A program made the translations under genes and the position numbers. The notes beneath the pieces are model-generated. The model was not told where the DNA came from and ran no database searches. It saw nothing but the letters and a program-made list of their open reading frames with translations. A DNA stretch of 44,588 nucleotides from Candidatus Njordarchaeota archaeon (GTDB taxonomy: Archaea; Asgardarchaeota; Njordarchaeia; Njordarchaeales; Panguiarchaeaceae): NCBI GenBank assembly GCA_029856685.1, contig JAHKKZ010000005.1:1-44588 (forward strand), read 5' to 3'. Positions 1 through 44,588 of the stretch are shown piece by piece; the stretch's first letter is position 1, and each line of letters begins with the position of its first letter.

Positions 1-216
1 GGTGCAGGAGATTTCTTCATGGTCTCCTTCGCCACAGAATACATGTGTGAGGGTAATGTTGTGAAAGCAGCTCTATACGCGGCCTCACTAACATCGCTTT
101 TTGTTGAAAGAGTTATTCCTAGGAATCTAAGGAGTGTAAGAGGATTGCTTAGTAAAATAGAACCTATTTTGAATGCTAGGTTAGAAACTTTGAGGCGTAA
201 AATAAAGCAAATATAA
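1..216 (+). CDS. PfkB-family sugar/nucleoside kinase, C-terminal fragment (truncated by window start)
   Basis: Frame 1 reads GAGDFFM...; GAGD is the PfkB catalytic/anion-hole motif, followed by a typical helical C-terminus. Confidence 0.7.
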   Translation, partial: GAGDFFMVSFATEYMCEGNVVKAALYAASLTSLFVERVIPRNLRSVRGLLSKIEPILNARLETLRRKIKQI

Positions 217-249
217 TAATCATATTATTGCTAGCATTTTCTGTCGGGA

Positions 250-804
250 GTGGTGAGTCTGATGGATGTGTTCGAAGCTATAAAGAATCGTAGAAGTGTT
301 AGACGGTATCTATCCGATCCGATAAGTGATGCTGACCTGAAGAGAATCCTAGATGCTGCTAGGTGGGCGCCATCTGCTGGAAATAGACAGTCATGGGAAT
401 TTGTGGTGGTGAAGGATCTGGAGAGAAAGCGGGCTATAGCTAAAGCAGCATTGAATCAAACATTTATTGCTGAAGCACCTGTAGTATTAGTTGTTGGAGC
501 AAACATCGAAAGATCGGCGTCGAGATACGGGTCTAGAGGCGCAACTTTGTATTGTATCCAAGATACAGCCGCAGCAATAATGAATCTGATGCTGGCGGCA
601 CATGCATTAGGTTATGGTACCTGTTGGATCGGAGCTTTCGATGAAAGAAAAGTAGCGGAAATTATTGGTTTCCCTGAGCATATACGTCCAGTGGCCATAA
701 TACCCATTGGCAGGCCTGCTGAGAGACCCTCCCCTCCTCCAAGATTCGCCTTGGAAGAAATAGTTCATATCGAGAAATACGGCAACAAATGGACTGGTGT
801 ATGA
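250..804 (+). CDS. Nitroreductase family protein
   Basis: MDVFEAIKNRRSVRRYLSDPI...ILDAARWAPSAGNRQSWEFVVV and GYGTCWIGAFDERKVAEIIGFPEHIRPVAIIPIG are typical nitroreductase motifs. Confidence 0.9.
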   Translation: MVSLMDVFEAIKNRRSVRRYLSDPISDADLKRILDAARWAPSAGNRQSWEFVVVKDLERKRAIAKAALNQTFIAEAPVVLVVGANIERSASRYGSRGATLYCIQDTAAAIMNLMLAAHALGYGTCWIGAFDERKVAEIIGFPEHIRPVAIIPIGRPAERPSPPPRFALEEIVHIEKYGNKWTGV

Positions 805-807
805 TTC

Positions 808-1581
808 TTGCGTACACTGGATGAGATCCTAGAAGTGGAAACTCCGAGAGAAAAGTATATTATAATGGAGGAGCCAGACAAGGAGGTGGCTGCGGAGTTT
901 ATAAGGAAGAATTGGAGACACTATGTTATTCTTATTTTTGCATTTTCTAGTGTGAAGTACGAAGGACGAGCAGCATCGGAATTATCGCCAAGTGACCACA
1001 TAATAATACTTAAACCAGATGGGACACTTCTCGTGCATGGCCCAGAAAAAAGAGAGCCAATAAATTGGCAGCCCCCAGGATCGATTCTCACGAGCTTCGT
1101 GGAAAAAGGAAAACTTGTGATTAGAAGCAGAAGGTACAAGCCTAGAGAAACCGTAATTATTGTCTGTGAGAGTCCATATGTTCTTCTTGCAATGAATACA
1201 AGAAGTGGGGAATTTAGAATGTTTAGATCAGAATCTCAGATGGTTGACTACGTAATGAGAAATCCTAGTTTTATTGAGGAAGGATTCGTCCCAGTAATCA
1301 AGGAGTATAGGACCCGATTTGGGATAATAGATTTGTTTGGCCGTGACAAACATAACAACATTGTTATCTGCGAGTTTAAGAGAAGAGTGGCCGATGTCCA
1401 GGATGTAGCTCAATTAGCACTCTACGTAGACGCAATCCAGAGAAACTCTAACTGTAAAGTCCGTGGCTTTCTAATAGCTCCAGGGATAACAGATATGGCT
1501 TTAATAGCTCTCAAAGAGAAAAATTTAGAATTCAGGAAACTGAACCCAAAAAGTATTATAGGAGGTGAGAATGCTGTATGA
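808..1581 (+). CDS. nucS: Endonuclease NucS (DUF91)
   Basis: C-terminal RecB-like nuclease core FGIIDLFGRDKHNNIVICEFKRRVADVQDVAQLALYVD; TTG start. Confidence 0.9.
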   Translation: MRTLDEILEVETPREKYIIMEEPDKEVAAEFIRKNWRHYVILIFAFSSVKYEGRAASELSPSDHIIILKPDGTLLVHGPEKREPINWQPPGSILTSFVEKGKLVIRSRRYKPRETVIIVCESPYVLLAMNTRSGEFRMFRSESQMVDYVMRNPSFIEEGFVPVIKEYRTRFGIIDLFGRDKHNNIVICEFKRRVADVQDVAQLALYVDAIQRNSNCKVRGFLIAPGITDMALIALKEKNLEFRKLNPKSIIGGENAV

Positions 1582-2264
1582 GAATTGCATGGGATATATC
1601 TCACCAAGAATTTACAATAGAGGATCACTACTATTTCTCCATACTGAAAAGGGAACTGAAAAGAAGAAATATTGATGTTTTTGAGTTAGATAAGCTTAGT
1701 GATATTCTCAAAGAAAAAGCAGACGTGCTAGTGATTAATTATCCAGAGAAACCATTCAGCAGAGGCGATGTAGATATTGTTCAAAGGTTTTTGAATAGAG
1801 GAGGTAAAGTAATTGTTCTTGGATATTACGCTAATGAGGATGGCATAGCGGCCACAGTAAATTCTCTAACTAAACACTTTGGCTTGGTGCTAAGAGCCGA
1901 TAGAGTTTATGACCCGATAAATAATGATGGTGGAGACGAATTCTTGATAGTCACCAGCAGAGTCCTTAATTTTAATAGGGGAGTGAGAAAGGTTTTGTTT
2001 CCCTGCTCAGCATCAATAAAGATTCTAAATGAGAAGGCATCCGCGATCGTCGAAGCCGAGGACACAGCAAGGTCTAATCTTGGTGGCGACCCTATACTCA
2101 TGGTTATGCTTTCCTTTGGGAAAGGTACTCTTATACTTGGAGGCACATGTGTTTTCTGGGATAACTACAGTATAGGGAAATACAATAACAAAGAATTTTC
2201 ATTGAACCTGCTTCTTGGGCGGAGGAGTAGGATAATAGATTTTTTCTGCGGGAAGATGCCCTAA
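1578..2264 (+). CDS. Hypothetical protein (GATase/DUF4350-like fold possible)
   Basis: ORF overlaps the nucS stop by 4 bp (coupled); VLVINYPEKPFSRGDVDIVQRFLNRGGKVIVLG resembles a Rossmann/GATase-like segment. Confidence 0.6.
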   Translation: MRIAWDISHQEFTIEDHYYFSILKRELKRRNIDVFELDKLSDILKEKADVLVINYPEKPFSRGDVDIVQRFLNRGGKVIVLGYYANEDGIAATVNSLTKHFGLVLRADRVYDPINNDGGDEFLIVTSRVLNFNRGVRKVLFPCSASIKILNEKASAIVEAEDTARSNLGGDPILMVMLSFGKGTLILGGTCVFWDNYSIGKYNNKEFSLNLLLGRRSRIIDFFCGKMP

Positions 2265-3476
2265 TATTAGGGCAGACCCATTTTTTCTCCTAAGCAAAAT
2301 AATACCTAGCAAAGACGCTACAAAATAGAAAAATACTCCGACAATAAGAACTGCATAGATATTATATATGTTTGTGTTTAGATTGATAGAATCCGCAATT
2401 AAACCGCCAATAACATAGCCTACGGTCGAGGATGCAGACGCAATAACGTTCCTAATCGCTTGAAGTTCGGATTCCGCACCGATCTCAGAATACTCCGTAG
2501 TAAGGGATAGCAAAGAAATATATATCAGAGGCCAGAAAGGAAGAACCCAGAACACAACGGCAGCAATAGAGTCCCAAGCGAATGCTAGATAAAGCATAAG
2601 TATGTCTCTTGTAGAGATCCCAATAATCAGAAGTTTTTCCTTCCCAATTCTATCACCCAGAATTCCGATGAAGTATGGAAAAACTATTCCCACTAAGTTA
2701 CTTAGACAGTTAACAATACCGAACAGTGTTTTGGAGCCCAGCAAGACGTAGAGTTTTATTGAGAAGGCCAGGAAGTAAATCGAATTTGCAATACTAATAA
2801 CAACTACTATTGTCATGAATACAGCTAACAATGAACGGTCTCCTCTCAGCTTTCTCTGCATAGTCTGACGCAGAGCCTGTTTAAGTAAATACTTATATGT
2901 CTTCGCTAAACCATTACCGTTCTCGTAATACCAAATATAGATTATTATGCCTCCCATCAACGTAGCAAGCGCTGCTATGATGAAATCCAAATAAATGCTG
3001 ATTTCCTCAGCGATATAGCCAGAGAGCAAACTACCTAAGGCGCCCCCTAACATGGAGAAACTTAGGTAAATCCCAGTTGCGCGTCCAGTATTTATTCTTG
3101 ATAGTGATGTTGTCATAGCTGCGAGATAGGCTCCTGTGCCTATAGCCCCTGCGAAACCTAGGAGAGCATATAGAAGCTCCAAGGATAATATTGAAAGATT
3201 AGGCATTTCTAAAGCTATGTAGAAACCAAAATAGGCTAAGCTCATAACCACACTTTGAAGGATAATAAAGGGTTTTCTCCGCACAGAGTCTGCCAAAACA
3301 CCGAAAAATCTCGAAAATATTAATGACATAAATGTGGATACGGCGCTTAGAACAGCTATGTCCAACAGACTAAATCCTCTATCCCATAGATATATATTAA
3401 ATACTGTAGAGAAAAGTGTGCTAGCAAACGTTATTAGTGCTGAGAATAGCGATAATACTGCTAGATTTCTATTCAA
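2199..3476 (-). CDS. MFS transporter
   Basis: ~12 hydrophobic segments; RFFGVLADSVRRKPFI and GILGDRIGKEKLL match MFS loop motifs. Confidence 0.85.
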   Translation of the reverse strand: MNRNLAVLSLFSALITFASTLFSTVFNIYLWDRGFSLLDIAVLSAVSTFMSLIFSRFFGVLADSVRRKPFIILQSVVMSLAYFGFYIALEMPNLSILSLELLYALLGFAGAIGTGAYLAAMTTSLSRINTGRATGIYLSFSMLGGALGSLLSGYIAEEISIYLDFIIAALATLMGGIIIYIWYYENGNGLAKTYKYLLKQALRQTMQRKLRGDRSLLAVFMTIVVVISIANSIYFLAFSIKLYVLLGSKTLFGIVNCLSNLVGIVFPYFIGILGDRIGKEKLLIIGISTRDILMLYLAFAWDSIAAVVFWVLPFWPLIYISLLSLTTEYSEIGAESELQAIRNVIASASSTVGYVIGGLIADSINLNTNIYNIYAVLIVGVFFYFVASLLGIILLRRKNGSALILGHLPAEKIYYPTPPPKKQVQ

Positions 3477-3591
3477 TCATACCGACCAGAAGGACTAATT
3501 AACTGAAAAACAACAAACTCATACAAAACCCAAACCTATTAGTAAGGTAAAGAAAGAGCGAATATGCTACAAATGTAGTGGAAAGGAAAAC

Positions 3592-4446
3592 TCAGTATTG
3601 TCCCAGATACCCCTTTCTCCTCCCATCCTTTATAGTTAGTATTAAGACTATATATCCAAGGGCTAATATGGCCACTGATAGTAGGCCTACGAATATCCAT
3701 TCTGCCAGAGCACCTGGGATGCTATACCCTAATATGTCCACTTCACCTTTTATAAGCTCAGGGTCTATACCAATTAATGTTGTTCTGAAAATATCAACTG
3801 CGTAGGACAACGGTATGAACTTTGAAACGATTAGTATCTGTTCGGGAAGTGTAGAGAATGGATAAAAGGTCCCACAAAAAATCATGTAGAGCATCGTCAA
3901 GGCGTTTCCAAGAGCCCAACTGGACCTTTTAGCTTTAATGGCGACTCCTGCCAGTAGCATTGAGAACCCATAACTCATCATAAAGAACAATGCTAATCCG
4001 AGAAGCCCACCTAAGGGATTCACTATTATTATCGGTGCTTTGAAGATGATCACCATAAGAAGAATTGTTATTGAGACAAAAATCATAGAGATTATTAGTT
4101 CAAATGCGGCAAGTCCTAGAGGCAAGACCCAATAGGCGATAGGCGTCAATAATATCTGCTCTAATGTTCCTCTTCGCTGAAGCCTTATCATACCATATCC
4201 TACCTCCGAAATCATACCACTGAATAATATGTACGAAGCTATACCCCATGCTATAATATTGCTCTTAATTGCGTATTCTTGGGGGGAGTTTGGGGAAGAA
4301 AATATCAGTATAAGTGTTGCAAATGCTAGGAACCAGAATAGTAGGTTTAGTAGACTTGCAGCATAGCTTATAGGATATCTAGTCTCTATCTTCAGATTAT
4401 ACTTGGTAATAACCCATAGATCTCTTAGATTCTTCTTTAGTCCCAT
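3592..4446 (-). CDS. ABC-2 type transporter permease
   Basis: Multiple TM segments, RRGTLEQILLTPI motif, 3' of an ABC ATPase on the same strand. Confidence 0.85.
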   Translation of the reverse strand: MGLKKNLRDLWVITKYNLKIETRYPISYAASLLNLLFWFLAFATLILIFSSPNSPQEYAIKSNIIAWGIASYILFSGMISEVGYGMIRLQRRGTLEQILLTPIAYWVLPLGLAAFELIISMIFVSITILLMVIIFKAPIIIVNPLGGLLGLALFFMMSYGFSMLLAGVAIKAKRSSWALGNALTMLYMIFCGTFYPFSTLPEQILIVSKFIPLSYAVDIFRTTLIGIDPELIKGEVDILGYSIPGALAEWIFVGLLSVAILALGYIVLILTIKDGRRKGYLGQY

Positions 4447-5276
4447 CAGTAAGCACCTATGGAACCTCTTTTTCGTGCTTCATACTTTATTTTTTCAAAC
4501 ATTATCAGGCCGAACAGAGGCCATACTAAAGCGTATGATATTAGCAGGAGAGTATCTATCAGTGGGCTGAACACATATTCAACATCGAGCATTATCGCAC
4601 GTGCGTCTGCGATTTGAATAGCTGCTGGGAAAAGGATAGCTATGACTCTCACACTTGGTGGTAACACAGCTAGAGGATAGAAAACACCAGAAATATATAC
4701 GAGGAGTGCTGTTAGGAAATTAAAGAAAGCCCATGGTTCTTTTATCCTCAACACAATGGCGCCGAAGAAGAGTGACATCCCAAATAGTGGTATGAAGCCA
4801 AGCAGTATAATCATGAGTGCCAGGAGAAATCTAGGGCTTAGTACTATGTGTAGGTAGCCCAGTAGTGCTGATGCTATCAAAACACCGCCTATAGAGTTAA
4901 TAAGGGAGATTACCAGAGTGTATAGAATGGATCCGAGAAGAAGTTCTATTGTATGGACTGGTGCTAGGAATATCTGCTCAAGAGTTCCTATTTCCATCTC
5001 TTCGTAAAGCCACATCCCAAAGTCCCACATAATCATCGAGGATAGAGACCACACAGTGGAACCCAAGAGCACATAGAACACAAAATCCTCTGTCTTTGCA
5101 TACCTACTAAATATTAAGTTAGTTGTTTCCATAGAGCCAGTAACCCCAAACGCTAGGAACACTGGTATCACTGTTAGGAAAAGAGGAAACACTATGTTTA
5201 AAAGTGCCCAGCCAGGGTATCTAACATATATCTTGTACCTAGCTTTGAAAACAGCTTTCACAGCCTCAAAATCCAA
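4446..5276 (-). CDS. ABC-2 type transporter permease
   Basis: EEMEIGTLEQIFLAPVHTIELLLGS, ABC-2 permease motif; abuts the next permease. Confidence 0.85.
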   Translation of the reverse strand: MDFEAVKAVFKARYKIYVRYPGWALLNIVFPLFLTVIPVFLAFGVTGSMETTNLIFSRYAKTEDFVFYVLLGSTVWSLSSMIMWDFGMWLYEEMEIGTLEQIFLAPVHTIELLLGSILYTLVISLINSIGGVLIASALLGYLHIVLSPRFLLALMIILLGFIPLFGMSLFFGAIVLRIKEPWAFFNFLTALLVYISGVFYPLAVLPPSVRVIAILFPAAIQIADARAIMLDVEYVFSPLIDTLLLISYALVWPLFGLIMFEKIKYEARKRGSIGAY

Positions 5277-5282
5277 ATCACA

Positions 5283-6299
5283 TCACCGAAGAAGCTTACC
5301 GGTATAATATAGAAATACGTCTTCGAGCGTTGGCTCAGTGGGCTTAATATAGTATATCCTCAAGCCATTCTGAAGGATCAGATCGACAACTGATGGCAGT
5401 ATCTCCCTTGGGGAATCACATAGAACCCTTAGCCTAGCTATTGTTCCCTTTTCAGAGGCCTCATAGCTCATAGCAACCTTGCTTACCCCCTCCAATCGTT
5501 CTATCTGTCTTAGCAGAGGCTCAACATTATTTCCAAAGAGATCAGCCTCTAATGCGCTCATACCTTTAAGAGTTCTCTTGAGCTCTTCTGGAGTTCCGAT
5601 AGCAACAATTTTCCCCTCATCGATAATCGCAACCCGATCGCATAGCTCCTCAGCCTCATTCATAATATGTGTAGTTAGGAAGATTGTTTTTCCCTCATCT
5701 CTTAACTGCTTGATCTTTCTTCTAATTTCTATGGATCGTGCAGGGTCTAATGCGACAGTAGGCTCATCAAGGAAGATTAGGGGTGCATCGTTGATAAGTG
5801 CCTTAGCAAAAGCCAACAATACTTTCTGACCACTACTATATGTCTCAACAAGTCGATCTATAAAATCTTGAATACCCAGAAACTCAACGATTTCCTGTAT
5901 ACGTTGTCGAAGAACATGCTTAGGAACCCTATAGAGAGCCCCAAAGAACTCAAGATTTTCCCTACCAGTAAGCTTCCAGTATAAGGCTCTTTCACCCATC
6001 AACATAACACCCAAATGCTTTCTTACTTCATCAGAATGCCTAACCACATCAAAACCAAGAACTCTTGCGTATCCTCCATCTGGAATAAGCAATGTCGTCA
6101 AGATCTTAATCAACGTAGTTTTTCCTGCACCATTAGGCCCTAAGAGACCAAAAATCTCATTTTCATAAACGCTAAATGAGACTCCTCGTAGTGCATGAAT
6201 CCGTTTAGTTTTGCTTCTAAATAGGCCTTTCCTCTCTTTGGAAATATATGTTTTCCACAAATCATGGGTCTCTATAACAACATTAGACAAACCTGTCAC
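5283..6299 (-). CDS. ABC transporter ATP-binding protein (ABC-2/drug-export type)
   Basis: Walker A GPNGAGKTT, signature YSSGQK, Walker B LIFLDEP, H-loop LTTHIM. Confidence 0.95.
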   Translation of the reverse strand: MTGLSNVVIETHDLWKTYISKERKGLFRSKTKRIHALRGVSFSVYENEIFGLLGPNGAGKTTLIKILTTLLIPDGGYARVLGFDVVRHSDEVRKHLGVMLMGERALYWKLTGRENLEFFGALYRVPKHVLRQRIQEIVEFLGIQDFIDRLVETYSSGQKVLLAFAKALINDAPLIFLDEPTVALDPARSIEIRRKIKQLRDEGKTIFLTTHIMNEAEELCDRVAIIDEGKIVAIGTPEELKRTLKGMSALEADLFGNNVEPLLRQIERLEGVSKVAMSYEASEKGTIARLRVLCDSPREILPSVVDLILQNGLRIYYIKPTEPTLEDVFLYYTGKLLR

Positions 6300-6460
6300 C
6301 TTAAGGATTATTAGTATTAAATAGCTGAATTAGAGTGGATAATCATTTGAATTTAACCTCCATGATTAAGATACAAAATATCCATTCTCTCGAAGATTTA
6401 CTACAAAAAAATGAATAATTTTTCCACATTATTAAAGATTAGGTATATAGATATGAACAT

Positions 6461-7393
6461 TTAGTAGTATTGAACGCTTCCTGGCCCTCTAATACGATCA
6501 GAGAGAAATTTAAGTATCTCTCTTGGCCCAATAACCTCACCATAGACATAGATCTCCTCAATAATGTCCGCCAAATCCGATGTCACGTCTTTATCTATGT
6601 AGAGAGTTCCAAAAACACGAATAATAACTCTCTTCCCCTTTTCTTTAGCATATCTCAATTGATGAGCTTGGAGACGGTAATCAGAATACACCGTATACTT
6701 TATTAGGTCTGGTGTCTCAACGATGCTGAGTCCTCTAACTTGAGGAGTTGGTTCTATCTTTAAGATTCCAATGTTATATGCTCTCTCCCCTAGCTTGCGA
6801 AGTGATTCGGATAAAGCATCAAATATGCGAGATAGCGTATTAGATATTATCTCTGGGCCGATTTCCCCCGCAGTAGAGAATAGTTTTTTTATTTCTCTGA
6901 GAGCCTCATGTTTCGCTTCCCTTAGTGTCTTATCAATCTCACGTCGAACAGGTGCTAGAACTAAGCGGTCTATATCTTCCTTCGATAGCATTGTTTTTTC
7001 TATTCTCTCCTCCTTATACACACTTTCAGCAACCTTAGCTATGTCCTCCAGAATAGATTTTATCCTAGGGATTAGAATGTCTCTAATGCAGCTAGCAATA
7101 TTTTTTCGTGTCAAGTGATATTCACGGCCTATGTAATCAACTAGGCCAAGTGTATGTAATTGTTCCAAGTATCGTCTTGCTGTTGTAGGGCTTATTTTGA
7201 ATTTTTCTGCGATCTCTGTTGATGTTGCTCTTCCAACAGATCTTAAGTAAAGGTAGATGTCGATTCCCAGATCTTTAACTCCCAGAGAATATAATACCCA
7301 CCTAATAATCTCAGTTAGATCAGCAGACGATAAATCAATATCTTTCAGCTTACGTATTACCCACTCAGCAATAATCTCAAACTCATCACTCAT
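6461..7393 (-). CDS. HTH transcriptional regulator (TrmB/ArsR-like winged helix)
   Basis: LGIDIYLYLRSVGRATSTEIAEKFKISPTTARRYLEQLHTLGLVDYIGREYHLT winged-helix region. Confidence 0.8.
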   Translation of the reverse strand: MSDEFEIIAEWVIRKLKDIDLSSADLTEIIRWVLYSLGVKDLGIDIYLYLRSVGRATSTEIAEKFKISPTTARRYLEQLHTLGLVDYIGREYHLTRKNIASCIRDILIPRIKSILEDIAKVAESVYKEERIEKTMLSKEDIDRLVLAPVRREIDKTLREAKHEALREIKKLFSTAGEIGPEIISNTLSRIFDALSESLRKLGERAYNIGILKIEPTPQVRGLSIVETPDLIKYTVYSDYRLQAHQLRYAKEKGKRVIIRVFGTLYIDKDVTSDLADIIEEIYVYGEVIGPREILKFLSDRIRGPGSVQYY

Positions 7394-7766
7394 TTGTTCT
7401 TCCCTCAGCTAGCCTAGCAATCCTCTCAAGAAGCTCCTCAATCCGTTTAACTACTTTTCTGCGTATAGCCTCATGAAGAGGGTAGCGATAGATATAGCCC
7501 CGTCCTAAGTGATCAATTATGCCAAGGCTATACATATAGTCAAGTCTATTAATAATCTCATTTTCATCGACCTGAAGGGTAGATAGAATTTCTTCTATTG
7601 TCACGATTCTCTTCTCCTTAAGATACTTATAAATTCTCACACCCAGATCATCTAGCCCTAATGAGAAGAGAGCCAACTCCTCAAAGTCCACATTTTCCTT
7701 ATCATGAGGGCGAAGGTATTTAATGCTTATCTCAAAGATCGCTTCGAATTTAACCATAGTAATCAC
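7386..7766 (-). CDS. HTH protein, shorter paralogue of the downstream regulator
   Basis: LGLDDLGVRIYKYLKEKRIVTIEEILSTLQVDENEIINRLDYMYSLGIIDHLGRGY parallels the downstream gene; coding regions overlap 8 bp. Confidence 0.75.
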   Translation of the reverse strand: MITMVKFEAIFEISIKYLRPHDKENVDFEELALFSLGLDDLGVRIYKYLKEKRIVTIEEILSTLQVDENEIINRLDYMYSLGIIDHLGRGYIYRYPLHEAIRRKVVKRIEELLERIARLAEGRTNE

Positions 7767-7999
7767 TGATTCTAAAACAATTTTTTCTAACTTAAAATCA
7801 AAAATCTATTGAATATTTAAAAGAATGTGCTTATACCAGAAACACACCTTTTCTACTTCAGGAGTACGATCTTTCTAATTCCTTACAGCAATGTTTTTAG
7901 TACTTTCAATTAGTCTAAGTTAAAACACGATATCATTCTTTTCCTATTTTGATTGTAAATTTATCTTGGTTTGCTACGATGGGCGCGGACCCAACAACG

Positions 8000-9142
8000 A
8001 TGCGTAGGTATCTTCAGAGGTATAGAAATAAGGAGCTCGTTAGCCAATACATTAGGAGGATCCATCAACTAAAGAAGAAAATAGAAACAGATGTGACAAA
8101 TGATACTTTGAAGATTATGAATTTCTGTGGAACTCATGAATTTACAATAACATATTATGGTATACGCTCCCTAATGCCAGATGGCGTAGAACTTGTTGCG
8201 GGGCCTGGATGCCCTGTGTGCGTGACTCCAGCACGGGAAATAGATGAGGCGATAGAGATTTCCAAGTATGCTGTTCTTCTTACATATGGTGATATGTATA
8301 AAGTTCCTGGGACGAAGATGTCCCTTGCACAGGCAAAAGCTATTGGTGGGGATGTACGAGTCATATATGGTTTTCGTGATGCTCTAAAGTTGGCACTCCT
8401 ACAATCTAACAAAGAATTTGTGTTCTTTGCTGTTGGTTTTGAAACAACAGCTCCTACGGTAGCCAGTTATGTTGTGAATGATAAGATTCCTAGGAATCTT
8501 CATCTTCTCGTAAGCTATAGAATAACGGTTCCGATAATGAGATATGTGCTGGAATCTGGTAAACATAATCTCCGCGGAATAATTGCGCCTGGTCATGTAT
8601 CCACAATAATCGGCGCGTCCGCATGGAGTTTTGTTCCCGAAGAGTTCGGGGTTCCATTGGTTGTAGCAGGTTTTGAGCCTCTGGATGTTGTCATTGCTAT
8701 CTATGAAATACTAAAGCAGATATATCATGGGAAACCACATCTTGTAAATGAATATAGTAGAGTCGTAACTTGGGAAGGGAATCTCAAAGCGAAGGAATAT
8801 CTGCTTAAAGCTTTTGATTCTGGCGATGGTCTCTGGAGAGGCATAGGACTTGTACCTAATAGTGTTTGGCGGCTAAAAGAAAAATATTCTTATCTCGACG
8901 CGCGGAAAAAATATGATATTCATATAGAATATTCAATAGATCTGAAGCCAGGATGTCGGTGTGCTGAGATAACCTTAGGATTAGCAAAACCGACTGACTG
9001 TAAGTATTTTGGTAAGGCGTGTACTCCAGAACATCCATTGGGTCCCTGCATGGTGTCATCGGAGGGTGCCTGTGCTATCTGGTTTAAATATGGAGGATAT
9101 GAGCTAATAGAAGCTAAAGTTATTGATGAGCACGCCCTATGA
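8000..9142 (+). CDS. hypD: Hydrogenase maturation factor HypD (Fe(CN)2CO assembly); ORF is open from TTG 7949
   Basis: FCGTHEFT, AGPGCPVCVTP, YGDMYKVPGTKMSL, FFAVGFETTAPT, C-terminal Cys cluster GCRCAEITLG...CKYFGKACTPEHPLGPCMVSSEGACAIWFKY. ATG at 8000 fits the HypD N-terminus better. Confidence 0.95.
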   Translation: MRRYLQRYRNKELVSQYIRRIHQLKKKIETDVTNDTLKIMNFCGTHEFTITYYGIRSLMPDGVELVAGPGCPVCVTPAREIDEAIEISKYAVLLTYGDMYKVPGTKMSLAQAKAIGGDVRVIYGFRDALKLALLQSNKEFVFFAVGFETTAPTVASYVVNDKIPRNLHLLVSYRITVPIMRYVLESGKHNLRGIIAPGHVSTIIGASAWSFVPEEFGVPLVVAGFEPLDVVIAIYEILKQIYHGKPHLVNEYSRVVTWEGNLKAKEYLLKAFDSGDGLWRGIGLVPNSVWRLKEKYSYLDARKKYDIHIEYSIDLKPGCRCAEITLGLAKPTDCKYFGKACTPEHPLGPCMVSSEGACAIWFKYGGYELIEAKVIDEHAL

Positions 9143-10034
9143 TTTCTTCGATGTGTCTATATCCATTCCTTACTAGGAAGTCCTCAATTTTTCTTAATGT
9201 TTCCCTAATGAAATTGTACTTTTTCTCTGCCAATACGCTTCCTATTTGAACGGCTCTTGCTCCTGCTAACATAAACTCTATTATGTCTTCCCAACTCCAA
9301 ACACCACCAGAAGCTATTATGGGGATATCCAAATATTCGTATGCCTCGTAAACCGATGCTACAGCTATAGGATGTATAGCTGGTCCAGAGAGTCCCCCGT
9401 ACTTATTTGATAGAACGGGTTTTTCAAGCCAGATGTCTATCTTCATTCCTCGTATGGTATTCATTATGACCACAGCATCTGCCCCCGCAAGCTCAATGAG
9501 TTTTGCTGTTTCCACAATATAAGGATGGTAACCAAGTTTAGGGAAAACCCTGATACCGACATCATTTTTAATTTCTCTCACAATCTTAATAACAAGTTCT
9601 CTATTAAGTCCTATTTCTAAGCCAAGGTTTCTTACATGTGGACATGACAAATTTAGCTCCACGGCATCCGCTCCAGCACTATATGCTATTGAAGCTAACA
9701 ATAAGAATTCACTGAGATTTTTACCAGTAATACTCACAATAGTAGGGACTCTCTGGGCCTTTAAAGCTTCTACGGTTTGACTTATATCGTCCTTACCTGG
9801 GTTTTCTAGTCCCACAGCATTCAGATAGCCACATCTCACAGCTGTTATAATAGGTGTCTGATAACTCTCCCTCCTTTCGACAGTATATGTCTTAGTTACG
9901 ATACCTCCTATACCACTCTGCCAGATCCTAAGATACATCGAAGGATTCGACCCAACAACTCCTGAAGCAAGCATCAAAGGATTTCTAAGTCTTATGCCAG
10001 CGAGATCGATATCTAACAATTCGAATATCACCAA
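9120..10034 (-). CDS. pyrD: Dihydroorotate dehydrogenase (class 1B-like catalytic subunit)
   Basis: [98 protein letters not shown]. Confidence 0.93.
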
Positions 10035-10038
10035 GGAT

Positions 10039-10464
10039 CTATATAATCCTCATGATCTTTAGGTATCTATGTGCCTTCTTAAGGACCTCGCGGTCAGTAT
10101 CGTATGTTATGCGCCTAAGAGCCTGTTCGTAGGGAAGCCATGCATAAGCTAAATGCTCATAGGACAATCTTACATCCTTCTGAGTTGTCTCAGCCAAATA
10201 ATAATAAACGACTTTATGGCGTCTAACCCCCTTGAGAAAATACTCATATTCTATTTTCTCTCTAAACCCAAAGATAAATTTTAGATCCGTTATTCCTGTC
10301 TCCTCATAGGCTTCCCGTTTAACAGTTTCTATCTCACTTTCTCCTTTCTCTATGTGTCCCTTAATAAAACCCCAATGCCCCCAACCATACTTCAAAAGAA
10401 GATAAAGGACACGATTATCCTCGCGCCTAAAAACAACAACTCCGGCGCTTTTCTCTAAGATCAT
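10039..10464 (-). CDS. NUDIX hydrolase
   Basis: NUDIX box GHIEKGESEIETVKREAYEETGI. Confidence 0.93.
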   Translation of the reverse strand: MILEKSAGVVVFRREDNRVLYLLLKYGWGHWGFIKGHIEKGESEIETVKREAYEETGITDLKFIFGFREKIEYEYFLKGVRRHKVVYYYLAETTQKDVRLSYEHLAYAWLPYEQALRRITYDTDREVLKKAHRYLKIMRII

Positions 10465-10475
10465 TAGAGGCTAAC

Positions 10476-10580
10476 CTACAACTCATCAGACCAAACTTCC
10501 GTAGCATCATTCCATTCTTCTTCCTCTTCGTCTTTTTTCTTTTTCTCCTTCTTTTTCTCTTTCTCTTCATTCTTCTGCAT
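10476..10580 (-). CDS. 34-aa charged micro-ORF MQKNEEKEKKKEKKKKDEEEEEWNDATEVWSDEL (not in the supplied ORF track)
   Basis: ATG preceded by a GGAGGG Shine-Dalgarno-like sequence (minus-strand GGAGGGACTTGCTAATG); ends 11 bp before the NUDIX start on the same strand. Confidence 0.6.
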   Translation of the reverse strand: MQKNEEKEKKKEKKKKDEEEEEWNDATEVWSDEL

Positions 10581-10867
10581 TAGCAAGTCCCTCCACGAAC
10601 TAACCTAAAGGTTATGAAAAACAATGGATTACATTCAAACATCAAAGGGAAAATTCTCGGATACATATTACTATAAAGAAAACTGCTTAAAATATGCTTT
10701 TATAATTATTGACGCGAGAACTATAAAACACAAACATATAGATAAGACAAACTTTGATCCATAAAGCACTTTAGACTTCTAATCATGAAATCTGAACCTT
10801 AGAAATGGAAGTTATAACTAGTCTCTTAGTATAACTCACATAGAATCTTTGATGAGGAGCTGATAAG

Positions 10868-10945
10868 TGGTGAGGCCGGCGGGATTTGAACCCGCGACCA
10901 TGGGCGCCCGAGGCCCACATGCTAGCCAAGCTACACCACGGCCTC
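10868..10945 (-). tRNA. tRNA-Pro(CGG), CCA encoded, no intron
   Basis: Minus strand GAGGCCG-TG-GTGT-AGCTTGGCTA-GCAT-G-TGGGC-CTCGGGC-GCCCA-TGGTC-GCGGG-TTCAAAT-CCCGC-CGGCCTC-A-CCA; anticodon CGG; all stems pair. Confidence 0.97.
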
Positions 10946-11150
10946 AGCGAAATATTTACATTGCCTGTTGATATAGGATATTTTCTAGTTTTATTTTTTT
11001 AAGTCTTTGCTTTTGCTCTTTCTGCATGTTGAGGATCTATCAACTATTTGCTAAATTTTTCGTAGAGTTAAAAGTTAGAATCGAAATTTTTGTCTTCTCA
11101 TGGTTTATGAATACAAAAAGAAGTTTTTCTTAATATCCTTGGTGGGTGCC

Positions 11151-12302
11151 ATGGGAAGGGACTGGATAGTCTCTATTCTCTCTGAGATCATAAAAAGAAA
11201 AGCTGTGAATCCATTGGCGGGTGGAACAGGTGAGAAAGAACGCGCGGATTACTTAGAGAACCTAATTAGAAATCTGGGTTTCGAACCGAGAAGGTTCGAT
11301 GTGAAAGACGAGCGAGGTATCATCCGCTCGAATATTCTTGTTGAATATGGCGAGGGGGAGCCTTTATGGCTTATCGCTCACATAGATACTGTAAGTGCGG
11401 GAAAGAACTGGGTAGGAGACCCCTTTGAGCTTAGGATAGAAGGAGATAAGGTATTTGGGCGTGGCGTTAGTGATAATGGCGTGGGAATTATGTCATTACT
11501 CCTAATCCTAAAGTGGATCTCCGAAGGAAAATTGAATCCAAAAAGAAGACTCATGCTACTTTTTGTTGCTGATGAAGAAGCAGGGAGCAGATATGGTGTG
11601 AAGTATCTTGCAGAAAAAGGTGTTTTTAAGGATGGTGGATCCGCCATAATCCCCGACTTTGGAAACAAAGAAGGTAAACTAATTGAGGTTGCTGAGAAAG
11701 GTATTTTATGGCTCAAAGTAACTACCAAAGGTGTTTCTGGACATGCATCAATGCCACATAGAGCTGATAACGCACACACAAAATCAGCTAGACTTATGCT
11801 TAAGCTATATGATTCTCTACATGTCAAATTCTACAAATTGAATCCACTCTTCGATCCACCCTACTCAACATTTGAGCCTACTAAAAAAGAAATGAACGTT
11901 GATGCGATAAACATTATACCAGGCTCCGATATAGTCTATTGGGATTGTAGGGTTCTCCCAGAGTATAGTCTAGACGAAGTTATAGAGTTCTTTAGAGGTA
12001 TTGCTAAAAGATACAGCGCTGATGTGGAAATAATATTACGCGAGGAACCATCAGTAACGAGCCCATCTGAGAAGATAGTCATAGAACTAAGAAAGGCAAT
12101 TGAAACAGAATTAGGAATAAAGCCGAAAACTATAGGTATAGGCGGCGGGACAGTCGCAGGGATTCTGAGAAGACTAGGAATTCCTGCGGTTGCTTGGAGT
12201 ATATGTAGTGAGACTGAACATAAATCAAACGAGTATGAGCTTATAGAAAACTACATTAAAACAGCAAAGGTTCTTGCCAAAGTAGCGTCACAAAGCTTCT
12301 GA
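11151..12302 (+). CDS. M20-family metallohydrolase (ArgE/DapE/CPG2-like); ORF open from 11100
   Basis: WLIAHIDTVSAG, GRGVSDNGVGIMSLL, FVADEEAGSRYG, VTTKGVSGHASMPHRADNAH; ATG 11151 preceded by GGTGGG. Confidence 0.9.
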   Translation: MGRDWIVSILSEIIKRKAVNPLAGGTGEKERADYLENLIRNLGFEPRRFDVKDERGIIRSNILVEYGEGEPLWLIAHIDTVSAGKNWVGDPFELRIEGDKVFGRGVSDNGVGIMSLLLILKWISEGKLNPKRRLMLLFVADEEAGSRYGVKYLAEKGVFKDGGSAIIPDFGNKEGKLIEVAEKGILWLKVTTKGVSGHASMPHRADNAHTKSARLMLKLYDSLHVKFYKLNPLFDPPYSTFEPTKKEMNVDAINIIPGSDIVYWDCRVLPEYSLDEVIEFFRGIAKRYSADVEIILREEPSVTSPSEKIVIELRKAIETELGIKPKTIGIGGGTVAGILRRLGIPAVAWSICSETEHKSNEYELIENYIKTAKVLAKVASQSF

Positions 12303-12344
12303 TCTCTAGTCTCCTTCCAATATGTCATTGCAAGAGTCTGTAGG

Positions 12345-13082
12345 TTGGGCATGTTGGATTTGAAGAAAAGAAAAAGGAGTATAAGGGAAAAAATTTGGAG
12401 ACTTTTAGAGGAAAAGAATATTGCTAGATTTCCACGGCCAGTATTCGGTAGGATACCAAATTTTATTGGTGCGGAGAAAGCTGCTGAGAACCTTAGAAAA
12501 ACGCCAGAGTGGAGAAAGTCGAAGGTTATATTTGCAAATCCTGATTCACCACAAAAACAAGTAAGATTTTTCGCATTGCTAGATTCCAAGAAATTAGTAA
12601 TGGCTTCTCCGAGAATAAAGGAAGGGTTTATTCTTCTGGATCCCAATTTCGTTCCTCGTCGAGAATATAGCTATGCTGTCACAATACGTGGTGCTTTCAA
12701 ATATGGAAGGCTCATCGAGCCAGAACGAATAGAGTATATTGATATGAAGGTTACTGGATGCGTTGCAGTGGATTTAAAGGGTGGGCGTCTAGGAAAAGGC
12801 CATGGATATTCAGATTTGGAGTGGGGAATTTTGAGCGAGTTTGGCTTAGTTGATGATAAAACAGTAACGGCAACTACTGTTCATGATATACAGGTAGTTG
12901 ACGAGATACCTATGACGGATCATGATTTTCCGATAGACATAATTGCGACTCCTACGAGAATTATTTATACGAAGACTCGATATAGAAAGCCTAAAGGTGT
13001 TTTTTGGGAGGAAGCAATAAATCGTCTGGATGAAATCCCATTGCTGCGTAAGCTATGCATTCAGAAGGGAATATGTAGGTAA
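12345..13082 (+). CDS. 5-formyltetrahydrofolate cyclo-ligase family protein
   Basis: KRSIREKIWRLLEEKNIARFP, and MKVTGCVAVDLKGGRLGKGHGYSDLEWGIL, the 5-FCL GxGxGYSD motif. Confidence 0.88.
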   Translation: MGMLDLKKRKRSIREKIWRLLEEKNIARFPRPVFGRIPNFIGAEKAAENLRKTPEWRKSKVIFANPDSPQKQVRFFALLDSKKLVMASPRIKEGFILLDPNFVPRREYSYAVTIRGAFKYGRLIEPERIEYIDMKVTGCVAVDLKGGRLGKGHGYSDLEWGILSEFGLVDDKTVTATTVHDIQVVDEIPMTDHDFPIDIIATPTRIIYTKTRYRKPKGVFWEEAINRLDEIPLLRKLCIQKGICR

Positions 13083-13089
13083 GGCTTAG

Positions 13090-13743
13090 CTATATTTTTA
13101 AAGAGTCTTTAATCCTTCTTGTTGCCTCAATAGGATTATCTGAGCGTGTTATATAGCGACCAACAATGATGATATCTGCTCCACTCATGACCGCTTGTCG
13201 AGCAATTTTATCATTGAGTCCCCCCGCAACAGCTAAGTAAGCAGATATCTCCCTCCTTATGGACGGTATCTTATCTATCGGAAATTTTCTCGATGCTTGC
13301 TGGTCGATTCCTAGATGCATGAGTACGATATTTACTCCTAACGTTTCCAATTCCTTTGCTCTACGGATAGGGTCTGGATGGTTGATCAGATCAGCCATAA
13401 CATAGCCACCAAAACTTCTAGCTGTTTCTACAGCATCGAGTATTGTTTTATTATCAGCTACTGCGAGAACAGTAACAACATTAGCTCCAGCGCTAAATGC
13501 TAATTCAGCCTCCAAAGCACCGACATCCATAGTCTTAAGATCCGCTACGATTGGTATGTCTGGAAAGTTTCTTCTGAGAATCCGAATCGCCTGCATCCCC
13601 TCAGCCTTGATGAGGGGTGTCCCACATTCTAGCCAGTCGGCCCCGCCAATTAATGCTTTCTCAGCGATTTTAAGGGCTTCTTCAATTCTTATGAAATCTA
13701 GTGCGACCTGTAGAATAGGAGGTCTTACCTTAAGCATATACAC
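13090..13743 (-). CDS. hxlA: 3-hexulose-6-phosphate synthase (OMPDC superfamily), GTG start
   Basis: LQVALDFIRIEEALKIAEKALIGGADWLECGTPLIKAEG, VADLKTMDVGALEAELAFSAGANVVTVLAVAD. Confidence 0.87.
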   Translation of the reverse strand: MYMLKVRPPILQVALDFIRIEEALKIAEKALIGGADWLECGTPLIKAEGMQAIRILRRNFPDIPIVADLKTMDVGALEAELAFSAGANVVTVLAVADNKTILDAVETARSFGGYVMADLINHPDPIRRAKELETLGVNIVLMHLGIDQQASRKFPIDKIPSIRREISAYLAVAGGLNDKIARQAVMSGADIIIVGRYITRSDNPIEATRRIKDSLKI

Positions 13744-13883
13744 TCATCTTATATAGCCGAAAAGCTTTGCTTTTTTAAATACATAAATATATTAGCTCCG
13801 AGTAGATTTCAAGACCACTATGATATTTGTTATCCAGACCAGTCTTAAAATAGATTATGCAATTAGTTGGAGAGGGGATTTGG

Positions 13884-14543
13884 ATGGGAGTTCTAAGCCC
13901 AAAAGATTTGGAATACATCAAATCCAAATTCGAAAAAGAACTTATTAGGGAAGTTCCAATAGTACTTCTAGAATCCGACAACTGCGAGCTTTGTGGAACA
14001 GTAAAACAGCTCATCGAAGAATTAGCAGAGGTTAGTAATGGGAAGATACAATATACTGTGAACAAACTTCAGGATTTTCATAAAGAACTCTTAGGTGTTA
14101 ACAGGGGACCAATAATACTCATAGGAAAAAAAGTGGAAATCCGATATACAGGTGCTCCTCTAGGAGAAGAAGGTTGGGCCTTCCTTGAAGCAATATCTCT
14201 TGTGTCAAATCGAAGGCATGTGTTCAAGGATCACGAAGATGAGTTATCATCCCTAGCAAACAGAGTCAAAATAGAAACTATAGTCACGCCGACATGCCCA
14301 GCATGCCCCCATGCTGTTTTACTCGCCCACAATGTTGCTGTCGCATCTAAGGGCCGAGTTATTAGTGATGTAGTTGAGGCATATGAATTCCCAGAAATAG
14401 CCGATAAATATAATGTTAATGCTGTGCCTACAGTCGTGTTAAGTGTAAATGGGAACTACAACGGGTCGGTGTTTTCAATAGGTGTCCCAAGACCAGAAGC
14501 ATTGCTGAAAGCTGTGCTGAGACTTGGAAACGCAGATACATGA
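13884..14543 (+). CDS. Protein disulfide oxidoreductase (PDO, tandem thioredoxin folds); ORF open from 13857
   Basis: Two CxxC sites (DNCELCGT, TPTCPACPH); overall match to the archaeal PDO pattern; MGVLSPKDLEYIK fits the PDO N-terminus. Confidence 0.88.
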   Translation: MGVLSPKDLEYIKSKFEKELIREVPIVLLESDNCELCGTVKQLIEELAEVSNGKIQYTVNKLQDFHKELLGVNRGPIILIGKKVEIRYTGAPLGEEGWAFLEAISLVSNRRHVFKDHEDELSSLANRVKIETIVTPTCPACPHAVLLAHNVAVASKGRVISDVVEAYEFPEIADKYNVNAVPTVVLSVNGNYNGSVFSIGVPRPEALLKAVLRLGNADT

Positions 14544-14550
14544 GTCACTA

Positions 14551-14907
14551 TCAGTATATTTTTGGTGTTGTGTTTATTTCTTTTAGAGGTATCTTAAAGG
14601 GCGCTGGCTCTATCGTTGTTGACTTCGTAAAAACGACTCTAAGCTGATTCATATACATTTTTGGTCTCAGATTTTTTATGTAGTATGTCTCACCAACTTT
14701 TATTTTATCAATCATCTCATCCCATATAACTAGAGTGATAATTCCAGTCCTATCCCCCACCAAGAATTCAGCGACCCTATGTTTTTTTGCTCCTCTTATG
14801 AATGTTCGCTCAGCGTTTAGTTTAACAATAGTTACTATTAGGTTTACCTTGTTCATATTTGGTCTTATTTCACGAATGTACCAGAAATCTTTCTTGCGAC
14901 GAATCAT
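14551..14907 (-). CDS. OB-fold single-stranded nucleic-acid-binding protein (RPA/SSB-like)
   Basis: VNLIVTIVKLNAERTF...VAEFLVGDRTGIITLVIWDEMIDKIKVGETYYIKN is a typical archaeal RPA/SSB OB-fold. Confidence 0.85.
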   Translation of the reverse strand: MIRRKKDFWYIREIRPNMNKVNLIVTIVKLNAERTFIRGAKKHRVAEFLVGDRTGIITLVIWDEMIDKIKVGETYYIKNLRPKMYMNQLRVVFTKSTTIEPAPFKIPLKEINTTPKIY

Positions 14908-15010
14908 ACTACCTCAATCATAAGAGCTTTTTAATTGGCTTTTTCTCTCATATATTTCTACCTTAGTATTTTCATAAATACAGATTATATAAGCAATACC
15001 CTAATAACCT

Positions 15011-15667
15011 ATGGGTGTCTATACATTGAGCTATCCAGACAAAAACGAGATACTAGAGGAGATCTCTAGGAGAATAAAAGAATGCAGAAAATGTGATCTG
15101 TGGAAAACTAGGAGAAATGCTGTCCCAGGCGAGGGAAATCCTAATGCTAGAGTAATGTTTGTTGGCGAGGCACCAGGATATCATGAGGATGTCCAGGGAA
15201 GACCGTTTGTGGGGGCGGCAGGTCAACTTTTGACCAAAATGATTGAAGATGTTCTTGGTGTCCCTAGGGGAGAAGTTTACATAACCAACGTTGTCAAATG
15301 TAGGCCTCCTGGTAACAGGGATCCAACGGAAGAAGAAATAGAGTTATGTTCACCTTATCTAATTGAGCAGATCGGGACAATACAACCAGATATCATAGTT
15401 TGTCTCGGAAGGCACTCTGCTAGGTTTATTCTTTCGCATATTGGAGTCAAATTTAAAAGTATTCTGAGCATTCGGCAAAAACTATTCAGAGTAAGACTCA
15501 GTGGAAGAGAATTTATGGTTCTCGCAACAATACATCCCGCCGCAGCTCTCTATAAGCCTCCATGGAGAAAATTCTTGGAAGAAGATTTTAGGCTACTGAA
15601 AGAAATTTTGAGGGGGAAAAGCGAAAGGGAACTACCTACGTTAGATTCCTTTCTGCTAAGAAAATAA
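15011..15667 (+). CDS. Uracil-DNA glycosylase, family 4 (Fe-S type)
   Basis: CRKCDLWKTRRNAVPGEGNPNARVMFVGEAPGYHEDVQGRPFVGAAGQLL, YITNVVKCRPPGNRDPTEEEIELC, TIHPAAAL. Confidence 0.95.
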   Translation: MGVYTLSYPDKNEILEEISRRIKECRKCDLWKTRRNAVPGEGNPNARVMFVGEAPGYHEDVQGRPFVGAAGQLLTKMIEDVLGVPRGEVYITNVVKCRPPGNRDPTEEEIELCSPYLIEQIGTIQPDIIVCLGRHSARFILSHIGVKFKSILSIRQKLFRVRLSGREFMVLATIHPAAALYKPPWRKFLEEDFRLLKEILRGKSERELPTLDSFLLRK

Positions 15668-15683
15668 GAAAAATCATATCAAT

Positions 15684-17222
15684 CTACAACTTCTTGAATA
15701 GTATCTCTTTCTCCCCAAGTTTGTGACCTGGTTTAATGTTTCCAATGAGTCTGACATCACTTAGTCGTGGTATTGAGTCGAGTCCTAATTGTTTTGATAT
15801 TTTATCTGCTGTTCTCGGCATAAATGGATACATCATAGCGGTTAATACATATATCCAGTCTAGAGAATTTCTTATGGCTCTCGCAACGGAGTCTTTATCT
15901 CCCTTCTTCCAGCAGGACCAGGGTGCGGTTTTATTCAAGTAAGCATTTATTGTCTGAGCAAACATTATGGTTCTCATGACAGCATGATGGACTTGAAGAT
16001 TTTTCATGAAGTTATGATATTCATTTAGATGCTTTCTAAGTTCACCTATGATTTCTTTATCGATATCTGTAAGTCTTGAGGCTTCTGGTGTAATACCACC
16101 AAAATATCTCTCTGTCAATGTTAGAACCCTGTATATTAGATTGCCTATCTCATTGGCAAGCTCATCATTATGATATCTTACCAGATCCTTTTCTGAGAAG
16201 TCTCCGTCCTCACCGAAGGGTATAGCTCGAGCTAAGTAATATCTAATAGTATCGGATCCATATTTATTAACGAGGTCGATGGGGTCTATGTCTGTTCCGA
16301 GAGACTTACTGATCTTCTTACCATTGACGGTTAGGAATCCATGAGCAAATATTGTTTGGGGTAATTCAAATCCCGCAGACATCAGTAGGGCGGGCCATAT
16401 AACTGCATGAAACCATAGGATGTCTTTTCCGATTAGCTGTACATTTGGAGGCCAAAATTTCTCGAATTTTTCTCTATCATTTATATATCCGACACCAGAT
16501 ATGTAGTTTAGTAGTGCATCTACCCACACATAAAGGACGTGGTCCGAGTCCCAAGGACATTCAATACCCCATGATAAATACCATCTTGGCCGGGTGATCG
16601 CAACATCTTTTAGTCCTTCTTCCTCAATCTTTCTGATAAGGTATTGTTTTCTTTCCGCCGGTAGAACAAATCTTGTATTTTCCTTATACAGTCTAATCAA
16701 ATCATCTTGATATTTGCTTAGACGGAAATAATAAACCTCCATCTCTAGATACTCAACAGGTTTTAGGTGTATTGGACATAACTTGCCATCAACGAGATCC
16801 TTGGCAGTATAATATCGCTCACATTCAACACAATAAAGCCCCCTATACACACCTTTGTAGATATCCCCCTTCTCGTAGATTCTCATAACAATTCTCTTAA
16901 CAGTCTCCTCATGGTCAGGATCTGTAGTCCTAATGAAGCGCCTATACCTAATATCGAGACTTTCCCATGCCCGCTTAAAAAATGGAACCATACTATCAAC
17001 ATACTCCTTTGGTGAGATACCCTTATTCTTCGCCTCCTTAAAAAGTTTCATTCCGTGCTCATCAGTACCAGTAAGAAAGAAAACTTCGTAGCCTAAAGAT
17101 TCATAGTAACGAGCAAGAATATCTGCGATAACCGTTGTGTATGCACTACCAATATGGGGCGGCCTATTAGGATAATAAATAGGTGTAGTGATGTAGAATT
17201 TCTTTGTAGTCAGTCTAATCAC
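15684..17222 (-). CDS. metG: Methionyl-tRNA synthetase
   Basis: TTPIYYPNRPPHIGSAYTT (HIGH-like), GTDEHG, KISKSLG (KMSKS). Confidence 0.97.
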   Translation of the reverse strand: MIRLTTKKFYITTPIYYPNRPPHIGSAYTTVIADILARYYESLGYEVFFLTGTDEHGMKLFKEAKNKGISPKEYVDSMVPFFKRAWESLDIRYRRFIRTTDPDHEETVKRIVMRIYEKGDIYKGVYRGLYCVECERYYTAKDLVDGKLCPIHLKPVEYLEMEVYYFRLSKYQDDLIRLYKENTRFVLPAERKQYLIRKIEEEGLKDVAITRPRWYLSWGIECPWDSDHVLYVWVDALLNYISGVGYINDREKFEKFWPPNVQLIGKDILWFHAVIWPALLMSAGFELPQTIFAHGFLTVNGKKISKSLGTDIDPIDLVNKYGSDTIRYYLARAIPFGEDGDFSEKDLVRYHNDELANEIGNLIYRVLTLTERYFGGITPEASRLTDIDKEIIGELRKHLNEYHNFMKNLQVHHAVMRTIMFAQTINAYLNKTAPWSCWKKGDKDSVARAIRNSLDWIYVLTAMMYPFMPRTADKISKQLGLDSIPRLSDVRLIGNIKPGHKLGEKEILFKKL

Positions 17223-17404
17223 CCCGCCTAATTATATGTGAAATTCGATATTTCCTAGCAGTGGCATATAATCGCTTAGAGGACGGATACCAGCTAATAT
17301 TCGAATTCTCATAAAGTCACTATAACTTCCTATATCCTAATTCTTTTTCTATAGAAGTACTATCTCCTAAAGATAACTTGCAGTTTATGGTTAAGAAAAA
17401 GAAA

Positions 17405-17917
17405 TTATTCTCCGAAAAGTTTCTTAAATGCCCGTTTAAGCTTCTCTAAAATTCCCTCCTTCTTCTCTGGGATCTTCTTTTCTTTCACCTCTACATGCTC
17501 AATGTACTCAGCTCCTTCCTCCTCGGGTCTCTCTTTCTCCTCCAGAGCTGCTTTGACTTCCTCCTCCGTTACCTCGCGGGCCTCGGGAAGTTCCAGACTG
17601 ACTTCCTTTGCCTCAAATTCTTGATAGGGCTTGTATACTTCGATGGATAACGAATTCCAATCTATGAGTATCTTACCGTCGATAATGTCTATGTTTAAGA
17701 AAATACGAACAACGTCCGATTTTTCAACATTATTTTCTCGGAAAATCTTGAATAGATGTTGATTGATATACGATGCTATTTTTAGTGCCTCCTCCGGAGG
17801 CGCCTTACCTTTTGTGGCGGCTATTAGAACTCGGCGAAGTTTATCAGCATAGCCTGCAGCTCTTACGAGTCCAGTGCTTATTCTTATGCCCAGCTTAACC
17901 ACCTCTTTAAAAACCAT
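17405..17917 (-). CDS. DUF2258-like archaeal protein with acidic/basic C-terminal tail
   Basis: VKLGIRISTGLVRAAGYADKLRRVLIAATKG resembles the archaeal DUF2258 family. Confidence 0.6.
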   Translation of the reverse strand: MVFKEVVKLGIRISTGLVRAAGYADKLRRVLIAATKGKAPPEEALKIASYINQHLFKIFRENNVEKSDVVRIFLNIDIIDGKILIDWNSLSIEVYKPYQEFEAKEVSLELPEAREVTEEEVKAALEEKERPEEEGAEYIEHVEVKEKKIPEKKEGILEKLKRAFKKLFGE

Positions 17918-17995
17918 ATGAGAATATAATCGTATCTATATGCCTTATATACTAAATTTATGAAAATTTATGAAAAGTTTTAAATTGCTACATAG

Positions 17996-18712
17996 TTGGT
18001 GCGAAAAATGTTGATAGGAAGCGAAGATGAATCTCCAGAATCTATAGAGGAACTTGAAAAAGAGATAGAAGAACTGGAGAAAATAGAGATTGAAGTGGAG
18101 GAAAAACCAAGAAGGAAGAAGGAAAAAGAATTTGTGCTGAGAGAAAAGCGTTTCAGGCTTTCATCAATTATCGTCGGATTCCTGATGATGCTAATATACC
18201 TATTAGCTTTAGGTACGATACCCTTCCTTGGAACTGGTGGGGATCTATACTCACTACTGTATGACTACACAATGTCAATTCTAATAACCCAACTTTTCTT
18301 TCCTAACATAGTCGTGGCGATGGCTACAAACAGCCTCGATATATTCCTAGGTGGAGCTGGTATTCTTACGGCATACGCCTTTATACTTCTAGGTGTATAT
18401 AGCGGAACGATATACACCTTGCTAGGTACTACTGATATATATGTAATACTAATCCTGATAGGACTTATGCCTTATCTACTTGCTGGAGTCATCGCTGGAG
18501 CTATGAACCGCGACCCTAGTTATGGATTCGTAGCGGGAGTCCTAATATGGATTGTTAGCCTGATTTTGGGAATAGTAGTCGTGTTATATGGAAACATAGG
18601 GGGTCTTGCTACAAATATAATGGATGTGATACTAGAGTACATTTCATGTGGATGGCTATCGGCAGTATTTCTTGCAATATTTGGGGCCCTAGGTGGTGCA
18701 TCCCGCAAATAA
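17996..18712 (+). CDS. Integral membrane protein with acidic N-terminal cytosolic segment
   Basis: Glu-rich N-terminus then about 6 hydrophobic segments. Confidence 0.7.
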   Translation: MVRKMLIGSEDESPESIEELEKEIEELEKIEIEVEEKPRRKKEKEFVLREKRFRLSSIIVGFLMMLIYLLALGTIPFLGTGGDLYSLLYDYTMSILITQLFFPNIVVAMATNSLDIFLGGAGILTAYAFILLGVYSGTIYTLLGTTDIYVILILIGLMPYLLAGVIAGAMNRDPSYGFVAGVLIWIVSLILGIVVVLYGNIGGLATNIMDVILEYISCGWLSAVFLAIFGALGGASRK

Positions 18713-18929
18713 CATTAGTGACGGAAGTAAGTATAGTTTAAGTATAGTTACTAAAAGCTTTGAACCTTTTTCCTTTAAACCAACTTCTTTTTCCTTCTAA
18801 GAATAAGCGATCTCTTTCTTCGATATCTAGATGTGGATAGAGTCCTAATCAGTAAATCCGCACTGATATATTAAGATTTATGTTCTAATGTGATTAGAGC
18901 TTTTAAAAGAAGAATTTATCTGTATTTCC

Positions 18930-19454
18930 TTGGACATACTGAGCTATCTGTGGGGTTCCAACACATTTTTATCAATTTTTGTTCTTTTGTCTGAGAGGGC
19001 TGCATGTTGGGCCGATATGCTGAGCTGGGGGTTTATGGACAGAATACTTGTGCTGAGCGGTGGCGGTCTCGTCTCCGTTGTGGATGTCCATGGTGATATT
19101 GCAAATATATGGGTTGATTGGCCAGAAGAGTACTCTGTTAAAGCAATGGAACTGGTTGCTCAGATTCTTAGTGAGCAGAAGCGAAGACAAAGTAGTATTA
19201 TTTTGCACGAACCATGGGTTGTCTATGTACCAGACAGTAATGGTGTAGACTTTATGGTGTTAGCAAGAGCTAGGGATAAGCGTTTTCTTTTCTTAGTCAT
19301 AGGCTTCCTGAGGCGTCTGGCAAGAGTACTTGCTGGTCTGCCAGAGGAGAGTAATATAGTTGGGGAGCGGGTTGTTGAATTTCTACAAAAGCACTTTAGA
19401 ATAAGATTTAGAAAAATAAAGAAACTTGTGGCACGTAATAGGGTAGTACGGTGA
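18930..19454 (+). CDS. Hypothetical protein; longin-like beta-beta-alpha-beta-beta-beta-alpha pattern proposed
   Basis: ORF with an upstream TATA-like CTTTTAAAAG; pattern in DRILVLSGGGLVSVVDV...AMELVAQILSEQ...SSIILHEPWVVYVPDSNGVDFMVLARARDKRFLFLVIGFLRRLARVL. Confidence 0.6.
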   Translation: MDILSYLWGSNTFLSIFVLLSERAACWADMLSWGFMDRILVLSGGGLVSVVDVHGDIANIWVDWPEEYSVKAMELVAQILSEQKRRQSSIILHEPWVVYVPDSNGVDFMVLARARDKRFLFLVIGFLRRLARVLAGLPEESNIVGERVVEFLQKHFRIRFRKIKKLVARNRVVR

Positions 19455-19484
19455 AGGGAATTAGGGGAATGGTTTCCAGCAAAA

Positions 19485-20669
19485 GTGGGTGGTAATCTAT
19501 TATTCGTTAACATCGGGGTAGATGCCGTAACTCTCCTTAGTACTGATGAGTCTAGGATTTATTTTTTCTCAACCAATATTGGTTATGACATAAGAGAAAG
19601 AATCAATAATAATAAAATAATAATCGTTAACGATAGCTATATTGAACTCCCCTATATCCTCGATGCGACACCTAGTGTTTTTGGAAGAACATTCAGTGAT
19701 TTTGAGTCATACTTGCAATTTCTAGCTAAGAACATAGGCTCGAAAATCAAATCCAGAAAAGTAGTGGTCTGGTTTTCTGGTGGAAAGGATTCAACCGCAA
19801 GTCTTATAGTGCTCTTAGGGCTTCAGAGATACGTGGATTTCCACCTAGAAGCATATTATATGCATGTCCCACTTCTAGATGGGGAAAGAAATTTACGATT
19901 CGTAGACGTGATCTCAAGAAGACTTAATATTGAGATCTCCATAGAATCTATAGGACGACATAAGATGAAGGATTTTTTAGAGTACTTTGGTATACCCTAT
20001 AGAGGCTTCCGATGGTGTACATACCATTCTAAGATAAAACCCATGAGAAAAATAAAAAGAATTCGAAGTTTCGATTATGAGGTAAGCTCAGAGAGAATTT
20101 TTGAGAGCTACAAACGTTTTAGCTCATTATTGGAGTATGCAAGAAGAAAAATGTTTATATCAGGGAAGCAGCTAAAACCAACATATCTATTCACAATCAT
20201 GGATGTTGTGGATATCGTGAAGAAACGCAATGTTGTGCATCCAGATTATTTGGCTGGATGCTCAAGAGTCTCATGTTCGATATGCCCATATAGAACCATT
20301 TTTGAGCTTAAGAAAACAATGGACGATCTCGAAGATCCAGGTCTGATAGATAATGCTCTACGAAAAACATATCTAGCAAGATATAAAGATATGGTAGATT
20401 TCGAAGAGTATATGGTATATGCGCTATGGCGATTCTCACCAAGAATAGCGGATAAAATCCTAGCGCTCAAGAAATTGGTGAGGGAATCGGAACAATGTCT
20501 GAGAAGTGGGGATGTTCATAGGATGATATCATCCATATGGCTATCAAAATTTGAATCCCCAATCATTGAAGTCGACAAGGCTATTAGTCTGATGCAAGAT
20601 GCATACAAAAAGAGGAGATTCGGAATATTAAATTTAGGTTTAGAGCCCAATTTTATGGTGAAGACCTAA
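19485..20669 (+). CDS. PAPS reductase-like PP-loop ATPase with N-terminal extension
   Basis: PP-loop VVVWFSGGKDSTASLIVLL; RWCTYHSKIKPMR; GCSRVSCSICPYR Cys motif. Confidence 0.85.
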   Translation: MGGNLLFVNIGVDAVTLLSTDESRIYFFSTNIGYDIRERINNNKIIIVNDSYIELPYILDATPSVFGRTFSDFESYLQFLAKNIGSKIKSRKVVVWFSGGKDSTASLIVLLGLQRYVDFHLEAYYMHVPLLDGERNLRFVDVISRRLNIEISIESIGRHKMKDFLEYFGIPYRGFRWCTYHSKIKPMRKIKRIRSFDYEVSSERIFESYKRFSSLLEYARRKMFISGKQLKPTYLFTIMDVVDIVKKRNVVHPDYLAGCSRVSCSICPYRTIFELKKTMDDLEDPGLIDNALRKTYLARYKDMVDFEEYMVYALWRFSPRIADKILALKKLVRESEQCLRSGDVHRMISSIWLSKFESPIIEVDKAISLMQDAYKKRRFGILNLGLEPNFMVKT

Positions 20670-20699
20670 AAACCTAGTGGTCTTTGTTGGTGTATTCAG

Positions 20700-21494
20700 A
20701 TGTTCCTGAAGTTGTTAAAGAAGCTACCTACGGAGGATGTCGAGTTTATATTGAAGAACGTGTTAAAATCGAAGTACTCTAAAAAAACAGATATTCATTT
20801 AGTATTGCAACAAAAAATAAACTCCATGAAGGTGAGAAGGTATATTCTTTTCTTCTCTAAACTTAGAGGAATAATTCCACAGAGATTTTGGCTGTTTAAA
20901 AAGCCTAATAGGGCAAGTGTGAGGAATATATTAAGTATATTAGATGCTGTGAATATTGATATTTCTACGATTGTTAGGAAAATAGATGGGGGGGTCTCGA
21001 AAGCTTGGTTTTTCTCAAGCAAAAAGCTATCAAACAATCTGGCTTGGATCAGAGATGGACTCATATTGAGATATGGAAATAGGGAAAAATCGTATACACT
21101 GCTGTTTACCACCAACAACCTAAATGGTCGCACAACTGATGAGCTCATACAGGCCGGCTTTTCACTCCAAAAATTCCCACCATATATCATGAGGAAACTC
21201 CTCTCAGAAAAACTCAGATTCACTCGTCTCGTATTTCTCACACGAAGTGATGTCATGGGAGTTTCTGGTATAGAAAGAATAATATTGGAGGGTGATAATG
21301 TTGTTGAGGGCTTCTACGAATTTACAAAGAGACAGGATAGGCTTAGGGAAATAACACTTCTTATGGGGCCTGTCATAGAGATTGAGATAGACACAGGCGT
21401 GAGCATTTCAAATAGTGGTGATATAGAGGTGTTCTCTCTGAATTCCCTATTTAGAATTCTTCCAACTCTCAGAAGAGTCATTGATATCCAATGA
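20700..21494 (+). CDS. Hypothetical protein in same-strand cluster with the PP-loop ATPase
   Basis: 264-aa ORF 30 bp downstream of the PP-loop gene; no family recognised. Confidence 0.6.
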   Translation: MFLKLLKKLPTEDVEFILKNVLKSKYSKKTDIHLVLQQKINSMKVRRYILFFSKLRGIIPQRFWLFKKPNRASVRNILSILDAVNIDISTIVRKIDGGVSKAWFFSSKKLSNNLAWIRDGLILRYGNREKSYTLLFTTNNLNGRTTDELIQAGFSLQKFPPYIMRKLLSEKLRFTRLVFLTRSDVMGVSGIERIILEGDNVVEGFYEFTKRQDRLREITLLMGPVIEIEIDTGVSISNSGDIEVFSLNSLFRILPTLRRVIDIQ

Positions 21495-21539
21495 AGTGTT
21501 AGCTTAACTAGATGGTATATAGTTGTAAGTATTTCTATA

Positions 21540-22898
21540 ATGATTTTTTTAATTCTTAGAATGGTGAGCTCTATGAACACGCCTAATCAACTTACTTCGG
21601 AGATACATGAATATGGATTTCGTTTTGCTGCATGGACACACCTCATCCCAGAAAGCGAAATTAGGAGGCTTCTCAGATATAAGGTTAAATATTATTTCGC
21701 TGGCGGAAAACCTGGTGTTTTACCTTTAGAGGCTTGGACCCAGATACTTAAAGATGTTGGCGAGGAATTATATAGGCTTATTAGAGAGGGCAAAAAGAGG
21801 GACGTCCTAGAAATATTTAACTATGAGAAAACGGCAGGATTCGACCCGCTTAGAAAGGTTCTTGCAGATAGGCTTGAGAAAGACGGCGTTCCTATGCCTA
21901 AAGATGAGAAGGAACGCATAAATTCTGTAACAATAGTTACGGGTAGTCAGCAGGCTCTCTTCACAATAACCAATATACTGATAGATCCAGGAGATATTGT
22001 AATAACACCCGCTCCGGTATATCTGGGTATGCTTGGCCCACTTGGTATGCACCAAGCAAATATAATCACTGTGCCAACAGACGAACATGGCATAATACCA
22101 GAGTTTGTTGAGAAGGCAATAGGTAAGGCTATCGAGAAATTCAGGCGTATTCCAGATTTCATATACGTTATTTCTGATGCTGATAATCCGAAGGGAACGA
22201 CATTACCTGTGAAGAGGAGGAAGCAACTGTATGAGATTGCCGTGAAATATAAGATTCTTATTGTTGAGGATGCTGCATATAGAGACATATATTTTGGTGG
22301 TGAAAAACTCCCACCAATAAAGTCTTTTGACAAAAACAATGAATATGTAGCTTACCTCAGAACTACTAGTAAGGAAGCTGCTGTGCTGAGAGTAGGTTAC
22401 TGTGTTCTGCCTAGACCTATTGTCGATGAATTTATCAAATCTAAGGGTTATCAAGACCTATGTACATCGGTGATAAGTCAAGTTCTTCTTAAAGAGTACT
22501 ATGAAAAATGGATCGATAAGGTGCTTCCAAAAGCCGTGGAGGAATACAAGAGAAGATGTAAAACTATGATTGAGAGCGTAAATCAGTATTTTCCACCGGG
22601 ATTCCACACTAAGCCTCAAGGAGGTTTCTTTGTCTGGTATGAGAGCGATAAGAGAGGCTTCAATGCGTCAAGCTTTCTCGAAAACGTGGCCCTCAAAAAT
22701 AATGTTAACTATGTGCCAGGAGCAGCGTTCTATCCGGTTGAATCTCTCGGATACTACTATAATCCAGATAACAATGAGATTGAGCGGATAAAGTTCCCCC
22801 TAAATACAATGAGGCTCTCATACTCACTTCTTCCTCCAGAAGATATAAGTGAGGGAATAAAACTTCTTGGTAAGCTACTCAACGAACATTTGAAGTAG
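21540..22898 (+). CDS. PLP-dependent class I/II aminotransferase (2-aminoadipate/MocR-type aminotransferase-like)
   Basis: TGSQQALFTITNILIDPGDIVITPAPVYLGML, ILIVEDAAYRDIYFGGE, LRTTSKEAAVLRVGYCVLPR (Lys region), PQGGFFVWYE. Confidence 0.9.
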   Translation: MIFLILRMVSSMNTPNQLTSEIHEYGFRFAAWTHLIPESEIRRLLRYKVKYYFAGGKPGVLPLEAWTQILKDVGEELYRLIREGKKRDVLEIFNYEKTAGFDPLRKVLADRLEKDGVPMPKDEKERINSVTIVTGSQQALFTITNILIDPGDIVITPAPVYLGMLGPLGMHQANIITVPTDEHGIIPEFVEKAIGKAIEKFRRIPDFIYVISDADNPKGTTLPVKRRKQLYEIAVKYKILIVEDAAYRDIYFGGEKLPPIKSFDKNNEYVAYLRTTSKEAAVLRVGYCVLPRPIVDEFIKSKGYQDLCTSVISQVLLKEYYEKWIDKVLPKAVEEYKRRCKTMIESVNQYFPPGFHTKPQGGFFVWYESDKRGFNASSFLENVALKNNVNYVPGAAFYPVESLGYYYNPDNNEIERIKFPLNTMRLSYSLLPPEDISEGIKLLGKLLNEHLK

Positions 22899-22994
22899 TT
22901 CTGAAAAATCGATATTGCTTTTTTATTTCTTCTTTTTGGGTTAATTTTATGAAGCAAGGAGCCCTCAGGAGCTTTTTTATAAATTGTCAAGCTA

Positions 22995-23006
22995 CTTTTA
23001 AATATT
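22995..23006 (+). promoter_or_regulatory. TATA box for the tfb gene, compatible with a leaderless transcript
   Basis: CTTTTAAATATT about 15-26 bp 5' of the ATG at 23021. Confidence 0.5.
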
Positions 23007-23020
23007 GAGAGGCTTTTTAA

Positions 23021-23863
23021 ATGACCAGCAACAAGAAATTGGTATGTCCGAATTGCGGGTCTACAAACATACTGTATGACGACGAAAAAGACATGTTATA
23101 TTGCGCTAACTGTGGTACCGTGATTGAGGAAGATATCACTATAGATGCAGAGCCCGTATATCAACAAGAGTATGGAGAATCCATACATAAGCCAATAGGA
23201 TTTCTTGATCAGCTAACCGAAGACAGAAACAAAAAACTTATGGAGACGTTTCTATCCGAAGTCGACCTGATAATAAGAAAGCTTAGCTTACCACGACAAG
23301 TACGTAGGCTTGCTGGAGAATATTTCCTCAAACTAATAAAAATTGGAAGAAAAATACCCTCCAATAAAGTTAGACACTATGCAGCTGCCCTGACATATTT
23401 GGCTGCGAAGAAGTTGGGAATACCTATATCATATAGGACCCTTTTGAAGAAACTGAATCTAAGTTCTGAGAAGGTATCTAGGGTAATACAGCATGCGCGT
23501 AATATAATAAAGATAGATCTCAAAGCAATGGACATATGGACCTATCTCCATTATGTATTAGAGAGATTGAATGTCAAAAATTCTGATTTCGGAAACGAGA
23601 TAATGAATTTGATCAGAGAAGCCCAAAAACAGAACCTTATAACAGGAAAGGATATGCGGGGGGTGGTGGGTGGGGCTATATATGTCGTGGCAAAAGCATT
23701 TGGAATAAAGATAACTCAGAGACAAATCGCAGAAGTGTGTGGGATAACCGAAATAACCATAAGAAATAGGTTTCTGGAATTAGCTCCAATCTATCGACAA
23801 TTAACTGGGAGAGAGGTTAGTTTGAGGAAACGGAAGAAGCGGCGACCCAAAGTGAGGTTTTAA
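23021..23863 (+). CDS. tfb: Transcription initiation factor IIB
   Basis: N-terminal zinc ribbon CPNCGSTNILYDDEKDMLYCANCGTVIEE; two cyclin-like repeats; C-terminal GITEITIRNRFLEL helix-turn-helix. Confidence 0.95.
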   Translation: MTSNKKLVCPNCGSTNILYDDEKDMLYCANCGTVIEEDITIDAEPVYQQEYGESIHKPIGFLDQLTEDRNKKLMETFLSEVDLIIRKLSLPRQVRRLAGEYFLKLIKIGRKIPSNKVRHYAAALTYLAAKKLGIPISYRTLLKKLNLSSEKVSRVIQHARNIIKIDLKAMDIWTYLHYVLERLNVKNSDFGNEIMNLIREAQKQNLITGKDMRGVVGGAIYVVAKAFGIKITQRQIAEVCGITEITIRNRFLELAPIYRQLTGREVSLRKRKKRRPKVRF

Positions 23864-24399
23864 TGTAAAGTCTTTTCAAAAATATCCTTACGGAATATCC
23901 GACCAAAGGCACATAGGATAGCGTCTCTAAAAGCTCCTGCTCTATCATACTTTTCCAGGGCCATGAATCCTATAGCACCTATCGTATCTCCTATCCTATT
24001 AATTCCAGACAGTTTAATCATAATATCTTCGAGCTCTCGAACCTTTTTCTTACTCACTAACTCCCATACATAATCTGGTAGTTGAACAGATACTGTTGAT
24101 GCTAATCCTATAATATTGCCGTCAGTTACTGCTACCCAACCAGTTACAAATACCCCATATCTATTTTTCTTGAGTCCTCCTTCGAGGCCTAAGGCATAGT
24201 GGGCTTCTGGGACTTTCTTAAGGGCGTTAACAGCTCTATATATTGCTCCCTCAATCATCTCCTCATCCGATAGAGGCTGTATGGGTGCTTTCTCAATTTC
24301 TACGGGGACCACCTTATATTTATCAAACATAAGTTTGCATGCCATCTCAGCAGCCCTAATTTTACTGGGATTTTTCGAGCCTAGTGCTATGATCTTCAA
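23860..24399 (-). CDS. Inosine/xanthosine triphosphatase (YjjX/DUF84 family)
   Basis: IALGSKNPSKIRAAEMACK..., HYALGLEGGLKKNRYGVFVTGWVAV, RAGAFRDAILCAFGRI. Confidence 0.88.
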   Translation of the reverse strand: MKIIALGSKNPSKIRAAEMACKLMFDKYKVVPVEIEKAPIQPLSDEEMIEGAIYRAVNALKKVPEAHYALGLEGGLKKNRYGVFVTGWVAVTDGNIIGLASTVSVQLPDYVWELVSKKKVRELEDIMIKLSGINRIGDTIGAIGFMALEKYDRAGAFRDAILCAFGRIFRKDIFEKTLH

Positions 24400-26099
24400 T
24401 TCTTCTTCACCTCCAATATCTCAGCGGCTCTGACAAGATTTCTTCGTGTGAATTCTTTTTGGTATAATCTATAGGCTGGTGGTCCTGTCTCCTCCCCTAA
24501 GCAAATCCTATATAGGATTGCGTAGATGTTTTTCGGTCTTAGGTTATGTTTTGAGCAGATCTCATTTACATATTTTCGGATAATATCTTGACTAATCTTT
24601 TCTGGAAGTATATCAAGGGTGTTTAGTAAGAGGTCTCTGATCGCGGATTTTTCATCATCAGTAAGGTTGTGAATCACGGATTCGACATTTATTTCTGGGG
24701 GTTTCCACCAATCACGTAAATAGTTTATCGCATAATTTAGTCTTCTCTTAGCGTCCTCAATCTCAAATCTATTTGCATCAGGAGGTAGAGCTCTTAATCT
24801 CCTTAACATTTTAAGTCCCTCCTCAATGTCCTTCATCCACATAGCAGCCTTTAGTGCTAGCTCATAGGGCACTCTTCGTATCCTATGTTTAAACGCTTTA
24901 CTGATATCCCGCTGTGATAAAACATATGCCGTAAGGATTTTTATGTCGTCTGTCCCCAATTTTCCATCTTTGAGCTTGTTAAACAAATATTCTTCGTCTG
25001 AATCAAATCTGCTAACATAAGTGGGTATGTCATAAGGATTGAAATCTATGTGTCGGAGACTATCCCTAGCTATGTCCCCCACATGCCGTCTGAGCAACAT
25101 GTAATTCAAAGCTTCTGGAGGCGCGTACAAAAGCCATTCATGCGCACCTAAACCAACACCAGCTCTCTTAGAAAACTTCCTCGGTTCTTTATTGGGCTCT
25201 ATCCAGTAAAAGAAATCATAGAAGACCGCTATCGGTGGTTCTCTACCAAAGTATTCTCTTAGCAAGGCGCATCCAGTATCATAGCTTGAGCCTGCTGCCA
25301 TTAGATCCTTACCCATGGGTTCGAAATGGACATCAAAGAGAACCCATCTAAGCGGCCAATCTATTCTCCAGGGTGCTTTTCCCTCAGCTTTTCGTATATC
25401 TGCATATCCTTCGTATCTACAAGCCTCACATTTATACTTTATAACGTAGCCATTCTCCAGAACCTCAACTGGTTTGACATGTTCATCTATTCTCCCACAA
25501 TTTGCGCATAGAGGTCTAAATGGTATCCAGTCTGCTTCGTATCTTTTTTTATGTCCTGCTCTTTCATGAACTCTATTAAAAATTTTTCCTATCTTGTTTC
25601 TATCAAGAATTACTCTGCGGAGGAGATTTATGTATTGTGTATTCGTATGTATCTGATGAGCAAAGTATATCTCTGGCCTTAATCCATAAGTGTTAAGGGA
25701 CGTTAATAGTGGTTCAACAAAATGCTCCACATAGTTCTTGTGGCATCCCCAGGGGTCAGGAAGTTGCTCAAGTGGTCGACCAAGATATTTCTCGGCCTTT
25801 CTTTTAAATTCTTCTGGGACAAAGATAGGTGGTTTTCTGAATGGGTCGCGCGAATCTATTGCCAATATGCTTCTAGCTTTATACCCCCAGAGTTCAAGAA
25901 TTTTTCTTACAGCTTCTGTTATGAGTATATCCCCGAAGTTCCCTAGATGCACCTTCCCACTTGGTGTGAATCCAGCCTCTAAGACATAAGTTTTCCTATC
26001 TGGGAATATTTCAAGGATTCTCAACGCTGCCTTTTTAGTAAAATGAGTTTGATCTCTCTTCTTAAGGTATTTGATAGCCCTCTCATGAAGATCCAGCAT
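24396..26099 (-). CDS. lysS: Class I lysyl-tRNA synthetase
   Basis: LEAGFTPSGKVHLGNFGDI (HIGH-like), KFSKRAG (KMSKS-like), zinc-binding C..C segments, class I LysRS layout. Confidence 0.95.
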   Translation of the reverse strand: MLDLHERAIKYLKKRDQTHFTKKAALRILEIFPDRKTYVLEAGFTPSGKVHLGNFGDILITEAVRKILELWGYKARSILAIDSRDPFRKPPIFVPEEFKRKAEKYLGRPLEQLPDPWGCHKNYVEHFVEPLLTSLNTYGLRPEIYFAHQIHTNTQYINLLRRVILDRNKIGKIFNRVHERAGHKKRYEADWIPFRPLCANCGRIDEHVKPVEVLENGYVIKYKCEACRYEGYADIRKAEGKAPWRIDWPLRWVLFDVHFEPMGKDLMAAGSSYDTGCALLREYFGREPPIAVFYDFFYWIEPNKEPRKFSKRAGVGLGAHEWLLYAPPEALNYMLLRRHVGDIARDSLRHIDFNPYDIPTYVSRFDSDEEYLFNKLKDGKLGTDDIKILTAYVLSQRDISKAFKHRIRRVPYELALKAAMWMKDIEEGLKMLRRLRALPPDANRFEIEDAKRRLNYAINYLRDWWKPPEINVESVIHNLTDDEKSAIRDLLLNTLDILPEKISQDIIRKYVNEICSKHNLRPKNIYAILYRICLGEETGPPAYRLYQKEFTRRNLVRAAEILEVKKN

Positions 26100-26105
26100 A
26101 GATAA

Positions 26106-26528
26106 TCAGCCCTCAAAAACATGTATTAGAGCCGTAATAAAGTCGTTATGCTCAATCTCCTCCTTCCTAAGATTCTTTAGAACTTCTAGAAGATTGTTTA
26201 GAATATTAAAAGCATCTTTGCGAGAGGCGCGTATAGTTTCTATAAGTATTAAACGTGGAGGTGTCTCGGTTAGAAGCCCAATAAGAATTAGTGACCTTCC
26301 ATCTTTAAGCACAATCTCCTTTGTGTCTTTAGCTAAGAGCAAAATATCAGCAAGAAAGTCTGGAACCTTTTCAATTTGTCTATAAAGAGTGGATCTCTTA
26401 TTCAAAACAAATTTCAGATACGATCCAATATCTGGGTCATAATCCACAAAACAAATGTTGTATATTCCAGAATTCCTGATTTTCTTAGAGAGGCTTCTCG
26501 AAATACTAAGCTTCATTGGAAAACTCAA
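26106..26528 (-). CDS. Small protein paired with the GTPase gene; longin/roadblock-like topology proposed
   Basis: Predicted pattern YNICFVDYDP/GSYLKFVLN - helix - KEIVLKD/GRSLILIGLLTE/PRLILIETI - helix; 7 bp from lysS, 52 bp from the GTPase gene. Confidence 0.65.
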   Translation of the reverse strand: MSFPMKLSISRSLSKKIRNSGIYNICFVDYDPDIGSYLKFVLNKRSTLYRQIEKVPDFLADILLLAKDTKEIVLKDGRSLILIGLLTETPPRLILIETIRASRKDAFNILNNLLEVLKNLRKEEIEHNDFITALIHVFEG

Positions 26529-26580
26529 GAGAATAACACCTCCGAGTCTGCATTATATTATATTGGTGCAGAGAAGGTAG

Positions 26581-27168
26581 CTAAATGATTGTTCTTCTCT
26601 TCTTAAGGTAGGTCTTAATTAGTATCTCAGCAAGTTTTTGGAAAACCTCCTCAACATTTACATAGTTTATTGCGCTAGCCTCTAGGTACTCCACAAAAAC
26701 ATCGTACTTCTTAGCCAGAAACTCAGCGTATTTTTCTCCAGCAGAAGGGGGAACGCATTGCATCTTGTCGCGTAAATCAATCTTATTGCCAACAATGACT
26801 AAAGGCTTTGCCCCACCTGAATATGTATAGAACTCTTGTATCCAATAGGATAAGCTTCTCAAAGTTTCTGGACGTGAAACATCAAACACGGCGATGCCCG
26901 CTTGTGCACTAACATAATACTGGGGTCGGACGGCTCGCCAGTGAGGCTGCCCAGCTAAGTCCCATATGATATACCTGAAGATCATAGTGCCAAGAGATGG
27001 ATTGCTAAGCTGTATTTCCTTCACAAATATGTCTGCTCCGATAGTCGCCCGATAAGAAGTATCAGCCAGAGCTTTTCCTCTGATAAAAGATTTAATGAGA
27101 GTAGTTTTTCCAACACCACCATCGCCGATGAGGACTATCTTAACGTTTGCTGAGTATCTACTGGACAC
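26581..27168 (-). CDS. Rab/Ras-like small GTPase
   Basis: G1 GDGGVGKTT, G2 YRATIGADI, G3 WDLAGQ, G4 NKID, G5-like EASAIN. Confidence 0.95.
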   Translation of the reverse strand: MSSRYSANVKIVLIGDGGVGKTTLIKSFIRGKALADTSYRATIGADIFVKEIQLSNPSLGTMIFRYIIWDLAGQPHWRAVRPQYYVSAQAGIAVFDVSRPETLRSLSYWIQEFYTYSGGAKPLVIVGNKIDLRDKMQCVPPSAGEKYAEFLAKKYDVFVEYLEASAINYVNVEEVFQKLAEILIKTYLKKRRTII

Positions 27169-27285
27169 AGTTTGGCACCAGAATACTTAATTTGCCTATT
27201 TTTCCGAGAATTACTAGGCATAACTATATTTAGCATATAATCTTTATATAACATAGCGTGTGAGCTTTGTTGAGGCGTCCTCTAA

Positions 27286-28392
27286 ATGAAAATTATAAGG
27301 CTGGAGGCAAAGGCGATTCGTGTTCCTCTCATAGAAGAGTTCAGAACATCTCTCGGAGGCTCGATTCAGCATGAAGGTGTCATAGTCAAGATATACACAG
27401 ATGAGGGTATTGTTGGGATCGGCGAAGCCGCTCCGAGCGCTCGTATAACTGGGGAGACTATCGAAACAATACTGGGAGTTATTTCGAGGTTAAAGAATAT
27501 TATGCTTGGCAGCAACCCTCTAGAATATCGAAGAATAATAGAATCCATAGATGATGCTGTGATAGGGAACCCATCTGCGAAGGCAGCATTAGATATAGCT
27601 ATATTTGATGTTGTTGCTAAGAAATATGGTGTGCCTCTATATAGGTTGCTTGGCGGCTCAGATAACTCATTTGAAACTTCCGTTACTATTGGAATAATGC
27701 CTCAGGAGAAAGCAATATATAAGGCCCAGAAATACGTTGAGCAAGGAATAAGAATACTAAAAATAAAAATTGGCACTAATCCCACTAGAGATGTAGATTT
27801 ACTCAAAAAAATACGCCAAATAATAGGTGATGATGTTAGGATAAGAATAGATGCCAATCAAGGCTATACAGTCAAACAAGCAATACGTGTCTTAAAAGCA
27901 ATCGAGAATCTAGATATCGAATTCTGCGAGCAGCCTGTCCACTGGCGGGATCTAGATGGGATGCGGGAAGTAAGGAGAAATACTGAGATACCAATAATGG
28001 CAGATGAATCTGTACACGGCCCGAGAGATGCTATTGAGATAATAAAGATGGATGCTGCTGACATGATAAACATAAAAATCATGAAAGCAGGGGGGATTCT
28101 GAATTCCCTAAAAATAGCTGATATTTGCGACTCATATGGTATGAAGTGCCAGATTGGATGTATGAGTGAAACTCAGATATCAATAGCAGCAGGAGTAAGT
28201 GTCGCTATAGCTGCTCGATCCATAGAATTTTCTGACTTGGACGGATACATACTGCTCAAGGAAAACATAGCATCTGGCATAAAATTTGATGGTGTAAGGA
28301 ATATTCTGCCTGATAAGCCAGGATTGGGTGTGGAAATAAAGGAGGATATTCTAAGAAAATATGTTGTAGCATCGGTCAGATTCGAGGAATAA
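27286..28392 (+). CDS. Enolase-superfamily mandelate racemase/muconate lactonizing enzyme (dipeptide epimerase-like)
   Basis: KAALDIAIFDVVAKKYGVPLYRLLGG, LKIKIG, RIDANQGY, EQPVHWRDLDGMREVRRNTEIPIMADESV, NIKIMKAGGI. Confidence 0.9.
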   Translation: MKIIRLEAKAIRVPLIEEFRTSLGGSIQHEGVIVKIYTDEGIVGIGEAAPSARITGETIETILGVISRLKNIMLGSNPLEYRRIIESIDDAVIGNPSAKAALDIAIFDVVAKKYGVPLYRLLGGSDNSFETSVTIGIMPQEKAIYKAQKYVEQGIRILKIKIGTNPTRDVDLLKKIRQIIGDDVRIRIDANQGYTVKQAIRVLKAIENLDIEFCEQPVHWRDLDGMREVRRNTEIPIMADESVHGPRDAIEIIKMDAADMINIKIMKAGGILNSLKIADICDSYGMKCQIGCMSETQISIAAGVSVAIAARSIEFSDLDGYILLKENIASGIKFDGVRNILPDKPGLGVEIKEDILRKYVVASVRFEE

Positions 28393-28394
28393 AG

Positions 28395-28634
28395 ATGGCC
28401 GAAGTGGACATACTCAGCATGGCTAAGGAAACTCTGCGGAAAATTAGCGATCTTATAGAAGCTGGGAACTCATGGGAGGCATTAATCTTAATAAATCGAT
28501 GTGTCAGAAAGCTTGATAAATTTATACAGGGTGCTAGTGGCCCCGAAAAACTTGAAGCATTAGTTTTGATGAGAAAGCTTGGTAGGATCCAAATAGAACT
28601 CGAAGGCTTCGCCGAAAAAAATGATGTAGATTAG
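28395..28634 (+). CDS. Small helical hypothetical protein, coupled to the epimerase gene
   Basis: 79-aa ORF starting 3 bp after the upstream stop. Confidence 0.6.
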   Translation: MAEVDILSMAKETLRKISDLIEAGNSWEALILINRCVRKLDKFIQGASGPEKLEALVLMRKLGRIQIELEGFAEKNDVD

Positions 28635-28760
28635 CCAAGTATAGGCTTGAAAAATACCGTAGAAAGACTACGGATTATATCCGAAAAATGAATGCGATCT
28701 TGGAAGGGAGTATGAAAGTTTGGCTCCTACACTTCCAATGTAGGAAGTCAATAAGCATTG

Positions 28761-30212
28761 TTAACTGAAATTCCTTTCAAGTAGACCTTTATATACCGAG
28801 CTAAATATTTTAGTTAAAGCACCAATAGGGGTTATCGCTGAAATGACAATATCGTCTGGATGTATCCTTATATAACCATGATTCGTAAGCATCCAATATG
28901 ATATATGGATTCGTGTGAAGGTTGAGATTATGTTTTTTTCGAATGATGTCCATTCCAACTTATACTGTGGGAAGACAAAGCCAAATACCGTTTTTGCTTT
29001 AAGTGAGTCCCTATTACCCGAGAACGTTATTAGAGCCCTACTCGAATTTAGTTTGACCCTAAGAAAAACCTTACCTTGGCGGAGATATCTGTGGATAATC
29101 TCGTGCTCAGACGAAATTTTTGGCTTACCAAGTTTCTCGATTTCTGGTACTCCGCTCCTAAGAGATGTCTGAAGTTTTACTCCAAGCATGTCTAAATAGG
29201 GCCTTATATTCTCAATCATCTCTAGAACACATTTACGGGCTGAGACAGTATCTCCATTTTCCGTTATAAAATCTGCGTTAATCCCATCTTTTATCGCACG
29301 TAACCGATTTTCCTCTAGAGACTTACTCTCAACAATTTTTTGTTTTCTACGCAGAAGATCTATTGCCTCCAGAGCAATGCCCATCAGAATATGTGTCACA
29401 TCGACCAGATAATCAACTGTCGATGGATTATCTATAAATCTTATCTCAACCCTGCTAGACTCTGGGCCTGAACCATAATCCTCAATAATATTTGTGTAGG
29501 GGCCACGGGGAGTGATGTCTAAGAGGCGGATACCTACGCGGTCTGCTACAACTTTGTGTTCATATCTTTTATCCCGCGTGAAAATAAAAGCATATTTTAA
29601 AATAGCTCTTTTTTCACGTGGGATAATCGTTGCTTTGCTTCTTCTGATGATGGCGTAGCGACTTGGTCGGAGAACACGACTATAGTGTAGGCGGGTGCTA
29701 GCATAGCCTGAGTACTCTCCAGACATTACCGGTGAGTTTGCGGTGAGCGCTATGAGCTCAGGCAAATAGCGTCTTACATTGTTATGTACATATACAAGGA
29801 ACTTCCTAGGCATAGATTTTCTTCGTTTAGGTACTACCGATATGCTTATATGTGTCCCATTTATTGGAAATGGATTCGACTGTATTGGATGTACACTCCC
29901 AGCATAGATCATGAGTTTTCTTCTGCTAGCGACTTCACCTAGGTATGTTCGTATGAGCTTCATAGTTTTCTCTACAAGCAGAAAGTTTAGTGGCTGTGTT
30001 ACGACTTCAAGCTGAGCTGGATGAGGCTCCCACTGGATTCCATATATAAATCTTTTCAAAAATCCTATGTCGATTCTCTTATTAACGATATCATCAATTA
30101 TCTCTTTTATTATTAGGTCTGCCGCTGGTACAATAAAACCCTTGTTGTTGACTGTCAATAATTCGTTTTCTATGCCTACCCTTATTTTAAGATTTTCGAT
30201 GAAGCCCTCCAT
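28761..30212 (-). CDS. GCS2-like glutamate-cysteine ligase/carboxylate-amine ligase homologue
   Basis: VGIENELLTV, IQWEPHPAQLEVVTQPL, YAGSVHPIQSNPFPINGTHISISV, LIALTANSPVMSGEYSGYASTRLHY. Confidence 0.82.
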   Translation of the reverse strand: MEGFIENLKIRVGIENELLTVNNKGFIVPAADLIIKEIIDDIVNKRIDIGFLKRFIYGIQWEPHPAQLEVVTQPLNFLLVEKTMKLIRTYLGEVASRRKLMIYAGSVHPIQSNPFPINGTHISISVVPKRRKSMPRKFLVYVHNNVRRYLPELIALTANSPVMSGEYSGYASTRLHYSRVLRPSRYAIIRRSKATIIPREKRAILKYAFIFTRDKRYEHKVVADRVGIRLLDITPRGPYTNIIEDYGSGPESSRVEIRFIDNPSTVDYLVDVTHILMGIALEAIDLLRRKQKIVESKSLEENRLRAIKDGINADFITENGDTVSARKCVLEMIENIRPYLDMLGVKLQTSLRSGVPEIEKLGKPKISSEHEIIHRYLRQGKVFLRVKLNSSRALITFSGNRDSLKAKTVFGFVFPQYKLEWTSFEKNIISTFTRIHISYWMLTNHGYIRIHPDDIVISAITPIGALTKIFSSVYKGLLERNFS

Positions 30213-31200
30213 AGCTTTTCACTCCGCTAAATTTCTTGATGAATTTGACAAGAGCCCGAATAATCCTGCGTAAATCCCTCCTCGTAGCCTCTCCAGAGAT
30301 TTCAAGCTGAACTGTGCTCACCAACGGAATATTAGAGTGATAGAAGGTAATATCGCCTCCAACGAACCTCGAGTTTGTGCCATAGGTAACATCATTTGAA
30401 TCGAAGATTTGCATTAACATATCCAGATACTTCTTAGGAATCGAAAAACCATACCATGTGCCTATCTCAACCAAGTGTTCTCTTGTACTACTCGATGTAT
30501 GAAGATCGATAATAAGCTTTATTTTTCTTTTCGCTATAAGCTGTTCAAGGATTCTTCGGAATGGCCAGACACGTCCAAGTACTCTGTTTGGGTCAGCGAT
30601 GAAGCGGGGCAAATTTGAGATTAGAGCATATGCAGATGTTCTCTTAGCGATGACCAGAGCTAGTTTTCCCGTATTTATGTCGGACTGAGGAGGCGATGCA
30701 TGCGGCGCTGTTAAAATTACTGGTAATGTACCGGGAATGTATCTGTATCCCGGAATCAGATCTTCGAATCCTTCTGGAACAAATATGCTTACTGTAGGAT
30801 TCCTTAGATTTACGAATACATCTTTTCGACGTAGGAGTCTTATTGTGCCCTTGCTGACTATCATCTTTTCTAATGCGTTTCTGACAGACACTAGAAATCT
30901 TTTTAGTTGTCTGGAGTTCCTAATAATAGAGTTCCCAGATAAATATAGGCTCAGCTGTATATGGAGAAAGAAGTACCAGGAAACGTTGTCTCCTAGGGTA
31001 TTGATGGCCTTTAATCGGTTGATAATTTTTTTGAATATAGATGCCGCATTGGAATTCGACGTAGCATTGGTATTTATCTCCTGGAGAGCCAAATTTATGT
31101 CTCTGTATAAAGCTAATATATGCCTTAGTAGTCTCCAATTAAGTGGAAAGCTATGTCTATTATCTTGTCTTGGCATTATCCGAGAACCCCATAAGAGCAT
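30187..31200 (-). CDS. N-formylglutamate amidohydrolase-like metallohydrolase with helical N-terminal extension
   Basis: TLPVILTAPHASPPQSDINTG, LIIDLHTSSSTREHLVEIGT, PLVSTVQLEISGEATRRDL, FGase-type metal-binding motifs. Confidence 0.72.
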   Translation of the reverse strand: MLLWGSRIMPRQDNRHSFPLNWRLLRHILALYRDINLALQEINTNATSNSNAASIFKKIINRLKAINTLGDNVSWYFFLHIQLSLYLSGNSIIRNSRQLKRFLVSVRNALEKMIVSKGTIRLLRRKDVFVNLRNPTVSIFVPEGFEDLIPGYRYIPGTLPVILTAPHASPPQSDINTGKLALVIAKRTSAYALISNLPRFIADPNRVLGRVWPFRRILEQLIAKRKIKLIIDLHTSSSTREHLVEIGTWYGFSIPKKYLDMLMQIFDSNDVTYGTNSRFVGGDITFYHSNIPLVSTVQLEISGEATRRDLRRIIRALVKFIKKFSGVKSYGGLHRKS

Positions 31201-32467
31201 ATCCTATTGCCAATACAACAAGCTCTGTTGCCTCCCTCAGTTTCTTCCATAAAGAAGAGTCAAATCCGAAAGCATAATTATCGATCTTAATGGATTTAAA
31301 AAGGTAGATTTGTCTTATATGATTTCCCCACTTCAGTATCCGTGGGCCATCGGGCACCAATAATATGGGGACATAAAGGCCTCCTCTAGAGACATTGCTT
31401 ACTCCATATTCCTCAACTAATCCCTGTCCCATGGGAATGCCAGCTCTTCTTATATGGGCACCCACAAATCGGCCTAAATAAGCATATGTTCGGATGTCAA
31501 AGGCATATCTATATGATTCACGTGGAAATGTCAGTATGTCTATTTTTTCCTGAACAACTAAGGTTATTCTCTTCGAGCCAAAAGCTCTCTTTAATTTTGT
31601 TTCAGCATCCGATGCCGATCGTATAAAGATAATGTCCTGACCCTTCTCCCCTTTATTAGGCTTAACAACAACCTCTTTACCTCTAGAAAGCATGTCTTCA
31701 GATATTGATATGGCATCATCAACGTTTTTCGCAAAGTATGTCTCTGGCAACTTGAAAGGAGCTTTTTTGTGTTTTTTAATGAAATCCCTAACAACCCTAT
31801 ATGTCCTAAACTTACTACCAGTAATCTGACCAACCTCGCTACTATTGATTATGGGCTGAGTGATATTCTTTGGAAAAGAGGTATTTCTTCTTACTATTAA
31901 GTCTGGATAAAAGTATCTTGATCCCAATCTTACGGCGATTTTACTATTTAAAACAAAAAAGTTGTTTCTGTTAGCTATGACAGCATATATTCCGCGTCTT
32001 CTAAATTCTTGTGCTATGGAAAATCTTTCTGGCATCAACAGAGGTGCTCCGTTGAGGGGGGTGGTAATCAATACTTTCTTTGGGTATTTCTCTCTAAGCA
32101 TTCTATAGAAAGTTAGCGATGCATCAACGAAAAGTCTAATAAAATCTGTCTCCTCCACATATAACCTAAAGTTTGGAGCGGAGTCAAGAATAAGCTCGAA
32201 TGCTTTTTCCATTACATATATCCCGCCAGACACAGCATTTGCCTCTAAGAAAACAAGGTTATAGTTCTCATCAAGTAAAAAATCGAGTCCGGCATACGGA
32301 TAGTTTCTAATAGCATCCCAATGTCTTTGGTTAAACTTAAACAGATACATATCGCATACCAACCTATCCATTAGAAAAGAAGTAGCAATACTAATCATAA
32401 ATAAAAATTCTAGAGTGGCATCAAAAATTAAGATAATTATTGGCGAAGCTTCTGCCTCTGCTTCCAT
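31160..32467 (-). CDS. ATP-grasp ligase, apparently circularly permuted (start codon uncertain)
   Basis: AGLDFLLDENYNLVFLEANAVSGG near the N-terminus; VLITTPLNGAPLLMPERFSIAQEFRRRGIYAV; ATP-binding EVVVKPNKGEKGQDIIFI; RYAFDIRTYAYLGRFVGAHIRRA. Confidence 0.8.
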   Translation of the reverse strand: MEAEAEASPIIILIFDATLEFLFMISIATSFLMDRLVCDMYLFKFNQRHWDAIRNYPYAGLDFLLDENYNLVFLEANAVSGGIYVMEKAFELILDSAPNFRLYVEETDFIRLFVDASLTFYRMLREKYPKKVLITTPLNGAPLLMPERFSIAQEFRRRGIYAVIANRNNFFVLNSKIAVRLGSRYFYPDLIVRRNTSFPKNITQPIINSSEVGQITGSKFRTYRVVRDFIKKHKKAPFKLPETYFAKNVDDAISISEDMLSRGKEVVVKPNKGEKGQDIIFIRSASDAETKLKRAFGSKRITLVVQEKIDILTFPRESYRYAFDIRTYAYLGRFVGAHIRRAGIPMGQGLVEEYGVSNVSRGGLYVPILLVPDGPRILKWGNHIRQIYLFKSIKIDNYAFGFDSSLWKKLREATELVVLAIGYALMGFSDNAKTR

Positions 32468-33996
32468 TCCCTAATATAATCCTCATACACACCTTGCTTC
32501 TTCAACCATACTCCATAATCTGCCAAATTCCTAAGTACAAGTGCAGCCCTTTCGGGGGTAGGATACGCGGGTATTCCAGCCTTTTCAAATAATCTTCTAA
32601 ATTTAATTGCGTACTCAGCTCCACCCACATCGCAGAATACAACGGGTTTATTCGTATTTTTCCTGCGTATAGCATCTATGAGTTTCTTTGGTAACTCATC
32701 AGTAACTCCTGGTACATGATGCAGTCCAATGATCATTATGGTGTCCGTATTTTTGTCATCCAAAGCAGCTTCCAATGCATAGACAAAACTCTCATCGGTT
32801 GCGGAGCCAGTAACATCTATTGGGTTCGCAAACGTTGAGAAGGGCACAAGAACTCCTTTTTCAATTCCCTCCTTAAGCCTTGCTAAAAGATAATCGCTTG
32901 GTGGGTTCACTCTTAATCCGTACCTCTCAGCGGCATCGGTTGCCAAGAGGCCTGCACCCCCTCCATCTGTGATTATCGTTATATTGTATCCTTGGGCGGG
33001 AGGCTGCATCGTTAATGCTTTAACAGTATCTATGAATTCCTCTAATGTCTCCGTAACTATTGCACCCATTCTTCGAAATGCCGCCTCATACATAGTATAG
33101 TCCCCCGCTAGTGAACCTGTGTGGGATGCTGCCGCCCTTGCCCCAGCCTTTGTTCTTCCTCCCTTAAGAACTACTATCGGTTTTTTCTTGCTCACCTCCC
33201 GTCCTATCTCCACGAATAATCTTCCAGCATGTTTTATGCCCTCAATATAGAACATTATCACATCGACATAGGGATCCTTTAGTGCCCACAGAAGCAAGTC
33301 TGTTTCATCGACATCAACTTTGTTTCCATAGCTTACGAATTTAGCTATTCCGATATCAGCACCGAATAGTGCGTCGAGGATTGCTATTCCCAATGCTCCA
33401 GATTGGCTTCCAAAGAAGATTGTCCCAGGCCTTGGTCGGGGAGTAGCGAGTATCATTTTATCGCCATACTTCTTAAGTTCGGGGACAAATAACATATCAA
33501 CGCCACTATGATTATCAAAAACACCTAGACAATTTGGACCTACTATTCGCATCCCATATTTTTTCGCTATCTCCGTGACCTTATTCTCTAGCTCGACCTG
33601 TCCTATCTCTGAGAATCCAGCAGTTATTATTGATAGCACCTTAACACCTTTCCTTCCACATTCATCCACGACTATAGGGACGACTTTTGCTGGGACACAT
33701 ATTATCGCATGATCTACTGGGTCTGGTATGTCAAGTATTGATTTGTATAACTTCTGTCCAAAGAGTTCCCCGCCCTTAATATTAATCCCATAGACTCGCG
33801 CCTTTAATTTTCCGTTCTGAAAGTTTTCTACAAGATTCTTAAAAACAACCCACCCAACAGACCAAGGATCTCGGGATGCTCCTATTACTGCGATCCCAAT
33901 GGGCTCAAAGAAAGGTTTGAGTTCCTTGAATGCCTGCTCGGCTAGCTCATCTATTTTTTTCGAGACTATGAAGGGGTCTATTTCCTTGTAGGACAT
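32437..33996 (-). CDS. ADP-forming acyl/acetyl-CoA synthetase alpha-type protein (CoA-binding, succinyl-CoA ligase-like)
   Basis: IAVIGASRDPWSVGWVVFKNL, IVGPNCLGVFD, SQSGALGIAILDAL, SHTGSLAGDYTMYEAAFRRMGAI. Confidence 0.92.
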   Translation of the reverse strand: MSYKEIDPFIVSKKIDELAEQAFKELKPFFEPIGIAVIGASRDPWSVGWVVFKNLVENFQNGKLKARVYGINIKGGELFGQKLYKSILDIPDPVDHAIICVPAKVVPIVVDECGRKGVKVLSIITAGFSEIGQVELENKVTEIAKKYGMRIVGPNCLGVFDNHSGVDMLFVPELKKYGDKMILATPRPRPGTIFFGSQSGALGIAILDALFGADIGIAKFVSYGNKVDVDETDLLLWALKDPYVDVIMFYIEGIKHAGRLFVEIGREVSKKKPIVVLKGGRTKAGARAAASHTGSLAGDYTMYEAAFRRMGAIVTETLEEFIDTVKALTMQPPAQGYNITIITDGGGAGLLATDAAERYGLRVNPPSDYLLARLKEGIEKGVLVPFSTFANPIDVTGSATDESFVYALEAALDDKNTDTIMIIGLHHVPGVTDELPKKLIDAIRRKNTNKPVVFCDVGGAEYAIKFRRLFEKAGIPAYPTPERAALVLRNLADYGVWLKKQGVYEDYIREWKQRQKLRQ

Positions 33997-34055
33997 ATTA
34001 TTCTCACCAAGAAGAAATTACTACTAATCAAGGTTAAAAAGTGGTTAATCTAGCT

Positions 34056-34154
34056 TGAGACTGTCCGCTGAGAGATAAGCAAGATATGTGTTCTAGATCA
34101 GAGTAAGAAAAATTTGTCTTGGAGATGGATCACCATAACTCAGTGGACGGTCCC
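34056..34154. mobile_element. MITE-like nonautonomous insertion with 8-bp target duplication
   Basis: TIRs GAGACTGTCCGCTGAG (34057-34072) and CTCAGTGGACGGTCCC (34139-34154, reverse complement GGGACCGTCCACTGAG), 13/16 identical; direct repeat ATCTAGCT at 34048-34055 and 34155-34162. Confidence 0.6.
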
Positions 34155-34156
34155 AT

Positions 34157-34846
34157 CTAGCTCATAAGCTTTTTAATGTCTGTATATGCGAATACATATA
34201 TGATTTTAGGTTTCAATATAACAAAAAACGTAAATGGTAATGTTAAGGTTATGTTGTGGATCAGAGCTAGGAAATTCAGTAGTGCAAGTACGTAGAGAAC
34301 GTCTACCCGTATTTTCAAGATTCTTCTAATAGTCTCTCTGTGCATAATAAATATTACTGTGAGTAAGAACATAGAGAACGAGATAAGTTTCTCAACCATT
34401 TCATCTGTGTAATATATCAGGAAACCCATCTTTGAGAGGATCTCCGTATTTATCCCCCCCTGGACATATGTATATAGAACTAGTGCCCAGAGAAGTGTTG
34501 ATATTGCGGCCAATACAGTAGCAAAAAACATGAGTAGGCGTATCATATCCAGAAGAGATATATAATTGATGCGAAGAGCGGAATGTGCAAACATGCTAAA
34601 TAGAGCTACACCAACCATAATCATAGCGCTAGAGATGATAATTAGAAGCAGAAGGAACAAAACCACGATGTTATTCGTAATCATCGATATTAGAATATCA
34701 ATGGGAGTAAGTATTAGAATCGATAGAGATATTATGATGAATGAGTTCCTTATTCTCCTCCTCTGATGCTTTAGGAATCTTAGCCTTATATTAATAAGTT
34801 CTTCTAGGTCTTCTCTACTGACTAGTTTCATCTGCATAGATTTCAA
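34157..34846 (-). CDS. Integral membrane hypothetical protein
   Basis: 229 aa, about 5-6 hydrophobic helices; overlaps the preceding gene by 32 bp. Confidence 0.7.
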   Translation of the reverse strand: MKSMQMKLVSREDLEELINIRLRFLKHQRRRIRNSFIIISLSILILTPIDILISMITNNIVVLFLLLLIIISSAMIMVGVALFSMFAHSALRINYISLLDMIRLLMFFATVLAAISTLLWALVLYTYVQGGINTEILSKMGFLIYYTDEMVEKLISFSMFLLTVIFIMHRETIRRILKIRVDVLYVLALLNFLALIHNITLTLPFTFFVILKPKIIYVFAYTDIKKLMS

Positions 34847-35444
34847 CTAGATCGAATTTTTGATGTAAATAGGTATAACTTTTGCTTGGGGAATCCTGTA
34901 GAGCAGGCTCAAAGACAATCTTCTCTTTATGATGTATGAGTAAAGGCCAATACAAAATCTCCTCGGAAACGTATTTCGAGTCCTGTTCAATGTTTATGGC
35001 GTCAAGAAGTGCATAGATCTGGATATACTCGTCAGATGTGGCTATCTTCTTAGCTTCTGCTACTTGCGCGGGAACGAATAGTTGGAGGATAAGTCTACGT
35101 GGAATCTTTCTCATGGCCTCACGAGTCTCTTCTACAAATCTAAAGGCTATCTTCTTAAGTTCCTTAAGAACTTCAAAAATTCGCCGACCATCGGTAAGTG
35201 GTTCAAGAATGATGCCTATGTCTGGTCGGCCCCTCTCTGCTTTGATATGTCTGGGGTTTCGCATGAGAAGAACGTATGCCTCAGGCTGATTTAGTTTGGG
35301 CGGTGTGTACCCATCGAAGCACATCTCATATTTCTTAGATTTGGTTATGTACGTTATTTTAATCATGGGGATCCAAACTAGGATGAAATCCCTGTCCTTT
35401 CTCATGACCTTATGGATATCAATTCTTGGCTTAGCAAACCACAA
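34815..35444 (-). CDS. Hypothetical protein
   Basis: 209-aa ORF coupled to the downstream membrane protein. Confidence 0.65.
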   Translation of the reverse strand: MWFAKPRIDIHKVMRKDRDFILVWIPMIKITYITKSKKYEMCFDGYTPPKLNQPEAYVLLMRNPRHIKAERGRPDIGIILEPLTDGRRIFEVLKELKKIAFRFVEETREAMRKIPRRLILQLFVPAQVAEAKKIATSDEYIQIYALLDAINIEQDSKYVSEEILYWPLLIHHKEKIVFEPALQDSPSKSYTYLHQKFDLVEIYADETSQ

Positions 35445-35513
35445 AAGTGAACACCAACTAAACTAAATAATACCAAAACGCACAATTATATTATATAATT
35501 AACAATCTGAAGA

Positions 35514-36197
35514 TTAAGAATTAGATTTTCCAGAGATTTTCTGTAACTCGAGAATATCCTGTTTGTTAGGTCTACGATTGATTCTCTCAACAGTGTATTC
35601 GGCGAGTTCTCTTAGAACATTTGTTGGTAGAGGAGAATCCCCTAGAAGACCACATATTGCTTTGAACCAAAGAACTCTGTTTTCATTATTGCTAGGGCTT
35701 GGAACAAGCCCAAATAGTACTACATAGGAGTTTCTTATGACTATAAAATGCTTATCATCCATAGAGATTGTTTCTGGGCTATTTATTTTTTCTTTGGCGA
35801 TTTGGGGCTGTAAGTTCCTAACTATGAGGCTAAGGATGTTATACAGATCCGTCAGACATTCTGGACAAGTTCTAATATCAATAATCTTTTTTGTAGGCCA
35901 ACAAGCGATGAACTCGAAATTCTTAACAATGATTATATCTGTAAGTACTGTATAATCTCTGAATATTGTTGCTGTCCCAACGATATGTGTGTAGGGCGTG
36001 ATATAGGCCCCACGCATAAATAGCGAGGAGTCGATGTCAACTATCAAAGCGTGGTCTTTGTGTATCAAAGCTATTCTCCGTAGACCTCCAAACTCAGGAG
36101 AAAATTTATCTAAATTGACAATATTGCGAGCACCACACCGAGGACAGATGATGATGAATTCTTTTCCCAAAATTTTCACCGAGCAAAGTAAATACAT
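35514..36197 (-). CDS. Hypothetical protein with N-terminal zinc-ribbon half and extra CPEC motif
   Basis: IICPRCGARN and RTCPECL; same-strand set with 34815-35444. Confidence 0.65.
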   Translation of the reverse strand: MYLLCSVKILGKEFIIICPRCGARNIVNLDKFSPEFGGLRRIALIHKDHALIVDIDSSLFMRGAYITPYTHIVGTATIFRDYTVLTDIIIVKNFEFIACWPTKKIIDIRTCPECLTDLYNILSLIVRNLQPQIAKEKINSPETISMDDKHFIVIRNSYVVLFGLVPSPSNNENRVLWFKAICGLLGDSPLPTNVLRELAEYTVERINRRPNKQDILELQKISGKSNS

Positions 36198-36320
36198 ACA
36201 ATAATTACGTTATTGCAATTTTCGAATTCTTGGCAATAAGTATTGGTTACTGGTTTTTCATTATCCCTACTTTATGTTTTATATTAGAAAAATACTGTTT
36301 ACTTATAGGATATTATAGTT

Positions 36321-37823
36321 TTGATTCCCGCACTAAGTAAGGGTGCTTTTCATTTGCCAGAAAACATTGGGAAATACTCATTTTATGTAATACAGCAGAT
36401 TAGTGCTAGTAATAAAAATCCTAGTAATGTGTTATTGGCGTGGATAATTGCGTGGGCGTATGCTGAGCCACATGAACTTCTCGCCGTCCAGATAAAGAGG
36501 ACGCTCAAAGTTGAGCTTCCAAATAATTTTGAAGAAGCATTTAACCGAGTTATGCAGATGCTAAATAATCCTGACTTCAGAGCAGCAGCAATTAAAGCAT
36601 TTGGCATGGCAATATCAAAATATAGAGTAAGAGAAGACATAAAGGCCCTCGCATATGACGCCCCCACAGAGAGGGTTCTCACGGGTCTCAAAACAATAGC
36701 ACAGGAAATGCCGGGATCTAATGTACTTAATATACTTATTAGAGATGTCGAGTATATACAACAGATGAAGACAGGTACAACGCCGACTCCTACAACTGTT
36801 TCTCAGCCTACTCCACAACGGCAAGCTCCTATTTCAGCGCAACCCCCTTCTCCAACACAACCTCAATCAACGCTTTCCCCACTCCCGACTCCTAAGGTTC
36901 CAAGCGTTAAACCGGAAAGTCTAAAAAGCATGATAGTTGAGGCAGTCAAATCAGCTTATGGGAATAAAATGGAAGAGCTACTAAAAACTGTGAAAGAACT
37001 TTCGGGGAGAATTGATACGATTGAGGGGTTCATAAATATTCTAAGGGGGGAGGTCAGCGATATTAAAATGTACATGCAAAGCATTAGAGATGATATTGAA
37101 ACACTAAAAGAGAGTGTCAACAAGCTTATGTCTCTAAGGACACATCCACTAAATAGGGATGTTATGGAAGCTCTTAAAGAGGCAGCAAAAGTAATTGGTT
37201 TTGAGATAGTAGAAACCGAACAGGAAGCACTAGAAAAGGCAATACTTTCGCCGCCAGAGAAACCGCCTGAACAGCCTCCTCAAACACAACCAGAAGAGGC
37301 TATTAAGAAACCCAGCGTTAAAATTGAAATCCCAGAAAAGCCAAAAGAGATACCAAGTATATCCCCATCAAAGCACCCGCCGTCTGCGGTTAAAACAAAA
37401 CCACGGGAGATGGAACTCTTGATATCGCTATGGGGAGATACTGAGGCCCTCAAAAAATTTTCTGATTTTCTTTCAGAACACAAAATAGGCCCATTTAGAT
37501 GGCAGGTCACTACAGAAGTTGATGGAACTATATTCAAGATAACGATACAAGCTGCTGTGAGAGGCCTCCCACTAAAATACAAGAAGGAACTCATTAATAA
37601 ATCACAAGGGATAATTATAGCATCCACAGATAAGCCATTGCAAGAAATTAGTAAAGTTCTTCTGGCGTTCAAAAATCTGAAATTTATCGTTTGGGGAGCC
37701 TCGGAGCCCCCCAAGGAGATATTAGACCAAGGATTAATTGTAGAGAGTGGGTTCATAGAGAGCAAAGAGGACATGCTTAGTCTTCTACACAGAGTTTTGC
37801 CTAAGGTTGTCAATGCTTTATAA
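36321..37823 (+). CDS. Multi-domain hypothetical: helical N-domain, Pro/Thr-rich linkers, coiled coil, degenerate small-GTPase-like C-domain (proposed)
   Basis: 500-aa ORF; TPTPTTVSQPTPQRQAPISAQPPSPTQPQ linker; heptad-like KMEELLKTVKELSGRIDTIEGFINILRGEVSDI; C-domain MELLISLWGDTEALKKFSDFL... Confidence 0.75.
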   Translation: MIPALSKGAFHLPENIGKYSFYVIQQISASNKNPSNVLLAWIIAWAYAEPHELLAVQIKRTLKVELPNNFEEAFNRVMQMLNNPDFRAAAIKAFGMAISKYRVREDIKALAYDAPTERVLTGLKTIAQEMPGSNVLNILIRDVEYIQQMKTGTTPTPTTVSQPTPQRQAPISAQPPSPTQPQSTLSPLPTPKVPSVKPESLKSMIVEAVKSAYGNKMEELLKTVKELSGRIDTIEGFINILRGEVSDIKMYMQSIRDDIETLKESVNKLMSLRTHPLNRDVMEALKEAAKVIGFEIVETEQEALEKAILSPPEKPPEQPPQTQPEEAIKKPSVKIEIPEKPKEIPSISPSKHPPSAVKTKPREMELLISLWGDTEALKKFSDFLSEHKIGPFRWQVTTEVDGTIFKITIQAAVRGLPLKYKKELINKSQGIIIASTDKPLQEISKVLLAFKNLKFIVWGASEPPKEILDQGLIVESGFIESKEDMLSLLHRVLPKVVNAL

Positions 37824-38895
37824 GGCGTCTGGCGAGAACCTGTATTACTGGATTGTCCTCCCATGTACTGACAAGTAACTTATTGTTAATTATCTTCTTT
37901 ATTTCAGCTGTGATTCCAAGAATTCTTAAAGCTTCTCTCACCGCGTCCAGTTCTGGGCGTTTTCTTTCCCAACATCTATTTTGGCAATGTGTGCAGAAGC
38001 CTGTCTCAAAACATACTGAGGGGCATATAACGTTAGCGTTACTTGAATTTCCACAGCATGCAGATTTGAATGGGGTGAGGCCAATTTTACGTGCAAGCAG
38101 AATAAGTTTTCTTTTTTCTTCGGTGGTAAGAGGGATAGTGTACTGCTTCCTGGGGTTCTTTCTGAGATACTTTGTATTTATCCTTTGCTCTACTTCCTTC
38201 AAGTCTAAGCCTAAATTTTTGAGTTGCAGGTAGATACTATAAGTAATACGAAACGACCCAATAACCACGCACTGCGCGCCAGATTCATATGCAAGTTCCA
38301 TAATATTTTTTGCTTCTCTATAGTTCACACCAACAATTATTGGACGTAAAAATAGGCAGGTTTTAAGCCCTGCAGAACTCAGATTTCTTATAGTTTCTAA
38401 TCTCTTATCAACGCTTGGAGCATACGGCTCTAGGATATCCACGAGATCTGTTGTTACTATAGTAACTAGTGGGTTTATAGGTGCTGGAAGCCGTGAAATC
38501 TCATTCGCGTAACTACTACTTAGATAACTCTTTGTTGAGAACTGGATAGGATTACCTAGCATCGATAATTCCTGGAGATAACTAATTGCCCTCTCGGGGA
38601 ATATAAACGGCTCAGATATCGCACCTATAGCTATCAAAGTGCCGTATCGGCCAGAGACAAAGTAACGGTTTGCTAATATGGCATAGGTAAGTTCTTCTGG
38701 GCTAAGCGGATTGGGGCTCGGTTTTGTGCCTAAGCCCATATCATATATATAGCAATAGGAGCATCTGTATGGACAGCCACCAATAGTGAAGTGCACCGTT
38801 AAGCCGCAGAAACGTGGTTTTCTCTTAGAATGGGAATCCCTCAATGCTTTTTGCTTCTGTTCTTCCGTGAGTAGTTCTTCGTATCTCTGTCGCAT
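37810..38895 (-). CDS. Radical SAM protein with additional C-terminal Cys cluster
   Basis: GGCPYRCSYCYIY (CX3CX2C) and SACCGNSSNANVICPSVCFETGFCTHCQNRCW. Confidence 0.88.
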   Translation of the reverse strand: MRQRYEELLTEEQKQKALRDSHSKRKPRFCGLTVHFTIGGCPYRCSYCYIYDMGLGTKPSPNPLSPEELTYAILANRYFVSGRYGTLIAIGAISEPFIFPERAISYLQELSMLGNPIQFSTKSYLSSSYANEISRLPAPINPLVTIVTTDLVDILEPYAPSVDKRLETIRNLSSAGLKTCLFLRPIIVGVNYREAKNIMELAYESGAQCVVIGSFRITYSIYLQLKNLGLDLKEVEQRINTKYLRKNPRKQYTIPLTTEEKRKLILLARKIGLTPFKSACCGNSSNANVICPSVCFETGFCTHCQNRCWERKRPELDAVREALRILGITAEIKKIINNKLLVSTWEDNPVIQVLARRLIKH

Positions 38896-38909
38896 TCTAA
38901 TATGTCTAT

Positions 38910-39956
38910 ATGCAAGTTTTACTGGGTCAAATGACAGGAAAAATCACCTTGCCTTCTACTAACTCGAAGTTTTATATCGCTGGTTTTAAATCATATGTTG
39001 ATTGTTGTTGTAGTGGCATTAAGATGCTTGCGAAGTTGGTTTCTCATATAGAATACCGACCAGAAATATCTGAAAGAATCTTTGGCGATCTAGTTGATTT
39101 CTTCAAGGAACATGCAGGTTTCAGAAATGAGGATATCAGTAAGCTAATAAGAAATTCAGAGTCCCTCGCGAGGAGATACTCCCACTTCATAATTAATTTG
39201 GATATATTTCAGGACTTCAAACGGAGAAAGATACCTAAGAAATATTCAGGCAAAGTTATTATTGTGGATAGACTCGCATTTTATGTGCCTTATCATTACG
39301 ATCCCGAGAACTACGGCATATATTTCAGAGTATCGGAAGTCCTCAAAGATTTTATCGAAATTGCTAGTATATTCTATGAGATTGTGCAGGTACCCAGATT
39401 TATAAGAGCACTAGGAGACGAATCTGAAGCACTTGCTTTACGACTTCTTCGTCTCAGAAGGAATATAATAAGCTTTGTCAATTCATTGTTTGTTGAATTT
39501 ATTGTTTTCTTTTACGCCCATCTAATAGCTCACCATGTATTTGAGGATATAGGCTATATACTGGAACAGATGCGAAAAGGCAGATACTCTCTCTTAAAAT
39601 CAAAGGAAGAGGAGGCTTTCTGCTACTATACTGCTTTTAATGCTTTAAGCAGATACATGCTAGGAGTTCTACAAAGAAGCAAAAAAGCGGAGAGATTAAT
39701 CAATATATTCTTCCCTATACTTCAAAATTTCTCATGGGACTCTATAATCAGCATTAACTTCGCAACAACAAAGATTCTTTATATATACTATGTAGCTAAC
39801 AACCGAATCGAACCACCAATAGTAAAAGAATCCTTATATGAGCGTTTCAACATATTGTTTAATGTTCTTTGGAAATTCCACTATACTTATGAGGAAGATA
39901 TAGGCCCCCCTAATGTGAGGCCGATCATTCAGAGGATTTTCCTGACACTTATTTAA
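38910..39956 (+). CDS. Hypothetical protein, possible degenerate zincin-like
   Basis: 348-aa ORF; AHLIAHHVFED ... KEEEAFCYYTAF. Confidence 0.6.
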   Translation: MQVLLGQMTGKITLPSTNSKFYIAGFKSYVDCCCSGIKMLAKLVSHIEYRPEISERIFGDLVDFFKEHAGFRNEDISKLIRNSESLARRYSHFIINLDIFQDFKRRKIPKKYSGKVIIVDRLAFYVPYHYDPENYGIYFRVSEVLKDFIEIASIFYEIVQVPRFIRALGDESEALALRLLRLRRNIISFVNSLFVEFIVFFYAHLIAHHVFEDIGYILEQMRKGRYSLLKSKEEEAFCYYTAFNALSRYMLGVLQRSKKAERLINIFFPILQNFSWDSIISINFATTKILYIYYVANNRIEPPIVKESLYERFNILFNVLWKFHYTYEEDIGPPNVRPIIQRIFLTLI

Positions 39957-40017
39957 CCGCATTAAGAGCTTATTTGTATTATGCTTGGGACTATGGCGAA
40001 GCGGAAGCAAATTTTGA

Positions 40018-41877
40018 TTGAGGAGGCTGGTGGTAAGTTTGAGGATGTTGGTGTGGCACTGCTCAAAGTTTGCCTATCGACCTGTAAAAAAGGCAGTTAG
40101 GGAATTGGAGGACATAGAAAAAACTTGGAAATCCTTCGAGGAGCTCCTTGTAATATTCATAACCGTGGAACTTGACGATAGTTTAGAGATAATTAACTAT
40201 GCTAGGGATGAGATAATAAGTATGGCCAAAGAGGTCGGAGTTACTAGGATTCTTCTATACCCATATGCGCATCTATCGTCTGAACTTGCCCCCCTTGAAT
40301 CAGCACGGAAAATATTAGAGAGTTTATATGTCTCACTCAAAGAAAGCGGATTAGAGGTCTATATGGCCCCCTTTGGGTACTACAAGGAGTTCAAAGCTGA
40401 GGTTAAAGGTCACCCGTTAGCTGAGAGATCGCGGATAATTACTCGGGAAGATGTTATTCGGGAACGTAAAAAGGGTGAAAAGAAGTATCTGATCATAACA
40501 CCAGAAGGAGAGGAGATTGTTCCGAGTGAAGAGATCCTTGAAAGATTTCCCAGAGATTTTAGAATTCTCGTGGAGAAGGAAGCACTAGGAAAACCGCTTA
40601 AGGCCAAAAAACATGAAATGCTGGAGTATCTGAAAAGATTTGGGTTTGGATGGGAAGAACGCTCCGATTTTGGTCATCAAAGACTAGCTCCATACGCGGC
40701 ACTAATATTTGATATTGTCAGCGAGTACTCAAGAGCAATAACTAAAAGACTCGGCATACCAGTCTATGAAGTGAAAGGCACAGCCTTCTTCAATATGAGG
40801 GATAGGGCCGTTAAAGAGCACGCCGATCTATATGGTGATAGACTATATAAAATAAAGACAGATAGAGGCGTTTTTGTCCTTCGCTATGCGGCATGTCACC
40901 AGCAATTTTCAATGCTCAGTAACTGGTATATAACCCATAGGTATCTGCCGTTTGGGATATTCGAGGTAGCGGATTCCTATAGATATGAACAAAGCGGAGA
41001 AGTTGAATTAAGTTTTCGTCTGAGAAGATTTTGGATGCCAGATCTCCACATAATAACCAGAAACGAAGAAGAAGCCAAGAACATGCTTACTAAGGTCCAC
41101 GACTTGATTATTGAAGAAGCGAAAAAACTTGGAGAGACCTACGAGCTATTGGTAAATGTCGTGTCGGAGGAGGAATATAAGAGATACAAAGATTTCATCA
41201 GAAGCATTGCCAAAAAAATGAATAAGCCTATTCTCGTCGCCATATATCCCGCTGTGGGGCTTTCATATTACTGGACAATAAACATTGAGTATCACATAAT
41301 AGATTATCTTGGTAGACCACGTGAGATAGGAACTGTTCAGATAGATATTGGAAATGCTGAGAGATTTGGTATATTTTATGTTGATGAGAATGGGAACAAA
41401 AAACACCCAGTAATACTCCATACGGCGATTCTCGGAACCATTGAGAGATACATATATATGCTTTTCGACTCAGCAATGAAGCTAAAAATGCAGGGAAAGA
41501 AGCCTATGCTTCCATTTTGGGTTTCTCCGATACAGGTCAGGATAATACCCATCGACAAAAACATATTTGAATATGCTGAGGAAATTAGGAGAGCACTTGC
41601 TATGCGTGGGTATAGAGTGGATATAGACGACACAAATAGGACTCTGCCGAGAAAAATACTGGATGCTGAGCGAGAATGGGTGCCATTTATAGTTGTGGTT
41701 GGTAGAAGAGAGAAGGAAACAAAGAAGTTGACTGTAAGAATCAGAGCAACCAACGAACAGAAAGTTCTGTCGCTTGAAGAGCTTATAAATATTCTCAACT
41801 CAGAGCAGGATGGCTACCCAACAAAGCAGATGTACTTCCCAGACAGACTGAGCATGAGAATACATATGATAGCATAG
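40018..41877 (+). CDS. thrS: Threonyl-tRNA synthetase with archaeal N-terminal editing domain (likely start ATG 40045)
   Basis: VLRYAACHQQFSMLSNWYITHRYLPFGIFEVADSYRYEQSGEVE (class II motif region), archaeal editing domain segment, C-terminal anticodon-binding domain. Confidence 0.95.
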   Translation: MRRLVVSLRMLVWHCSKFAYRPVKKAVRELEDIEKTWKSFEELLVIFITVELDDSLEIINYARDEIISMAKEVGVTRILLYPYAHLSSELAPLESARKILESLYVSLKESGLEVYMAPFGYYKEFKAEVKGHPLAERSRIITREDVIRERKKGEKKYLIITPEGEEIVPSEEILERFPRDFRILVEKEALGKPLKAKKHEMLEYLKRFGFGWEERSDFGHQRLAPYAALIFDIVSEYSRAITKRLGIPVYEVKGTAFFNMRDRAVKEHADLYGDRLYKIKTDRGVFVLRYAACHQQFSMLSNWYITHRYLPFGIFEVADSYRYEQSGEVELSFRLRRFWMPDLHIITRNEEEAKNMLTKVHDLIIEEAKKLGETYELLVNVVSEEEYKRYKDFIRSIAKKMNKPILVAIYPAVGLSYYWTINIEYHIIDYLGRPREIGTVQIDIGNAERFGIFYVDENGNKKHPVILHTAILGTIERYIYMLFDSAMKLKMQGKKPMLPFWVSPIQVRIIPIDKNIFEYAEEIRRALAMRGYRVDIDDTNRTLPRKILDAEREWVPFIVVVGRREKETKKLTVRIRATNEQKVLSLEELINILNSEQDGYPTKQMYFPDRLSMRIHMIA

Positions 41878-41880
41878 AGA

Positions 41881-42495
41881 GTGGTCTTCTTGGAGCTTAT
41901 ATTGGCGTCCTCGTCTCCTCGAAGAATAATTTTACTTCAAAGGCTTGGATTAAACTTCAAGGTTTTTCCTCCAACATATGAAATCGATGTAAAAACTGAT
42001 GATCCCGTAGAGCGTGCGGAGCTGAAGGCCTTAGAGAAGGCTAGGTCCGTAGCCCGTCTGTTTGAGAGAGGATTGGTTATTGGGGTAGATACGATCGTAT
42101 TCATGGATAATAAGGAGATCTTGGAGAAGCCCAGAGATATTAATGAAGCGAAAAACTTCTTAAGAAGGCTGAGTGGAAGGACTCACTTTGTAGTAACTGG
42201 TCTCGCTATAATAGATGCCTCAAATATGAGAGAGATTGTTGATAATGAAATAACGAAAGTTAAATTCAGAGAGCTCTCTGATGAGGAAATAGAGTTTTAT
42301 GTAAAAACACGAGAACCGCTAGACAAAGCTGGAGGCTATGCAATACAAGGGCTTGCATCGCTATTCGTTGAGAAGATAGAGGGCGACTTTTGGAATGTCG
42401 TCGGGTTACCTATTCCTCTTCTTTATTATCTCCTAAAAACATATTTTGGATATGACATACTCAAAGAAAGTAGACAAGCTATATCTCTCATCTAA
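41881..42495 (+). CDS. maf: Maf-like nucleoside triphosphate pyrophosphatase
   Basis: LILASSSPRRIILLQRLGLNF, VIGVDTIVFMDNKEILEKPRDINEAKNFLRRLSGRTHFVVTGLAI. Confidence 0.95.
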   Translation: MVFLELILASSSPRRIILLQRLGLNFKVFPPTYEIDVKTDDPVERAELKALEKARSVARLFERGLVIGVDTIVFMDNKEILEKPRDINEAKNFLRRLSGRTHFVVTGLAIIDASNMREIVDNEITKVKFRELSDEEIEFYVKTREPLDKAGGYAIQGLASLFVEKIEGDFWNVVGLPIPLLYYLLKTYFGYDILKESRQAISLI

Positions 42496-42525
42496 TCATA
42501 GGACTATGTTTATAATAAATTACAA

Positions 42526-42894
42526 TTGATAGGTGCTAAGGATATGCCCGTTTTCTATGTGAGAAAACAATACTTTAAGGCTCTTGAAAATGGTGAAAAA
42601 ACAGCTGAGATACGGATCGGTAAGTATTGGCTCAATACAGCAAGGAGAATAATGAATGGTGAGCTTAAACCAATAGCAATATTTAGATCGGGACGGAAAA
42701 CACTGATCCGAGAAATAGAACGTATAGAGATATATCCAACGCTAAAGAGCGCTCTAAGAAATAAACGATGGAAAAAACTAGGACTAGGCGCACCCACATA
42801 TAAATCAGCTGTTAATGAAATATCTAAGTTATATCAAGGTTATAATAAAAAGCCTGTTGTTATTTTTTGGTTGAAAAATCCGAAGGAAAGGTGA
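42526..42894 (+). CDS. ASCH domain protein
   Basis: YVRKQYFKALENGEKTAEIRIGKYW...GELKPIAIFRSG...REIERIEIYPTLKSAL is an ASCH/PUA-like pattern. Confidence 0.8.
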   Translation: MIGAKDMPVFYVRKQYFKALENGEKTAEIRIGKYWLNTARRIMNGELKPIAIFRSGRKTLIREIERIEIYPTLKSALRNKRWKKLGLGAPTYKSAVNEISKLYQGYNKKPVVIFWLKNPKER

Positions 42895-42904
42895 ATAAAT
42901 AGAG

Positions 42905-44588
42905 ATGCTTTTCAGAGAATTTGCCGAGCTATGTGATAACCTAGCAAAAATTTCTGAAAGAAACCGCAAAATCCGCATCTTAGCTGAGACTTTGAAGAAG
43001 CTGGATAGGGAGGATATAAAGCCTTTTGTTCTTCTCATGGTTGGTCGTTTTGCCCCGGAGTGGGCTCAAAAACAGCTAGATGTTTCATGGGGCTTAATAT
43101 CACATGTAGTTACAAATCTCTTTCAAGCTTCAAAGAGAGAGTTTGTTAGCTACATAAAAACACATGGCGATATAGGTGAAGCGGTGGAGGCTCTTGCATC
43201 GAAGAAAAAAACAAAGAAACAACTCACCCTGGTAGACCTAGGTCCCCGAGATCTAACAATAGCAGATATCTACAGACTTCTAAACAGAATAGCTGACGTA
43301 AAGGGATCTGATGCTAGATCGAAGAAAGAATCTATTCTTTCCACATACATGAGCAGGATGAGTCCTAGAGAACTAAAATACTTCATCAAAATAATCTTCA
43401 GTGATATGAGGCATGGGGTGAACTATGGTATTATGGAGGAAGCTATCGCTAAAGCGTCAGCAATACCACTAGAGCTAATATCGAGAGCGCACATGATACT
43501 TGGAGACATAGGTGAGGTTGCCGAAAAAGCACTTATTGGTGGATATACTGCAGTAAAAGAAGCAAAAATAGTGATATTCAGACCGATAAAGCCTATGCTA
43601 GCACAGAAAGCAAAAGATGTAAAAGAGGCGCTAAGAGAGCATAATTGGGAAACAGCATTCGAATATAAGTTAGATGGGTTAAGAGCGCAAATACACAAGA
43701 AGGGAAATGAGATAAGAATCTTCAGTAGGAGACTAAAGGATGTCACTGAGAGTTTTCCAGAAATTGTGGAGTTGGTAAGAGAGAATATCGAAGCAGAAGA
43801 AATAGTTCTTGAGGGCGAAATAATAGGAATAAGAGACGATAGGCCTCTACCGTTTCAGATATTAATGAGGAGGGTAAGACGAATAGAGGAGGCTAGCAGA
43901 TATAGAAAACTAATTCCCGTGGACATCTATCTATTTGATATACTCTACCTAGACGGAGAAATGCTTCTCGACAAGCCCTATGAAGAAAGAAGAAAAATCC
44001 TTGAAGGCATAGCCGGCAAAATAAAGCTTGTTCCAAGACTAGTCACAAGGAATCCCGAGGAGGCTCAAAAATTCTTTGATGAAGCAATAAGAAAGGGGCA
44101 TGAAGGTCTCATAGCAAAGAAACTGGATTCGTTATATGAGCCAGGAACACGAGGAAAGAAGTGGCTAAAAATAAAGAGAACCTTAGAGCCTCTAGACTGT
44201 GTGATAGTAGCTGCTGAGTGGGGATACGGAAGAAGGAAAAAATGGTTGAGTGATTATTATCTAGCAGTTAGAGATAAGAAAACGGGTGAATGGTTGATAG
44301 TCGGGAAGACATTTAAGGGGCTAACAGACGAAGAGTTTGAGGAGATAACAAGAGAACTCCTAAAGGTTAAGATCCAAGAAGTTGGAAGAGTTGTATACGT
44401 AAAGCCCAAAATTGTTGTTGAGGTCATATACGACGAAATCCAAAAATCACCTAAATACAAATCTGGATTCGCTCTCCGATTCGCTAGGATAAATAGGATA
44501 CGCTGGGATAAGAGCCCAGAGGATGCAGACACAATAAGTCGAGTTAGGGAGATTTATAAGGAACAATTCAAATATAAGGCGAAGCTAC
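42905..44588 (+). CDS. lig: ATP-dependent DNA ligase (truncated at window end)
   Basis: Continuous frame from ATG 42905: MLFREFAELCDNLAKI...; motif I EYKLDGLRAQIH, FSRRLKDVTESFPEI, VLEGEIIG, EGLIAKKLDSLYEPGTRGKKWLKIKR. Absent from the ORF track because no stop occurs in the window. Confidence 0.96.
   Translation, partial: MLFREFAELCDNLAKISERNRKIRILAETLKKLDREDIKPFVLLMVGRFAPEWAQKQLDVSWGLISHVVTNLFQASKREFVSYIKTHGDIGEAVEALASKKKTKKQLTLVDLGPRDLTIADIYRLLNRIADVKGSDARSKKESILSTYMSRMSPRELKYFIKIIFSDMRHGVNYGIMEEAIAKASAIPLELISRAHMILGDIGEVAEKALIGGYTAVKEAKIVIFRPIKPMLAQKAKDVKEALREHNWETAFEYKLDGLRAQIHKKGNEIRIFSRRLKDVTESFPEIVELVRENIEAEEIVLEGEIIGIRDDRPLPFQILMRRVRRIEEASRYRKLIPVDIYLFDILYLDGEMLLDKPYEERRKILEGIAGKIKLVPRLVTRNPEEAQKFFDEAIRKGHEGLIAKKLDSLYEPGTRGKKWLKIKRTLEPLDCVIVAAEWGYGRRKKWLSDYYLAVRDKKTGEWLIVGKTFKGLTDEEFEEITRELLKVKIQEVGRVVYVKPKIVVEVIYDEIQKSPKYKSGFALRFARINRIRWDKSPEDADTISRVREIYKEQFKYKAKL

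Follow-up and report, generated by a model that had tools for sequence, protein, structure and literature searches.

The window, a 44,588-nucleotide stretch of DNA from a Candidatus Njordarchaeota archaeon (genome of 1.93 Mb, 79% complete), harbors three consecutive open reading frames (ORFs) on its minus strand, at positions 28761 to 30212, 30187 to 31200, and 31160 to 32467, whose products are a GCS2-type (COOH-NH2) ligase, an N-formylglutamate amidohydrolase (FGase)-like metallo-amidohydrolase, and a circularly permuted ATP-grasp ligase, respectively. Comparison with homologues, including a relative of the same genus, suggests that translation of the ATP-grasp gene begins near the ATG at 32350 (MYLFKFNQRHWDA...) rather than at the ORF end at 32467, which places the gene at 31160 to 32350; the 31 bases that it seemed to share with the acyl-CoA synthetase gene upstream are, therefore, probably no true overlap. 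The FGase gene, by same-genus comparison, probably starts at 31176 (MPRQDN...) rather than at 31200 and would thus occupy positions 30187 to 31176. The preliminary description of an overlapping trio is consequently retained for the three ORFs and for the 26-base FGase/GCS2 overlap, while the overlap it placed at 31160 to 31200 probably amounts to approximately 17 bases, not 41. The gaps between the three genes are too short to hold a precursor or carrier reading frame, such as the precursor peptide gene of a graspetide/RiPP cluster, and no conserved substrate-protein or carrier gene adjoins the trio among flanking ORFs of at least 70 residues. The acyl-CoA synthetase gene adjoins the trio in the window, in the same-genus relative, and in one further locus (L066); because it is absent near all other trios, it was rejected as a core component of the module.

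The product of the GCS2 gene (28761 to 30212, minus strand) scores 41 bits for PF04107 (cut-off of 21), and its AlphaFold (AF2) model (pLDDT of 82 and pTM of 0.82, with low confidence across residues 179 to 250) is most similar to YbdK (PDB 1r8g; E value of 8.7e-17), followed by plant glutamate-cysteine ligase and, further down, by glutamine synthetases and the Pup ligase PafA. Among the positions that are invariant across 21 GCS2 orthologues are E15, E17, E62, E69, H121, R254, E256, and R258, for which catalytic roles may be presumed by analogy with the family. The protein nonetheless falls below every NCBIfam equivalog or subfamily cut-off (YbdK, EgtA, and GshA), the best score being 63.6 bits against the 176.4 required for the YbdK subfamily, and its substrate may, therefore, differ from those of YbdK-type relatives. 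The model and alignments also delineate an extra C-terminal beta-rich region (residues 360 to 483, approximately; positions 28764 to 29135, minus strand), which has no Pfam match and which is found in the aligned Asgard and Korarchaeia orthologues, where it varies more than the catalytic part does.

The FGase-like protein (30187 to 31176, minus strand) matches PF05013 with 35.1 bits (cut-off of 28.9), a Korarchaeia member of the family (L065) scoring just under the cut-off at 28.2 bits. Its motifs, PH, R..D.N, DxH, GGDI, and QxE, are mostly shared with bacterial HutG, and enzymes of this family act on N-acyl-glutamates. An N-terminal extension of about 140 residues (30751 to 31176, minus strand) is confined, according to the alignments, to the version encoded in the trio. 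A second version, located beside a divergently transcribed GCS2 gene in four other Asgard genomes, has a histone fold at its C terminus instead (PF00808; E values of 3.2e-9 and 2.1e-9 for the two members scanned) and is restricted to lineages without the ATP-grasp protein.

The ATP-grasp protein (31160 to 32350, minus strand) scores above the Pfam cut-offs of YheC/D (32.1 bits, cut-off of 26.8) and TTL (24.1 bits, cut-off of 20.1), and the conserved nucleotide- and metal-binding residues of the superfamily are present in all nine homologous sequences. Their order along the chain is unusual. The N terminus carries the metal-binding motif, GLDFLLDENYNLVFLEANA (longer segment YPYAGLDFLLDENYNLVFLEANAVSGG, 32222 to 32302, minus strand; residues are counted from position 32371), of which D30, E43, and N45 are invariant in 9/9 homologues. 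Behind it comes the nucleotide-binding core (31379 to 31813, minus strand), which closes the protein and whose K187, K237, Q274-E275, D292-x-R294, N326, and G330-G331 are likewise invariant in the nine. A metal-binding segment of this type ordinarily forms the end of an ATP-grasp domain. When a profile of the nine sequences was compared by HMMER with the nonpermuted TTL-type chain 6y3p, profile positions 20 to 40 matched chain positions 330 to 350 and profile positions 210 to 293 matched chain positions 124 to 221, i.e., in reversed order, whereas the match to the permuted 3n6x was collinear, the short-motif matches being individually weak. The circular permutation of the ATP-grasp motifs is real, and an assembly or start-site artefact is ruled out by the occurrence of the N-terminal motif in nine homologues from separate assemblies. 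Artificial rotation of the sequences before comparison with Pfam discriminated little, with one member rising from 57.8 to 62.3 bits with a longer RimK match and two members remaining unchanged; the profile comparisons with PDB chains gave the clearer picture.

The AF2 model of the ATP-grasp protein (pLDDT of 80 and pTM of 0.82) finds its top Foldseek match in 3k1t, a putative gamma-glutamylcysteine synthetase, with a moderate full-length TM score of 0.58, followed by human, plant, and yeast glutathione synthetases and glutathionylspermidine synthetase. Sequence identity to the glutathione synthetase structures is 12 to 13%; no Pfam match to the eukaryotic glutathione synthetase families was obtained, the sole glutathione synthetase match being to the prokaryotic ATP-grasp domain PF02955. 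The closest PDB sequence matches of the core are TTLL7 (E value of 2.7e-6) and a TTL-like protein (E value of 7.6e-6), and fold and sequence thus point to partly different neighbors, namely, glutathione synthetase-type and TTL-type enzymes, respectively. The best NCBIfam match is MptN (E value of 4.5e-12), with 45.6 bits against a cut-off of 350 and coverage of the core alone. Membership of MptN, YheC/D, or TTL was ruled out, as the scores are far below the cut-off or the matches are confined to the core. The permuted motif order is a trait of the CP_ATPgrasp_1 and CP_ATPgrasp_2 families (PF04174 and PF14403), and the trio protein has this trait, although the curated cut-offs of both families are missed (PF14403 is touched by 1/6 members, with an E value of 0.023, and PF04174 by 0/6). 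The two ligase models display the expected ATP-grasp and GCS2 folds together with the conserved active-site motifs, and the preliminary claim that two ligases of different folds accompany an amidohydrolase is borne out by these models, the motifs, and the Pfam matches.

The trio is adjacent in nine genomes, comprising the window and eight others: four that share its genus or order (two of which are labelled Candidatus Njordarchaeota), one Baldrarchaeota metagenome-assembled genome, and three of Korarchaeia type. Intergenic gaps in the eight range from -17 to +43 bases, and outside the genus protein identity to the window trio drops to 27 to 42%; between the two same-genus genomes dS is saturated and yields no dN/dS value. 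The gene order is ATP-grasp-FGase-GCS2 in the order to which the window belongs and FGase-GCS2-ATP-grasp in the Baldrarchaeota and Korarchaeia-type genomes, so that the linkage has survived rearrangement. A chance overlap of ORFs is ruled out by the recurrence of these neighbors in eight further genomes, and the conservation of synteny on which the preliminary description had staked its proposal is evident among archaeal relatives. Of the two conditions that it had named as refuting, a lack of synteny and structure models devoid of the active sites, neither came true when checked.

Within the phylum (228 genomes), strong GCS2 orthologues (E value of <1e-50) occur in 25 genomes, while the full-length permuted ATP-grasp protein occurs in 6, in every case beside FGase and GCS2; all ten strong FGase matches lie near GCS2. 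When the ATP-grasp alignment was run against 85,462 species genomes, in a scan that was limited by its search pattern and provided the sole coverage of bacterial chromosomes, the three Korarchaeia-type genomes were added (two of Methanodesulfokora and one relative), each with a complete trio. The ATP-grasp protein was absent from 26/29 genomes of the set covering the Methanodesulfokora phylum. Bacterial plasmids returned no ATP-grasp match and one weak GCS2 match, and their FGase matches, among the rows shown, are HutG where annotated.

A midpoint-rooted GCS2 tree resolves three clades: one with the trio (support of 100/100), one with the histone-fused FGase (96/92), and one in which GCS2 has other partners (100/99). 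In the last of these, the GCS2 neighbors are a class I glutamine amidotransferase (GATase)/peptidase C26 protein, a gamma-glutamylamine cyclotransferase (GGACT), and a class II GATase-like protein whose PF13522 match is weak and under the cut-off. Known members of these families include gamma-glutamyl hydrolases and cyclotransferases. What stays constant across the Asgard loci examined is the pairing of GCS2 with an enzyme that cleaves amides, whereas the ATP-grasp protein is limited to the trio clade. That the interchangeable partners come from families which cut gamma-glutamyl amides speaks for the formation of such an amide by GCS2, and the replacement of the hydrolase by other amide-cleaving families strengthens the idea of product trimming or recycling. 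The swapped partners also give separate access to the question of which kind of bond is formed.

Taking the established folds of both ligases, the conserved active-site motifs of all three proteins, and their conserved linkage as a foundation, we propose a small-molecule pathway to a glutamyl amide or peptide, resembling that of glutathione, with two ligation steps and its own hydrolase, a reading to which we give an even chance. The retention of the trio in distantly related archaea indicates that it probably makes and unmakes a small, glutamate-containing, glutathione-like compound. Judging from fold and active site, GCS2 would spend ATP on activating a carboxylate, most probably the one in the gamma position of glutamate, and join this to an amine or an amino acid. 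The permuted ATP-grasp enzyme, which is similar to the enzymes acting second in the synthesis of glutathione and glutathionylspermidine, would then add, again with ATP, a second amino acid or amine to a free carboxylate of the product. Finally, the FGase-like amidohydrolase would cleave a glutamyl amide, thereby trimming or recycling the compound. The suggestion in the preliminary description of a pathway to a small peptide-like product is upheld as regards its enzymes, its synteny, and, through partner swapping, the trimming or recycling role, while a small glutathione-like glutamyl compound is favored, and no more than favored, over protein or tail modification.

Several observations run counter to a glutathione-like reading, namely, the TTL/TTLL-like ATP-grasp core, the GCS2 scores below the NCBIfam cut-offs, the histone-fused FGase, and moderate TM scores of at most 0.58. 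The main rival, considered unlikely but the best placed of the alternatives, is a reversible protein modification, with glutamate or a different residue attached by one ligase, or by the two of them, at side chains or C termini and taken off again by the FGase-like enzyme. TTL/TTLL and RimK enzymes carry out additions of this kind on proteins, and it is the likeness of the ATP-grasp core to TTLL7 and a TTL-like protein in the PDB and to the Pfam TTL family, together with the histone fold on the FGase beside GCS2 in four other Asgard genomes, that gives this explanation its standing. Against it, no conserved gene for a substrate protein or carrier adjoins the trio, the top fold matches of the ATP-grasp protein are small-molecule ligases, and the histone-fused FGase is found in lineages that lack the ATP-grasp protein.

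Transient gamma-glutamyl protection, in which GCS2 would glutamylate an amine, another enzyme would process it, and the amidase would deprotect it, with the ATP-grasp enzyme acting on the protected intermediate, is considered rather improbable. The PuuA/PuuD and BtrJ/BtrG pairs are analogues of such a scheme, and the constancy of GCS2 plus an amide-cleaving enzyme, with the ATP-grasp protein in one clade, agrees with it; however, no conserved third processing enzyme was seen beside the pair. It is judged very unlikely that a cofactor such as tetrahydromethanopterin is glutamylated and has its glutamate tail trimmed by the amidohydrolase: MptN is the best NCBIfam match and the trio is present in Methanodesulfokora genomes, but that match is far under the cut-off and excludes the permuted motif, and the ATP-grasp protein is missing from most genomes in the set for that phylum. 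Least probable, and hardly to be expected, is an Asgard cycle of glutamyl marks on chromatin or other proteins, written by GCS2 (with the TTL-like ATP-grasp enzyme in trio lineages) and erased by an FGase-type enzyme that, in some lineages, would be tethered through a histone fold of its own.

The low-molecular-weight thiols and glutamyl compounds of archaea are poorly known. A 2020 review reported GshA-family matches in Asgard and TACK archaea and, with the exception of GshB-like proteins in some methanogens, no archaeal matches to the GshB or GshF families (PMC7278568). A conserved set of three enzymes that includes a glutathione synthetase-like permuted ligase, in Asgard and Korarchaeia-type archaea, is amenable to assay, and the trio would permit a direct test of whether the archaeal relatives of eukaryotes have a glutathione-like pathway. 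No description of the ligase pair with FGase in Asgard archaea or Korarchaeia was found in the literature searched, the coverage of which leaves out most subscription journals.

HutG (PF05013) and the archaeal FGases share invariant PH, R..D.N, H149, GG.I, and QxE (HutG numbering), whereas the archaeal proteins are 18 to 27% identical to HutG, lack its DTDWH segment, carry an N-terminal extension or a C-terminal histone fold instead, and have no adjoining histidine degradation genes. GCS2 shares its fold and the PF04107 family cut-off with YbdK and haloarchaeal GshA, differing in its C-terminal beta-rich region and in missing the narrower NCBIfam cut-offs. The ATP-grasp protein has the same permuted order as CP_ATPgrasp_2 (PF14403; 3n6x, a putative glutathionylspermidine synthase), with both halves collinear, but the sole contact with that family is the single weak match noted above. 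The operon partners described by Pfam for the PF14403 family, a transglutaminase and an alpha-E domain protein, were not seen with the trio. Linked ATP-grasp and COOH-NH2 ligases have been described and are thought to catalyze successive ligations (PMC4431377); ligases of different folds are conserved in one operon there, as they are in the nine trio genomes. A parallel in overall logic is glutathione biosynthesis, in which a GCS2-type glutamate-cysteine ligase and the eukaryotic-type glutathione synthetase are likewise two successive ATP-dependent ligases of the same folds; the trio differs in its built-in FGase-like hydrolase and in an ATP-grasp protein that is distant in sequence from the eukaryotic synthetase. 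The latter enzyme was reportedly established as a permuted ATP-grasp protein by Polekhina in 1999. In the yeast and human synthetases, as in the trio protein, the metal motif lies N-terminal to the nucleotide-binding core, and in the yeast enzyme the Mg ligands Asp130 and Glu146 come before Glu386 and Glu442 (PMC2845819).

Directly upstream of the trio encoding the permuted ATP-grasp ligase, the FGase-like amidohydrolase and the GCS2 carboxylate-amine ligase lies an NDP-forming acyl-CoA synthetase alpha-type gene (window positions 32437 to 33996, minus strand). A homologue with 46% identity is also located near the trio of L066, and more distant homologues occur near GCS2 in the archaeal loci L050, L052 and L053; comparison of the neighbourhoods of the trio loci revealed no such gene near other trios. 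An enolase-superfamily enzyme is encoded convergently with the trio (27286 to 28392, plus strand), its best NCBIfam match being L-Ala-D/L-Glu epimerase at 273 bits, which does not reach the cut-off of 500, and its adjacency to the trio is retained in the same-genus relative only. The window also harbors a Ras-family small GTPase gene (26581 to 27168, minus strand; PF00071, 118.7 bits), which fits an Asgard-type genome, and several other loci have related small GTPases in the vicinity of GCS2.

The GCS2 proteins that fall outside the trio clade (L047, L048, L050, L052, L053 and L055 to L059) have a short aromatic tail at the C terminus, for example RLFGGFGF or RLFGDFFF, which is possibly a docking peptide; those of the trio clade lack this tail.

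In four Asgard genomes, GCS2 adjoins an FGase-like amidohydrolase that carries, as an in-frame fusion at its C terminus, a histone fold of the archaeal type (L054, 10773 to 11615; L049, 7520 to 8374; L051, 4744 to 5586; L045, 449 to 1303), which was assigned to PF00808 in both of the members submitted to a Pfam scan (E values of 3.2e-9 and 2.1e-9). In the text of two surveys of prokaryotic and archaeal histones, no reference to an amidohydrolase was found.

Distinct from the trio, long multi-domain proteins of other Asgard families contain a GCS2-like region (L029, L031 and weak GCS2 matches in open frames of approximately 1000 to 1400 residues), and these are possibly of the transglutaminase/permuted COOH-NH2 ligase type.
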